In this document: positions 1-64,000 of the stretch, one piece after another | Layout of the letters: each line of letters starts with the position of its first letter | How positions within the stretch are numbered: the first letter of the stretch is position 1 | Source of the DNA: Ancylostoma caninum | Taxonomy: Eukaryota; Nematoda; Chromadorea; Rhabditida; Ancylostomatidae | Length of the DNA: 64,000 nucleotides | Assembly (NCBI GenBank): GCA_037903475.1 | Contig: JBAJFG010000041.1 | Location: 1,550,001-1,614,000 of the forward strand | Reading direction: 5' to 3' | The notes under the pieces: generated by a model | Database searches by the model: none | Told to the model about the DNA's origin: nothing | The model's input: the letters and a program-made list of their open reading frames with translations, nothing else | Made by a program: the position numbers and the translations under genes

Positions 1-970
1 CTTGAATTCAGCAGAGTTCGAGTACGAAGAATGAAAATCGGTGAACCATGCTTTAGTTTCCCTCCACGTCGTCATTCATCAAGCATTACAGTTCATTGAA
101 TCGTTGAACATGGGTGTAGTCACTGTCTGGGTATTTCGACTATCTTCGAACAATCGAACGTTGACAATTAGTATCAAATGTCTGTGTCGAGCAGTTGGAC
201 ACGATTTGAGGGAAAACCGTTCTAACCGCAAGATGTTCATGTCAGAACGGAGCTCTTGCTGGAGTTTAGCTTCCGTTGATCATATGGGCTACTTTCTCTT
301 CGGTTCGATATGATGTCAAAGACGTGCGAGGAGTATGTGGCGAGGAGTTGACGGTGGTGAACGACGGTGATGAGAAAGACAGACCCCCTGCCTGCTCCTT
401 TATAGACAATAATTCATGTGATCCCACCTCTGCGGCTGTTCCACTCCCGTCAGCGCAGCCACTTCTGGCGGGAACGATCACCTCACTTCTGTACAATTAG
501 AGTTTTGGGGAGTGCATAAGCCGAGCACTAATTTTGCACATCAGTACATTGCAAAAAAATGTGGACTCATTGAAGCTTCCAGCTTTGCCTTCATCTGCAT
601 TTTTATCATAATTTGATTGTTTTCTCCTGCTTTTCTGTGATTTGCGGTCTTTCTCAGACCGCATGAACCAAGAGTTCGGCAAACCTACCAAACCTGAACG
701 ATAGTCCTAATAAATTTCGCAGTCTTGTACACTGGTTAGAGCATTGGTGGCGTCTATACTAGAAAATATTCAACTCTTTTGATGACTCTTTTGATGACAG
801 CCGTTCTTACCATAGCATTCCATCACCTGTAACGATTTGTTTCAAATTCAATTTCAAACAATGAAATTGGCAATAGAGATGAAATGTCAGCCAGGAACGG
901 TATAAAATGTTGGCTTCCAAATTTGTGTTTTTAGACGGTGGACTGTCTTATTGAAAATCTGTTCCAGACA
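1..970. other. intergenic or upstream region, no gene recognised
   Basis: Only short open frames without recognisable domains are seen here. This should hold the upstream sequence of the secreted-protein gene that starts at 971. I see no repeat with clear ends. Confidence 0.4.
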
Positions 971-3900
971 ATGTGGTCGCATATTATGCTGTTGACTTTC
1001 ATGCTGTACTTCGCATTTGGAGACGTGGAAACTGTTAAAGGAAAGGTATGAGTGGTGATCATTCAATTGATAGTGTTCGGTGAGGCCATGACACTGCCTC
1101 ATATAATGATTCTTGAATTCGTTGAATGTTCATCTAAAAAGCGAGGAAAATGTATCATTAGAGGCAAAATCGTAATAATAGCTTAATCGAATGGGAACTA
1201 TATCGTAAACTCACGCAGCTGAAAACTTGAGCCTAATGTCTTTGAAGGGCGAGAAGTTTACTCTTAAACCACAGAAGGTTTTGAAGCTGCCAAAACATTT
1301 TCAATTTGGCAGCAGTATAAAGGAAGTTTCAAGGTGGGGTCACGCGTTAGACTGGACCTCGGACCCGGTGTCAAAAGATGGCTGCGTCGTAAAAATGATG
1401 GCACGGTAGAGGCTGTTCGATATTGCGCATCGAAGAGGACTGGACCAGGTTGTGACGAATTTGTTGATGTGGTAAGCGGCCATTTCTACATATAAAAGCT
1501 AACACCGTTTCCCTCGCGTACTTCCTCTCGATACCACAGTACTTTCAGAAGACAAACTTGCCGGCGTTCCCACATTCCAAGGTAATGGTATTCTCCAACG
1601 GTACTCTCATGTTTAAGTCAATGAGAGAGAGTGACGGCGTAGCACTTTATTATTCTCCCGATTCGAAGCCAAAAGTGAGTCCTCAAATCGATTTTGAATA
1701 GATCTTATGGATGCTGCTTTTAGCTCTTATTCTAATAAATGACAGCCTACAAGCAAAATGTACTTAGAGTTTATTCTGCGAAGAGAAACTACCCCTTCAG
1801 TGCGATGTCGCCCATAGGAGAACTCTAAACACTTGTATGCATAATTTCCGCTCAAGTAGACTTTGAAATCAGCTTTCACGTTAGGAGTGTATGAAAAAAT
1901 AAGCTGCAAAAAGAACTTGTTTCCTTGAAAGACTTAGACTTGGCTACTGCCTGCAAAATATGGCAAAATATTAGGAACTGAAAGTAAATTCCTAATTTGT
2001 TAGACTTAGTAGTCCAACCTGACGTGATGCATCAACGAAGATGAGTGGTGAAAAAAGCACATCAATGATCCAAAATCTGCTGGTCTAAGATAACAATCAC
2101 TTAATATTTTTTTAAAGATAACACCATTTACAGAAAAAAGTCTCCACTCAATGACATGGCTTTCCAAGTGGATTTAACACGTTCGTGGCATTACGATGTT
2201 GGCATGCACGGGCAAGTGGGACACACGCATTTGAACGCGCGTGGGCCTGTGCTCAACCGGTTGAGCACGTGGTCCCACATGGTAGGAATTTTTTCCGCTG
2301 CCGCGTAATACACCGAACTTGCAAAAATCTGAGACCGATCGTTTTCCTTTTTGTGATCGCCAAGAGTGTTTCCAAATGTTTGTCGTCCATTCACTTGATA
2401 TTGATTGAAGTTTCTTCACCATATGCATCACTGTTTCTGCTGCACGTTTCAGCCACTTATCAAAGAAAGTTTGAGGGAATATGCTATGCTTAGTGTGTGC
2501 AGAACGTTTGAATATTTTTTAATGTACCACTATATGGGAGTTTGCTAATTACGACTCCACAAAAGAATGAAAACAGCGTACTTGCCCGGTTTAGCAGGCT
2601 ATCACGCGCGTGTCAACCGGTTGGGCACACTTTCGCGAATGTGTTAAGCACGCTTGTGCACGACAGGTCGTGCACGTTATCGCAAACGTGTTAACGACCA
2701 TTCTTACTTCCTCGTCGTGACAGTCCCCTGAAGTGAGAGTACTTCAATTTTTTTTCTTCTACGGCGACGAGGAACTGCGAACTACGGCGAGAAATGACAG
2801 TAGAAATATTTCTCCACTGGTCGACATTTGTCGTTGACACGAGCATATTGCTATGTATGCCTAGTATCAGCGCGAACGTCTCCTTGATTGTACATATTAG
2901 CATCATTCACTGCTAGCACTGATTGCTCGCTGCCGTTGTATTTAACACATAATGGACAATACGACCCACCGGTGGGTCGTACGGGTAGTTACGTAGAGGA
3001 CAATACGACCCACCGGTGGGTCGTATCCGTTTTATCCCTTTTTCTTAGGTGGAGCTCCCCCATATTCTGCCCCTAGGGGTTATTGTACCCGCTGAACACG
3101 GAAATGGCATCCATTTTGTACCGTAGCTGCGATACTGTAGGATTACTGTGGTCATACTGTAGATAGTGTTGATGTATTTTCTCACAGCATCTGCTACAAA
3201 TTTGAACTTAGAAGCTAATTATCGTGCTGGTCACGAGTACGCCATCCATCTTGCACCATAGAGCAGCATTGTAAGACTACTGTAGCGTTATTGTATGGTT
3301 ACTGTAGACATACTGTAGATGAATTTTATTCACCAAATTCAGTGAAACTTTGGCAAGTGGGGTTACTTGACATGCTGAGCACGAAATTGACATTCATTTC
3401 GTACCGTAGCGCAGTACTGTAGGGTTACTGTAGGCATACTGTAGATGCATTTTGTTCACCAAATTCAGTGAAACTTTGGCAAGTGGGGTTATTTGACATG
3501 ATGAGCATGAATTTGAGATCCATGTTCTAGATAGGTGCCATATTCGAGATCAGCATGTAAAACAACTCCAGTTTTGGGCAAATTCTGATGCAAAAACTTC
3601 CCCGCAGTTCCTACAGTATGATTACAGTAACCCCACAGTGATGCGATACGGTAGACAATGGATATCATATTCTTAATCTGTATGTAAAATAACCATCGTG
3701 TGCAAATTTTGGTTGAATTCTGATAGAAAAATCAGCATGTCAAATATGCCCTAACTCTCACAACTCCGTTGAAAAACAAGCGCAAACTCGCTTTGGTCCA
3801 AAGTGGCCCTGAGCGGAAAATCTGCGTTGTCGCGAATGTGTTAAGAAGCGCTGCGTCTCATAAGCCGTCATTATACAACACAAGCCGTCATTATACAACA

Positions 3901-4014
3901 CAAAGGAACCACTTAATGTTACCTGTTGAAAATCGCTTATTCCAGGTCCTCAACAACCCAGATGGAACCATGTGGGCCGTTCCTCCTAAACAAATATATC
4001 TTGCGATAGCCTAG
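971..4014 (+). CDS. small secreted protein, possibly Ig-like fold (4 exons, 141 aa)
   Basis: Exons 971-1045, 1316-1471, 1549-1674 and 3946-4014; every junction is phase 0 with GT/AG. Exon 1 encodes a hydrophobic signal peptide (starts MWSHIMLLTF). A splice acceptor (TTCCAG) ends 3 nt before the ATG, as expected for trans-splicing. The mature part has Cys62 and Cys71 and strand-like segments such as RVRLDLG, VEAVRYC, VMVFSNGTLMF and GVALYYSPD, which resemble a single Ig/V-type domain. That reading is an inference and I do not recognise the exact family. The last exon ends with TAG, followed 41 nt later by AATAAA. Intron 3 (1675-3945) is 2.3 kb because two piggyBac-type MITEs lie in it. An alternative last exon at 1724-1735 (three codons, stop, overlapping AATAAA) would shorten the C-terminus; I prefer the longer model because the chain continues naturally. 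Confidence 0.7.
2174..2694. mobile_element. piggyBac-type MITE A (TTAA-flanked)
   Basis: The left end reads TTAACACGTTCGTGGCA. The right end, read in reverse complement, gives TTAACACGTTTGCGATA. TTAA is present at both ends (2174-2177, 2691-2694), and a second TTAA end-like copy lies at 2643-2646. The ends match those of the autonomous-type piggyBac element at 12527-14706. Internal palindromes around AACCGGTT occur near both ends. There is no coding capacity. Confidence 0.7.
2942..3844. mobile_element. piggyBac-type MITE B with TACTGTAG repeats
   Basis: The ends are TTAACACATAATGGACAAT on the left and, in reverse complement, TTAACACATTCGCGACAAC on the right. Duplicated palindromes built on ACCCACCGGTGGGT (2961-3025) also occur near the right end of the piggyBac element at 14620-14690. 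Inside are two to three degenerate units of about 140 bp with TACTGTAG and ACCGTAGC motifs; similar motifs occur inside the piggyBac element (12660-12710, 14340-14560). It is non-coding and best read as a deletion derivative of the same family. Confidence 0.75.
3220..3500. repeat. tandem ~140-bp TACTGTAG repeat inside MITE B
   Basis: Two clear units share a segment around TTCACCAAATTCAGTGAAAC (near 3330 and 3455) followed by TTTGGCAAGTGGGGTTA and preceded by TACTGTAG runs. A third, more diverged unit starts near 3100. Confidence 0.6.
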
Positions 4015-4055
4015 AAACCGTCACTCCGGCCGGAAATTTTCAGAGTTCGATACTG

Positions 4056-4061
4056 AATAAA
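4056..4061 (+). terminator. polyadenylation signal AATAAA
   Basis: AATAAA lies 41 nt after the stop codon of the secreted-protein gene, a normal distance for a nematode 3' UTR. Confidence 0.6.
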
Positions 4062-6430
4062 TGAGGCATACGGTTGACAGTTGAATTCTAATCGTTCAAA
4101 TGCATTTCGTAGCACACACTGAAAAACAAGTAAGAAAACAGAGCCAGTGAAAGACAAAACCGCTAGTGATTTTCAATCTAATATTGAAGAACACTACCAT
4201 TGTAAAAGAAGTGTGAAGCAAACACTGTGAATGATGCAATGAATGAAGATAATCCAGTTGTAGTCACGAACACAGCTGCCGCGTATCATATTTACTCAGA
4301 CATTCGAGCGTTTGGAGCACCGGTGAACCCACCCACTTTTGAGCGGGGCTTCCGGCAGGTAGTCGCGGGTAGAGGAGGAATACTTGCTGAAGGTGCGGAT
4401 GGAGCAGGAAAACCTGTTGTGAGCGCGCATGAGGCAGGTTATCTGTAGGTACTCCTGCACCCTGTTTTTTCCCAATTGGCACGTGGCAATAGAAGTGTAT
4501 ATAAGCCTGCAGACGGCTGTGGAAGCTTAGTCTAGTCTCCGCCGGCCACAGTTTAGTCTAGTTTAGTTTAGTTTAGGCCACAGTTTAGTCACGGCCAGTG
4601 TATATTTTGGCCGACCAGATACGTGGGATGTGGTCGCGTGCCGACGCGGCGCGGAAAACCCGCCTCGTCGCAGATGCCCGGCTCGTCGAGCATCTGCGAC
4701 GAGCCGGCCATCTGCTACGATGCTCGATGAAATCGCCGGGCGCGTATGCGCAGGGGCACATACGCGCCCGGCGATTTCAATGAGCATCGTAGCAGGTTTT
4801 TGAGCAACTGGTTCACAGATTTTAACGAGAGAATGCGGGAATACCGCGATGTCTGGAGAGTGTTGCTCTCTCAGATCGCCACCGGATCGTAGCAAAACCA
4901 ACGGAACAGGAAGTGACCAATTTCAACCGTATTTCTTATGCAGAACCACAGACCATTCCTGGCTTGGAGTGCATCGCCATAAGCAGTGAGTGACTGAAAA
5001 AAATTGAGATAAGCAGTCCTGGATGAGTGACGTTAATTGATGCGGATGTCTTTAGAATGAGACACGAGTGGCATACTTAATGGAATCAGTATGGTTCATG
5101 GAAGCTCACCAGAATATTCATTTATCTATTCAATACATCACAAGGATGTGCCATCGACTATCGTGGCAAGACCTGGCGTCAGAATCAGATCAAATTATTC
5201 AAACGAACGAAGAACAGGAGATAAAATAGAATAGTTGGAGCTAAGTTAGGAAAGCAATACAATAAAAATTTCCAGGCGGCAACACATTTGACTCATTGAA
5301 GAAGGATGAGATAGCCCTCATCTTAGTTCCTGAAGAATCTACGAATCTTTTTTATTGAAGGAGACGCTCAAATGGAGAAAAAAATCTTCAAGCGCTTGGT
5401 AAGAACTGCGGCCTGGGGTTCTCCACTAGCGATAAAAGATTGTCCACCAAAAACTGACAGCATTGGCTGATGAGTAAAACCTAGTGGCGACCCAAGAGCC
5501 GCAGAGCTCTGATATTGTAAGGGAGGTAGATCTAGCAGTGCAACTCCACTAGCACAGGATACCATTGGCCAAGAGAGGACCTAGACCTTAGAGATAATCA
5601 CGACCTAAGAACGCAACTGGGAGCTCCATTCTGGGGCGGGCGCTGAGGCGCCTCTTTGATCTGGTACGAACCCCAGGCGTAAACTTAGGTGGATGCTCGC
5701 CGGCTCTGCTCCAAGGATGAAGCCTGATACCTCAACCAGTGAACCAACCACTACCTACCACACATAACTAACGGCATCACATAGCGCATTTCCTAGAAAA
5801 GGCGACCAAGACTCAATATCCCTAGCACGGAAAACTCGGGGAAAATCCTCCTATATAAAGAATGGTAAGGGTCCAGATTTTTCTGGCGTCAGACCATGAG
5901 AGTCTTGCGAAATCTTTTGTGCAGGGGAGTGCATAAACAATGGTGGAGGGAGAGATGCGCAGACGTCATACGAAAAACCGATTTATGGGGCGAGATGAGA
6001 TTAGATCTTCGCGGGACCCGCAATTTCGAAATCCTTGCACAGTGACTGTCCTACGCTGGCGGTCTCACAGCCAACCGATGAGACAGAGCTAGCAAGGCTT
6101 TAGGGCAGCACATTATACGGAGCTGGATAGCCACTGCTCTTCACTCAAAACCAACTGTTGCACTGCAGGTCAGCATGGGCGAGATCCGTGTGCGCCCTGG
6201 GAGCCCTCTAGGTCACCGCAGCGGTGGTATCCGCCGCACTTTCCACATGCCGCACGTTCTCGTCCTAGCATCCATCCGAGAACTCTGAGCGATTCTGCAA
6301 CCTCGGAAGAGATTCCAGTTGTACACTCATATGCACAGAAAAAGTGCGACCACTGTGACACTTCCTGTGATCAAGTATGTAATTATTCAAATTTTCTGGA
6401 TAACTCCTAACTTCCTCCCATTGCTCTCGA
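4062..6430. other. intergenic region, no gene recognised
   Basis: No domain-bearing frame was found. It contains a cluster of GC-rich hairpins (4664-4795, listed separately) downstream of a TATATAAG motif near 4497 and a run of TTTAGTCTAG-like repeats (4530-4590). The rest (4800-6430) shows only short random-looking frames. Confidence 0.4.
4664..4795. repeat. two adjacent GC-rich hairpins
   Basis: Hairpin 1: CTCGTCGCAGATG (4664-4676) pairs perfectly with 4691-4703. An overlapping alternative stem uses CCGGCTCGTCG and CGACGAGCCGG. Hairpin 2: 4712-4748 pairs with 4759-4795 at 35 of 37 positions with a loop of about 10 nt. No transposon ends or coding frame explain them. Confidence 0.75.
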
Positions 6431-6439
6431 GATTTACAA

Positions 6440-6967
6440 AGGATAAAGAGGGACGGACGATAGGTGTGCCAGGGGCGAATAGTGACAGATACCGTGATGT
6501 CGATGGAGAAGGGGTTGTACTGTGACTCAACGTTGCGGAAAAGCCAGTATACGGGTTCGCAGATGGAGGAGGGGTCTGACATGGCCCAGGTGGGAGAAAT
6601 GCCAGAATAGGGGTTCACCGAAGACCGATGGGTCTGTGGTGGCCAAACAGTGAGTGAATGACAGGAAACGGTCATGCCGATGGAACAGAGGTCCGCTGTG
6701 GCCCAGGTGTGAGGCACACCAGCATTCTGGTAAACTGGAGGGAGGATGGCCTGCCGTGCCCTGAAAGTCGAGGGAATGCCAGCATTCGGGTCTAACGAAG
6801 GGGGTCTTCTGGGGCCTGAAAGTTAAGAGAACTCCAAGATACGGGTACGCAGATGGAGGAGGGGGTGCGTTGTGGTCTGAGAATGTGGGGAACGCCACGA
6901 TACGGGTTCGCTGGCATAGGAGAGGTCCGCTGTGCCACTGGTGAGAGGAACGCCAGAATATGGGTCT
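6440..6967. repeat. 58-bp minisatellite, left part
   Basis: Degenerate units of about 58 bp run in tandem, each with a GCCAGAATACGGGTTCGC core followed by AGATGGAGGAGGGGTCCGC and GGCCCAGGTGTGAG. About nine units can be followed. The period is not a multiple of three, so the long open frames across it are unlikely to be coding. The array is cut by a transposon at 6968 and resumes at 8333. Confidence 0.8.
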
Positions 6968-8332
6968 GGGCCGGTAGTAATCCGCCCCACAAGTTGCCAA
7001 CTCGCGGTGGCACCAGGGTGCGACATCAGTGGTAGCCGTAACGGCGCGAAGGCACCTCGATCAATAGGTACGGTTGATTTTCGCAAGTCTTTTTCACATG
7101 AGTACCATCTCTGCAACTCACTTCATCCCCATGTTTAGTGGCCAGATCTCTTGATTCCAAACTGTTGTGCAAAAATAAAAGGGAGCCCGAGGTGCCTACG
7201 AGGTCGCGATCTCCTTGGGCGCCACCAACGTAGGTGGCAGCAGGCGATCGCGACGAGAGAGTGTGTAAGGAGAGAGGTTTCCCCGTCGGCAGGTCGGACA
7301 TGCCCTAAGGCGTGTCCGAGGTCGTATCTTTTAGGAACTTCAACCGTGGTCACGACCAAAGTGGCGTCGCTCACGTACTATTTTGTGTGAACAATCAATT
7401 TTTGCCAGAGTTTCGTTTGGAGTGTTTTCTTGTGTTATCTGGTTGATTTTATTTCTCTTTAACCCATAGACAGCATTCCCCTGTAATCTTTCCAAGGGTA
7501 TAATCTCATAGAATGAATCTAGCCATGTTCCTCAAAGCGCTCCATCATGCGCACTCGTTTTGTCCGGCCGATCAGCTGAATTGGTAATCGGCCGCCGCAT
7601 TTCGCACTAGCTGGGTTTATAGCGCTGCTTTTTCCAGTTTTTCTCAGTTTACTGAAGAATATTCCGATTATAAGCGCTTGTTTCCATTATTTCTCATACA
7701 TTGTTACTGGTTTGTTTGTTTTCCTCCATTTTTATGCCTTTAAATGAACGTTTTTTGGGACTGATGGGAGGTCAAGCATGGATGCACTCAGCTGGTCGCG
7801 ACCCTCCCTGTAGGTCACGCGGTGGAGCACTTTGCAGAGATCGAGGGGGTTCACCCGACTATATTGTATTGTTAAGGGACACCAACGATAATGTTGTCAA
7901 GGGTTAGCGAGAACAAAAATCAACCCGATGGCTGAAAGAGACCACAAACTAGATAGGAAATCGGAGCAAAATTAATAATATGAGGAATGAACATACTTGA
8001 GTACAATAGTAGTCGATTTCAGCGACTCTACCAGTACCATACACACTGCTGTGAGATGAGATACCAAAAATCAATCAAAATCTGATCTGGTTGATGTTTG
8101 TGTTGAGGTTCAATCGCACGTCCGAACGTGTTGACATGGGCAAGTGGTTCAGTCGCTTGCTTGTTATCGCGGTGCAGTAGGGTTCGATTTTGTGAGCGTC
8201 GCTAGGTTTTGAAGCCATAACGGAATGCCGCATCTCACACCAACTTTGCATCCATAGTTGCCACCTTGTATTCAGTGTCGCCGTGATGGTGGCAACATTG
8301 ATACCAATTGCGGGGTGGATTACTACCGGACC
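6968..8332. mobile_element. DNA transposon family with GGGCCGGTAGTAA ends, copy 1
   Basis: The left end reads GGGCCGGTAGTAATCC. The right end, reverse complemented, reads GGTCCGGTAGTAATCC. It is about 1.37 kb with no recognised transposase. It is inserted inside the 58-bp minisatellite, whose units continue on both sides, so the ends are defined by the interrupted repeat as well as by the inverted repeats. A second copy is at 33690-34914. The superfamily is not identified. Confidence 0.65.
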
Positions 8333-8470
8333 TGCTGTCCGCTTAATGTGTGGGAATGCCAGGATGCGGTTATGCCGATGGAGAGGTCCGCTTCTAACCA
8401 ATTGTGAGGAGCGAGAAGATACTGGTTCACGGATGGAGGAGAGGTCCGATTTGGCTCAGGTGTGAAAAAC
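8333..8470. repeat. 58-bp minisatellite, right part
   Basis: Two further units of the array at 6440-6967 (GCCAGGATGCGGTTATGCCGA and AGATACTGGTTCACGGATGG cores with GGAGAGGTCCG) follow directly after the transposon end. Confidence 0.75.
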
Positions 8471-8645
8471 TGTGTGAATAGCTTTTGCGCCTACCTGAAG
8501 TGGCTGCCCCACCCCACTTTCTAGCGACCCGTAGGGGCGCTATAGTTATAAGAAATGAGGAACTATGGTAGGCTCATAGTTCTAAGTCAAATGAAAACAA
8601 AGCAGGAAATAGTAAAAAAATGATGTGCACCGCTAGAATACGTCT

Positions 8646-10100
8646 TCACAGCCTAGTAGGGTAAGTAAATCGACTTCGCAGAAGTCTCTTGAATTTGCCA
8701 GAGTCATTCACGGCAAGTAGTTCAGCCGGTAGCTTGTTCAGGTGGCGAGCAACTCGATTGGAAAAAGAGTTCTGGAAGCTCCGCATGTTTGAGTTTCTGA
8801 GCCTAGGACAGTACACATTGAGACTGGACCTACGAGAACTGATAAGCAAGAACGTCCAGAATTTGGACGGCTTCAAACGTACATCACCACAGATGATTTT
8901 AAAACCTGGAACAAGATCAGCGTGCAATCGTCTATAAAACAAACTCTTAAGTCCTAAAATTTTCAGTCTAGTTCTGTAGTCGGGTAACGTCTGCGGGTAG
9001 TCCTTATTGGGAAAAGCCCGATAGAAAAGGATTTTTGTAAACCTTCGTTGTACATTCTCTAGTTTAGTGATGTCTTTCTTCAGAGCAGGATTCCACAGGG
9101 GGCTGCAGTATTCAAGTGCTGGCAAGACGTATACCTTATATAGCTTTAACAGGATAGAGGCTTCGGAGGTGTGTACTTTCTTTAACATTGCGAACATGAT
9201 TCGGGTTGCATTACAAACAATCGTTTCTATGTGGGCTGAAAATTGCAAAGACGAATCTATAGTCACACCTAAATCACGCACTTTCTGCTGCACCCTTAGT
9301 GGAATATCATATTCGTATTTGACGTTATTTTACCCAACTTCAGCACTTGACTTTTAGACACATTTATTCTAATTTTCCACTTATTGGCCCATTTTAGCAT
9401 TGCTTCGACTGCAACCTTCAATTTTTCACGGACAACTTGACTATCAGTAGAATTAAAGACTGCATAGATTTTTATATCATCAGCATATGCTGCAATTTTG
9501 ACTCTAGAGGTCGGTTTTCAGGGTATCGGGGAGATCCACAGTGTAAATGTTAAAAAGTATTGGGGAAAGTACGCTGCCCTGAGGTACCCCCAAGGAGCAG
9601 GTCCTTCTCAAGGATGTCATTCCATCGAAACGTACTGAAAATTCTCTGCTGTCTAGGTAGGACACGAACCACAAGAGGTTTTTGCCTCTTATCCCGATAC
9701 TTTCAAGTCTAGCAATGAGACTGAGGTGGTCTACTGTATCAAAAGCCTTACTAAGATCAAAGTAAACGACTTCTACGGATTTACCATCGCTCAATGCCTC
9801 TACCCAATCTCGAGAACACTGAATTAATTGAGTGAGGGTGGAGCACCCTGGAAGAAAGCCAAATTGCTCCTCTGGGATACAATTAGTTTTTTGCGTCCAT
9901 TCCAGGATAATTTTTGCCATGATTTTTTCCATGATTTTGCATGGCGTTGGGAGTATGCTGATAGGTCTGAAGTCTGTTAAGAAGGTTGCGCATGCAGTTT
10001 TGGGGATAGGTGTTACCATTGCCGATTTTCATAAGGAAGGAACTTTACCTTCGAGGAGAGAAATATTGAAAATGTGTGTCAATGGTTTGTACAAATAGTC
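8646..10100 (-). mobile_element. non-LTR retrotransposon (LINE) 3' part: reverse transcriptase and C-terminus
   Basis: Read on the minus strand this is the RT of a CR1/Jockey-like LINE. 10019-9504 contains the fingers/palm motifs (FRPISILPTPCKIMEK, VYFDLSKAFDTVDH, GVPQGSVLSPILFNIY). The catalytic YADDIKIY box lies near 9490-9465 after a frameshift. 9293-8646 encodes the C-terminal region (YKVYVLPALEYCSPLWNP). The frame is broken around 9504 and 9360-9300, so the copy is dead. The 5' part of the same element lies in the opposite orientation from 10100. Confidence 0.85.
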
Positions 10101-11005
10101 AGCGAACTCATATATGAATATAATATTAAATGTTTTCAAATTATACTGATGTTGATGATGTATACAACCGTTTTGTCCACTTTATCCACAATCTGATAGA
10201 GCGCTTCGTACCTTTAGTGCCTCCATCACAGCCCATCCATTCCACAGATATCCGGTTCACATCAAGAACCTTGTTAGCCAAAAGAAGAGATTATTCCTTG
10301 AATTATCAAACCCAATTCAATGTGCTACGTACCGAAATTTATGCCAAAAACTGAACTATCATTTGCGCCGATTTTTAAGCTATAAGGAACACAAGATGTC
10401 TCGAGTAAAAAATATGAAAATGCTATTTTGCTCCATTAAGCAACGGATTCGGTTGAAAGAGTGCACCTCAACGTTGCAAGACGAGAACGGTCATTGGTTT
10501 TCTACTGCTTCCGATAAAGCGAATGCCCTATCGCAATACTTTTCTAGTGTCTTCAACGTCGAGGGATCTTGCTGTCCGTTAGTTGATGTGAAGTCCCATT
10601 TGGATCTCCCTGATATAATGATAACATATGGTGATGTTCGAGATTTCCTAAAGAAGACAAAAGCTTCGTTTTCGGTCACCTCTGATGGAATACCTCCTTT
10701 CTTCTTCCATGAGTTCTCTGACTATTTGTACAAACCATTGACACACATTTTCAATATTTCTCTCCTCGAAGGTAAAGTTCCTTCCTTATGGAAATCGGCA
10801 ATGGTAACACCTATCCCCAAAACTGCATGCGCATCCTTCTTAACAGACTTCAGACCTATCAGCATACTCCCAACGCCATGTAAAATCATGGAAAAAATCT
10901 GGCAAAAATTATCCTGGAATGGACACAAAAAACTAATTGTATCCCAGAGGAGCAATTTGGCTTTCTCCCATGGTGCTCCACCCTCACTCAATTAATTCAG
11001 TGTTC
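10101..11005 (+). mobile_element. LINE 5' part in inverted orientation
   Basis: The plus strand 10130-10995 encodes the region before the RT and its beginning (VDDVYNRFVHFIHNLIERF, then GIPPFFFHEFSDYLYKPL and MVTPIPKTACASFLTDFRPI). Its last ~280 bp (about 10720-11000) repeat, in inverted orientation, the start of the minus-strand part (about 10100-9826). Frameshifts occur near 10354 and after 10900. Sequence homology ends at about 11005, where an unrelated dispersed repeat begins. Confidence 0.8.
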
Positions 11006-11007
11006 TC

Positions 11008-11265
11008 GTGCGTTAAGCCGTATGTATCTGAGCATCCATCATTGTTCAATGCGCACGCGCGCAGCTTTTGTAGCTTGGAGCGCGTTTTCCCACGGGTACC
11101 GTAATCCTCGGACGTTTTGTCCCATATCTAGCGATAGAGCTCATATCGAGGTCTCAAACTTGACATACCTGGTACACATATGGTTTGGACTCCAGAGAGC
11201 AGAAAACTTGGGTGGGCAAGATTTTGACCGGACTTTGCCTTTGAGGTGGATACGTGGGGATGCCT
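11008..11265 (+). repeat. dispersed repeat, copy 1 (second copy at 52030-52275)
   Basis: Shared blocks include GCGATAGAGCT, GGTCTCAAACTTGA, CCAGAGAGCA and CTTGGGTGGGCAAGATTTTG. About 250 bp of both copies can be aligned in the same orientation. No ends or coding capacity are recognised. Confidence 0.7.
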
Positions 11266-11936
11266 TTGAGGTGGATACGTGGGGAGTTTTTCAATCAGTT
11301 ATGTTAGCTGTTTGCCCAAAAACTTCTGAGCGCCCTTGCCGACCCAAATGCGCACATGTGTCTTTATCGGCGCCAGTAGTGGAACTACTCATGGCGACAA
11401 TAAAAATCCTGGAACGGCGCCACTTCGCATTGCGAAGAGAGCGCGAAATAATCCATGTTCGACTTTTGTGCGCTATGCGGTCACTGATGTGTCGCATTCC
11501 TGTCGCCACTGGATAGTGCCGGCCCGGGATCTTTACCGACGGCCTTGGTCAATTTCGTCGGTGGCAACGGTGCCCATTTTGGTGTGCACCAGTGCCCAAA
11601 GTTTCTGAATACAAACAAAAAAGCATGCCTTAAGAGAAGCAATATAAACACAAACCACCAACTGCTCGTGCGTCATAATCCAACAATGGAATAATCATAA
11701 TTCAACTGGATTGTACCAAATATGCATCACAAGTAACTTTATTCTTTGCATGTTTACAGGAAGAATGATTAAATTGCTACCTTGGCATTCGTTTCATTTG
11801 AAAATTGTATCTTCTTCTCTATTCAAAAAAACTTGTGACCATACCAATGCTCAAACCTCACCCGCACGAGGCGACAACCACCTTCATACGCAGTACCCTG
11901 ATGGTTTGGACTCGCTCACACGCGTCATGTCGACAA
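11266..11936. other. intergenic region before the retroelement
   Basis: Short open frames only; nothing recognised. A 20-bp imperfect duplication (TGCCTTTGAGGTGGATACGT) occurs at 11237 and 11260. Confidence 0.4.
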
Positions 11937-12526
11937 TGTCGGCTCATTTTTTAATTCCGTTTTCTTTATTAAGCCACTAATTCAAATATTTTCATGGTCG
12001 CCGTCAGGCGCTGAAGACTGAAGCGGCCACCGCACTTTCCCAGACAACATCGTTTTTATCGCGGCATTCTATCTCCGCGAGAAGCTGCGGCATTTACTAG
12101 GAACAGAACCATATGGCATCGATCAACGAGTACAGGCCGGGACAGTCTTCAAATCTCCTTTCACTTCACCCACTGCTCCAACCTTTACCTCTCTAGGTTT
12201 GTATCAAGTTTCAGGGAATTGTGGTTCTTGTATACTCATTCTCTGCACTTGACTCTCCCCTTTACCAATAACGAGTGACTCCCGTCTATTCTGTTTTTCG
12301 CTCTAATAGTTTCCCAAAACTTCAGAAAGAAGTCAAGGACTTTTGGTATTTATCACTGAACCACTCTCATCGTTTTTAGTAAGTAGCCTTCTCTTCATCT
12401 CAACTCTATAATCACTCACTTAACAACATAATTCACTTGACTCATCACTTAAAGTTGTTGTGCAATTATTTTTCTTGTTCACCTAGCTGTTAGTTCCTCT
12501 TAACCTCAGTTAGTGGTATCTCGTAT

Positions 12527-14706
12527 TTAACACATTGACGACAATTAACGTTTTCGCTGTGAGTGCCACGTGGGACCAAGACTAATTCTACCTTTATTTC
12601 TGAATTTGTCTTACCGGAACATAGTCACATGAGACGCAGATCACGAATATGACATACATTTTCTACCGTAACCCATATTTGTAGGGCTACGGTAGGTATA
12701 CTGTAGAAAACCAAATCTCTCAGAATTCTTTGAAATTTTGCACACGGGGATTATTTCGTGTGCAGACCACGAATGTGACATTCATTTCCAGCGCAGAGTG
12801 TGAGTGATGCAGCTGTTTTGCTTTTGAACGTCCTACACTGGATTTACAGTGACAATTTATTAAGGAAATTGACAGCGTGATTACATCCCACACCTTTTGT
12901 GTTCCTTCTGGAAGCACTCTATGCAGTAGTGTTTCTGACATCTATTACATCTGGTGTGCACTTTCCTAGCATGGATTTTGGCGTAATACGATCCTTCCTT
13001 CCTAGACAGTTTTTGATAACAGCCGGCACATCTTTTTCTTGACAAAGCCTTGCCGTCGCGCACTTCCTCGAGCAGATGTTTGGGAGCTAAAATGGGTTGT
13101 CGTTTGCTGTCCAACAGTGACTCAATTACCTCCATCTTGAACTCGTTAGACTTCATCTTCTGCACATTATCGTGGTACAACCTCCATGAGTTCACTAATG
13201 AGGTCTGAGTGAGCAGATGGAAGAACAATCGCAGGTACCATTTCGACGTCTTCCTTAAAAATGGCGTATAAGAGGCCATTTGATCAGATATATCTACAAA
13301 AAGCTTTGCTTTATTGTAGTCTTCCACGACTTTGGGCTTTCCTTGACCAGCTCTCGAGTCATCGTGCGTGGTTGACAGCATCAGAACGTCTCTTCTATCA
13401 CGCCATTTGAGCACCGTTACTCCTCGTCTGTTCTGTTGGGCAACCATGGCTCCTCGCGTCAGTTTCCTTGTGGTGACAACCTTCGGTAACCGCTTTCTGT
13501 TCTTCCCAACGGTTCCAATCAGATGAGTTTTCCTTTTCAGCAACTGCTCTGCAAGCGGTACACTTGTTTAATAGTTGTCAGTAAAAAGACGTCTGCCCTG
13601 ATCTAGCAGGCTATCCATTAGGTCTAGAACAACGGATTCAGCTATGCTCCCGGTTCTCGTAACGTCTTTACCAGCATAAACTCGGGTTTTGTAGGTGTAT
13701 CCTCCCCTGCAGCAGAGCTTGAAAAGCTTGATCCCATAGCGGTGCCTCTTATTTGGAATGTATTGTTTGAAAACAATGCGACCTCGAAAGGGAATTAGGG
13801 ACTCGTCTATACAGAGGTCCTTGCCGGGGTGATACACGCGCTGGCATGCTTCATTGAGGAGATCTAAATACGGTCTTATCTTGTAAAGTCTGTCCTTTCC
13901 ATCAAAGGAGGAATTGTCGTTGAGGTGGAGGTTTGCTAACAACTTTTCGGACCTATTTCTGGGCATCACTTTTGCACCTATTGGGTGGCCACCATAGACC
14001 GATCTGTTGCTCCAATAATCTCTCAGAGAGGGGAGGCGAATAATTCCCATTTGCAGACAAAGTCCAATGAATTTTCTTATCTCTACTTTGTCGGTATCCT
14101 CCCAACTTCTTGGGGTAATATCTGTTTATATGTGTGTACGTATGTTCCGGATAGAAATCGCAGAAGATTTATCGATCAAGACCAGACTTTGCAGACGTAT
14201 TTCCCGTAAGCCGGCGGATGTTTTGCTGCTTTTGTCTAAAACTATAGATTGGTTTATCGATTTATCGACTTTATTGAATTTTCAACATTTTTGCTCAAGG
14301 GTCGATGAGGACATGTCTAATGGGGCATCTCAATACCCTACGCGTTTTTCATTCGTTTTCCTACAGTATACCTACCGTAACCTGCGGAACAAGGGTTACG
14401 GTACAAAATGGTTATTATTTTCGTAATCAGCATGTAAAATAAGCTACCTGTGCAAAGTTTCAGCAGTTTCTGAAAGATTCGTTTTTCTACAGTATACCTA
14501 CCGTAACCTGCGGAACAAGGGCTACGGTACAAAACGGTGGTCATATTCAAGTTCATCACGTGAAATTACCCACCTACGCAAACTTTCACGGGATTCGGAT
14601 TTGGAGAACCCCATTTTTGACGTGGGACCCACCGGTGGGTCCCTTGGTCCCTGGTGGCCGCCAGAGTGGGACCCACCGGTGGGTCCCATTGTCGTCAACG
14701 TGTTAA
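12527..14706 (-). mobile_element. piggyBac family transposon with TTAA duplication
   Basis: The left end is TTAACACATTGACGACAAT and the right end (reverse complement) is TTAACACGTTGACGACAAT, 18 of 19 identical. TTAA lies at 12527-12530 and 14703-14706. The element between is 2172 bp. Near the right end is a duplicated palindrome built on ACCCACCGGTGGGT. The transposase is on the minus strand. The LTR sequence continues on both sides, so the insertion is younger than the LTR. Confidence 0.92.
12881..14125 (-). pseudogene. piggyBac transposase (one nonsense codon, N-terminus missing)
   Basis: The minus-strand frame is open from 14125 to 12881 apart from one TAA at 13568-13570. The order of motifs is that of the DDE_Tnp_1_7 family: KFIGLCLQMGIIRLPSLRDY, then DLCIDESLIPFRG (first catalytic Asp), RLFTDNY (second Asp, directly before the stop), then FVDISDQMASY (third Asp region). 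It ends in a cysteine-rich zinc domain (CAGC...CNRCQKHYCIECF). The stop replaces the residue after DNY and the same frame resumes at once with TSVPLAEQ, so it looks like a single point mutation. Upstream of 14126 a stop codon ends the frame and the usual N-terminal region is not visible; it may be in another exon or lost. Confidence 0.85.
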
Positions 14707-14723
14707 ACTAGAAACTAAATAAA

Positions 14724-14805
14724 GGTTTAATTACCCAAGTTTGAGGTAATCCATCGAAACCGCGTGGCCGTGAAATATCACGTTTAGGCGAGCATTGTAC
14801 CCTCA
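14724..14805 (+). ncRNA. SL1 RNA-like segment in the 5' LTR
   Basis: 14724-14745 is identical to the 22-nt nematode SL1 (begins GGTTTAATTACC, ends AAGTTTGAG). It is followed by GTAA, which keeps a 5' splice site, then ATCGAAAC and a small hairpin (CGTGA-AATA-TCACG) and GGCGAGCATTGTACC, which resembles the body of SL1 RNA. The similarity stops at the LTR end, before an Sm-site-like sequence. Identity of SL1 is from established knowledge; its function here is inferred. Confidence 0.8.
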
Positions 14806-14810
14806 CTTTG

Positions 14811-14820
14811 TGGTGCATTG
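14811..14820 (+). promoter_or_regulatory. putative primer binding site (tRNA-Gly)
   Basis: TGGTGCATTG lies 5 nt after the LTR end. It matches the reverse complement of the 3' end of a tRNA-Gly with CCA (10 nt). The match does not continue further, so the site is either short or decayed. BEL/Pao elements often use tRNA-Gly. Confidence 0.5.
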
Positions 14821-15617
14821 TCTACTCGGACTCAAGCCGGTTAATCAATTTTACATGACTATTCCTATTTTTTTACACGGAGTCTAAAGTTCGTACAAGT
14901 TCGTCACAACGAAAGTTTCGCACCAAAGTTTTTGAACCTCACTCATTCTGGTGTATTCTCTGCTACATTCCTCGCAAGTCCTTTCATCATTCTTGACGCA
15001 AGTCATCACTCACTCCTGATTCCAGCTATCAAGAGCAAATCTTCACCAGAAATTGACATCTCCTTCACTCTGGTGCAGTCTTTCACCCATTCACAGCTCA
15101 AGTTACAAAAAACAGCTGCACACCTGAATTTTGAACTCCACTGTTCAGGTGCACTTTGGGCTTCAAGTTTACCGAAACAACAACATTTTGCGGGACAGAT
15201 CTCGCCTGATCAAGTGCACATCTTCACTATTCTTGAAACAAGGTCACTGAGAACAACAGCATCCCTGAGATTCTGAACCTCACTCGTTTAACTCACTCTG
15301 CACACTTTCATCTGATCTTGTCTCAAGTTCATCAAGAGTAACAGCACACCTGAGACTTGACTACTCACTCGTCCAGGTGCATTCTCCCACTCAGTCTTAA
15401 TTCAAGTATATCGATAACAACGAAACACCAAATTCTTCATACCTCGCTTGTTTAGGGGTACATTTCATTGGCATACGTTTATTACGAGTCTACTGGCCAA
15501 AAATTAACTTGAATTTCACCAACACCATCGTCACAGCTGACTCCTCAAGTTAGTTCCATCCCCATTGATACGACTTTTTTCAAGTTAACAAAAAAATCAA
15601 AAATCATTTTGACTACC
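14821..15617 (+). other. retroelement leader with degenerate repeats
   Basis: This is the untranslated leader between the LTR and gag. It shows degenerate ~80-bp repeats with motifs such as CCTCACTC, GTTCAGGTGCA, ATCAAGAG and AACAGCACACCTGAGA (14930-15390). A pyrimidine tract ending TTTTTTCAAG (near 15582) could be a splice acceptor ahead of the gag ATG at 15618. Confidence 0.5.
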
Positions 15618-16543
15618 ATGTCAGTACAACTTATTACCCCGAAACGATTGTTAACTCACTACTCGAAAAAATTAGAGACAGCTTCAGTAGAAGGGGAAAC
15701 AACTTTTTCCGCTAAAGAAAGTCTTCACAGACTTAATGAGAGTATAGCCGCCACAGAAAAAATAGAGCAGCTACTTCAGGAATTTGCTTCTGGTTATGCA
15801 GAATTAAAAAATTCAAGCCAAAAAGATATAGAAGATTCTGACGAGTACTCAAAAAAGGCAGAAATTGCCATCACGACGGCCTTCGATTATTCATTATTGC
15901 TCAAAGCCTTTGAATCAAGTGATTTAAATCAAGTGATTGCGTGGGGCAATCACTTGATTTAAATCACTTGATTCAAAGGCTGGCGTACAGTCTGGCACGA
16001 TGCATACCGGACGAGTTAACGCCCGCATCCCAATTTCATGTGAAAAAACTTGAGCTGCCCACTCTCCCCGTACCCACATTTCGGGTAAATCTCTGGGGAT
16101 GGGATAATTTCTGAGAATTATGTAATGAAAATGTTCACACTCAAAATATACCCGACTTATGCAAGTTCAATTACCTGCTCAACGCCCTTAAAGGAGAGGC
16201 ATTAGAATTCGTGAAGAAATTCCAAGTAACCAAGGACAATTATTTAAAAGCCGTAGAGTCTCTTCAACACAAGTGTGGAAACTCAGAGCAACTTATCGCT
16301 CATCTCATCGATAGGCTCGATAAATGCAAGTTACGTTCAACATCCACACGTGATCAACGCGCATTATTTGAGCAACTTCAAGTCATTATAGCGCAACTGA
16401 AGCAGAAAGGAGAAGAAGTGGACAGCCAATGGTTGTACAGGCAACTACTGTCCAAATTCCCAGAACCAGTACAACGCAAGGTGCTCAAGAAAAAAACAAG
16501 GACTCTCCCCAGAAAATCCGTTCACTGTAGAAGTACTCCTTAA
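15618..16543 (+). pseudogene. BEL/Pao gag remnant (DUF1759-like)
   Basis: The first frame (15618-15962, MSVQLITPKRLL...) is an N-terminal coiled-coil-type gag region. It is broken by a perfect hairpin (15905-15981). The core with ELPTLPVPTF and LNALKGEALEF follows in other frames, and 16211-16543 encodes a helical segment typical of Pao-type gag (DUF1759). At least two frameshifts and a stop near 16110 break it. Confidence 0.7.
15905..15981. repeat. perfect 36-bp inverted repeat inside gag
   Basis: 15905-15940 is the exact reverse complement of 15946-15981, with a 5-nt loop (GTGGG). It shifts the gag frame. The right arm looks like an inverted duplication of the left. Confidence 0.9.
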
Positions 16544-16616
16544 AATCATAGAAAAAGTCATTTCGAATGAAGAAATGATATCCTTATATATGATCCAAAA
16601 CTCGACAGCGGGACAT

Positions 16617-16770
16617 GCAAGTCAACGCCAGGACAAGAGACAAGGATGGATATAGCGCATCCTTCACTATTACCTGAAGGTACTGCAGAGGACACCACAA
16701 AGCAATCGAGTGTACTCGATACAAATCTTCACAAGAAAGGTCCCAGCATCTACGTGACCACAAGTGGACA
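16617..16770 (+). pseudogene. gag zinc-knuckle remnant
   Basis: In one frame this encodes CRGHHKAIECTRY followed by SSQERSQHLRDHK, the Cys/His finger usually found between the gag core and the protease in nematode Pao-type elements. The frame is interrupted by stops on both sides. Confidence 0.55.
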
Positions 16771-17222
16771 CAACTGTGAAAAACACGCAACCTAAGAAGG
16801 TCACGCCAACCATCCTGACGAAGAAACCCCTGACAAATCAGCACACACCGAAGAACACCCGACCCACGAAAGTAACAAAAGTAAATCTACTCGGTGAAGA
16901 CTCCACCATACCGGACGAAAACACCACCCTGGAACTTCATTCCCCAAACAACCAGGAAAACTGCTCCCGCACATTCCTTCCAACAGGGGAGTTAACAGTA
17001 GTTGACCCAAAAACGAACCAGGCAATGAAGTTATCGGCTCTGTTCGACACAGGGGCCAAAATTTCACTCATCGACACTACACTTGCAGATGAGTTAGAAC
17101 TTCCGACACTTGAAACAACAACGCTTCGTTTACACACCTTTGGATCAGGTAGAATTCGCGCAAGCAAGTGCAGCATGGGATTCAGAGGGACAATCATTTT
17201 CTCTCCAACTATTTACCCATGA
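16764..17222 (+). pseudogene. retropepsin-like protease remnant (DUF1758-like)
   Basis: The open frame of 152 codons has a Lys/Thr/Pro-rich N-terminal half followed by LSALFDTGAKISLI, the D-T-G active-site motif of Pao-type aspartic proteases, and then LADELELPTLET. It ends at a stop codon at 17220-17222; the sequence after it is in other frames. Confidence 0.75.
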
Positions 17223-17339
17223 TGTGTTAACGTAGCCGTTCCAAGTACCACAAGTGTGTGAAAAAGACGCCGACTTCATCCAATCGCAACGCCTACCCGT
17301 ACAACTTTGTAGGACGGAACTTACAGTAAAACCTAGAAT

Positions 17340-17880
17340 TCTACTAGGATGTGATCAACTATGATCTGATCAAGGAGGACCAACCGCAAGTTCACCTACC
17401 ATCTGGACTACATCTTCTACCAACCCGCCTTGGTCAATTAGTCACGGGACAAAGCAATCAAACGAAGCAAGAACAACAAGACGGAGACAGGAACAACCAG
17501 TTGGAATCATGCTGGTCCCTAGAAGGAGGACAGATCAACGCTTCCGGAGCCACGCTACAGGCCATCACGGAAGACCTCGATATGTTTGAAAAATACCTAG
17601 TGCTCGAATCTGCGGGTACGGAAGAATTCTCCAACTCGGAGAAGGACACACAAGCTCTAGTAGATAAGCAAGTCTGGGACAATTTCAAGAGTACCATCGA
17701 AGAAAGGGAAGATGGATATTACGTACGATTACCCTGGAAAGATCCAACAATCACCCTACAACAAAACTATCACTTACAGACGTTCCACCAGTGTATGGAA
17801 CTCCCTTAAAAAAGACGGAAAACTCTTGGATCAATATGACGGGGTCTTCAAAGAACAATTGAGTCTCAATATCCTGGAAG
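17340..17880 (+). pseudogene. pol region just before the reverse transcriptase
   Basis: The frame 17351-17809 contains GLHLLPTRLGQLVTG and DNFKSTIEEREDGYYVRLPW, typical of the stretch between protease and RT in BEL/Pao pol. The segment up to about 17880 (DQYDGVFKEQ) continues it in a shifted frame. After that pol stops abruptly; no RT, RNase H or integrase motif is found before the env-like region. Confidence 0.65.
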
Positions 17881-18006
17881 CGCCATTCTAGGAACAGCTC
17901 TAGTGTTATATGATACTTTATACTGACAGGCTGTTACGTATTTCTATACATACCACTCCAAGTTGAGTAACCATTAAGAATCCTCACAATTCTGTTATGA
18001 CAGAGC

Positions 18007-18905
18007 ATGAAATTTCTGATCCCCAAATGCTACAACTGCATACGTCGAAAAAATCGCACAAGGAGATACTCGGCCGACCTAATCGAACTTCTCGCAGTTG
18101 CCGTAACAGTTCTAGCAATATCAACCTCTATTCAAGGATGTCAGCAGATTAATTTGTCCTCTCACAAGTCTACCATTTGTACCAATTCTGAAGGAACTGA
18201 AGTCTGAAATCCATATCTCAGAAATCCTAGAAATCAATCCATTCAAAAGGAAAGCGTGCTTTAAATTACACCGCAATGGAACCACAGTCCATGAGCTACG
18301 CGCATCATGGATAGCACTGGTACTTTTATGTGTGACGAAAACTAAAACTTTTACTAGAGATACTACCTATCAAGTTGTAGATAGTAAAAGGTGTCCCCAC
18401 ACTGGCTCTTGACTGGCTCTTGTGTAGGAGAAAAATGCGCAGCCCCACAAGCAAAATTCCAGAATTGGACAGGGGAAATCATTACCCGGGCATCACATCT
18501 TGCTCGGAATCATGCGGTGGCGTTGGATGTGATTGCTTCTATTGGAGTTCAGGATGCCTTTTCTATCGCATCTATGCAACACCTACATCATCCCAAGTCT
18601 ACGGAATATTTCACTGTAATCGTTGGACAGAAGCAGCTAAGATTGAATTCACTCAAGTGGACACTGCACAAGGAAGAAAACACTCCTTTACCGCTCACAT
18701 GATCCCAAACATTCCGATCAACTGGAAGTCCTTCACATTCACTTTAAGTTCAACCACGGTTCCACCCAATCCATTTCTCAACCCAGCCTTCATCACGGAT
18801 GGCAGGGCGCAGCACTATGTGGTCATTGACCACCAGGACCTAGTAACGTCCTGCAGATTCAGGGGGCTTAGCACCAAATTCCGGGGCGTAGCCAACCGCT
18901 GACCG
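18007..18905 (+). pseudogene. env-like glycoprotein, first part (Phlebovirus-type fusion protein family)
   Basis: This part starts with a basic segment and a hydrophobic stretch (about codons 22-44 of the frame at 18007), followed by Cys-rich segments spread over several frames. The frame 18420-18902 has a dense cysteine cluster (C-x3-C-G-G-V-G-C-x-C type) like that of the class II fusion glycoproteins that nematode BEL/Pao elements acquired from phlebovirus-like viruses. Stop codons and an 11-bp duplication near 18405 break it. It is a dead copy and is annotated only as a remnant. Confidence 0.6.
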
Positions 18906-19620
18906 TCTACTGATGTTAGACACAAGCAGATTTCAGAGAGACACATCTAGAGGATCATCAAAATCGTAGCTGAAGAACACTGTCGTTCAACCATTTACTC
19001 CATCCTATCCTGCACTCTGGTGCGCTCAGGTGATAATCAGGTGTTGCTCAATCTGTAGGAGAGATGTCGTGTTGGAATTTCGACTGTAGGTGCGTACTAT
19101 GCCAATAAGTGTCCCCCAAAATGGCATCCTTCGTTTTTAGGAAACCGTCTTCGTTTTTGAAAAAGAAACCCGTCATTAATGGTCAAAAAGTGGTTTTTGA
19201 CCATCTTTTTACCATTAACGACGGTTTTTTTTTTTTGAGAAACGAAGACGGTTTCTCAAAAACGAACGGTGCTTCTTCGGGGGAGAGTTGATACCACCTA
19301 GGCGCATTTTTCGGAGTTGAAAGCGTATCGGAACCTTTCTTCAAAAGAGAGAAATTTACTGAGTCCTATTAGAAGTTTCAGCGAGTTCTGGCGGGATCAA
19401 ACAGTTCCGTGCTGAGGTCGGTTTTTCGAAGATTTAAGCTTGGATTTGAGATTAATTATTCTGTCTTCGCTAAATGGTACGCATTTCTTGCTGAAACATC
19501 ACTCGTCATCTTCAATAACAGCTATTTAAGTCACTTTTTTAGTGCTACCTTCTTTTCCCGAAAGAACCCTAATATGTAGACCCTTAGTAGCCCATTTCGA
19601 AATCCGACTGGACTTAGTTC
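18906..19620 (+). other. insertion splitting the env-like gene
   Basis: The cysteine-rich coding similarity stops near 18905 and resumes near 19625. The intervening sequence holds a foldback element (19112-19283) and unrecognised AT-rich sequence. Its outer borders are not exact. Confidence 0.5.
19112..19283. mobile_element. foldback MITE
   Basis: The left arm 19112-19192 and right arm 19195-19283 are nearly complementary over about 80 bp (shared core AAACCGTCTTCGTTT and CATTAA-GGT segments), with almost no loop. The outer ends are CCCCCAAAATGG and, in reverse complement, CCCCCGAAGAAG. Confidence 0.75.
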
Positions 19621-19624
19621 TAGC

Positions 19625-20444
19625 CAAGCGACACTGACCACCTAGTGCTGTGCCCTGACGGATGGAAACAACACAGCGCTTTGGGATACACACATCTCAC
19701 CACCCCAACAGTGTCCAAATAGGACTGCAGCAGAAGTCCTAGAGTGCACTATGTGGAAGATTGCAAGTGCTATCCTGCAGAAAATCAAGCTGTCAATGTA
19801 GAGACCTCCGAATTTCCTCTGTATTCAACGACCTGAACAAACGACTTCCAACGGTGTTTCCATTCCTCACGTTCAAGCTGGATCCAGGACGACAGGTACA
19901 AGCTATCGTACCAAGCATGACGACAGCGGAAATTATGATCACCCTTCAAGACAACGTTAAGACCAACGTGACAGTGGATGATGCGATCTGCTCCGTTGAC
20001 AACGCAGTACTAACAGGGTGATATAATTGTGCAAAAGGAGCAATCACTCAAATCAAGTGCAAATCTTCTCAACGGACGCAAGCTGAAATAACTTGCACTT
20101 TCACTGTTGACTGCGATCCAAAAGGAGTCCAATCTAACCTTCATTTCAGCTTTGGTAACGCATGCATACATCTAAGTTGTACAGTAACCTGTGGGACAGT
20201 TATCACAACGTTCAAATTGGGAGGAGTACTGAAGTATACCCAACCGGCTCACCTTATACTACGACAATGGCTACAAGGAAATTAACATACGTCGCCCGAA
20301 TTCCAGTGGCCAGATTTATGGCATATAGCTGAAGTTTTCATGCAGTGGCATAAAACAGTGGCGTTAGCTGCACTCATCCTCATTATCTTCCTAGGACTTA
20401 CCTACCTCTACCTACCACTCTGCGGTCTGAAATGCATGAAATGA
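19625..20444 (+). pseudogene. env-like glycoprotein, second part with membrane anchor
   Basis: Continues the Cys-rich ectodomain (frame 19761-20021 and onwards past a stop at about 20020). It ends with a hydrophobic segment (about 20350-20412) and a short cytoplasmic tail rich in Cys and Lys, ending in TGA at 20442-20444. The layout of ectodomain, single membrane span and short tail fits the C-terminal part of a class II fusion glycoprotein. Several stops and shifts break it. Confidence 0.6.
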
Positions 20445-20550
20445 GGCATTACACACACCCTCAAGTTTTTTCGGTCATTACTCTGCTTACTATATTTCCC
20501 ACTTACTTGTTTTCTCCCAAAAACCACTCGAAAATTACACGGAAAACGAC

Positions 20551-20797
20551 TATAGGGTAATTTATACTGGATGCGTGCGTCTGACGCGTGCGCGTGCGTC
20601 TATGTGATGAAGAATAGGTCCCAGTCTCATAGCAGTCGCGTCGCAGTCGCAGCTCAGACGCACGCGTTTGCGGCCGCGCGTTCTTTTCATTGAAGATGTA
20701 CATGCCGTGTTGACCGGTCTTCATGGAAAATCCCGTGCAAATGGATGCGTGCGAAAATGCGCTACTGACGCCCGCAGCTAGTATAAATCACCTTTAT
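20551..20797. mobile_element. 250-bp TA-MITE, copy 1
   Basis: The 5' end is TATAGGGTAATTTATAC and the 3' end is GTATAAATCACC, the latter decayed. The interior (GATGCGTGCG, CAGACGCACGCGTTT, GTTCTTTTCATTGA, GACCGGTCTTCATGGAAAAT) matches the copies at 39147-39394 and 54237-54490. Confidence 0.8.
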
Positions 20798-20912
20798 AAA
20801 AACCAAGCATTCAATCCCAAGTACTCCCACAAACCACCATTTACTCAAATCAACAATTGGCAACACAAATTTTACCGTAAAATCCATTTTATGCATGTTT
20901 ACTTAACATATG

Positions 20913-20922
20913 CTCATTTCAG
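20913..20922 (+). promoter_or_regulatory. splice acceptor directly before the extra ORF
   Basis: CTCATTTCAG ends 1 nt before the ATG at 20924. An acceptor this close to a start codon is typical of a nematode SL-addition site, or of an acceptor used by the SL1-like donor in the element's own 5' LTR. Confidence 0.6.
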
Positions 20923-20923
20923 C

Positions 20924-22312
20924 ATGGATGCAAGTGACATTAACGGCAATACCAGCATTCTATTCAAACTCCTCAAGGAAAAGAATCAATCCGAGTACAT
21001 CATAGAACGAGATCTTCATGTTGTCCTAGAAGCAATTCACAAGCACAAGGACATAGCCACAACTCTCCGAGTTCAATGGGAACACCTGAGGAACGACAAG
21101 GCCTTCTTCCTCTCGAACATTAGCGAGCAGTTGCTCCTCGTCAGTCGAACACTCCGAACAACAAGTATCACTGAGGAACGCATCCTTCACTTAACAACAC
21201 GCTACGTAATGATGGACAGCCTGCACGAAGCACGCGTGCAACCAGGATATTTATCAAGTTTCCAACGTGAAGACTGGTTATACTATGATAAGCCATACGC
21301 AGTACAACTAGAGATAGTCCTCGCCCTGGTTGATGTATGCCTGAACATCCTCGAGACCACCATCAAAGAACTGGAAACAATGCTTGGACAAATGAAACAA
21401 AAATTCTACCCCCAACAAGCAACTAAAGTCGAATTCCACGTATGCCCTCAAGACCAAATGCCCGCGCTCCCACAAGTTCGTGTACTACAAAATCAAGTAC
21501 TGGAGCAAGCAGAAGAATTTAAGTCGCTCAAACGAACGATCAGCATGATGCAGAAGGACAAGTCGGGAACCACCAGAGACAGCTCAGACGACGAACCAAC
21601 TGCTCCAACAGAAAAAGAAGAGCCGACGGGTACCCAGCATCAGTCACGCAGAGCCAGCAGTGAAAGATCAAGCATACTTCGAACGAATGGTGAAAGAAGT
21701 AACCCAACCTCACTTACCACCACTCGCCGACAGTGATGACGGAGGTCTATCGCTCCCTGGGGGGCGCTCTACCAGCAGTACCAGCAGCCGGAACAAGTCC
21801 CCCCAGCCGCACAAACCAGCACCAGAACAGTTTCAACAAGTTCATCAAGTCTGGAGCCACGTCGACGAAATGATCTACCTACAGGGTCAAGTTGCGCAAT
21901 TACAGCAAGTACTGCGTGTATCTCCATACAGAAACCTCGGCGAAACGTCGGCTGGCGATGACCCGGTAGTGGTATGCGCGTTCTGTGACGCGGAGGCACG
22001 TCACTGTTCTGACTCATGCCCGGAAATCCAGAGCGGAGATGATGGATTCGCAATCATCGTCATCAGAGGACTGCGCAAGTGGTGCCTCGCACAACATCGA
22101 GGTCAACTCAAATTCCACACAAAGGAGTGCTGGTATTGCGTCAAGTTACGCGGCACTGTCGCCGAAGACATGATTCCAGTCGAAGACGGTCACCACCGCG
22201 CCGTCTGCAGCGTTCCAGATTCGAGTCATCTGGTGTACCAACGAATTGACCTTTTGCGTGACGAGATAAACGATCTTCGAGACCGTCGAGAAAAACAAGT
22301 TGCGGGTGGAAA
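20924..22312 (+). CDS. extra ORF between env and 3' LTR: helical protein with Cys cluster
   Basis: From the ATG at 20924 (MDASDINGNTSILFK) the frame runs to 21736. A shift in 21640-21660 moves to the frame that continues with VKDQAYFERMVKEVTQPHLP to the LTR edge; the raw frame then reads into the LTR and stops at 22397. The first 250 residues are rich in helix and heptad-like segments, then an acidic Ser/Thr linker, a second helical segment (VHQVWSHVDEMIYLQGQVAQ) and a zinc-finger-like cluster (CAFCDAEARHCSDSC...C...CWYC). The cluster resembles nematode gag zinc fingers, so it may be a second gag-like or accessory protein. Upstream in-frame codons 20723-20923 are from a MITE and are not used here. 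The frameshift may be a mutation or, less likely, programmed. Confidence 0.6.
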
Positions 22313-22599
22313 TGTCGCTTTAAAAGTTTCTCAAAACTTCAGAAATAATTCAAGGATTTTTGATAATTTATCACTGAACCACTCTCATCGTTTTTAGCAA
22401 GTGGCCTTCTTTTCATCTCTACTCAAGTTATCACTCACTTAACCACATAATTCACTTGACTCATCACTTAAAGTTGTTGTGTAATTATTTTCCTTGTTCA
22501 CCTAGCTGTTAGTTTCGCTTAACCCCAGTTAATGGTATCTCGTACTTAAAGGCAGCAGGAGGTGAAATTCTCGACTCTGAGCTGAGCCGCGGGTGGCAA
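22313..22599 (+). repeat. truncated LTR copy plus half foldback
   Basis: After the purine stretch GGGTGGAAA (22304-22312) an LTR start (TGTCG) joins directly to an inner LTR segment. 22318-22549 matches 22989-23221, and 22550-22597 is the left half of the foldback at 23222-23703. The period between the two copies is 671 bp. Confidence 0.75.
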
Positions 22600-23221
22600 T
22601 GTCGACTCAATTTTTCAATTCCGTTTTCTTCATTAAGCCACTAACTCAAATATTTTAATGGTCTCCGTCAGGCACTGAGGACTGAAGCGGCAATCGCACT
22701 TTCCCAGACAACATCGTGTTTATCGCGGCATTCCATCTCTGCGAGAAGCTGCGACATTTGCTAGGAACAGAAATGTATAAAGAGCACTGTGCTCCATATG
22801 GCATCGATCAACGAGTACAGGTTGGGACAGTCTTCAAATCTCCTTTCACTTCACCCACTGCTCCAATCTTTACTTCTCTAGGTTTGTATCACGTTTCAGG
22901 GAATTGTGGTTCTTGTATACTCATTCTCTGCTCTTGACTCTTCCTTCCCTTTACCAATAACAAGTGATTCCCGTCTATTCTGTTTTTCGCTTTAATAGTT
23001 TCTCAAAACTTCAGAAATAATTCAAGGATTTTTGATAATTTATCACTGAACCACTCTCATCGTTTTCAGCAAGTGGCCTTCTTTTCATCTCTACTCAAGT
23101 TATCACTCACTTAACCACATAATTCACTTGACTCATCACTTAAAGTTGTTGTGTAATTATTTTTCTTGTTCACCTAGCCGTTAGTTTCACTTAACCCCAG
23201 TTAATGGTATCTCGTACTTAA

Positions 23222-23703
23222 AGGCAGCAGGAGCTAAAATTCTCGACTCTGAGCTGAGCCGCGGGTGTGAAGTACGGACTCAGCACATCATAAATGTGAA
23301 ACGAACACAGACAATGATGGCTCACCTGCAGAGAAAATGGAACATTCGTCCAGAACACGCCTGGCGGTGTTCGTGCGCGGACGAGTTTTTCCCTGCGCGA
23401 AAGCCATTGCGGCGCGTGGTTTTGGCCGAGTCCCGCCATGAAACCCTGTGAATTGAATGCATTTCGTTTTCCCTTTGCGCCAAACCACGCAATGGCTTTT
23501 GCGCTGTGTAAAACTCGTCCGCGCGCGAACACAGCCAGGCGTGTTCGCGACGAATGTTCCATTTTCTCTACAGGTAAGCCATCATTGTCTGTGTTCGTTT
23601 CACATTTATGATGTGCTAAGTCTGTACTTCATCACCCACAGCTCAGCTCGGAATCGAGGATTTCAGCTCCTGCTGCCTTTTGCCTTTTCAGCCCCTGCTG
23701 CCT
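23222..23703. mobile_element. 480-bp foldback element in the 3' LTR
   Basis: The ends are AGGCAGCAGGAGCTAAAATT and, in reverse complement, AGGCAGCAGGAGCTGAAATC. The arms of about 220 bp are nearly complementary along the whole element (for example 23275-23345 with 23560-23640). It is flanked by TTAA on the left (23218-23221) and TTTA on the right. It occupies the same LTR position that the piggyBac element hit in the other LTR. Confidence 0.8.
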
Positions 23704-23717
23704 TTTAGATAAATGAA

Positions 23718-23799
23718 GGTTTAATTACCCAAGTTTGAGGTAATCTATCGAAACCACGTGGCCATGAAATATCACGTTTTGGCGAGCACTGTACCCCCA
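23718..23799 (+). ncRNA. SL1 RNA-like segment in the 3' LTR
   Basis: 23718-23739 is again an exact SL1 22-mer, followed by GTAA and the same SL-RNA-like body. Over the next 60 nt the two LTRs differ at 6 positions, whereas the 22-mers are identical. Confidence 0.8.
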
Positions 23800-25150
23800 C
23801 TTTACGTCATACCACCTATGCCGTGGCCCTCTGCCTGCGAGTCCGCATATTCCTTCGACAACGTCGTTCTCATTCTCGATCAGTTCTGTGATGTGGCGCG
23901 TTTTAGCAGTTTTGAAACACTAAAGTTTCTTATGTATTTGCTGTTTCGTTTTGGGCGAAATCAGTGGTATGTCATTAGAGGAAGTCTCCATTGATTTTTA
24001 ACGTTTTAGCCGTCTTACTTTCGTCACAGATCTGATATGTTTTTGCGGTCTTTTTCTTTTTAGAAAAACTGCCCGTATATGTCGGGTTTACGGCTCAATT
24101 CTCATGATGACATGACGTCATTCTGTTCAGGAAAGCTCTTCATTGGAACGCGTGAACAACTATTGATAACCCTCGGCTGCGGACACATGCATGTCTTCCT
24201 ACAGGCTATCACCGCAACTACCACTTATTTTGTATCTTCTTAACGTTCTGCCTTCTCAAATTCCTTCAACAAGTTTAGTGTCCGTGCAGAAATCATGGAG
24301 CTGATGGCCCAAGTCGATGGAGTGCGGGCTGCGACCGACTCGAGCCCTATAGCTTATAATTCCTTCATCGAACTGATCCCGGTCCGGCTCTATTCAGTTG
24401 GCGCGAATGGCCTGTCCGAAGTTTTAATCCATTTTTGTTTTCGTAATAACTTTATTCAGGTTATTTGGTGAAATATATATAACAGTCGTTGCTAGGGCCA
24501 TATGCTATGGGCCATTTTTGAGGCCTTCCGATTCTCTTTTCCCAGAGTAACAGGTTTGAGGAGTCAAAGAACATGGCAACTCCTAATTTGACACACCAGA
24601 ATTTACAAATTGTTTGAACGATAAGGTAACAATTGGGCAGATCAAATAATACTTGGAGTGGGCGTGGCCTGGTGAGAGAGTAGGGCTAGCGTGATAATAG
24701 CGGTTTCCTAGTCCCGATTGATGGAATAGGTGGGCTAGTGAGGGATTTCCCGTCTTGGCCATTTTTCTTCGACAGCATTCCAAAATGTCAATGGACCGAT
24801 CCTACTCTGATGGTAGTCATGATAGTCCGGAAAATACCTGAAAGTAATGTCATCTCAAACGACAACATTCTCTTTATTTCGCCTTGTCAAATTGGGTCAT
24901 TGGTTGCTCCCGGAAGTTCATATCTCCAGATTCGAGACGAGTGGAACAGCAGAGCTATGCAGAATGTTGGGCAATACTCTCCTTGATCTAGTAGTGATGC
25001 TAACCTTAATGCTCATCAAGATGCTGCTCAGCAGGACGGAAGATAGAAGTTGTGGGAAGTACCATTACAAATTTGGAGCACTGCATGAGCAGAAATTCAT
25101 CGTGGTCTTTATATAACAGTAGCTTATTAGCTCATGAATTATACTCTGAT
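23800..25150. other. intergenic region after the retroelement
   Basis: Only short frames without recognised domains (for example 23758-23994 and 24738-24986). No clear repeat ends. Confidence 0.35.
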
Positions 25151-25192
25151 ATTCATTCGTTCATTCATTCATTCATTCATTCATTTATCACG
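25151..25192. repeat. (ATTC)n microsatellite
   Basis: About nine copies of ATTC, one with a change. It lies just beyond the 3' end of the minus-strand LINE at 25260 and may be that element's microsatellite tail (read as GAAT on the minus strand). Confidence 0.8.
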
Positions 25193-25259
25193 TTTTTTAC
25201 GGAAAACGTGTAAAAATTGAAAGAATACAGAGACTCATTTTAAGGGAGGACTCATTTTG

Positions 25260-26240
25260 GAATCATCTATGGCTCGAGTAGTTTTGTAGACATATTACGC
25301 TTGAACTGTCCGAAAGATGGAGTAGTTATGATATCCTTGGTTAGTTTTGCGTATGCTGCTACAGCTCCAACTGGAAAACAGTTAGATCTAAGGTTCTGGC
25401 TTAGTATGTTAGGGTAATTATATTCTCCTATGCGTATCATTACCTTGCGAGTGAAATTATTCTGAGCTTTCTCTATTGCGTATATCTCTCTCTTCTTAGA
25501 TGGGTAAAATATTTTTGTGCCAGACTCAAGTATTGGTCTTATGTACGTTTCACATGCTTGTGTCAAAACAGATTTGTCAGATGTAGATAGGGCTTTGAAG
25601 ATACGAAAAATACGCATATGAGCCTCCTTACAATTGTTAGAAGAATGTTCAGAGAAGTCGACCTTGTTGTTGTACCTGAAACCAAGGTCGCCAATGGAGT
25701 TGACTTCAAGAATGTTGCCGAGGTAGAAATGATGCGATGATGAGTTGATGAGGGTGAGGCGCATAAAAAAAGCGTCCTATTCGTAGACAAAGGTAATTGC
25801 CGCAATTCCGCCCATTTGAACACTTTCTAAATAGCGAACTGTAATTGATGTGCATCATCAAATCAGGAAATTTGCTTAAAAATTTTAATATCGTCTTCTT
25901 ACATACAACACTGTACATCTGGGTTCAGAAAGAGATGTCAGAAGCATAAATGTTGAAGAGATGGGTGAAAGAACTCTTCCTGGGGGACACCGGTGATCAT
26001 CTCACAAGTGTTTGAGAAAGTTGAGCCAATTTTAATTTGGAACGTGCTGCCTGATATCCATTATCCTGGGATACTTCCTTTTTTGTACCCATTTCTCGAA
26101 CCGAAAGAATTCCTGAAATTTTTTGGACAAGACTTCCGGACCAACATAATGGTATAAAATTTCCAAAAAGTTCTGAGCATTCCACGTTTGCTGAACTGTA
26201 GAGGACCCCCCCCCTAGACATGTCTTAATCCGCCGCCGCT
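25260..26240 (-). mobile_element. LINE fragment: RT palm and C-terminus
   Basis: On the minus strand an ITGVPQ motif lies near 26000. Pieces of the FNIY and EDDIKIF (catalytic YADD-type) boxes follow at 25950-25860. 25764-25267 is the C-terminal domain (LTQACETYIRPILESGTKIF, YAIEKAQNNFTRKV). Frames change at least three times. It belongs to the same broad LINE class as the one at 8646 but is clearly a different, diverged copy. Confidence 0.75.
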
Positions 26241-26686
26241 ACGGGTATGCATTCGTGTGTCGCTAATCAGATACCTGGAGATACGTCACTTATCCACTGA
26301 TTATGCAAGTTCTTTCGAATGACAGTCTTGGATAAAAGAGGAGATCAAGAGAGTACAGATGCCGCAGTGGAAGGTAAGATAGCTGAAGGAAATAGGATAG
26401 CAGATCTCACGATGAAGGGACCGATACTTCATTGCATTGCAACGGGTACATACAAAAACAACAAGAGGGATAAGCTTATGTAATGGCACAAGTTGTAACC
26501 GTTACAATAACAATAGATATTTTTAAACAGATATACGTGATTGTACATATCATATCATACCTTTCATTTCTCTCGAAAGCTGAGCAGAACATAAATACAT
26601 TCTCTGTGAACATAAACGATCCTTCGCTGAAAGTACCCAGGAACTTTTTTGTTTCTCCCCATATATCATTCAGAAGATCCACAAGG
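26241..26686. other. upstream region of the VWA gene
   Basis: No coding feature. A splice acceptor (ATATCATTCAG, ending 26673) lies 13 nt before the VWA start codon and is the likely SL addition site. Confidence 0.4.
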
Positions 26687-28940
26687 ATGAGGAGTTCTCT
26701 TCTTCTCGCGCTCCTTCTAGGTTAGTTTTCGTTTGAAAAGTGTATTTTGATGAATGGCTGGATGAAAATGTCATGCATAAATGATTGTATGTAAAGAAGC
26801 CATTTTTGTGAGTCTCCGAGAATCCTCAAATGAATACTCAAATGAATGTTGCATAGGGTTGGTCATCTCGGCTGAAGGTGAGCTCCGAGCAACAAGCGAT
26901 GGCTCCTGTTCGCCATCCAAGCTCTCGCTAGACATAGTAGCCACTGTCGACACTTCGAGCAAAATGACTGAGCAGGGGCTCACACAGGTAAGCTTGAAAA
27001 ACTATTTGCACTAACGCACTTGGGGTTATCTCATAAGAGAAACGGTATCTTAGGTTCTGGCTGACATCTCAACGGTATTTGGAGAGACAACTATTGCTCA
27101 GGGTGAAGGATCACATTCCCGATTTGGACTTGTCACGTATGCTTCACAAGCGAGAGTGGTAAGGTCTAATTAACAATTCTCAGACATGTACCAATCATCT
27201 GCAACTGCACACTGTTCTAGAAGTACAATTTGAACCATTTCAAATCCACAGAACAAATGCTGGAAGAAATTTGGAACGTTGAATATATCGAGGAGTCGCC
27301 TAGTCTGGAAGCGTGAGCAATCCCATTCATAATAGGTTGTCCTCATCCTTACCTACGTACTTTTGGACCACTTCCTACTAAAATCAATTGAGCGTTGGAG
27401 AAGATTGAAATATCTTTTGAGGTGAGGCCCCAGAAAACTAGTGGAGTCCTTATTCGGACCTTCTGGCTGATTGATAGCTGTTTCGACTTACTTTCAGTAT
27501 ATATCAATTTCAACTATTTTTCTTCATTATAGCAAGAGAGACTCTTAAAAGTAGTGTGTCACCTCTTTTCATGGATTGTAGATATTCTCTTGCAGATATT
27601 GTAGATATGTTGTACATAGACTCTAGACCTCCTCATCACGCTGACTCCAATGATATACATACGTCAAAACACATAAAAGTGACGAAAACCCCGTTTTCTG
27701 AGGGTGCGAAGGTGCAGCCCACGGACCACCCGGGCGGAGCGGTCCGTGGCAGTGCTGGTTGCTCTCCACGACTGCAGCGTTGGTCAACACGTCTTGACCT
27801 GCCCGATCGATCAGATCAACAGCTCTGTTCCAAACCCCGTCCCGAAGAATGTTATAAAAAACTAGGCTTAAGACCGTTTTGTAACATTTTATGTATACGT
27901 ACCACTGGATTCAGCGCATCGAGGCGATTCAGAATCCGCTAGAACCTCGAACAGGGAAACGAGGTGGTACACTGGCTCTAATGGAAACGCCTCAGAATTT
28001 TTCTCTGAAGGAAATTTTCTGAAGGAACACAAAAAATGTCCTTGCTCTGAATGTACTCGCCATTTTCGAAGCCCACTCTTCTCCATTTCAGTGGCGTCCA
28101 AAACTTTAAAAAAAGATTCACTGCCTTGATTAGGTAATTTTTTCAATGTTTAACCGACATTGAATTAAAAGAAATTCTTTTGAAATGACACCACATTTCG
28201 GTGACAAATGGCGCTGGATTTCCAATGCAAGTGTGTCTTTATTTTAACATTGAGATCTTGCTCCGTATGAGAATTACTATTTCAGTGGTCTCAAAAAAGC
28301 ACTAGAAGCTTTGAAGAGTGGTCGCGAAGGTGGAATACGAAAGAACGCAAAGCCCGTCATCGTTATTTACGCCAGCGACTTCAGGTAGGATGTTTCCAAA
28401 CTTTCGACTTTGTAGACAAAATAATCTGCCAAATCAATTGGAAAACGTGGGCTTGTAAGCTAACACATAGCTTTGTTATCGTTCATTGCTATTCCTTCAT
28501 ACATTCCTCTTATCTCATGAATGACACGTCATTCGCTCCAGGAAACTTCTTTTCTTTCAACGTTCCGGCGCTAACGCACACATATACCGCTCCTGATAGC
28601 AGCATCATAAAGCAGAGGGGTAGTCGTGCGTTTCCACGTTTCAGGAGAAATGACGTTAATAAATCCCTACAATTGGCTGAACAGGCGCAGAAGAATGGAA
28701 CGCACATTATCGTAATTGCTTTCAAAGAGGGAGGAAAACTCAAGTCTCTGGAACAACTTGAAGCGGTAAGAGTATTTGTCCTAGTGTTAAGTAAGCTCAA
28801 ATTACCCACTCTTCGATCTTCGTTCATGCGAGATATACATACTTCGCTTACAGGTGGCATCCCCCGGATCTTTCTTCAAGAGCACGGTGAACAATTTGGG
28901 CGACAATATTTTATCTGCATTGTGTAACATTCAGGGCTGA
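26687..28940 (+). CDS. secreted single-domain von Willebrand type A protein (7 exons, 222 aa)
   Basis: Exons 26687-26720, 26857-26987, 27054-27158, 27221-27312, 28286-28384, 28645-28765 and 28854-28940 all join in phase with GT/AG borders. The signal peptide is MRSSLLLALLLGLVISA. The VWA domain fills the rest: strand LDIVATVDTSSK (about 36-47), FGLVTYASQARV, the helix before it, PVIVIYASDF, and THIIVIAFKEGGK. The first MIDAS motif is D43-T-S45-S-K47 instead of DxSxS, so metal binding may be weakened. The protein ends right after the last VWA helix, without lectin or CUB domain. Secreted VWA proteins are common and expanded in nematodes and usually mediate adhesion; the ligand here is unknown. 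Intron 4 (27313-28285) carries a dispersed repeat. Confidence 0.85.
27684..27990. repeat. dispersed ~300-bp repeat, copy 1 (copy 2 at 55079-55400)
   Basis: Shared blocks include CGGCGGAGCGGTCC-like, TGCAGC-TTGG, ATCAGATCAAC, TTTGTAAC and GATTCAGAATCCG. Both copies show a partly similar translation on the minus strand (MLQPWRAASTVMDRSAEVV in copy 2). This one lies in an intron of the VWA gene. Confidence 0.65.
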
Positions 28941-31716
28941 ATATGCTCTGAGGAATTTAGTCCACATTCTCGCATTGATGGTACGTAGTAGTGAGTAGAC
29001 CTGCTCCTGATTTCCAATAAACCTCTCAGTAACACTGTCAAAAAGACCGCCTCCAACACATATGCACATACTATTTATACGTATATGCTCCCAAGCGCTT
29101 CTTCCAGAGTGATAGCCATGATTTCTTAAATTTTCTGCGCTTGACCTCAATAAATGGAGAAGTAGCCAGTTTGTTGAAATAATCGGTGAAAGCTGGTTAA
29201 AGTCAGTATAAGTTGGTTTACAACGACGTGGAGGTCTCATTATAGTGTTTTGCACCTTCGGAGCTGCCCACAGTGACAGAGGTTACGAAAGAGTGACGAG
29301 GTTAATTGCCGGGGTTAATTTTGGACAGACAATACTTATAGGACGTGAAGAGCGAAAAAAATGGAAAATCCCGCTTCTCCACTCTTCTTGGAGAAGCATA
29401 GGCAATGCTGTGACATTGCCTGTATAAGTGCTTTCATAGGTAGTGTGTGGAAACAACGCTTCATGCTAAAAAGAGACCTTTCAAAAGGGTTTGAATAAGG
29501 CAAAAGTAAAAGAGAGGACGGAGCATACAATTTCCTGCTCCATTGTTATATAATAAATTGTGGGTAAAGAGTAGAAAGAAGTTGAACGGTAAATGTAAAA
29601 AATGAAAAAAAACCTTCACTGCGCAGAAGGAACTTGTGGTAATATTGGGTCGACAGTGGTGGACGCAGAAAGTGGGCGGGAGGAGGGGGGCATGGGAAAA
29701 AAGTCGGGTCTCCGCCGCTTTAGGGCACCCAGATGGAAAATGAAATTAATAAAAATATTAATTATAATGATAAATAATAAATGAAAATTACATTGAAAAT
29801 AATAATAAAAATAAACAATTACAAATAAACCAATACAGGATTTTTATCTGTATTGTAAAGCAATTTCGAAAATTTGGCGATCCATTCTCGGGGGACGCCC
29901 CCTCCCTGCGTCCGCCACTATGCGTCAGTGCTAATAATCAAAAGCATAATTGAAAGCAGACACATAGTGGGGATACTCTGTAGATATGCCATATGCTATG
30001 AGAAATTTGTTGAAGATCCAAATGGAATGAAAGAATTTTGATTTCTTGCATTGGTTTCCCAAGACGTTTTCCTCTTAGTAGTGGTATTTTGGCCCTGCAT
30101 GGATCGAAATGTATTTCTATAGGACTTCTTGAAGCTGGTTTTCATGGCTTCCTAAAACATAACAGTTTAAGAAAGTTTCCTTCGAAATATTCAACAGTCG
30201 AGTCTCCTATACACTGTGCACACAATCGCCGAGACCTGCTGAGTAGTGTGTAGTGATCACCAACTCGGTCTCAGAATTTTGCTGAACTAGGCCCTCACAA
30301 GAACTGATATTTTTCCTTGACACGTATTTGAGGAATTAGCTAAAAGAAGATGTTAACCAAGGCAGCTTCGCTGTTCCCTAAATTTGACACACAATGATTC
30401 AACCCACGTTGTGGTAGGTCTCCCAAAAACGTGTTGACATTGGCTTTGCCTGATTTGCTGGTCAATGTATTTACATGCTTACCTAGAATTGTAAGGCAAC
30501 TGCAGTATTCTGAGACATTCTCACAGGAAAGGCAAAACATCGTTGAGAAAATTATGGAATGACTGTTTCAGAATTAGCCTGGCAAAACAAAATGCCACTC
30601 CCTGCCATTCCATGCATCGATCTCGGTTACAGATGAAAACAATTATGGAGCAGCAACCAGAATCCACATTTCCACATCCCTGCCCATGAACGGCAGTTTG
30701 GTCTTCTTCCTTATACGGAATTTGAGCAAAATGTTGTATATAGGGCTTCACCCTGTTTACATCTGTGATATCAATGTTTACTTGCTAGAGTGTCAGAAAG
30801 AGACGGCGGACGAGGAGCTTCTTCCTTTTTCTTTTTTTTTTCGATTTTCTTTATATCCTGTATATACTACATGATTTTTATTGAATTATAGGATTTTTGT
30901 TGGGTGCCGGGTAAGCGGCAAATGTGGTTAGGTTAACAAGGTAATATGATCAACGTGAGTAATCTCAATGATGCGTGCGGGCCTAGGGCAAATAAAATCG
31001 CATCAAACCTGAGAGTTGAACCATCTGCCAGTAGTTCTCAGTGAAGAAAGCGGAAATCCGGCAGCAGGATAGCAGGAATACCGATAGGTCACCTGCTGAA
31101 AATCATGCGAAGTGTTTAAGGTATTGCAGTGATTAAAAGAAAACCATGCAAAAAGCTTTTCAGTTATTGCCAACATATCACAAATACACAAGTGTTTGCA
31201 GTATGTCTCAAAATTCCATCAGCCTACAATACATACTCAAATTGTTTCCAACAGAACTCGTTCTTTCAGGGAATCTCTGATGTTTTCCTACTTCACACAC
31301 ATTTCCGACCTTTCGCCTCGTTGATCGCCGCAGTTTGTGTGAATTTTCGCGCTCGTATTATTTTAATGAGGTTTGCGACGCTTATTTAAATGTGATAACC
31401 GTCTGATCGAGAGCACTTGGCCAGGTGTCGGCGATTCTCAAGGAGGTGCTGACGTGCTCTGAGAGCTAATGCGCTACATTTCACGTCTGCTTGCATTACC
31501 TTCCATTTGACCGCTTTTTAATTTCACTTCTATTTTCCTTCTTGTTTTTTTGTGATATCTATGCTTATTCGCTGGAATGTCAGAAAGAGACGACTTTCCC
31601 ATGCGAGAAAATCCTAGAAATAGTCGGTCTTGTATGTTAATAAGTGAATAAATAAATGAACAAATAAATAAGTAAATCAACGAATGAATGAATTTGTAAA
31701 CCTCTACGTCTTACAG
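28941..31716. other. region between the VWA and hydrolase genes
   Basis: Contains a hAT-type MITE (29654-29920) and otherwise only short frames. An AATA/AATG-rich tract (31635-31695) ends shortly before the hydrolase start and may be a LINE or SINE tail. Confidence 0.4.
29654..29920. mobile_element. hAT-type MITE, copy 1
   Basis: Ends CAGTGGTGGACGCAG and, in reverse complement, TAGTGGCGGACGCAG. The AT-rich interior (AATAAAAATATTAATTATAA) and TTTTTATCTGTA-TGTAAAG segment match copies 2 and 3. The possible 8-bp flanks TGGGTCGA/TGCGTCAG match at only 5 positions. Confidence 0.75.
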
Positions 31717-34700
31717 ATGCGAATACTAGTACTCCTCTGCCTGTGCTATGCTTTGGTGGAAGGAGGTCACCCACTAAAACCTCAGCCTCCCAAGTAAGGA
31801 TAGATTTTGTTTATGTATGTGAGCCATAGTTGTAGCTTAGGCTATTCGCACCCTCAAAGAATGAACTTCTATTCAAGCAAACCTTCTTCGGCTTACAAAG
31901 AAAAACTTGTGGAATACGGAGCTGAAAATGGCACTGTTCTCGAGGGTTTCCTCGTCTATCCCAAGTGAGCAAGTCTTCTTTGGAAAATTTATTCGAATGC
32001 TCATTCAAAACGAAATTCATCAGGTCGTACGACAAACGGCCAAAGGCTGCTCCAGCTGTAATCGTTTTCCACGCTTTCACAGGCAGAACCGAGTTCGACA
32101 ACCAGAAAGCCAGGGATTTGGCTAAGGTATGGACACGAATGCTTATATTCTTCCTCATTACATTATTTTATCTATATGACAGTAGGAAACTCCGTTCCTC
32201 TCGTCTTTAAAGACATCACCCCCCGAAATTTTCGGGTAAGAGATTTTGATGGTTTTGGATACTTAGCAGTGCTCGCAAAAGTTCTGCAAAAGTTGCACCG
32301 CCGTAGCTATCAGCATTCTCAAGATATGTAGAAAGCAGTGGCGGACGCAGAAGATGGGCGGAAGGGGCGGGGCTGGAAAAAAATGGGTTTTCGCCGTTTT
32401 GAGGACCCAGGCAGAAACTAAAATTAATAAAAATATTAATTATAACAATAAGTAATCAACATAAATTAAATTAAAGATGAAAACAAAGATAAACTACCAA
32501 AAATAAACTAATGCGAGATTTTTATCTGTACTGTAAAGTATTTTCAAAAATTTGGCGACCCATTCTCTAGGGAGGCCTAGCCCCCTCTCCCCCTTCTTCC
32601 GCCACTGGTATAAAGAGATTAGATTTGCTCCGGCTTTCTAACAGGATGAATTGAAGTATAAAATGAACGGCTGTTTTTGCTCACGATCACTTTCTTTCCT
32701 TTGCTAGCACTCGTCCTTATTCCCACCACCTTCCATTTTAAGCCGGGGAAACTCTTGGCGTTGGAAACCTCCTTCTTGTAGGATTTGGCAAAGTTGAACA
32801 CAGCATCCTTTCCACAATAGCGCTAAACCTATGAATATAGCAAAACCTGTGATAGCAAAGTTTCCGTGGGTGCTGCCTTTTATGCACCGCGAACGGCTTA
32901 GTGCGTCGAGTAGAGTCCTAGCATTTAGGAACCCTACTCGCAGTTGCTGCCGTCCTCCCCTCATTTGCTGCCACCCCTCGACAATTGCTACTAAAGGAAC
33001 TAAAGCTCGAGCAGCAATAGAAGGGAGGATGGCAACAGCTTGGATGATTCGCTGCTAGGGTCTCTACTCGACGTGTTAAGCCGTCCGGGTTGCGTTAGTG
33101 CTACACAGTTATCAGAGTAGAATTTTGTTCTTGAGCTAGGTCGGTTCCTTGTAATCGTTCCATTGTAAATGGCGACATTGAGTAGAACACGAAGAATGGT
33201 CATTTCTTTGTGAGGATATCGAGACGAAGGCAATCGGCAGAGCTCCTTGGTATGACCAAAAGGCTAGACGACGCCCCAGCCCATGTGGGCTTGCTCTCTT
33301 CTAGGAATGTCGCGTGGAGTTCAGGTTGCGGGACCCGCCACGACAAGTGGGGCAGATTGGACCGAAATGGAAACAGCTACCCGATGTCGTGGATTTCACA
33401 TGCTTCTCATGCGGTTCCATCGTTGGTTTGACTTCTACCTCCCTCGAAATTTGGGAAAATCTCAAAAGCGAAGGATCAGTTGGCGATCTATTTCTGACGT
33501 TGCGGCCTCTCTTAAACATATGGGAAAGCAGTGATCGAAATTCACTCGTTCGCATTGGAACAGGTCGGAAAAGGGGCAGCAAGATCGAACGAGAATGAGA
33601 ATGGTGATGTAAATGAAGTGTGTGGATGCACAGACAATCAGAGTGTCACATTGCTGGTGTTGTGACGCGTGCTGCGAGCTTCGTCCCCTGGGCTGGTAGT
33701 AAACCCCCCGATTTCGTGAACTCTTAGCTGCCAACATGTCGTGACAGTGTCGCTCACATTTGTCGCGAGATGTTCATGAACTTCCCATGATAAAGGGGGC
33801 GCTCTCGCTGATGTCGCGACATAGTTGGCAACTAAGTTCAATGACTATGTCGCGACAGTGGTTGGTAGCCATGTTCGTGACCTCTTGGTCATGAGGCGCA
33901 GACAACAAAAGTTGAGGAAATAGTGTGGAAGTCAACGTGGCGTGATGTTACGAACTCGAACGGAGTTCGTGAACGTCCGGTTCGTTGACAAGAGAACGGT
34001 CAGGTATCGGCATAGGTCATTCTCAGATCAAGATCAAAACGAAGCTCCTTTGAAACAACGCAGATGTATGAAGCTCTTAAACCTTTTTCCATATGCCTTG
34101 CTTCATCCACTAGTAAGTGTGGTACACAGTTTGATAAGAAGACACAAGAGAGGAAATCTTCAGATATTTTACATTCATTTTAGAGATTTTCGAGAACCAT
34201 CGAGTACCTCGTACATAGCGCTCTTAGCCAGCTTCTCTCATTGTAAAAAGAACTGTGAAATAGTTGTTGAATGATCTGGACAAAGAATCCGCAAATCAAA
34301 GGAGGTAACTCTTTCACAGGTTTCGGCGAATAGGATAAGGGGGGGGGGGCGGTTACGTTGCGAAAAAGTGTGAGATATCACAGAAAGGACATGGACCATG
34401 CAGATCGAAAGCTTCACATTCAGCTGACGTGTGGGGCCTGATCATTCCTGCTTGAAATGCTTTTTGACAGGGACTTCGAACTAGAATTTCGGAGTACTGG
34501 GGAAGGATTAAAAGAACTCCTGCGAAGTATGGAGTTCTTAGGAGTTACTCAAAATTTGAAGTGGAGAAAGAAGTGTATGTGAATGTTTCATTTGATTAGG
34601 GGTATGTAGCCACTTACTACACAAACAAAGTTCTCAAAGACAGGATACACGTCTTGCTGTGGTTTTGCAAAAGACTTGGAATGTTTAAGAAGCGAACCTC

Positions 34701-36141
34701 CTTCTCACAACAGTGTCAGGTTTTTGCGGCAAACGCACTAACCACTAGGCGATGCGCGCACGTTCTCTGCTGAGAGAGTTCAGCAGTGATAATTGATCAG
34801 CGAAACACACAATGATGTCGCGAAATTTTCGCGACGTGTTCGCTGATGTCGCGAACCTGGTGCCAACGTGTTCTCATCTTGGATGTCGCGACATGGGGGG
34901 TTTACTACCGGCCCTGGAGCCTCGTGTACGTAAGAATAATTGGTGCATAAAGAATGTGGGATGTTATCTCGTGTTATAAGAAATTCCTTGAAAACTAGTA
35001 TTCACGAGGAATAATAAAACTAACTCATTCATCTCAGAAGTAGGGAATCGGGGTTATGTTCATCTATGTCTTTGGATGTAAGAATATCCTATACGTTTAC
35101 CATACAAGCACGCCACGGTGAAAGGCCACGTCGAAAATCGATCGCTCCCACAGCAGTGCCGTCATTGACGCTCCACAAAAAAATCGATAAGTATCGAAAT
35201 GAATGCAGCTGCCAACGGAAAGTCAGGGTGCTATACTTCTCGTGAATTATATTCGTAAAGTATATTTATTTATAAGAATATATTCGTGAAGTATGTTTAT
35301 TTATAAGTGTTCATATCTTAGCTCGGCTATGTCGCTTTTGCCGCTGACGTCTACGGCAAAGGTGTGGCCAGCAACGATACCAACGAGAACTTCGCTCTCA
35401 TGGGACAGATGTTGGCCGAACGTGAGACGACGCTTCAGAAGAGAGTCCGTGAAGCGTGGAAACTCGTTAAAAACCTGCCGTTTGTCAACAATCAAAAGGT
35501 ACTTACAAGTTATCTCAAGGCGGCGTCCTTTTTGGAGTCCGGAGAAGAACAGCGACGCTTTCTAGATAGGATGCATCGGTTTTTGCTTCGGTGGGCTGAC
35601 CTGCTTGGATCTGGCAAGATTCAATGTCGGCCTGCAGGCAGCGGTATCCTTCCATGGAACCTTGACCAATTATCCTGGAAACAACACGCAAGTCTAACTA
35701 ATTGCTTTATTAGCTATGTAAAGAATTTTCTAGAACTTTTCTCCAGTCTTATCAATGTACAGGATTGTTCAGCGCCATCGGAGCTTCGATCCAAGCCCAC
35801 CACGGTGACGCCGATCCTCACACTACTAACGAAAACGTGATCAGCTCTGGATCTCCATTGTAACATCGCTTAGGGTTGTTTGTGCTGTTTAGGCTGCTGA
35901 TTTCCTCGAGGAGATGAGAGAGCGACAAGCAGACTGGCACTTCACCTCTTACGGTGGCGCTCAGCATGCTTTCACTCTTCCGGGTCAGTGAGACAAGATT
36001 TCAAATACTGCTTATTGGTTTTTGTAGACGGATCTCTCAGGAGTGGAGAATTTGGGAATCCCTGGCGCTGTTTACAATGAGAAAGCTGATAGACGTTCGT
36101 GGAGAGCCATGCAAGGGTTTCTCGCCGAGAAACTCCTCTGA
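31717..36141 (+). CDS. secreted dienelactone hydrolase family protein (8 exons, 289 aa)
   Basis: Exons 31717-31793, 31860-31964, 32024-32126, 35322-35498, 35566-35691, 35747-35836, 35893-35983 and 36041-36141 join in frame. The signal peptide is MRILVLLCLCYALVEGG. An acceptor (CTTACAG) touches the ATG, as for SL1 trans-splicing. The alpha/beta-hydrolase fold is clear: APAVIVFHAFTG (oxyanion-side loop), LGYVAFAADVYGKG, the nucleophile elbow GFCFGG (Cys161), HGDAD (Asp217/219) and GGAQHAFT (His251), the Cys-Asp-His triad of this family. DLH-like enzymes hydrolyse cyclic esters or related substrates; the nematode substrate is unknown. Intron 3 (3.2 kb) is swollen by a hAT-type MITE and a GGGCCGGTAGTAA transposon. 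The exon 6/7 border is the least certain. Confidence 0.88.
32336..32607. mobile_element. hAT-type MITE, copy 2
   Basis: Starts CAGTGGCGGACGCAG and ends TTCCGCCACTG. It is flanked by GTAGAAAG (32328-32335) and GTATAAAG (32608-32615), an 8-bp target duplication with one change. It lies in intron 3 of the hydrolase gene. Confidence 0.85.
33690..34914. mobile_element. DNA transposon family with GGGCCGGTAGTAA ends, copy 2
   Basis: The left end is GGGCTGGTAGTAAACCCCCC; the right end in reverse complement is GGGCCGGTAGTAAACCCCCC, 19 of 20 identical. Inside are repeated ATGTCGCGACA palindromes and GTTGCCAAC segments at both ends. No transposase is recognised. It lies in intron 3 of the hydrolase gene. 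Confidence 0.75.
34690..34770 (-). repeat. tRNA-like (SINE head-like) segment
   Basis: On the minus strand TCGCCTAGTGG followed by TTAGTGCG resembles a tRNA A box. About 55 nt later GGTTCGCTTCT resembles a B box with three mismatches. It does not fold convincingly as a tRNA, so it is a tRNA-derived relic at best. Confidence 0.35.
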
Positions 36142-37801
36142 TCCATCTCTTCAACAGTTTTTTGTGCCATCGATTTATTTATTTTCCTTTAAACATCAAA
36201 TAAATGTGTTCAGCGAATGTATGTGAGAAGAGATGGTATAAGGAAGTGAAATTAGACGCAGCACTCGCTCAAGTTCGTGTCCGTGATTTTGCTGGAGTCT
36301 GGGTTTTGATGGGACTCAAACTCGTGTCCAGTATTCAAATAGCATGAAACATGCGAGAAATGCTCAGAACTTCGTCCGCCACTGCTAAAACTCTGATCAG
36401 ATTGAATTTTTTTCACGGACGGTTTGTTTCAGAATAAAGTTATTTGATTGCTTGCACTTTGACTGTGTACGCTTGGCTACTACATGTACTTGTACATGTC
36501 CAATAAATAAGTGAAAAAATAAATCTGCGATATCGGGATGCTGTTTTCCGCGTGTATTATAGTGTTCCGTCGTAGCGCACCACGCGCAAGCCAGACGTGC
36601 ACGTGCATGGGACTTGCTGGGAGGAGGGGGGGGAGAGAGTGGAGGGTAATTGTGGCTTGAATGTGCAAATCAAGATGCTGTAGTTCCATCCCCGTTCCCT
36701 TCTCGATTGTGCGCATCAGGAATGAGCTGGTTATGTATCCTATCATCATCTGCTTAGGCTCCGTAGGTTTTCGCGTACACGTGTTTGGCACGGCTAATAT
36801 CCGCATACGGTAGGAATCAACTGCATTCAATTCCGACTTTTTTCCAGAAGAAAGCCGTCATCCACAGAAAATATTTGTGCTACATAATTTAGCACTTATC
36901 CCGTCCAATTTCATCCGTGGATAAGATTCCTGGAGTAAGGTGTATGGAAGGTCACTAAGACTGCTTGCTCCTGGCCAGTGCGAGAAAATTCTTGCTCATG
37001 TTCTATGGATGCCTTGCTAGGTGGTGTCCTTCATTGCATATGTACCCACACCAGTTATCCGTTCCAGTATCCGGTCATTTCTAGTCATTCCGATATTTGA
37101 ACTGTTATCCGGGTCTTTAAAAATCTCGTATCCGCTCAACCCCTAAACAAACCGCCGAGTTGGTTTTTAAGAGTGTTCTTTCGGAACGAAAATGTGAACA
37201 CGACTCTAAAGTAGCTTTCTGTCCTTTGTCGCATAATCACATCACCGTTTCAAAGAGTATAACCACGTTAACAGAGCGCGTTTTCCATGCCAAGTGGAAT
37301 ACGCCTTCATTGAAAAAATTGAACAAATTCCGGCAACAAATGCACCGTAGACCTATATGTGTAATCTGGCGTTGGAACACAAATTGTAGGATTGGTACAT
37401 GGAACAACCTCTCTCTTTAAAGTTGACGTATACCGTTTAGCTTTCATACCAAGATGAGGTCACACCAATAAAAGTATAAAATTACTGCGGAAGTCCTTAA
37501 AAGCAGACCATAATATGCGCGATTTCTCAAAACTGATGGAAAATTTTACAGGATTGAGTCAAGTAGCATTTCAATGAATTGGTCGCAAATAAACGTAAAA
37601 TTATTCATTAACAAAATTCTCAGGATGGCAATAGTCGAGCTTTGTACATGAGAAACAAAACAGAAGGGCATATCACAATTTCTTAGGCCTTTCTCCAGAA
37701 ACAAACAACTAATGCCGGCAACCGTTCGGAACAGTGTACGTGCAACAACCTGTAATTTTCGTGCTTTTAAAAAATTCGAGGGCACGGTAGTCCTTGAATA
37801 G
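36142..37801. other. region between two convergent genes
   Basis: This is the 3' space between the hydrolase gene (+) and the multi-VWA gene (-). No recognised coding or repeat feature; short frames only. Confidence 0.4.
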
Positions 37802-40800
37802 TCAGGACTTACTTCTCAATGGCATGGTGCATACTCCATTTACAATGGAATTGAATATATTAACGGCCTTCATGGAAGATGACAACTCAAAGTCTTCAGC
37901 TTCGTTGATGGTGTAGGTCACCTAGAATGCAAGTTTTTTTTTGAGAGAGAGAGAGAGGTGAAGAAGGTTTGAGAGGTTCTCAGCCAGAGGACCGGTGGAG
38001 ACAGGACTCACTCCAAGACTTTGCGGTGCAACATCGTTAGTTGCACTGAGAAATACATAAGCTGGCGTTCCTGGGCAGTCGTCGCACTTCCACCCGTTTT
38101 GGCTGTCTCTCTCGAATTGCTGCCAGACGTTTTGATACGCTCTGAGATAGCTCAGCATTGGACTAGCGGTTGTAGTAATGTTAGTTGCACTTACGCAAAA
38201 TTGTCAGAAACGATCATGATAACGTTGGGAGCGAGGATTCTGTCGGCGTCATCTGAATAGCTTCCGCAGCCGAACTGTGAGCGAATGAGGTTGAATAGGC
38301 TAAATATAAAGTAACGTAAAAGCAGTATACAGCACAGCTCCGTTAACATAATCAAATCACTTGACATTGTGCTCTATGTGCAGTGCCGGTCAATCATTCA
38401 TGCATTCTTGCATCACAGAATACCCTCCGCCAGGTCTGCCGTGCTGCACCTCTTATGCGCAGCGGCAGACTGGCTGGACACTGTTCTTGTCGGACAGTGT
38501 TAGTGTTTTCCACCATGTTTCTGGTGTCTTTGTCTTCGAGATGCTTGGATGAAAACAAATGCAAAACATCTACGCCGGTAACGCCCGACAACCACACCAT
38601 CCATCTGGTCCGCCGCATCGCGCAGGTGGTGCGGCGCTGAAGACCGGACGTGCGCCATTCTGTGATAAAAGAGTGATCGACCGCGCCGCACCCCAACTTC
38701 TGGTATGGTTTTGACACGTCTTGACGCGCACTACAAGGTCCTAATGTGTTTGTACCAATATGAATCTTCACATAGACGAAGGTGGAACGTGTCACGAGTG
38801 TCACGACGGGTTGCACGAGATACGTTCCCCAAACACGACCAGAGCTCGCCGCGCACCGCGAGTCCTCTCGTTCTCTGCGTCTCCGATTACATACGGGCCC
38901 CTGTAATGCCTCGACTCACCACCCCCTGTCTATGTTCTAACCCCTCGCAGCCGCCGCAACACAGATGGGGAACGTATCTCATGTAATCGTCACGATGTGC
39001 CAGAAAAGCGGCGGAACTTCGTTGCGGTGCCAATACGCCGCGGTGTTATTGCGTCGCGGCTGCGAAGCGAAGCCTACAAATTCGCTGCGGGTATACGAGA
39101 ATGTAGGTGAGCGGTATGATGCCTATTCTAGCTCAGTATTCCAGCGATAAGGGCAATTTATACTGAATGCATGCGACTGACGCGCGTGCATCTATATCAT
39201 GAAGAAAAGGGCTAAGTCGCATCGCAGTCGCAGCTCAGACGCACGCGTTTACGGCCTCGCGGCGGCCGCGAGTTCTTTTCATTGAGGATGTACATGCCGC
39301 GTTGACCGGTCTTCATGGAAAATCTCACGCGAATGGATGCGTGCGACTGATGCGCGACTGACGCACACAGCTATGTGGTATAAATTGCCCTATAAACTTC
39401 GGATTCTTTTTTTAGGAAAAGGGTATTAAAACCCGAGGATATGAACTCACCCATTGATATCCTGAGGTGTTACCGCTGGCACACCTGAAAAAACATATCC
39501 TCCCATGTGTATATCACAGTATTCGAGTTCAAACGGACGTATTGGTGTCTCAAGAGATCTTTACCTGCGAGTTCCAGGAACTCTGCCTTTTTCTGTGACT
39601 TTGACGTCGTCGCAGCGATCGTCGTAGGGCTGGTGGTAGTGACCACAGTAGTAGGTGTGGTTGTGGTTGTTGGCGCTGCCGTCGTGGTGATACCGTTTTG
39701 CCAGTTTGTAAGGTTATTGAAGCCATCGTTCATGCCTGAAAAAATATAGTAATTGACGAAAACATCGCCATGGGACTCTCTCCCTGAAATGAACTGAGGA
39801 TCGGCTCTAACCCTTCATTTCTTGGTTCTATTTAATTCATGGGTTAAGCTAGTGAGAGTTCAAAGATGATGGTAAATAGGGTGGGTGGCCTGCTACACGG
39901 CCGTGGAAAATCGGACCGATGGGTATCAAAATTGAAATCGATGTCCACTGAGCGATGGCGGCGCAGAGGGGCAGCGAAGGAGAAGTGCAACCGCTTATTT
40001 TTACTGCTTATTACTAAAAAAACCAAGAGTAGGTGAACTACACTGACACAAAGAAGTAAGGTCTTCGTCGCCGTACTGGCGATTCTCCGGGAGAACCTAA
40101 TTTCTGGCCATGCAACCTGTATGTGGGAAAGGGAACGAAACGAGCAAATTGGCTGCATTCTTACGAGTTTTTTTATATTCCGTTCAATATAACACCTTCG
40201 CTCAACATCAATAATTCAATCACTGAACTTTCTTTCCGACCTGCGTTTAAAATATCTATTGGAATATCTGAATTAAAGAGTATATGCGTATCAGGGTTTT
40301 TCCAACCTATCTGAAATAAATAACACCTTTAAATGCACACTACTGGATAGAAACCTACTTTGATGAGAAGACAGCGATGCGAGAATCGTCGGCTGCCTTC
40401 CACCTCCAAAGCCATACATTGAAATGTGAGCTGAAATCGGAGCGTTGTTCAGGCGTTATCCAGCTCGAGCTATGAACGTTTAAAATCAAAAAAAGTCGAG
40501 TTCTTACCAGTGTAGATAGTGTTAAATTGACCAAGGAGGGATCGAACGTAGTCAGTTATCTAGAAAAGATGGACTCCTCTTAGAACAGTGCGCTGCTAAA
40601 ATCAAAAGCTGAAGGAAAGTCCTCACATTAGCGGTCAACGGCCCATTCACGTCGAAAGCTACACCAAAGTCGACGAAGTTCAAGTCGCATCGAGCTAAAA
40701 TGCAGCTGTCCCTCTAAGGCCATCCAGGGAACAGAGTATAAACGTACCTTCACTCGGTAGCTTACAGTCCAATGCGTTCACTTTCTGGTAGTAATCCGTG

Positions 40801-43800
40801 TTCTCTAGGTCTCTTTCCAAGTTGTCCGAAGTTATACGAATTGTCCTCTCGGCGGGAACGACCTTAACAACAGGTTTTACAGCGGTGAGAAAAGGTCTCG
40901 ACAATAAATGTACGCTTACAATGTTCCACAGATCATCTCCATATATTGGAACGTTGTTGCTGGAATCATCCAAAGCGTAGACGAGTGGACAGATGGTCTT
41001 AAGCTGCAAACAGTATCTAGTAGCTCAGAGCGCAATTTACTCTGAAGTTACTGAGGTTGCTTACGTTCTTCGCCGCTTGTGCGAGGTCAGCCTTCTGCTG
41101 AGCTTCATTTCCTATCGGATCGAGAACACCAGAACTGAAATACCAATCATTGCGATACCAAGTAATCCAAACTTTCTAAAACTTTTTAGCGCGTTTCAGC
41201 TTTTTAGAAAGGCTTATCGATATGCTAGAAGCCCAGGAGTCTTGGATAGGACTCCTAGTTATCGAAGCTGGAATCACCTACAGAGCAGAGGTTAATCAAT
41301 TTCCTTCGATTTGCGCAAAGAAATTTACTGTTAATAGGACAAAATGAGTAAAAATGTTCGAACGAAGAATGCAATTATAACATTAGAAGCATTTTTTCCA
41401 AGGGAAGTGAAATAACCCCCCCCCCCCTCTCCACCCCTACGACCGGCTTCCTGCCTACCATATGTGGTTTACAATTTACGCAGTACAAGGTCCGGATGCA
41501 TCTTTAGAAGGGTGATGAGTAATGTCATGTTATGTTTAATTCCTGTGAGTCGACAAATTAAAGATTTGGGTAATTCCGAGTGAAGTCAGTAATTTCCACT
41601 TCAGTTCTAGGCAAATTCCCACTTTTCCCAACAGCATTTTGAACATTTTCTCGGAGAATCTGTGCTTATAAATCAGAATAGCATTTGCCCTACTCGCTAC
41701 TCTTATGCTGTTGGCTTGCTACCGCAAACAATTTCGTCGCTTCACATAGACAGCAAAAATCAACAACATCACTGACTTAGCCTGTCCAGCAAACAGCACA
41801 CTGCTCTGGAAGAATGGTCTGCGCTTCTGTTGTACGTTCATCTCTCGTGCGAGAGCGTTTATCGCTCTGAAAAATTCACCTCAACGGCTATGAATGAGAA
41901 CTACACGAAATTCTCTGACTCACGTGTCGATTCTTGTGTGTCCACTCGAGAATCTCTCTCTGTACGTGGTGTTGGAGATCAGCTGACTCACCACACTCTT
42001 GAAGTTGGCGAAGGAGTAGTCGCCATCGTGTGGCAGTAGGCTAAATTCTGATGTGTCTTACTTTTCTCAAAATTCATCTAATCAATTTGCTCGTTTTTTA
42101 TGGCTTATTCGCTCATTTAAGCCACACGACTAGAGCAAATTGTCTCACTCCCTTATTAGCCACATCTTTTGAACGAGAACTGGTCCCAGGGTTTAACATA
42201 AACTTGAAATTGGACAGCAACACTTACAATTGTTGGTCATTGTAGACAAGTAACTGGAACTGGGTGGAGTTCTTGTTGTTGTAGACATTCTGAGCAACTT
42301 CAAGGATGAAATTTAGACTCTGGAAAATCAGGGGTTTTGAAGTCCAGATATCATTGCAAAAAACATTGGGCTCACCGTGTTTTTATCTTGATCGCTAAGA
42401 ATTTCTGAGATTTCCACCGCGTAGTAAGCCATTTCGCAGACTAAAACAAAGGTTTAGGAGTCGATCCAGGTTGTTGTGAATGTTCTTAAAGTATGAACTG
42501 CTGTGATCATATTCATGAACATATTAACGATTGCAGAAATGGACGTGATGTCTTCTCATCCCAACTAGGATCTTTCTAATAACCGTTTTTGGGTTAAAAG
42601 CCCATTTGTGGGCAATGTAGTAAGTGAAAGAGGTCGCGGGCTAGGATCCAATGCTTAGTGATAGGAGTGTTTTTCGAGACGGGAGTTGTGGAGGAGTTAA
42701 ATGGAAAAGTGTGTGTGTGTGGCAGAATATCCAAAGGAATTCGAGGAATTCGTTGATAGGAAAAAAACTTCCGCGTTTTCACAAACAAGTTAGGAAAGAC
42801 GTTCTCGGTTTCTCAAAGGTTCTCGCCGGCTCTATGTACACCAACTCGTCCATCTGGCAGTGCGAATAAAAATTCTCCCCTCGGGGATGTTTTCGAGCAC
42901 ATACGAAGAGTAGTAGAAAACGAACTTAGTGGTGGACACGGGAACTCCTTGAGAAGGTCAGGGGAGAGTCCGATTCTGGCGTCGGCCACATGGTTGAACA
43001 CCCAATCAGCATTTCCGGTGATGTTTGATAGGATCTGAATTATAGATCGATTTGTATTCATAGGCTTTCGAGATATTTCTGTAACTTTCACTGTTTTTTC
43101 ATTATTGTATTATGTTGGAAAAAAACTTCGTTTAGATCAGCATTGAAGATACTTATATGCCTCTAAATCAGCTGTTTTCGTTCCAATTCAGCTTATTCAT
43201 GGCACACCAAACTCAATCGAGCTTTCATGGTTCCATTTGAATTTCTGTACCACTCACGCTCTTCGTTGCATCGTCATAGCCGTTATCGTCTCCAACAAAG
43301 AATATGTCAACGCCCAATCCCTTGAGGTCGTTGCCTACGCTCACGATTTCTGCCCAGGTGTCGGGAGTCATAGGGTAAGGCCTGAATAATGAGCCAATGT
43401 GGGCTGATCGCAGTGAAACGAAAAGTGAAAAGTGATACTTACTGTCCATCGGAGAGGAACACCATAGCACGACCGTGAGTGGTTCCACCTTCGCGCATAA
43501 ACATGTCTCGTCCGGCCTTCATCGCTCTGAAAACAGCTAGCACTGGATAGAATGAGATCTACCCTGGTTTTTCAAAGGTTATTTCTTGAAATCAGGTGTG
43601 CTTGTGATCAAATTATTAGTGTGAAATGTCCGATTTCGAACCAAAGGTTCTCAGTATTGTCTTTTTTTTGATAAGTTGCTGAACAAACAACTCCCCATAC
43701 TATCAGTATGGTCTCGATATCTTAGCGGCAGTTTGGTTGAGCCCCCGGCTTAGAAACACGGCGAGCAAATGACGATAAAACGGAGAACAACCTCATTAAC

Positions 43801-46800
43801 CCCATGTTGAATGTTGAAAATTTGTTCTAACTGGAAGTAGGATAGTTCAGGCATCACCCTGTAATCCTTAAGTCATGACGCTACGAATAACCATAGAAAA
43901 TTGCCGGGAAACCCTATTTAGAGCTCTTTATTCCTGGAGAGTTGAGGTGTTTGTGCTACGACTGCTACCGAGTTTGCGGCATTTCGTTGTAGCGGTGTTT
44001 TCGACCAATAGCATCTAGTGAACTGCTTGTAAACGGTGCAACGGCATGCTGCAACTCACGCTAGATATCGCGAACACCTCAACTCTCCAAGGATGAAGAG
44101 TTGAAGAAGAGGGTTTCCGACACTTCTGTAAGGTAAATGGCACACCACTGCGACCAGCGCCGCCTCCAGGTGTTTTCGATGTCAAAGTCTTGAGATCAGT
44201 TCTGAGGGCAGACACTGCCCTCAAAGAGCGTTATGGAGATGCAGTAACCACAACTTTAACATAAACAACGTACGCTAATGTGTTTGTTGTTCCACCAGTG
44301 TAGTGAATTCCACTAACTGCCGTCTTGAAATCGCTCAGAGGCCGCTCGCCCAACTCACGCACTATTTGTACATCAGAACTGAAACATCAACCACTTTCCT
44401 CCGTCATGTGGCCTAGACAAAAACCCAACAAACTTGAATGAGATGATGCCTGTCCTAGTGTTGTCGCCATCAACAGCACCACTGAGAGTGTACTGTGAGA
44501 TAAAGTCGATCGAGAAGTCGGCATAATCCTGAAAATTCATTCTTAGCCACGACAGTTTTAGCTAACGTCATAAAACTTTGGGATAGCTAGTCTTACCCTC
44601 ACGAATGGTTCTACAACACTCTGGGAAGTGTCGAATACCACTATGATATCGAGCTTCTGGCACTTTGGCGTATCTGAACAGATCGGGTTTGTGGATTTGA
44701 AGAGCTACGTTAGTGCTACACTCTTCGAGAAGTATGACTTTTTGCTGGCCACGGCGCAGCGTCAATGGTTTTGATACATATCGACTGTGTGAGCGGCGTC
44801 ACTGCAGCTGTCGCCGCTGCTCCCCGACTCCAATCGATACCAGTGGCTTATGCACAAAGTGGATGGGGGGGGGAGTGAAGTCTGCTTCACTTTGGGCACT
44901 TCGGTGGAAAATAGGAATAACATAAGTATTAGTTATAGCATCAGACATTTAATGGAAATTGTTCGAAAAATAATAAGAAAAAGAAAAAATCAAAATTACA
45001 TAATTACGAAGATTTATGAAGGCGAAGATTTTAAAAAAATATTTTCAAAAATTTGACAACCCATTCTCGGAGTTACGCACCCCTCCCCGATGCATCCGCC
45101 ACTGATCGATACGCATCAAATCAAAAGTCGCCGCGACGCAGCGGCTGGGTGAGCTATACTCCTTGTCAAATAGAGCAGCAGCCTTTAAAATAATACGATG
45201 TTCATACTTACCATCGTTAGCATCCGCCTTCGCTGCAAAGCTAGCTGCCTTCGTTGGGGGAGCACCATCAGTGTCTGAAGTATAACTTGAGACATACTTA
45301 TAGAAACGAATATTCTCTAAAATGATAATGAGGTACTACCCACATTGGCAGAATAGCGTCGCAAAAGGATTCTGTGTCACCATTTCTGCCCAAGTTGCAT
45401 ACGACTTCCTCACCGTTGTCAACTTGTCAATTCCCCTTAAAATAAGCGATTTAGTTTTTCCACTCTCTCTCAGCAAATATGAAGCAGATCCCACCCATAA
45501 AGGATTTCAAATGTCTTTTTTCTTGTTTAATAGCCCTTGAACAGAATGAAATGTAGTGCTTGAAGAGTTTTATGAGCATTTATTACCTCTCTTTACGACC
45601 GTCAAAGTGCACCGTACTTATGGACATAAACAAACCGTAAAAGCATGTGATTTCAAAGGCGTATCTTCAACCCTTCGGAAAAACCTCCTAATCTTTTCGA
45701 TCAAAAATTGAGTCCTTGTCCTCAAAGAACATGGTTATGGCTGTGATGTCATTAGAAAAAACATAAAGCTTTTTCTTCGGAATTTATGGTGATTTAAAAT
45801 AGGTCTCTCCGAAAATCTATGGATATCTTCGTCTATTATAGTGAGTCCCAGCGGGAACGATAGTTACAAAGATGCCAAAGGGAAAAAGAACGCGAGAAAG
45901 TGCGCAGCGATTGGAGAGAGTAGCAAGAAAAACAGATAATGGGCGCAGACACTCAATTATCGCTGCTCTTGCAACAGACTTTATGTATATGTCTACTATG
46001 TCTATTTATTGTAGTGTAGAGCATGAATTCGCCCCATTCAAGTGTTGTGCACTGTTATGCATAAATAGAGTATTCGAGTAGTGGAAATATGTACATTTCA
46101 ATATACAGTTAATTACATGGGTATCTCACAGAAATGGTGGACGTAACGGGGCACTACAGCATGGGAAAAACTAGCCAGTGCTGGTTCAGTTAACGGTGGA
46201 TAAACTTCCCCACTTCTCTTGAAATGGCAGTACTGGTCCTACGTGTACTCAGAAATATCGCGGCACACTATACTGAGGACAGAGTAATGCATTAGTTACC
46301 CATGCATTCATTTGAAATTCGAAGATCCAATTTCGAATACGTCAATAATTAAAATTTTCGAAAGAGAAGGAGCAATACAATCTTTCAGGAACATTAAGGA
46401 GGTATTCTGGACCGAAATTTTTCAGCGGAAATTTCAGGAGGGCAAATATTTCTGTTTTTAAATGGGCTGGGAACGACAACTCTTGCTCTTTTCCTCCTGG
46501 AATTCACAACACAGCGCATAGAAAACGTCTTTACGAGGTTTTTTCGCTTACTTTTCGTTCTAATAATTTCTGAAAACTTTTTTGAAATCCGTCTTTGTGG
46601 GGTCATATGACAAAAAAACAACGTCATTGTCCTTGAAATACGCAACAATTCCGCCTCGGGATTCAAATTTACCACTAATGCATTCCTCGCCAAAAAAACC
46701 GTTGTTATGTATGATAATCTCCTGATCACTGAGCAATCAAATATTTTCTGTGTTCGGCGGGGACGGATGTTTGATTTTCCAGGATCGCATGCTACATAGT

Positions 46801-49800
46801 GGGGCCAAATATTTTATGTCAGCCCCCACAATCCTTTCGGGGACCTAATTTTATGCGTTCCCATAAACTTATTCGTTGAAGACGTCAGTAAACAACAACG
46901 AACAGCTGCTGATACCAGGGGCAGTGAGCTGACGCAGAAATTGATGCCAATCAAAAAGTCGTGATAACGTACGGAAGGTTGATTTTCGTGGGGATGACGG
47001 CGCTGACGAATACTCCTCGCTGGCGGATGTCGGCGGAAGGATCCAATGGTGCCCTGCACATTTGACACTGTATCGTCAGAACAAAACAACTGCTATAATA
47101 TGACACACAGAATATGGTCCGTGACGAGGATGACTTCTATCGGATTCAACTGCTTCAGCAGCTGAGAGGCAGCTCCATAGGCTTGTGAGACGTCAATCGA
47201 GCCGGCAACACCGGTAAACGGAAGTGCCAGGAGCTAAATATTAGAGGTTTCGTGAAAAGATGGGCATGGTATTCCAACCAAATGAAAGAATAATATTTCA
47301 TGTCTGCTCGAAGCTGTACCTGACGAGAATACTACAACACTTCACCAGAATATGCACATTGTAAGGTTTAAATGCCTGTAATGTTAGGTTAGAATACCCA
47401 CCTTGCCCCATACATCGTTGAAACTGGCTACATCAGTAGCAAAGTCTCCAAGACGTTGGCCATCATTGAGTGTTATCACAGCGACGCGGGTTCCAAACTC
47501 GAACGGAATTCCATCGGCAAACTGAAAACTGGGCACAAGTACCCAAACCAACTGACTTTCCAATATGTTCTTGATGCTTGATGCTAATTTCTACCCTAGT
47601 TTGTGGACTTCAGGCATATCTGAGTGATTCTACAAACAGAATGTGGTGCAACGACCGTTATCACATTTAGTACTACAGAAAATTGCAACATAACATGCAG
47701 CGCGATTATCTGTTGGGGGCGGAGCCTCAGGTCAGAATTGATTTTGGGGTTTCTTCATCATGAGAATAACTAGGCGAAGCAAATCACAACGATTCCTTAC
47801 AAAACTGACAAAAACCCTTTTTTAAGCCCATTATTTTGTGGAGAATTACGAAAGTTCGCTGTGTCAGATGTGCAAAGTGCAGACGATTAGTATCGCAGGC
47901 TGTCCACTGAAATATCTGCCACGAAGCTGATCGACCGCTAGCACTTTGCGCCTCCTTGTGGCAGATGTCTTATTAAGCAAACCTGATCCTCCACAAAAAG
48001 GAGCTCAAAAACGGATTTTCAGTAGTTTTGTAGGAAATTATGCATTCCATTATGACCATCATCTCATAGGGAATCTTTCCATACAGAAATCTCCTAATCG
48101 TTTCTGTTGTGAGACGCCGTCCTCAGGTAAACATTATATGTAAGTGGAAGACAAAACACGAGAACTGCGATTGATCTACTATCCCAACAACTCGCCAGAA
48201 CGATGTGAACTTCGCCACATGAAGAACTAAAGAGAACTGCCACCCACCCCATCCCATCGCAGCTGGAGCCACTCAGCAAGATTCAAACAAAATAGATCCC
48301 GAGTAGCAGAACAAACCGTTTTTCCAAGAGCTGTGAGAGCAGTTATCTTGTCGTCCTTACTCGGAGATGCAAGTGTATCAACTAGAAGTACAACGTCACG
48401 CTTCAGCGCTCCTTGACAGACTGGAATAAAGATTATTAATCGTTGAGACTTGAATAAAGTTAGCTGATTTGTAAAATTAACAGCAAATGGAAAGCAATGT
48501 AGCAACAACGTGTGGAAACCTACATTTTGTGGGCACTGGAGGTGCCGCAGTTGTGGCTGTTGAGGGTACAGTTGCCGGTGGAGCAGTTGGGCTATCAGTC
48601 AGTACCTTGGCATTACAGAGTTCCATTGATTGCCCTCCATCTAGGATGAAAAAAACGAAATTAGAATAAAAATCGATATGTATGAACGAGAGGGATCTTT
48701 CCTATACATACATACATGTCACATATACATATAAATGATAAGTGATAGCAAAAATTGTCAAATAACAGGTGTTAGGCTGCTTTATATGGCCGATTCTCGC
48801 TAACTATAATATTATCCTGCAATAAGTTATAGGTAAGTATTACAGAGATTTGCAAGATCGAATTATCTGTCGGTCTGACTTGTGAAACCCATATATGTAT
48901 ATTGTCTTCGTTCTTGAACTCTCCATTATCCGAATAGGTCCTCATACGTGCTTTTTGCTGTTGTTCTAAGATGTGGAATGTTTATGCGGTTGCCGTTTGA
49001 AAAATAAATCTTACAATCTGACGTCATTGAGTCTGAGGTAATACAATTGATCTCTAAAAAATTCCATTTATTTTCGGGCCACCCCACGGATACAAATTCG
49101 TTCAGGCCACAATGACTGGGGTAATGACAATTATTGGTGTGATATTTGCACAACGGTTCTCCACATAACGTCATCACTATTCGTTTCAGAATCTTATCAG
49201 CAAACCTGGCGTACAAGGAGCAAAAATTTCTCAGCGATCCATGTTTAACGGAACTTTATCTTATCGTTTCTTAAGCTGGACAAAGCAGCCGATAGCGGTC
49301 TTCATACGGACGGCTTAAGGCATGGATTTTGGGAACAAAAGAATAACTGGAGAGAGGAGCAAACTATGGCGAAGAAAATGTGAAGCCCCACCATGTTTAG
49401 GAACTCTAAATAGAGAATGGACTTCCATAGAGAGAGAGAGATAGAGAGGGAGAGAGAGAGTACAGAAAAAGTATGTGAGAGAAACGCTGGCGAAAGCTAC
49501 AGAAATTTAGGAACATTTTTTTTTGATTCAGCAGAAAAATATCTCATTAAGAATAATCTATGTATGGGATACATGCGAACAATCAGTCTGGTTTTTAAAA
49601 TTTCCACCCAGTCTGATTTTGCGCACTACTTCGTTGCGTAATCCGTTGGGAATTGCAGGAAATGCAGGAATATCAGTTACTCGGTGAAATTTCTCTCGTT
49701 TCTTCCTGTCTGTTTTACGGGATTAGGTCTGCTTCTTAAAGGAGAATGGACAGATCGATGAAAAGTTTTAGTCTTCTCCTATCTTATCCGTTCGCCCAGG

Positions 49801-50762
49801 TATCAGTGTCATAGCGGAGAAAACTTTTCCTACTCTTCTAAAGGCTTAGATACTCTTCAGGTCAGTAAAGAAGACCAGCACGCTGCAGATGAAGCTTGAA
49901 CCTCTATCTTTAAGATAAAAAAAAGACCGATGTGGAGAGGAAATGAAACCAAATAGTACCTTTTTGTTTTTCTCAATTTTTCCCCTTATTTATTCGCTCA
50001 GTATCTGAACAACTCCAAGACCCACATAAAAATACCGGCAGGAACCAATATTGGGTGGTTACGGTATTTTTGCTAGACTTAGTGGGTAGCTGACATGCAA
50101 TCGGCCTACCATAACTTGCAGAAAATTCTCAGAAGTACTTACCGGTCACCTGGCTATCGGCAAACGCTGGATCGCCAGCGATGAAGCTTCTCACATCTGC
50201 TGCAGCAGGTGCACCTCGTAAGGAAAACACAGCATTTGCCCAACCTCTGAAAAGATGGAAATTAATGAAAGACTTCTTCCATAACATCTCTACAGTACTT
50301 CAGCCATTTTAAACTCAGTCTTTGTTTTTTTTTTTTTCGATGTTGTCACTCTCGTCTCCTTCTTCTCTCCTTCAGTTGAAAAGTATGAAAGAGGAGCATG
50401 AATTCACACTCACCCTGCGGTTTCTGCAGCTATAGTTCCGACGGCGTATTTCTGCTGGAGTCGCTTATTCAGCTGGAAAGAACACTTTTTGCTCAAGGCA
50501 AACGCTAAATTTAAAAGTACTTTCCCCACCGCGTTTCTGAAGCTGTCAGCGGTGCTGTCCAGGGATGTTGGAGAGGAAAGCAAGAACGCAGACGAGGATT
50601 CTAAATATGATCATCTTTATATTGGGCTCCTATAGGAAAACAGAGCACTGTAAGGATAAACTCACCGTGTTTAGTAGCAAAAAGTATGATGAACACCACT
50701 GAAAGTATGATGAAGACAATGTTGCCCACTATGAGGCCAATGCGAACATTGTCCAGCTTCAT
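37802..50762 (-). CDS. membrane-anchored protein with several VWA modules (~30 exons, ~950 aa)
   Basis: The start is at 50762. Main exons, in order: 50666-50762, 50521-50600, 50414-50472, 50143-50246, 48524-48640, 48317-48420, 47402-47521, 47109-47233, 45340-45435, 45212-45285, ~44597-44708, 44419-44528, 44270-44378, ~43443-43526, 43258-43381, 42926-43034, 42376-42440, 42228-42319, 41992-42040, ~41065-41137, 40920-41003, 40748-40862, 40627-40694, 40508-40559, 40359-40430, 39565-39735, 39451-39484, 38195-38299, 38012-38162, 37802-37921. A short N-terminus (MKLDNVRIG) is followed by one membrane span (LIVGNIVFIILSVVFIILF) and a Thr/Pro linker. VWA modules follow: RDVVLLVDTLAS (degenerate MIDAS), LDIIVVFDTSQS with GGTTNT and MVFLSDG (complete MIDAS), a partial one (SLNFILEVAQNVY, FQLLVYND), then after a further segment FVDFGVAFDV to NVIMIVSDNFA. 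A Thr-rich linker interrupts the last. It probably acts as a type II surface adhesion protein. Junctions near 44.7, 43.5 and 41.1-42.0 kb do not join in frame and an exon may be missing; the split into one or two genes is not proven. Confidence 0.75.
38382..38690. repeat. imperfect foldback repeat in a VWA intron
   Basis: The left part (GTGCCGGTCAATCATTC, ATCACAGAAT) is complementary to the right part read backwards (GTGCGGCGCGGTCGATCACTC, ATCACAGAAT). The arms are about 75 bp with many mismatches. It is probably an old MITE. Confidence 0.45.
39147..39394. mobile_element. 250-bp TA-MITE, copy 2
   Basis: Ends AGGGCAATTTATAC and, reverse complemented, AGGGCAATTTATAC, with TA on both sides. It lies in an intron of the multi-VWA gene. 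Confidence 0.85.
44841..45104. mobile_element. hAT-type MITE, copy 3 with perfect 8-bp target duplication
   Basis: Starts CAGTGGC and ends GCATCCGCCACTG. It is flanked on both sides by ATCGATAC (44833-44840, 45105-45112). The interior AATATTTTCAAAAATTTG segment matches copy 2. It lies in an intron of the multi-VWA gene. Confidence 0.9.
49430..49460. repeat. (GA)n microsatellite
   Basis: An impure GAGAGA tract in a large intron of the multi-VWA gene. Confidence 0.85.
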
Positions 50763-51288
50763 GGTTTCCCCTAAAGCATTCCGGATACTCTAAGCACTAG
50801 AACCAACTCGCACTGTAAAGAAGTACTGTAAAATTGGCGCCATTTGGCGAGCGATAAGGCATTCTTAGTCTTCAGGAACGTTTAAATGTGTGTTCGTTAT
50901 CAGCTAAAAATGACAATTGTACCTATGACTCAACAGTGAGGGTGGTGCCGGTGATATCAGCATCTTCTGATAAACTCGCACGCTGAATCAGGTTTATAGG
51001 TTGTTGAAATGTCTTCCGAGAAGCGTTCTGAAGGTACGTGGAAGCTGCAAAGTCATAGACAATAAAAAAGTGCCACCTACAAAAGAATTACACCAGTTTG
51101 GTGCAAAAATAATTTTCGTAGTAATATTAGGTTGTAGGGAAAGTTCTCGCGGTTTTCGGAAGTGTGCTTTTTCAACCCCACACTGAAAAGCAGCAACCTG
51201 TCCGTGCATATGCATATAAGGAGGGCAAGTAAGTTCAAGTTTATTACTATCATTACCTGTAAACTCCTGCGCAATCCCTTCCGGCAAT
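50763..51288. other. upstream region of the multi-VWA gene
   Basis: On the minus strand TTTAG ends 8 nt before the ATG (GGGAAACC), a possible SL acceptor. Nothing else is recognised. Confidence 0.35.
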
Positions 51289-51730
51289 ATGGGATTTTCG
51301 AAGCAGAATTACGGCTTCAAATCTGGTGAATCAGCAACCGCATCCAGTCGCCGTACTAATGCTGTATTTGGGGGCGACACAGCAACCGAACGCCCTGCAC
51401 AAGATTGGTGCAAACGTCTTCGTGTTGGCGACTTCAACCTCAATGTTTCTACGCTGTCAGAACACGCATCCGGATTCGACAATTGCGACAGCTGGTGGAT
51501 TCCAATCCATGGCAAACTAGGTGTGGTAGGACTCAAGTTTTGGATGTTCACTTTACCACAATCGCCGATCACCTGCGTCAGTTGGACAAGGTAGAAAAAA
51601 TATCACAGCGAGTGGTCATGATCTGACCTGTGCGTTCTCCAGCGACGTGGAAAGGTGACTACAGAATTGCCCTCGTAGAAAAGCATTGGAAAACAGCTGA
51701 AGTTTACCTTCACAGGAGATGAGAAGTTGT
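51289..51730 (+). pseudogene. possible relic of a VWA-type gene
   Basis: The plus strand 51326-51520 encodes NALHKIGANVFVLATSTS and STIATAGGFQSMAN, similar in style to the last strand and helix of a VWA domain. It is followed in another frame by FTTIADHLRQLDK directly before a GT. Downstream, FTGDEKLCLYVNIKHHRD appears in one frame. There is no start and no consistent splicing, so I treat it as a weak relic. Confidence 0.3.
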
Positions 51731-52029
51731 GTCTGTACGTCAACATCAAGCACCATCGAGACTGATTCGAGAAGGATGAGCAGCCTGAGCCGCAGCCGAA
51801 GCCAAGTGATCACCCTCTGAAGGTTGCGGTGCTTGGTGTGACAGCAAAAGCAATATCTACTATACGCTATTGCCACGCAACACTGCCCTCACGACAGACC
51901 TGTACTGTCAGCAGCTGGGTTGAATGGCGTCAAAAATCGCAGGACGGCCCGAGTCACGGCACGATCCGATTCCTGCACGACATTACTAGCCCGCTCTCCC
52001 CAAATAGGGTGGGGAGGGTTTGACGAAGT
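51731..52029. other. unassigned sequence
   Basis: No feature seen between the possible VWA relic and the dispersed repeat. Confidence 0.3.
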
Positions 52030-52275
52030 GTCCGTTGGGCTGTATGTATCTGACCGTACATCGTTGTTGAGTATGCATCCGCGCAGCCTCTGTCGGTTGG
52101 AGTGCGTTTTCCAACGACTACTGTAATCCTCGAACGGTTTGTCTCGTATCTAGCGATAGAGCTTATACCGGGGTCTCAAACTTGAGATACGTGCTATACG
52201 TATGGTCTAGACCCCAGAGAGCAAGAGACTTGGGTGGGCAAGATTTTGACCGGATACTGCCTTTAGGTATTCGAG
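52030..52275 (+). repeat. dispersed repeat, copy 2
   Basis: Aligns with 11008-11265 (GCGATAGAGCT, GGTCTCAAACTTGA, CCCAGAGAGCA, CTTGGGTGGGCAAGATTTTG). Confidence 0.7.
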
Positions 52276-54236
52276 GCTCTCGTGAAAGTGCCTTCCAACC
52301 TATTTGGACCGGTTCCGAAAGAAGGTGAGAAGATATGTCGAGAAAGAGAACACTTCAGTGGAATTTGTGTATGCGCAGACAATCAGAGTATCACGTTTGT
52401 GATCGCCATCTGAAAAAGCGCAAACTGTGCAAACGCCAGTTTCCTACTTTAAATTTTTTCTTTAAAAAACAGTACGTGTTTTACAAAATAATCTACAAGG
52501 AAAATTTCTCAGATGAACTGTGATCCCCGCCGCGGGAATTGTAAAAACAATCAAAAAGATTGAATACATCGTCACGAAAGCTGAATCTCTATCGATGTCG
52601 ATCAACGAAAACTCTTATGTCCTCTATCTCCTCACTGGCTAGTTTGTTCCTGCAGCAAAGTTGTCCAGAGCAAGCAGACGCTGCGATACCAAGGACATCG
52701 CAGTGATTCTAATCAGCTGTTATAGTTAACAAGATAACAGTTCACGAAGAAAGTTCAAAAGTGTTGAGCCTCGGTGGTTTTGCCGTTTCAAAACTTAAAG
52801 CCGAACCTAAGAGCTTAATAGCTAATTTGATCGGTTCTGTCGAAATTTGACCCTAATACAAGAGGGATGTATTAATTGCACCATTTTTAGGAGTTCCAAG
52901 CGAGCGTTCATGGAAATCACCTCAACTCAAGACAAACGCGTTTGTACAAGAGTAGTCACAGCCTCTCGTGTTCTGAGCACTTTGGATACCATTTTCCCGG
53001 AGCGGGAACGCAGTGAAAAAGGTGAAAAGCTTTGTGGTCGCTTTTTTGGGCATTGCAGGAGGATAGCGCGAGTTTTATGAGAAGACGTTTCGATATATGG
53101 TGTAGGCAGTGAAAAAGGACGCTTAGCAGTCTTTATTTTGTTTCTGAAAAAAAAACTACAAGAAACTGTTCAGCTCTTTCAGAATTTCTTGTCTCGGGGC
53201 TATTATTATTGCTTTTACCATTATTACACCTACGCACCTCGATGAAGAGTAGATTCTGCGAGGACATACGACCACTTCGTCCACAGCACGCCTACAGTGA
53301 TCGTACGGTGTTGCAGCGTGGTGTTAAACCAATTTTTTATGGCAAGCTGTGAGATCCCCCTCTTCCTTTCTTGAGAGAGGAAAAGAATTAAAGAATTCGA
53401 AAGATTCTCAAAGGCGAAGAAAGTGTTGAAAATGTTTTGTTTGAATTGAACAAAAAAGTCCATTTTTTCTAGAATGAGGATCTTTGTGAAATTCCTTACA
53501 GCTGGGGAGGATACGAGGTGGCAGTAGGTGGAGCGAAGGGGGAGAGGGAATGCAAGATTTTTTTTTACATTCCATCTTCATGTCTTACCCTTTCACAGTC
53601 AGGCCATTTTCACTTAACATATCCATTGAAACTACAACCCTCCATGGTAATAATTCTGGAACGTCAAAGGTCTAGATTTCACCGAATTTTCTGCAATCGC
53701 ACCTAGGGATCAGATAGAGGGTAACCTATGCGTGCCTCATTTTCACTTAGGGATAGATTCCTGAGCCTAGCTATCTGCGAACGAAGCCATTCAAATCCTT
53801 TTCGATACAATCACGGTTCTACGAATTTTTCTTCTGTTTTTCGATTTACTCCAGCCACCTACCAAATTGCTTATTTCAGTCTATAAATGTCGGTGGCGGA
53901 CAGCTTAAAATCTTATCAAAATTTTCATTGTCTAAACATATTGCACCTTCAGAGCATGTGCACCCCTTTCACCTAGGCGAGATAAGATTAGGTGCGTTGA
54001 GGCATGTGACGTTTCTGTTACGCAGTGGTTGTGCAATTTTGCCAAAAGGGCTTTGTTTGGTGGAGAAACCCACGCCCTCTCTCTGAAAACAGTCTGTGTG
54101 GCAATCAGTTGAACTGCCTTGCAACTGCTCTTCTGATAAAATTGTTTTGATGAGTTATCTACTTGTTAACGGTCTGCCTTCCACGAGAACCAGAAGGAGC
54201 ATCACAATAGTTCAAGTGCTAGCTGGAATTACCGCA
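52276..54236. other. intergenic region, no gene recognised
   Basis: Short frames only, for example 52335-52523 (Lys/Arg-rich). No repeat ends or known domains. Confidence 0.4.
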
Positions 54237-54490
54237 TAAGGGCAATTTACACAGGATGCGTGCGACTGACGCGCGTGCGTCTATATGAGGAAGAATAGGG
54301 CCCAGTCGCATCACAGTCGCATCGCAGTCGCAGCCCAGACGCACGCGTTTACGACCACGCGGCAGTCGCGCGTTCTTTTCATTGAGGATCTACATGCCAT
54401 GATGGCCGGTCTTCATGGAAAATCCCTTGCAAATGAATGCGTGCGACTGATGCACGACTGACGCACGCAGCTGGTATAAATTACCCTATA
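54237..54490. mobile_element. 250-bp TA-MITE, copy 3
   Basis: Ends AGGGCAATTTACAC and, in reverse complement, AGGGTAATTTATAC, flanked by TA. The interior matches copies 1 and 2. Confidence 0.85.
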
Positions 54491-55078
54491 CACAGTGGTT
54501 CGAAGTTAAGGTAGCAGGTTTTCAGTTTTTGTGCCTTCAAATTGTGAGAGTTGTGAACTGGAGTTTCCCACAATAAGCTATATGTGAGCGTGTATAAGCT
54601 CAAGTTTGTATGCGGATTTGATGCTTCACAGCAGACTCAATGAAGAGTGGGACGGACATCATGGAAAATTAGCCAATCGTTCACGTCTTTCGAAAAAAGT
54701 TGCTAGGAAGGGGAAGATAAGTAGAGGGATTTCGATCTAAGCGAAAAACCCACAGGTATTTCAGCAAGCCATTTTTATTTGGAAGGATTTTCATTGTTGA
54801 TAGAAAATGGTTCATGTTCGACAATAGCAGGAGGTCATCCCACGAATTAGGCGTCAGGAGCCTACCCAAAGAGGAGCAAACCATTAGCAAACACACTCAA
54901 AAAATCTTGTTGACTTTTTTGTCCAGTAAAGGGGCTCCCAGACTTTTGCCGCGGCGGCAGTCGCTCATGGTTAGATGCAGCATTCAAGGAAATTCTCACT
55001 TTTAATGGGATTCGCTCACTCTCTCCATCAGCGGAATTTCCTTGAGTGCTGCCTTGAAAGGCACTACAAAAATTGGGG
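54491..55078. other. intergenic region with one hairpin
   Basis: GCAGCATTCAAGGAAATT (near 54978) pairs with AATTTCCTTGAGTGCTGC (near 55035), a stem of 18 bp with one mismatch and about 35 nt between. No gene recognised. Confidence 0.45.
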
Positions 55079-55400
55079 AAACCTCACTTTCCGAGGGTCC
55101 GAAAAGCTCACAGCTCACAGACTACTTCGGCGGAGCGGTCCATGACTGTGCTAGCTGCCCGCCAAGGCTGCAGCATTGGCCAAACGTCCTTGCGTATCCG
55201 ATCAACAAGATCAACGGCTCCACACGTCCAATGGGCACGCAGCTCGTCAAACTCCTCCAAATCTCGCTCTGAAACACGTTTGAAAAAGGGTTCAAAGGCA
55301 GCTTTGTAACAGTTCATGTATTATGCCGGATTCAGGGCGTCGAAGAGATTCAGAATCCGGTGACATCTGAAGAACGAAAACGAGGTGATACACCTTCTTT
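55079..55400. repeat. dispersed ~300-bp repeat, copy 2
   Basis: Matches 27684-27990. The minus strand has an open frame of 69 codons (55317-55108) with ERDLEEFDELRAHWTCG and DVWPMLQPWRAAS. This hints that the repeat derives from a coding sequence, perhaps of a transposon or gene family. Confidence 0.6.
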
Positions 55401-55651
55401 AAATATAGGCTAGCGCCGTCGCGGAGGTGTAACCGCGGATGAGCAGGCGACAAGAGCTTGTCCACTTTTTTGCCGCGGCCGCGCCCAGCAACATTGCGCA
55501 GCAGAGCTGCTGCTGTTTAGGGATATCGCATACATGCAGCATGCTGCAGTGTCAACCGTACAAAGAGTTAGCCATTTGTGCTTCAGGCTTATAACCTACA
55601 CTATATTACTCCCTAGAACTCTCTCCAAAAGGCTACCTCCTTCTCAAGATT

Positions 55652-56045
55652 CTACTCCTCTACATTCAGCGAAAAACTTTTGTGTTGGCAACACCACACA
55701 GATGCCAACACTTTTTCATTTGAATAGATTAGTTGAGTGAAACGACCTATGGCATTTCGAAGAACTAGGGGGCTACTGCCCCGAAACTTTTGCACGCGCC
55801 TGATAGACTGAATTGAACTTGGACATACGATTCCCTCAACCTGTAGAGGTCTTGGTGGCTGGCGGATGCGTTGTTCTTGTCGCTCCATTTCTAAGACTGC
55901 TAATATTGCTGCAATATAGATGTTGCTGGTTCGGACGTCTCCGTCGAAAATGTCGGAGTCGTGTTCGTTGTCGGCAGTGCGATGATAGCAGGCAGTAGGA
56001 TGGCTGGAGTTTTTGGAGCTGAGCGTCGACTTCAAAGCGACTCAT
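55652..56045 (-). other. unrecognised open frame, possibly transposon-derived
   Basis: Two overlapping minus-strand frames (56035-55652, 127 codons, and 56045-55836) carry NIYIAAILAVLEMERQEQRI and a basic, Pro-rich stretch. The short helical N-terminus is reminiscent of Harbinger-type proteins, but no catalytic motif is seen. Confidence 0.25.
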
Positions 56046-56207
56046 TTTGAAGACCAGTTATATCTGATAGCAAATCCTCAGCATTCATTGAGCCGTGGGG
56101 TAGCATCTGGTAGGACAGATATCAGTTGATCATTATGCGTGATCAATCCTGTACTTCTTGACCGCGGCATGAGACAACTATCTCAGACAGAAACCGGAAT
56201 GAACGGG

Positions 56208-58215
56208 GTGAGTTATCGGGCTGACTGTAGCCATCTCCTCGGTCAGCCCCATAGGTGAGGCTGGTCAGTCCGGCAGTGACCAACGGTTAGCCCGGCAATG
56301 ATCATCGGTCTGTTAGCAATGTAAAGGACTTCTGAGTGCATAGCGAGGCTGGTTGTCATTGAAATGATTCGTCGTCGACAGGAAACAACAACAAGAAAAA
56401 ACTTTCGTCTATTAATACATTGGCGAAAATACTACCAACCATTTAGAGAACGAGGAAAGCACATAAAATACACGAACGAAATAAAAAATACAAAACAAGT
56501 TGTATGAAAAACTCAAACAGAAAAAGCTGAATAAATAGCAGAACACTTCAAATGGAGATCTTGCAAACAAGCAAAGGCTGGAATAGTAGAAGAGCTCTCT
56601 AAAAGCAATAGAATTCCACGTTCAAGGTCTCCACTTCTAGGTCACCACGCTCAAGCAGTCGGCGGAATCTTCACATTTTTCCTCATCTTTCGTAATTCGC
56701 CCATATTCCTCTCCTTCCTCAAAAACGAAACGTCTTCGTTTCGTTTCTATCTGAGGTAACTGATGACTGTAAATGATAACTGTGCACGAAAAGGTATGTC
56801 ACCTGTACTCACGCTGGTGGGGATCCGTTAATGGTTTTTCAGGAGTATCCCCTTAGGTCTTTCTGCGATAATATCCGATGAAATGCTTGTAAAGTGGGGA
56901 AATGGCAACTCGCAATGTCCTCTGAAGTACAGTGAACGTCAGAGAATACAAACAACTCCTTAAAAGTTCAGAGATAGGTAGAAGCTAACAGAATCTGGAA
57001 TGACATCGCGACTCACATTACAGAAAACTTCACTGAGGCTATTGTTGGTCCATACAAAGTCCAATTATACAGCATCTCTGTGCACAGAAAGGACACCATT
57101 CGAAATGCCATCGTAATCAATCAATCATGATTATCTGACTGAATGAATAGCTCTAACCATATATAACCACCATACAGATAAAAAGAAATACGCAACAACG
57201 ACCTGCAGCATGGTCGTAGTCGATGGCAAGCTCCTCATCAACTAAAAAAGATTCATATTGTTGCGAAGAGCGAGCTGTTTACGACGACTGTCCGATTTTT
57301 CTTCCAAGTGGTCCTGGCTATACGAAAAAGTGTTCAAATAACTTTGCGATCACTTAATGTGCCGGAGGTGATGAGTCTGCATAGTTACGACTAGATTCCA
57401 AAAACTTTCATAGAGCAGCGACCACCTCCGCTGGTTAAGGTAGCGGACGTATTAAAGAAATGAATAGAGACATGGGCCCATATCAAACTGTCATGACGGT
57501 GAGACGAACCCACCACCACGCTTTAGACGACGAATGCTTGCCTGCTCACATCCGTGGCCTATAGCATCAGATCATTGCCACCCACGTCACTGCTAGAGCA
57601 CGCTTGTGCGAAGAGAGATCATCGCCCTCCTAGAAGCTGAGCGCCTTCGCTAGCTGGCGAAATAGTGTGAGAGGCGCAGAGTGAGATGGTCGAGGGAGCT
57701 AATTCTGTGGTCCACTCACCTCCCAGACTTTTTCACAACATAAGAAAGCGATAAGCTCCCAACAGGGTGACGATCTCCTCTCTTGCCAGATGCATGCTCG
57801 AGCAGTGAAGTGGGTGGCAGTGATCTGCTATCTTATAAACCTTGGATGTGAGCTAGCACGCAATCATCGCCTAGAGCGTGCTGATGAGTTTTGGAGGTCA
57901 TCTCGTCACATTGAAACTTTACTACAGGTCAAGATTTTGACACGAAGATGATATGAAAAGTGAGAAGTCGTATAATACAACTTTGCCGACGCCAACTCGG
58001 AATTTTGCATTTGCTCGCCAGACCTGTGTTAGGAGGTTGATGGGTCTATAGAGATGAGCTGTCCGCACGGTTTTAGTTAACGGTCAGCCCTGCATCCGTA
58101 TTTGGTAGCGCACTCAGCCCGCTGAGGCATTTTTAGTGCAGCGGTCAGCCCTGTTTCTGTGAGCAGTTAGTCCCAAAGTCATTCTTCGGTACCCCGGTCA
58201 GCCCGATCTTTTTTG
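56208..58215. repeat. region bounded by GGTCAGCCC repeat clusters
   Basis: Both ends carry spaced GGTCAGCCC-like motifs (56208-56310; 58080-58225). The outermost copies are inverted: ATCGGGCTGAC at 56217 and GTCAGCCCGAT at 58197. The 1.8 kb between holds no recognised gene. It may be a DNA transposon with subterminal repeats. Confidence 0.4.
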
Positions 58216-58229
58216 GTAGGCAACGATAG

Positions 58230-59470
58230 GTTCAGCCCTTCTTAGAAATCTCCCACATATAGAGCCAGTTCTGGCTCAAAACACTTTGGACGGGCCAACT
58301 GATGTCGATGGAATTGCAGCTCCACAGCTTTGATTTGAGGCGTAGGCCGATAATTCAGGCATTAGGGCGTTTGCAGCGCAATTCCACGGCGTTTCACGCC
58401 GCATGACACCTGTACGACAATCGCAAAAGTTAACGCAGACGGCGTGAAATTAAGCTGCTAGCTGTGATATTTGGTTTGGCCAGCCATGATCCTGCTACGA
58501 GTTTGGTACGAATTAACCAGGTCACCCTCTATTGCAATCGATGACCCTGAAATACCACAAAAGACTTTGCGGACGCGTATGCGTATCCTGCACCAGCCCT
58601 GGGCGTGCCGGACGGTTGCGGCGAGGCGTCCGCGTCGCGCTGGCATGCGACCGCATCCAACGCATCTCGTCTGGCCAGTCACTGGGCTACTGTTCCAACC
58701 AGGCCTCAGTTGGCAAAACTACGGTTTCAAAGCCGTCAGCTTGCTCATGCATACCTCGGAGGTGGTGGGTCGCCACGTGGCAAAGGAGAAAAAAGGAGGT
58801 GCAGGAATACCTTTATGTGTCGTGCCTCCGTGCCTCATGAGTGCTCACAGCAAGTTTTGCAGCTGCACTCGCACCTGCAGCTGCTATTGTTGCTTCTCTC
58901 GCAATTATCTGCAATAAGCCTGCATCGGCTAAAAAGTTGGTGGATTCGCTGGCGATTCAAACGCCAGGATGTCGGAGTGTGCCTGTTAGGTTGGGAGACT
59001 TGAACAGTTGAAGCACCGCGCTCCATGCGTAAGCGTAGGGGCGATGATGCAGTGCGATCTCGCCCAAGCTCGGTGCAACAAATGACGCACGAGCGAATCC
59101 TTGTACACATTTTGCCGCGGCGCGTCAGTATGCGAGCCCGCTAAGCGGGCTGCAGCAAGGAGTGCTTGAAGGCATTCTTTGCCATTGCTGCTGCGCCGCA
59201 ATGCGGGATTTTCCTCTTGGTGGGAACTCCAAATTTGGTTTCCAATCATCGCTGGGAGCATTCCTGAATATTTTCTGCGTTTCCAGTGCTTGACAGTTCC
59301 TCATTCAAGTCAGACCCTCTAGTAGCTTCCCTCTCTCGGTTATAATATTTTTTCTTCTTTTTCCATTCTTTTTCGTCATAACTGGTCAAGCGAAAGGAGC
59401 CAGTTTGAACATATAAAAGAGGAGGGTGCGGTGTGTTTATAAGCAAATGAGAAGAGAAGAACGCTGGAAG
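58230..59470. other. GC-rich region with long but unrecognised frames
   Basis: Overlapping open frames (for example 58471-58917 and 58605-59003) occur because the local GC content is high. They lack domain motifs and contradict each other, so no gene is called. Confidence 0.35.
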
Positions 59471-59471
59471 G

Positions 59472-59625
59472 TTGGACCCAACTCAGGGCGTTTCCCCACT
59501 TTCAGATGCCGGCGCACCCTTATCACACCGTTGGACCCAACTCCAGGCGTTTCCCCACGTTCGGACACCGGCTCACCCCTACAGCAACAGTGGACCCGTT
59601 ATAGAGCATTTCCTTCGCTCTAGGC
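59472..59625. repeat. 59-bp tandem repeat (2.5 units)
   Basis: Units share GGACCCAACTC, GGCGTTTCCCCAC and CACCGGCTCACCC-like segments at a period of 59 bp. In reverse complement (GTGGGGAAACGCC) it resembles the 58-bp minisatellite at 6440-6967, so it may be the same family inverted. Confidence 0.7.
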
Positions 59626-59916
59626 CACGCACCATCACCCCCCCCCCCCACCCCCGAATTTCGTTTCACACCAACAAGCGCGCACACACACGTATAGGGT
59701 AAGCCAGTTATCATAATTCATGATGATTGTTCGCTCATGAAGCCTTCTTCTTTCTGGTTTTTTTAAATCTGTGTGCACTGTCACAATCTTAATCACTGCT
59801 CTCCTTTTGAGTGTTTCTTTTGAAATTTTTGAATGTTTTTTTTTGAAATTCACAAATTATTCTTTGAGTATATCCAATGATCTCTGCTCATAAAACCTGG
59901 GCATCTTGATTCAAAT

Positions 59917-60541
59917 GTATGCAATGATTCTTCTGTGCCAGTCAGATTATTATAAGGACACTTTTTCTATTCCGGTCTACGTTCTGAACGTCGTCTTCAA
60001 GGCCTGAAAGTGGTTCAAGTTTTCCATCTGCGCTCTACACCACCAAAGACCTCCTCACACCTGCTTGTTCAACTCATCCAGGTCAGACAACACCAAGCCT
60101 CCAGTCTATGAACGAACTCACCACGTGCCCCACCGATTTTGCGGAGCAGTATGCAACCGCAACAGCAACTGATCGTCCAAGCTGGTGAATGGATACCGTA
60201 TAACGCAGTCATGGTTCTTATAAGGCACGCGTTAGTATCTCTATGATCCTAAAGCTCACATGGTGATAGGAACGGCATGAGATCACTCGTTATAGACATC
60301 TGTTCATTTCTGCTGCTCCGCAAAAACGGTGGGACACGTGGTGAGTTCGTCCATCGACTGGAGGCTTAGTGTTGTCTGACCTGGACGAGTTGAACAAACA
60401 AGTGTGAGGAGGTCTTTGGTGGTGTAGATAGAAAACTTGAACCACTTTCAGGCCCTTAAGACGACGTTCAGTTGAAACGTAGGCAGGAATAAAAAAGTAT
60501 CCTTATAATAACCTGCGCTTCACAGAAGAGTCATTGTATAC
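59917..60541. mobile_element. 625-bp foldback MITE
   Basis: The ends are GTATGCAATGATTCTTCTGTG-like on the left and its near-complement on the right. The arms of about 230 bp pair almost throughout (AACGTCGTCTT, GGCCTGAAAGTGGTTCAAG, CACCACCAAAGACCTCCTCA, CTCCAGTC-ATG-ACGAACTC), with a loop of about 150 bp (60155-60300). No coding capacity. Confidence 0.85.
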
Positions 60542-62375
60542 GAATTATTGTTTTTTTTCAGCTTCTCAATAATGCAAAGAAAATTCTGGGAGCAGGATGA
60601 AGAATCCAAATAAAATGTGCCCTCACGTCTATCGTTCACGTTTTATACAAACTAATATTTAGTTTGTGGATTGGAAAGAGGTATTGCTCGCTGTCTTACA
60701 GGCGTCAATAGCTGTCATTCGGCTTTCTTGTTAAGGAAAACTGGGAAGAGAAAATGCGGATGATGTTCATCTGTTCGATCTGTTCGACGGATGCCTCTGA
60801 TGCCCTAATCACAACTGCTGAAATGTCAGATTTGATGTTACTGTTTACTTGGAGGTGCACGTTTAGTTTTCGAAGTGTGACTGTTCTCAGATTCAGAATT
60901 TTCTTCAGGGCGCTATGATAACTGACGAGGTGCCAATGCCGGACTCATCATCCGTGGTCATCCGTGGTCTACGAGTTTATATCAAAGGTTTTTATGCACC
61001 ATCTCTTCATCATAGACGCGATAGTAGTCGTCAATGCCATTAATAAATATGCACTATTCCACAATTTTGCGTACGTAAAGCAAACACCGCAATTTTGCGT
61101 ACGTAGAGCAAACACCTACCATTCTTTTCGAGAGTATACTAGAATAATCAGAACAGTTTACCGTATTTCATTCCGTGAAGAGCTACATTGTTTCCGCAAA
61201 GTTAAAATTGAAAATTACAAAGAGGAAAAGACTAATTCCTGCTATGTGGTCGAAACACCAAAAAATGGAAGCATCCCCGTCCGAATCTTTTGCAACGATT
61301 TTTTGCCGTCATGGTTCCGTTGTCAGCTATTACAGTCACAACTTATTCACGTGTATTCTAGTCAAAGTACCTTTTCAAACGCAAAACCTGATGCTGACCT
61401 CGTAAAATTCTCTTTTAACGTCTTCGAAGCAAATACTACTGAAAGCATGGAAATGTCGCGAGAATGGCTATAGTGAGCACAAAGCTCGGATTCTCTCTAA
61501 ATTTTTTCACCACCAGTAGAAAATTTCCAGTATTCGATAAGAATTTCTGTTTACTGTGGAATCGAAAAAAGACTTTCAGCTTGCGAGCTGTGATGAGGGA
61601 GTGGCGAGAGTTGGAAGAAAAGCATGCCGGTAAATTGCTCACGACTACTCTCCCCCCCCACCTCCCACTCCCGCGTGGGATTGCCCGGGTTGATGTACGC
61701 ATATCAGCCCAGACCAGAGCTCGAGGATAGGGTTACGCTCAGTTGTAGTGAGTGAATGCTTTTTTGCAGCAAAATTGTGGCATTCAAAGCTTAAAAATGT
61801 TTTCGTCGTTAATCTTTTCTTTTTTCCCTTACATCACCACAGCTCAACTGATAAAGGAATTTCTCATTAGAGTAAGAAATAAGTACGGTATTATCATTTG
61901 CACTTCCCATTGTGAACCTGTTCAAAATGTTCTATCCGAATGAGCTACACGAATGTTGTGCTGCTTAGCTGGCACTTAAATATTTATTAGGGCAATATAT
62001 AAGCAATATCCAATATTAACGGCGGAGATCAATCGCATCTGTTTGGCTACATAATCGTTAATCGAAGATCAGAAACCGGGTGAGAGATCGGGCTCATCGC
62101 CCCATTTTCAAACAATGTAATTTAATTTTCTCAGCTAAAACTCTGTTTGACGGCGTAGTGACTACGTCATGATTCGATCCAATCAGGGGTTAACTCTGAA
62201 AATCATGCATGCTGATTAGTCTTTCTTCTGCCAAGAGCGAAATCTAGTCGAGCGAACCTTGGCCAGATCGTACGCCGAACTTTAAGTAGTAGCATAAGGT
62301 GATGAAATAGGAATCAAACAACTGTCGATTGTTTCCTTGGAATCACTGTGCATCTATAGTGCTGTGGAACATTGG
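60542..62375. other. downstream region of the P450 gene
   Basis: Holds a 169-codon frame (60964-61473) without recognisable domains and a 28-bp tandem duplication (61062-61089 and 61090-61117) inside it. The frame is likely accidental. No other feature. Confidence 0.35.
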
Positions 62376-64000
62376 TCATTCCCTCACTCCGTTGGAGAGA
62401 CGGCAAGGGTTCTCCTTCTGAAAGAAGAATTCCAAAGTAAATCCGACAACGAATAGCTCGTTCAAGAAGTTTGCAAGCTTACCTATCGGTCTGAATTCAT
62501 ACTTCTGCAGAAGTGTTGTGAACAACAAAAAAAGTTCGTATCGAGCCAGATTTTCGCCAAGGCACGTTCTCTTTCCCATCCCAAAAGGGTTCAGTTCAGG
62601 CCTCTTTTTGAAGTAACCGTCTTCATCGAGAAACCTAAACATTCAATTGTGAATTGTAACTTTTCAACAGCAAGGCGCATGAGTTGCAGTTGGGTGATGG
62701 TTACTTCAGCCACAATTATACGGTGCTTACATATTTAAAGATGGGATGTGATTGGCGAGACTTATAGAAACTAAACTATCATATCACTAAGGACCTAGCA
62801 TCATATCTTGATCTTTGTCAACTTGATCTTGAACGTGACTAACCGGGTTGGTTCTCAACTGCGGACAGCGTTCACTACTAGAGACCAAATTATCATCGTT
62901 CACTATCGAATTCGTTGACATTTAGAACAATTGTGAGACGAAAGAAGATCTAACAGAAGGGTGGGGCCAGTGTTCTTCCTCACAAAATTGTGGGGAATGC
63001 GCAACTAGAGCGCATGTTGCTGTTCCAGAACTTCATATCAGAAACTTTTCTAATCTTCCCCTGATCGAATTATCTAACGTTGACTTCTGGTGACTTGGAG
63101 TGATTCCGCACATTTGATGGAGTAACAAGAAGTTCTTCTTTTCGTTCTCAACCGCAAAAAGAGAAGAATGTGACACCTGCACTATTCATTAGGAAGTAGC
63201 CATTCCCTCACGATGCGATACATCGGACAACGTTGTCGTAACCGACAGCTTGTACTGTAGTCGTTTTGCAACCCAACACCATTACTCGAACTTCTCCGAC
63301 ACAAATTTAACTAGTTTTTACCATGATATTCCATGAAAATTCCTTCTGGCATCCTTTCACAATGGGAACTTAGTATCATAGAAGCCCCATCCATTTTAAA
63401 GCTGAAGTAGTGCTGTTCCAACCTTTCTGGTCTGAACTTCTCAGGTTCCGGGTAATAGTGAGCATCGTGATGCACAGTTCCGTATTGCGGCAAGATTACT
63501 GTACCTTTAGGGAGGCGGAATCCCATAATTTCGACATCTTCCATCGTTCTGAACAATGAACCTTTAGCAGCAACAAAAATGTATTCTTCTAAAGCGTGAA
63601 AATAACCGATGTGGGATTGCCCATGGCAGGACGTTAGTTACGCGCTGCAGTTCTGCAAGCGTAGCTTCAACGTACGGCAATTGCTTTCGACGGGCGTAGC
63701 ATGGCTGCTCATCGCCGAATACCTTAATCAAAGATATATCGAACCATGTAAACGAGAACACAAACAACTAATTTGCTCTAAACATTACCTTGTAGATTTC
63801 ATCATAACATTTTTTCTGCACAGTCGGGTGATATAGCAAATAGGCGAATCCCCATCGCAGTGTTGTTACGGTGGTCTCCATTCCACCAGTCCACAGATCA
63901 CCAGATGCCAAAGCCAGAGTGAAAACGCTGAAATCGAACGACATCCACTTTTTTTAAGAATTGAGAAATGTGTTTACCAAGACCAGCCCTAACATAGGAG
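62376..64000 (-). CDS. cytochrome P450, C-terminal part (CYP2-like; gene continues beyond the window)
   Basis: Exons on the minus strand: 63978-64000 (cut), 63789-63947, 63607-63722, 63423-63548 and 62376-62634. All later junctions are in phase. Order of motifs: the I-helix [13 protein letters not shown]-helix region LAELQRV followed by [21 protein letters not shown], the [11 protein letters not shown] meander, then the heme loop [15 protein letters not shown] with the axial Cys, and the C-terminal GFTLEFFF...CRLSN. These are the hallmarks of microsomal CYP2-type enzymes, which nematodes use for oxidation of lipids and xenobiotics. The N-terminal anchor and proline hinge lie outside the window. 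The join of the 23-nt piece at the edge is uncertain. Intron 62635-63422 is large but unremarkable. Confidence 0.88.

Follow-up and report, generated by a model that had tools for sequence, protein, structure and literature searches.

SL1 spliced leader sequences with a putative splice donor in Bel/Pao LTRs of a strongylid nematode genome

Results and discussion

A decayed Bel/Pao provirus with SL1 in both LTR remnants

The window analyzed here, a 64-kb stretch of DNA (C81:1550001-1614000), contains the remains of a provirus between two 94-nt repeats in the same orientation (Table 1). The broken gag encodes a DUF1759 domain, which we take to be characteristic of Bel/Pao-type Gag proteins, and it is followed by a piece of a protease gene and by env pieces. 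Among the ten ORF pieces scanned, the protease was found and no match to reverse transcriptase, RNase H or integrase was obtained; the env piece had no relative in the viral contig collection. The ORF pieces further downstream are perhaps from another, nested element. Most relatives come from strongylids, including Ancylostoma, Necator, Parelaphostrongylus, Heligmosomoides, Cooperia and Angiostrongylus, and inspection by eye did not reveal a target-site duplication for the element. The best explanation for the two repeats is that they are LTR remnants of a decayed Bel/Pao provirus of a strongylid nematode, which has kept pieces of gag, protease and a phlebovirus-type env. Two ORFs on the minus strand (12881-14125) appear by eye to encode a piggyBac-type transposase.

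Table 1. Features of the provirus and its flanking repeats, numbered from the first base of the window
Feature	Position	Strand	Basis or remark
Left 94-nt repeat, downstream part of 5' LTR (poly(A)-signal hexamer, SL1, U5)	14716..14809	+	87/94 identical to 23710-23803; layout matched to L012 and L033 LTRs
AATAAA immediately 5' of SL1	14718..14723	+	AATGAA in right copy
SL1 22-mer, left copy, exact host sequence	14724..14745	+	Same 22-mer in the likely host SL1 RNA gene array L075
Splice-donor-like GTAATC, left copy	14746..14751	+	
U5 motif CGCGTGGC-hairpin-GGCGAGC	about 14761..14793	+	Near-complement of the tRNA-Gly(GCC) anticodon arm, interrupted by a hairpin
Primer-binding site remnant TGGTGCAT (tRNA-Gly)	14811..14818	+	Exact 8-nt run to tRNA-Gly complement; 7 mismatches in first 18
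Broken gag (DUF1759), in pieces	15618..16543	+	Pfam DUF1759 E 7.2e-21 at 16115-16543; Ancylostoma duodenale relative 60%
Retroviral-type aspartyl protease piece	16758..17222	+	Pfam Asp_protease_2 4e-6
Env pieces, phlebovirus G2-type fusion glycoprotein	18116..18902	+	Pfam PF07245 8e-14, 3.9e-41; strongylid relatives
ORF pieces akin to the ORF after gag in L012	20924..22397	+	Repeats around at 20554-20800, 22315-23680
Right 94-nt repeat, downstream part of 3' LTR	23710..23803	+	
SL1 22-mer, right copy, exact	23718..23739	+	
Splice-donor-like GTAATC, right copy	23740..23745	+	

The right end of the repeat is an LTR end and adjoins the primer-binding site at 14811; the base after 14809 is a G, followed by TGGTGCATTG at the position of this site. 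Members of the Belpaoviridae have a tRNA-Gly or tRNA-Arg primer site and LTRs of 0.2-1.2 kb (ICTV profile, PMC8742986). The window element has a tRNA-Gly site of which 8 nt are preserved, and four other loci (L059, L060, L062, L071) match tRNA-Gly at 17 of 18 positions. With 94 nt the window repeat falls below the LTR range. A blind sample of the same assembly (200 kb, plus 50 kb that are mostly neighbours) provided a related element, L012, with LTRs of about 253 nt. Its first LTR starts with TG at 6641 and carries TATATAAGG at 6757, AATAAA at 6798, CCCGCGTGGC at 6843 and the primer site at 6894; the second, incomplete at its end, runs from 9318, after a purine-rich tract. SL1 was not found in the L012 element, whose LTR diverges right after its AATAAA, at the SL1 position. 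By this layout, the 94 nt in the window correspond to the stretch of the LTR that runs from AATAAA to its end. Since L012 has about 253 nt, and ten other LTR pairs of SL1-bearing elements are alike for at least 60 nt 5' of SL1, the window LTRs look truncated. U3 is absent from both copies, which are cut at the same point and each adjoin a different repeat, one ending at about 14707 and the other at 23633-23680 (boundaries 14707/14716 and 23680/23710). The first-pass annotation had the similarity end at the LTR border, which is correct on the right side and not on the left, where it ends in mid-LTR. The only SL1-like LTR in the 200-kb blind sample (L005) has 2 mismatches to SL1 and GTAG after it; the LTR end initially assigned to L005 was rejected, as its sequence context (context E, see below) extends further in L079.

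Both repeats contain the intact SL1 22-mer, as the first-pass annotation had reported, and it was also right about the GTAA that follows, which is part of GTAAT and precedes a hairpin and GGCGAGC. No further SL1 match with up to 3 mismatches was found in the 64-kb window besides these two (mean of 100 shuffles, 0.00). Comparison of the two copies gave seven differences in 94 nt (14721, 14752, 14762, 14770, 14786, 14795 and 14803 in left-copy numbering), one of them 5' of SL1, six 3' of it and none within it. The earlier count of six downstream differences was therefore accurate. The constraint on SL1 that had been read from it was rejected, since a clean 22-nt stretch is expected by chance with P = 0.14 and a difference-free run as long as the longest one occurs in 47% of shuffles (P = 0.47).

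SL1 followed by GT recurs across the assembly

In the window's own assembly (347,937,819 bases), SL1 with up to 2 mismatches was found at 1026 places (504 + 522) in 348 Mb, exact SL1 followed by GT at 326 (170 + 156) and SL1 followed by GTAA at 29, with 0 matches in each control (for SL1 itself, the reversed pattern); the SL1 and SL1+GT totals include multi-copy families. GT follows directly in 70 of the first 100 exact copies listed, compared with about 6 expected by chance, a figure weighted by multi-copy repeats that include a foldback one. Neither the viral contig collection nor the genome contig collection had any match to the SL1 22-mer (0 each). The SL2 leader of H. contortus (query sequence from PMC7652881) was found with up to 2 mismatches at 19 places (8 + 11), 14 of which are in C63 and C590. 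According to the accessible part of the same source, SL2 is used by 5.8% of H. contortus genes and SL1 by 37.4%.

A sample selected by SL1 only, with the following bases disregarded, comprised 20 of the first 27 exact 22-mers, near neighbours and two known loci being left out. Eight of the 20 have CGCGTGGC (1 mismatch allowed) downstream, the mark of a Bel/Pao LTR; five of these, all of the same context (B), have GT directly after SL1, and the other three have GT after a 6-nt repeat (L035), CT (L038) and GA (L049). Another six are free of the mark and of GT and resemble copied mRNA or unique sequence (L036, L037, L045, L047, L051, L054). In L037, exact SL1 is followed by a reading frame for ATP synthase epsilon (Pfam E 5.5e-9), and some exact SL1 copies of this kind look like retrocopied trans-spliced mRNAs. 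Four of the 20 are in one foldback-like repeat with GTAC after SL1, and the remaining 2 are of other kinds. In this genome, SL1 with a donor dinucleotide is real and general in retroelement LTRs, occurring repeatedly and not as the oddity of a single element, as a leader-and-donor function predicts.

The foldback-like repeat carries SL1+GTAC in L041, L042, L046 and L052 and at C23:1379506-1380549, C8:2121525-2122566 and C39:1025207-1026254. Its SL1 copies are about 215 nt apart in one arm, with inverted copies about 0.6-1 kb away, so that SL1 points inward from both arms. Three loci (L035 and L118, both of context C, and L053) have the last 5-6 nt of SL1 doubled (TTTGAG or TTGAG) before GTAA.

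Loci from the SL1-only sample, the GTAA and GT lists and same-strand pairs were grouped into 16 sequence contexts of SL1, some of which look related (A and A'). Fourteen of them bear an LTR mark in the form of a primer site, a partner LTR or the U5 motif; context Q is without an LTR mark and context N has a partial one. The 22-nt flanks have a mean pairwise identity of 35% before SL1 and 33% after it across the 16 contexts. SL1 itself is identical in all of them because the contexts were collected by exact SL1 patterns. GT follows in 15 of the 16 contexts and in 13 of the 14 marked ones (F is the one without), many having been drawn from lists that required GT. The bases after SL1 vary among GTAAT, GTAAC, GTAGT, GTAGC, GTAAA, GTTAC, GTCTT, GTTTG, GTTTC, GTACC, GTTCA and GTGGT. 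A hexamer of the form AATAAA, TATAAA, GATAAA or AGTAAA ends 0-2 nt 5' of SL1 in 10 of the 16 contexts, and TATATAAA abuts SL1 immediately in contexts A' and C.

SL1 in LTRs found independently of SL1

A search with the anchor pattern CGCGTGGCN{8,38}GGCGAGC, in which SL1 is not part of the query, found 85 places (44 + 41; control 1 + 3). Of these, 59 were examined, 40 newly fetched and 19 from earlier steps, namely the window, 17 loci from the SL1 searches and L005 from the blind sample. Within 120 nt upstream, the best SL1 match had 0 mismatches at 20 sites, 1 at five, 2 at six and 3 at two. In total, 33 sites are at 0-3 mismatches, none at 4-8 and 26 at 9-13, where shuffles fall at 7-13. The 40 newly fetched sites divide into 2, 5, 5 and 2 with 0, 1, 2 and 3 mismatches, respectively, and 26 without SL1. 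The resulting 14 newly fetched SL1-bearing LTRs represent about five contexts and have GT directly after SL1 in 12 cases, the exceptions being L134, with GC, and L118, in which TTTGAG is repeated before GT.

Since 26 of the 40 newly fetched sites are without SL1, Bel/Pao elements in this genome can do without it; SL1 is a lineage character, present in some groups with the U5 motif and absent from others. The possibility that most family members lack SL1, raised by the first-pass annotation, is borne out to the extent that these 26 sites share the same U5 motif, but they belong to other sequence groups.

Age, decay and possible copying of SL1

Ten other LTR pairs were compared over 122 positions (60 before SL1, SL1 and 40 after it); eight pairs have no difference and two have one. 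Differing at 0-1 of 122 positions, the SL1-bearing elements have moved recently, and the window pair, with 7 differences in 94 nt, is older than these ten. Young LTR pairs lie in C198, C330, C70, C148, C160, C173 and C180 and at C4:4913684/4921905, C8:3181194/3191867 and C164:5993610/6005836. Within five contexts (22 comparisons), 22 of 484 SL1 positions had changed, compared with 34 of 880 in the 40 nt that follow, a count limited to copies with no more than 3 SL1 mismatches. Because SL1 decays like its downstream neighbourhood, as in dead copies, constraint on SL1 after insertion finds no support, and the suggestion that the 22-mer might be conserved among family copies was rejected. An upstream comparison (220 of 770) was ungapped and spoiled by shifts and was set aside.

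Neutral-looking decay within families would also be expected if SL1 were copied without function, either via trans-spliced element RNA or through template switching of the reverse transcriptase from SL RNA, and represented a repeatedly captured scar of an RNA 5' end. This explanation could account for the precise 5' boundary of SL1, which begins with its first base behind upstream sequences that differ between contexts, and for L012 and context E having common sequence up to ATAAA and again from AGTCCCGCGTGGCA and being different in between; the copies that resemble retrocopied trans-spliced mRNAs, such as L037, point in the same direction. However, GT is absent from trans-spliced RNA, in which SL1 is joined to the mRNA directly, but follows SL1 in both window copies and in 12 of the 14 LTRs found with the anchor. 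The bases after GT also vary by context and differ from the host GTATTTCATC, so that GT would have to be kept and the rest not, and SL2 has not spread comparably (19 places), although its use is also lower. We therefore regard copying without function as a rather unlikely account of these LTRs.

The sequence after SL1 and host SL1 RNA genes

The sequence after the donor had been described as resembling the body of SL1 RNA, and this likeness turned out to be weak. The Rfam SL1 model matches the window copy only at model positions 7-27 of 103, with 19 bits compared with a gathering score of 75, and the candidate interpretation as an SL RNA pseudogene was rejected on this basis. By comparison, the locus L075 (C183:259060-260360) contains four tandem genes with 306-318 nt spacing that match Rfam SL1 over positions 1-103; these score 38-44 bits (E 4e-6 to 9e-5), which likewise does not reach the gathering score, and likely represent a host SL1 RNA gene array. 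In the L075 genes, SL1 is followed by GTATTTCATC and later by AAATTTTG, and GCGAAATC is found upstream of SL1. When the window copies were aligned with these genes, 14 and 106 of 3000 shuffles were as good as the left copy (with and without GTA) and 47 and 55 as good as the right copy. With the C. elegans SL1 RNA, the corresponding numbers among 2000 shuffles for three cuts were 6, 17 and 38 (left) and 29, 302 and 126 (right). The first 15 nt or so after SL1 matched this reference at a level reached by 15 of 2214 null 11-mers. Neither copy yielded an Sm-like site in the 107 nt that start with SL1. The combination of exon, donor, stems, Sm site and full-length Rfam SL1 match that characterizes an SL1 RNA gene is not found in the window copies. 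The body in the window is not convincingly like host SL1 RNA and appears better explained as the U5 motif of Bel/Pao elements; CGCGTGGC...GGCGAGC occurs without upstream SL1 at 26 of the 59 anchor sites.

These comparisons also bear on the notion that an SL1 RNA gene or pseudogene was inserted by chance into a single ancestor and kept by inheritance only. The window copy on its own would fit such an event, as would the weak likeness of the first nucleotides after SL1 to the C. elegans sequence. Set against this are the mostly unrelated flanks in the 14 marked LTR contexts, with which one ancestral insertion fits poorly, the failure of Rfam to see an SL1 RNA body past position 27 and the presence of SL1+GT in the foldback-like repeat as well. 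A single insertion is accordingly very improbable.

A possible self-encoded leader

Spliced-leader trans-splicing affects a large share of nematode mRNAs, and its purpose is debated. For the elements described here, we propose, with a probability of about one in two, that SL1 exon and donor are both encoded in the LTR itself and that spliced element mRNAs mimic trans-spliced host mRNAs. The data show how the LTRs are built, that this arrangement recurs, that GT follows SL1 more often than by chance and that the elements moved recently; the start site, the use of the donor and the benefit to the element are what we infer. Most SL1-bearing LTRs have in common an SL1 exon and a donor dinucleotide at the presumed head of the transcribed part, for which a self-encoded leader would be the simplest use. 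The window provirus is one of a large set of Bel/Pao sequence groups in which SL1 often directly follows a poly(A)-signal-like hexamer and precedes U5 and the tRNA-Gly primer site. Transcription would begin with the first G of SL1 or close to it, and the genomic RNA would bring its own SL1 leader. The GT after SL1 could then serve as a donor for cis-splicing to downstream acceptors, for example one for env, and the spliced mRNA would have an SL1 5' end like that of trans-spliced host mRNAs. Downstream acceptors would thus be served by a donor on the same RNA and would not be left to the SL RNA. At the 3' end, the hexamer directly 5' of SL1 would place RNA cleavage within SL1, and the R region would for this reason largely consist of SL1.

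Acceptors at 15583, 18003 and 20923 had been suggested as partners of the window donor. Scored with a nematode matrix, the first two, the supposed acceptors for gag and env, are poor (0.5-2.2 and 0.7 bits, respectively), and the third, at 20922, scores well (9.2) but belongs to another ORF further along. Splicing is hard to judge from the window provirus because of its advanced decay. The idea that element mRNAs would share the host cap is unlikely, because SL RNA needs Sm assembly for its trimethyl cap and no Sm-like site was found within 107 nt from SL1 on. Two sequence features could place transcription starts elsewhere. If TATATAAA in contexts A' and C acts as a TATA box, the start would fall close to the SL1 end, and transcripts from the 5' LTR would not include the leader; in L012, the TATA-like TATATAAGG 41 nt before AATAAA would direct a start upstream of the SL1 position.

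An alternative is that SL1 is used as DNA, having been taken over from SL RNA genes as an initiator or other promoter element. The Ascaris SL sequence itself was reportedly found by Hannon and colleagues, about 1990, to be required for transcription of the SL RNA gene. SL1 often begins beside a TATA- or AATAAA-like hexamer, and the foldback-like repeat bears it in inward-facing arms, both of which would suit a promoter function. Such a function would not need GT, yet GT is present in 12 of the 14 LTRs found with the anchor and in 70 of the first 100 copies listed, and the GCGAAATC found upstream of SL1 in host SL1 RNA genes is not common to the LTRs. A role as promoter DNA is thus considered unlikely. 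The reading of SL1 and GT as leader and donor could extend beyond single families: many Bel/Pao families and the foldback-like DNA repeat may each have acquired or kept the host SL1 exon together with a 5' splice site where their transcripts begin. As a general strategy, this leader mimicry is put forward tentatively, at somewhat less than even odds.

Comparison with known systems

A precedent for SL1 beside Pao elements exists in Brugia malayi, in work by Foster and colleagues. According to the accessible part of that study (PMC7181701), 120 SL1 copies are located outside arrays, and 60 of these have a Pao element no more than 1 kb away, with two same-strand copies occasionally flanking one element; the authors explain this by trans-splicing of spliced leaders to element RNA followed by integration. 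Both genomes thus have exact or close SL1 copies outside SL RNA arrays and beside Pao-type elements. Unlike the copies described here, which are internal to LTRs and mostly followed by GT, the Brugia copies are not described in the accessible text of PMC7181701 as LTR-internal, as having a GT donor or as belonging to many families. As trans-splicing joins SL1 without GT, the GT after SL1 argues against the Brugia route for the present LTRs. Apart from this precedent, a search of the freely accessible literature gave no report of SL1 inside LTRs together with a donor.

Semotiviruses such as Tas of Ascaris share gag, protease, an env-like gene and the tRNA-Gly primer site with the elements found here, but an LTR with a host SL1 exon and donor is not mentioned in the ICTV profile (PMC8742986). 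Cer1 of C. elegans, a Ty3/gypsy element, also produces a spliced mRNA with SL1; according to the accessible part of PMC3315495, however, this SL1 is trans-spliced from host SL RNA and the 8-kb RNA is not trans-spliced at that site. In Echinococcus, a donor in transcripts of ta-TRIM solo LTRs similarly competes with the spliced leader for an ancestral trans-splice acceptor, although the accessible part of PMC4558846 does not state that the LTR contains leader sequence.

If the proposed self-encoded leader is real, SL1 would be worth something to an mRNA even without SL RNA, and questions about cap, translation and surveillance would become testable. Nematode retroelements would have an R region made of SL1 and a host-type leader obtained without SL RNA, and a self-encoded leader would offer an alternative account of the association of SL1 with Pao elements in Brugia. 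There is also a practical trap, as SL1 matches in such genomes include hundreds outside SL RNA genes.

The U5 motif and the primer tRNA

The two U5 halves CCCGCGTGGC and AGGCGAGC, when joined, form a contiguous complement of the tRNA-Gly(GCC) anticodon arm, save one base, with an ARAGORN prediction in L091 (CCCGCGTGGCAGGCGAAC) as the tRNA reference. The insert between them is mostly a stem whose letters vary from group to group: 42 distinct inserts have a mean stem of 5.5 compared with 3.7 in shuffled sequences, and at least 5 pairs are found in 33 of the 42, compared with 23% of shuffles. The U5 motif may represent an extended contact with the primer tRNA, as can be inferred from this complementarity. 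In L091, SL1 is followed by GTTCATTAAA and then by the whole tRNA-Gly(GCC) complement with CCA, as if a complete primer tRNA had been reverse-transcribed. A separate locus at a contig start (L002, C1:1-10000) contains 24 tandem tRNA genes, 23 of them tRNA-Arg(ACG), mostly about 225 nt apart.

What the first reader, a model, noticed from the sequence alone, without database searches (positions are those of the whole stretch)
14724..14805. The retroelement LTR contains an exact SL1 spliced leader with its splice donor
In both LTRs (14724-14745 and 23718-23739) the nematode SL1 22-mer is intact, followed by GTAA and a body resembling SL1 RNA (ATCGAAAC, small hairpin, GGCGAGC), and the similarity ends at the LTR border. 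If transcription starts at the SL1 G, the genomic RNA begins with SL1 and can splice this leader to acceptors in front of internal ORFs. Its mRNAs would then look like host trans-spliced mRNAs and share their cap and translation advantages. The 22-mer shows no differences between the LTRs while the next 60 nt show six.
Basis: partly seen in the sequence, partly recalled or inferred. Interest (0 to 1): 0.92.

Follow-up and report, generated by a model that had tools for sequence, protein, structure and literature searches.

The report
Retroelement LTRs carry host spliced leader
In what is likely a hookworm genome, the terminal repeats of a decayed retrovirus-like element, and about a dozen other families of LTR-like sequence, contain the worm's own 22-letter spliced leader, usually followed by a splice-donor GT, so their RNA is predicted to begin with that leader and to be spliced into messages that would look like the worm's own.

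Summary
The SL1 22-mer is exact in both LTRs. The real LTR is about 706 nt, not 94: a piggyBac element sits in the 5' LTR and a foldback element in the 3' LTR, at the same TTAA just upstream of SL1. A 5-nt target duplication (CGTCA) and a tRNA-Gly-like primer site give the same LTR edge.

The "SL1 RNA-like body" is not one: candidate host SL1 RNA genes share only leader and GT. The motifs seen, CCGCGTGGC and GGCGAGC, are complements of the tRNA-Gly-GCC anticodon arm.

Genome-wide there are 388 exact SL1 sites, 0 for the reversed pattern. Of 86 inspected, 27 have the anticodon complement downstream, and GT follows SL1 in 22 of those 27. A search blind to SL1 found it in 9 of 30 loci; other families look like TATA-type LTRs. 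Between families leader and GT persist while flanks are near random. The third ORF starts at TTTCAG-N-ATG in 5 of 8 copies checked.

Best reading: SL1 is the LTR's own 5' exon and probably its R region. No RNA data were available.

The parts
11923..11927 (.). left target-site duplication CGTCA
   Evidence: identical to 23805-23809; only match in 60 offsets tried
11928..12530 (+). 5' LTR, first part (U3), starts TGTCGACAATGTCGG
   Evidence: 11934-12530 is 88% identical to 22597-23221; same start as the young C198 LTR
12527..14707 (-). piggyBac transposon inserted in the 5' LTR at TTAA (TTAA-CACATTGACG...CGTCAACGTG-TTAA), transposase on the minus strand 12884-14050 in two frames
   Evidence: terminal repeats; Pfam DDE_Tnp_1_7 E 1.6e-19 and 6.4e-42
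14708..14810 (+). 5' LTR, last part: end of U3, SL1, U5
14718..14723 (+). AATAAA abutting SL1 (predicted poly(A) signal); the only AATAAA in the insert-free 5' LTR
   Evidence: such hexamers lie within 8 nt before SL1 in 9 of 15 families, shuffles at most 2 of 15
14724..14745 (+). SL1 22-mer, LTR position 620-641 (insert-free); predicted R region / first exon
14746..14747 (+). GT splice donor directly after SL1 (predicted)
   Evidence: sequence; GT after SL1 in 22 of 27 LTR-type sites
14760..14768 (+). CCGCGTGGC, complement of tRNA-Gly-GCC anticodon loop and 3' stem (U5)
14787..14793 (+). GGCGAGC, complement of the 5' strand of the tRNA-Gly-GCC anticodon stem; the spacer to the previous motif folds as a hairpin (-4.4 kcal/mol)
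14811..14820 (+). primer-binding site, TGGTGCATTG (9 of 10 to the complement of the tRNA-Gly-GCC 3' end)
   Evidence: relatives L025 and L128 match further
15609..16540 (+). decayed gag (DUF1759 in 16115-16540)
   Evidence: Pfam E 7.2e-21
16758..17219 (+). aspartic protease
   Evidence: Pfam Asp_protease_2 E 4e-06
18116..20018 (+). decayed envelope, Gc-like fusion glycoprotein
   Evidence: Pfam Phlebovirus_G2 E 8e-14, 3.9e-41, 0.0016 in three pieces
20917..20922 (+). splice acceptor TTTCAG (predicted), 1 nt before the third ORF's ATG
20924..22312 (+). third ORF (frameshifted here), zinc-knuckle-like C-terminus; 74% and 73% identical to two Ancylostoma hypothetical proteins
22311..23804 (+). 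3' LTR, rearranged (281-nt partial duplication) and split by a foldback insertion at ~23222-23708
23718..23739 (+). SL1 22-mer of the 3' LTR, preceded by AATGAA and followed by GT
23805..23809 (.). right target-site duplication CGTCA

Best explanation
SL1 with its GT is a built-in part of the LTR of this BEL/Pao-type element, and SL1 sits likewise in about a dozen other LTR-like families of the genome, where it likely serves as the start of the genomic RNA (the R region) and as a 5' exon that would be cis-spliced to the element's third ORF. Shown: SL1 is in both LTRs; a target duplication and a tRNA-Gly-type primer site give the LTR borders; leader and GT persist across families whose flanks no longer align; AATAAA-like hexamers lie just before SL1 in 9 of 15 families; the third ORF begins 1 nt after TTTCAG in 5 of 8 copies checked. 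Inferred: transcription starts at the SL1 G; polyadenylation falls in or just after SL1, so that R is about SL1; the donor at 14746 joins the acceptor at 20922. The product would be SL1-C-ATG, the same as a host trans-spliced mRNA, made without host trans-splicing. The rest of U5 is not SL RNA: it predicts extra pairing to the anticodon arm of the tRNA-Gly-GCC primer.
For: SL1 exact in both LTRs of one insertion with TSD CGTCA, which implies that the parent RNA had it. A young relative (C198, LTRs 815/816 identical, TSD CAATC) has SL1 at the same place, 99 nt from the LTR end and the PBS. 388 exact SL1 sites against 0 reversed controls in the genome. 27 of 86 inspected SL1 sites have CCGCGTGG within 130 nt, holding 27 of the 28 CCGCGTGG in 90 kb; GT follows SL1 in 22 of 27. 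In the sample chosen by PBS and anticodon motif alone, 9 of 30 loci have SL1 (8 exact, 1 with one mismatch), GT in 8 of 9; between those 5 families identity is 0.98 in SL1 against 0.29 before and 0.35 after. By family GT in 14 of 15, or 12 of 13 without the two families that came from a search for SL1+GTAA. AATAAA, TATAAA, GATAAA or AGTAAA in the last 8 nt before SL1 in 9 of 15 families (AATAAA alone 4 of 15), 500 shuffles at most 2. TTTCAG 1 nt before the third ORF's ATG in the window, C198, C86, C4 and C131, the last two only about 47% identical to the reference protein in its first 104 residues.
Against: No RNA evidence. No shared promoter motif upstream of SL1 beyond chance. One family (L025) has GA, not GT, after SL1; 5 of 27 LTR-type sites lack the GT. 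21 of 30 PBS-selected loci lack an intact SL1, and several of these look like ordinary TATA/AATAAA LTRs. Third-ORF relatives also occur beside such LTRs, and the 3 of 8 copies without TTTCAG-N-ATG (C94, C80, C599) have TTTTTTAG-like sites, so SL1 is not needed for third-ORF expression as such. C86's LTR was not looked at. In the window alone SL1 conservation is not significant. The families may share ancestry and are not independent counts; the families were found mostly through exact SL1.
Confidence: 0.6

Rival explanations
1. Host trans-splicing put SL1 on the element's RNA and the spliced RNA was reverse-transcribed into the LTRs, as proposed for Brugia PAO elements; SL1 is then a by-product or a host-supplied R region that is renewed each cycle.
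For: PMC7181701 (section 7 read) reports 60 of 120 non-gene SL1 sequences within 1 kb of PAO elements and gives this reading. Renewal would explain perfect 22-mers. TE transcripts can be trans-spliced: Cer1 (PMC3315495, passages) and Hydra (PMC12220107, passages).
Against: A spliced leader joined to an acceptor leaves no donor, yet GT directly follows SL1 in 22 of 27 sites and in 8 of 9 SL1-bearing loci of the SL1-blind sample.
Confidence: 0.15
2. An SL1 RNA gene or transcript was captured once by an ancestral LTR (template switch); the 22-mer and GT remain for some other reason (RNA structure, promoter or initiator function), without use as a splice donor.
For: Leader plus GT is what an SL RNA offers, and the candidate host genes have GTACTT or GTATTT after the leader. 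SL1 with GTAAT can form the 6-bp leader stem of the Rfam model.
Against: Nothing recognisable of the SL RNA body or a proper Sm site is left. What is kept is the exon and GT, the part a splice donor needs; the bases after GT differ between families.
Confidence: 0.2
3. SL1 is a passive hitch-hiker in one dead element and has no role.
For: The window copy is dead: frames are broken and no RT or integrase domain was matched. The within-window test of constraint is not significant.
Against: About 15 LTR-like families carry it ahead of the same U5 motif; one copy's LTRs differ at 1 of 816 sites.
Confidence: 0.05

Closest known systems
Nematode BEL/Pao (Belpaoviridae) elements with phlebovirus-like Env, e.g. 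Atlas virus of Ancylostoma ceylanicum (PMC9094657, passages read)
   Same: DUF1759 gag and aspartic protease (family traits recalled), Phlebovirus_G2-type envelope, LTR pair, hookworm relatives
   Different: Atlas is described with 271-nt LTRs and a single Gag-Pol-Env frame; a term search of its main text found neither 'SL1' nor 'splice'. Here the LTR is ~706 nt with SL1 and a GT, there is a third ORF, and no RT or integrase was found
SL1-flanked PAO elements of Brugia malayi (PMC7181701, section 7 read)
   Same: SL1 22-mers on one strand at both ends of Pao-type elements
   Different: There explained as host trans-splicing products near the elements; here SL1 is placed inside the LTR ahead of U5 and PBS, with a GT kept across families
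Cer1 of C. elegans (PMC3315495, passages read)
   Same: LTR element whose mRNAs are spliced and can carry SL1
   Different: Cer1 receives SL1 from the host at an internal acceptor; its 8-kb RNA was not trans-spliced at that site
LTR elements with small-RNA-derived LTR sequence: Cassandra, Helenus, Ajax (PMC10886601, abstract and passages read)
   Same: A small-RNA-derived sequence inside the LTR
   Different: Those carry tRNA or 5S rRNA sequence, proposed as Pol III promoters; here only the spliced exon of SL1 RNA plus GT
HIV-1 A-rich loop to tRNA-Lys3 anticodon contact (PMC7793103, passages read)
   Same: Extra complementarity of the RNA near the PBS to the anticodon region of the primer tRNA
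   Different: Here tRNA-Gly-GCC, 9 plus about 7 nt, often split by a hairpin, in many LTR families; unproven as an interaction

Membership tests
BEL/Pao (Belpaoviridae) | DUF1759-type gag | tested here: met
   E 7.2e-21
BEL/Pao (Belpaoviridae) | aspartic protease | tested here: met
   Asp_protease_2 E 4e-06; DUF1758 only 0.082
BEL/Pao (Belpaoviridae) | BEL-type reverse transcriptase, RNase H, integrase | tested here: not met
   no such Pfam match in the 17 plus-strand element segments scanned; the copy seems internally deleted between ~17888 and ~18000 (inference), so it cannot be placed by RT
BEL/Pao (Belpaoviridae) | phlebovirus-like Gc envelope of nematode members | tested here: met
   Phlebovirus_G2 E 3.9e-41; 14 protein relatives, 11 from named strongylids, 1 Steinernema, 2 unnamed
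BEL/Pao (Belpaoviridae) | LTR pair with short (5-nt) TSD | tested here: met
   CGTCA; relative C198 CAATC
SL1 RNA gene | SL1 leader and GT donor | tested here: met
SL1 RNA gene | SL RNA body and Sm site | tested here: not met
   candidate host genes have AAATTTTG(G); LTR body at shuffle level
SL1 RNA gene | SL RNA gene promoter (PSE) | not tested
   only a general k-mer scan upstream of SL1, nothing above shuffles
tRNA-Gly-primed LTR element | PBS complementary to the tRNA 3' end | tested here: inconclusive
   window 9 of 10 nt; relatives L025 and L128 continue TGGTGCATCGGCCGGGAA
Retroelement with SL1 as first exon | transcript starts at SL1 and splices from it | not testable with these tools
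   no RNA reads available

The most novel reading that the evidence does not exclude
The host spliced leader is the R region of a whole class of nematode LTR retroelements. Their RNAs begin and end in SL1, first-strand transfer jumps SL1 to SL1, and the same 22 nt act as a cis-spliced first exon, so that element mRNAs cannot be told by sequence from host trans-spliced mRNAs, and host SL1 mRNAs could serve as strand-transfer partners or be swept into the element's cycle.
Probability: 0.35. Interest if true: 0.92.

Novelty: new variant of a known kind. Interest (0 to 1): 0.8.

Why it matters
SL trans-splicing marks a large share of nematode mRNAs. Retroelements that encode the same leader as their own exon would pass as host messages, and SL1 on a read would no longer prove trans-splicing. 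That bears on SL-based operon and gene annotation. It also gives the SL1 sequences near Pao elements in Brugia a testable mechanism and hints that the association spans distant nematode clades.

Tried and rejected
Captured SL RNA body: first compared with a recalled C. elegans SL1 RNA, and GTAATC seemed to match a C. elegans hook printed in PMC7986045 (passages); dropped once candidate SL1 RNA genes of this genome (GTACTT/GTATTT, Sm site) were found. A 94-nt LTR: rejected. Constraint from the two LTRs alone: not significant. Common U3 promoter motif: none above shuffles. Conserved RNA fold of the 86 nt: z -0.90 and +0.15, no support. Acceptors 15583 and 18003: weak. SL1 in viral contigs and genome contigs: none. 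Third-ORF and envelope relatives in viral contigs: none confirmed. SL1 sites that are not LTR-type by the CCGCGTGG rule (59 of 86: other repeats, scattered single sites, and a few that look LTR-like) were set aside before the LTR counts; 36 of those 59 also have GT after SL1. Loci L001-L008, duplicates of later ones, were left out. In one search there were 63 sites in 26 clusters, 19 with SL1; I merged these by eye to 15 families (L015 and L086 into L019, L024 into L025, the window into L085/L128); two of the 15 (L138, L139) came from the SL1+GTAA search and are biased for GT. Window copy 2 is not because its motif reads CCACGTGGC.

Full report
Observation. The SL1 22-mer is exact at 14724-14745 and 23718-23739 and nowhere else in the window within 3 mismatches; 100 shuffles give none. 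The contiguous repeat is 94 nt with 7 differences.

What the repeat is. The 94 nt looked too short for an LTR. Comparing 11001-14900 with 22001-24000 showed that sequence upstream of each copy is also repeated: 11934-12530 and 22597-23221 align at 88%. In the 5' LTR the two parts are split by a piggyBac element flanked by TTAA, with its transposase on the minus strand. In the 3' LTR they are split by a foldback element at the same TTAA (its right flank reads TTTA), and the 3' LTR also carries a 281-nt partial duplication. Without the insertion the 5' LTR is 706 nt, with SL1 at 620-641. It begins TGTCGACAATGTCGG right after CGTCA, and the 3' LTR ends right before another CGTCA, the only such match in 60 offsets. 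The next base after the 5' LTR starts TGGTGCATTG. So a target duplication and a primer site give the same LTR edge. Because LTRs are copied from one RNA, SL1 was most likely already in the parent element.

The element. It has DUF1759 gag, an aspartic protease and a Phlebovirus_G2 envelope in broken frames; no RT or integrase domain was matched in the 17 element segments scanned. The 14 envelope relatives are 11 from named strongylids (hookworms among them), one Steinernema and two unnamed; the one gag relative is from Ancylostoma duodenale. A third ORF at 20924-22312 is 74% and 73% identical to two Ancylostoma proteins. The C-terminus of the Ancylostoma protein (DVDNVDLIS) fits translation of the LTR's first bases (VDNV in the 5' LTR), as expected if the ORF runs into the 3' LTR; this is inference from protein. 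The genome is 348 Mb; that it is a hookworm is inferred from these relatives.

The genome test. After ten busy replies the window's own genome could be searched. It holds 388 exact SL1 sites and none of the reversed control. Some of these are SL1 RNA genes. 100 places were listed; I fetched 80 stretches holding 86 SL1 sites. 27 of 86 have CCGCGTGG within 130 nt downstream, and these hold 27 of the 28 CCGCGTGG in the 90 kb; GT directly follows SL1 in 22 of 27. The other 59 are mostly other repeats or scattered sites and are not explained here; 36 of them also have GT after SL1.

A search blind to SL1. I searched CCGCGTGG N20-50 TGGTGCATC: 38 sites, 1 in the control. Of the 30 loci given, 9 have SL1 with at most one mismatch 16-36 nt upstream of the motif, 1 has a half-lost SL1 (7 mismatches), and 20 have none within 500 nt. 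Several loci without SL1 show TATATAAGG or CTATAAAAGG and a later AATAAA. So SL1 is a feature of some LTR families, not of all: 5 of 12 in this sample by the clusters.

Constraint. Among the 5 SL1 families of the blind sample, mean identity is 0.98 in SL1, 0.29 in the 22 nt before it and 0.35 in the 22 nt after it. Over 15 families (found mostly through exact SL1, so SL1 itself is not a test there) the two bases after SL1 are GT in 14, or in 12 of 13 without the two families from the SL1+GTAA search, while positions 3 to 24 have 0.27 identity. AATAAA-like hexamers lie in the last 8 nt before SL1 in 9 of 15 families, AATAAA itself in 4; 500 shuffles reach at most 2. No further upstream motif exceeds shuffles. 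Within the window alone SL1 against the rest of the LTR is not significant.

A young relative. On C198 two LTRs of 816 bp differ at one site, are flanked by CAATC, start TGTCGACAATGTCGA, end CACTTTA and run into TGGTGCATCGGCCGGGAAACG; SL1 is 99 nt from the LTR end. C70 has LTRs of about 552 bp with TSD AATAG (or ATAGT, shifted by one). For C75 three overlapping 5-nt matches exist. C330 and C277 show LTR pairs without a TSD in the offsets tried, and for the remaining two of the 7 pairs compared (C4, C482) the borders could not be fixed.

What the 'body' is. Candidate SL1 RNA genes lie in arrays (C299 with a period of about 1056 nt, among others) and score 42-49 bits against Rfam SL1 in the genome search, below its cut-off of 75. 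In the two loci read (L172, L173) they continue GTATTT or GTACTT and carry AAATTTTG(G). That they are the worm's working SL1 genes is inferred. The LTR sequence after SL1 matches them no better than shuffles do. Instead it contains CCGCGTGGC and GGCGAGC, which are the complements of GCCACGCGG and GCTCGCC in the genome's tRNA-Gly-GCC anticodon arm (55 pattern sites). In several families a hairpin of unrelated sequence lies between the two. I read this as extra primer pairing, like the HIV-1 A-rich loop contact (PMC7793103, passages). The families were chosen by CCGCGTGG, so the first match is by construction; the second is not: GGCGAGC stands in 8 of the 26 clusters and a shorter form in 2 more.

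Splicing. The third ORF starts 1 nt after TTTCAG in the window, C198 and C86 (one lineage; C86's LTR was not looked at) and in C4 and C131 (another lineage, about 47% identical to the Ancylostoma protein over its first 104 residues). Three further copies (C94, C80, C599) have TTTTTTAG-like sites near the start instead, so the count is 5 of 8. Splicing from the SL1 donor to this site would give SL1-N-ATG. Host trans-splicing to the same site would give the same RNA, so mature mRNA cannot tell them apart.

Known work. PMC7181701 (section 7 read) reports SL1 near PAO elements in Brugia and explains it by trans-splicing before integration. The GT kept here argues for an LTR-encoded exon instead. 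In ten literature searches (one search listed nothing) I saw no paper describing SL1 with a donor inside an LTR; most listings were seen only as titles and abstract starts, and most papers of subscription journals are not held.

Limits. No RNA data; start site, poly(A) site and donor use are inferred. Families are not independent. Only 100 of 388 SL1 sites were listed. Whether each LTR family belongs to BEL/Pao was not tested beyond the shared tRNA-Gly primer site, and LTR pairs were compared for 7 elements besides the window's.

Noticed in passing
window 14760-14793; L010, L128, L078, L041, L096, L105: U5 of many LTR families carries a split complement of the tRNA-Gly-GCC anticodon arm (CCGCGTGGC, then often a hairpin, then GGCGAGC), also in families without SL1: a possible extended primer contact.
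   Followed up: partly
L054 and L081, SL1 at 801 and tRNA-Gly complement at 833-906: SL1, 10 nt, then the full complement of a tRNA-Gly-GCC including CCA (ARAGORN), in two places with the same 40 nt upstream: possibly a fossil of reverse transcription that copied the whole primer.
   Followed up: no
window 12527-14707 and 23222-23708: Two different transposons, a piggyBac and a foldback, inserted at the same TTAA of the 5' and 3' LTR, just upstream of SL1.
   Followed up: partly
window 20924-22312; 96 matches in the genome: A third ORF with a zinc-knuckle-like C-terminus lies between envelope and 3' LTR; relatives occur beside both SL1 and non-SL1 LTRs, and no Pfam family matches it above its cut-off.
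   Followed up: partly
L016, L017, L033, L034, L042 and others: A second class of SL1 sites: inverted arrays with SL1 followed by GTACT in AATGCATTGC-rich repeats; origin unclear.
   Followed up: no
L023, L035, L036, L057, L077: A third class: SL1 followed by GTACCTACATACACG in a dispersed repeat.
   Followed up: no
window 14812-15464: The 5' leader after the primer site is a series of degenerate repeats with GGTGCATT-like motifs (7 with up to 2 mismatches, shuffles mean 2.3, maximum 6).
   Followed up: partly
window 20576-20780, 39168-39372, 54257-54472: A ~200-nt dispersed repeat occurs three times in the window, once just upstream of the third ORF.
   Followed up: no
G000 C34:452806-461791: Tandem array of tRNA-Gly-GCC genes with a ~242-nt period.
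   Followed up: no
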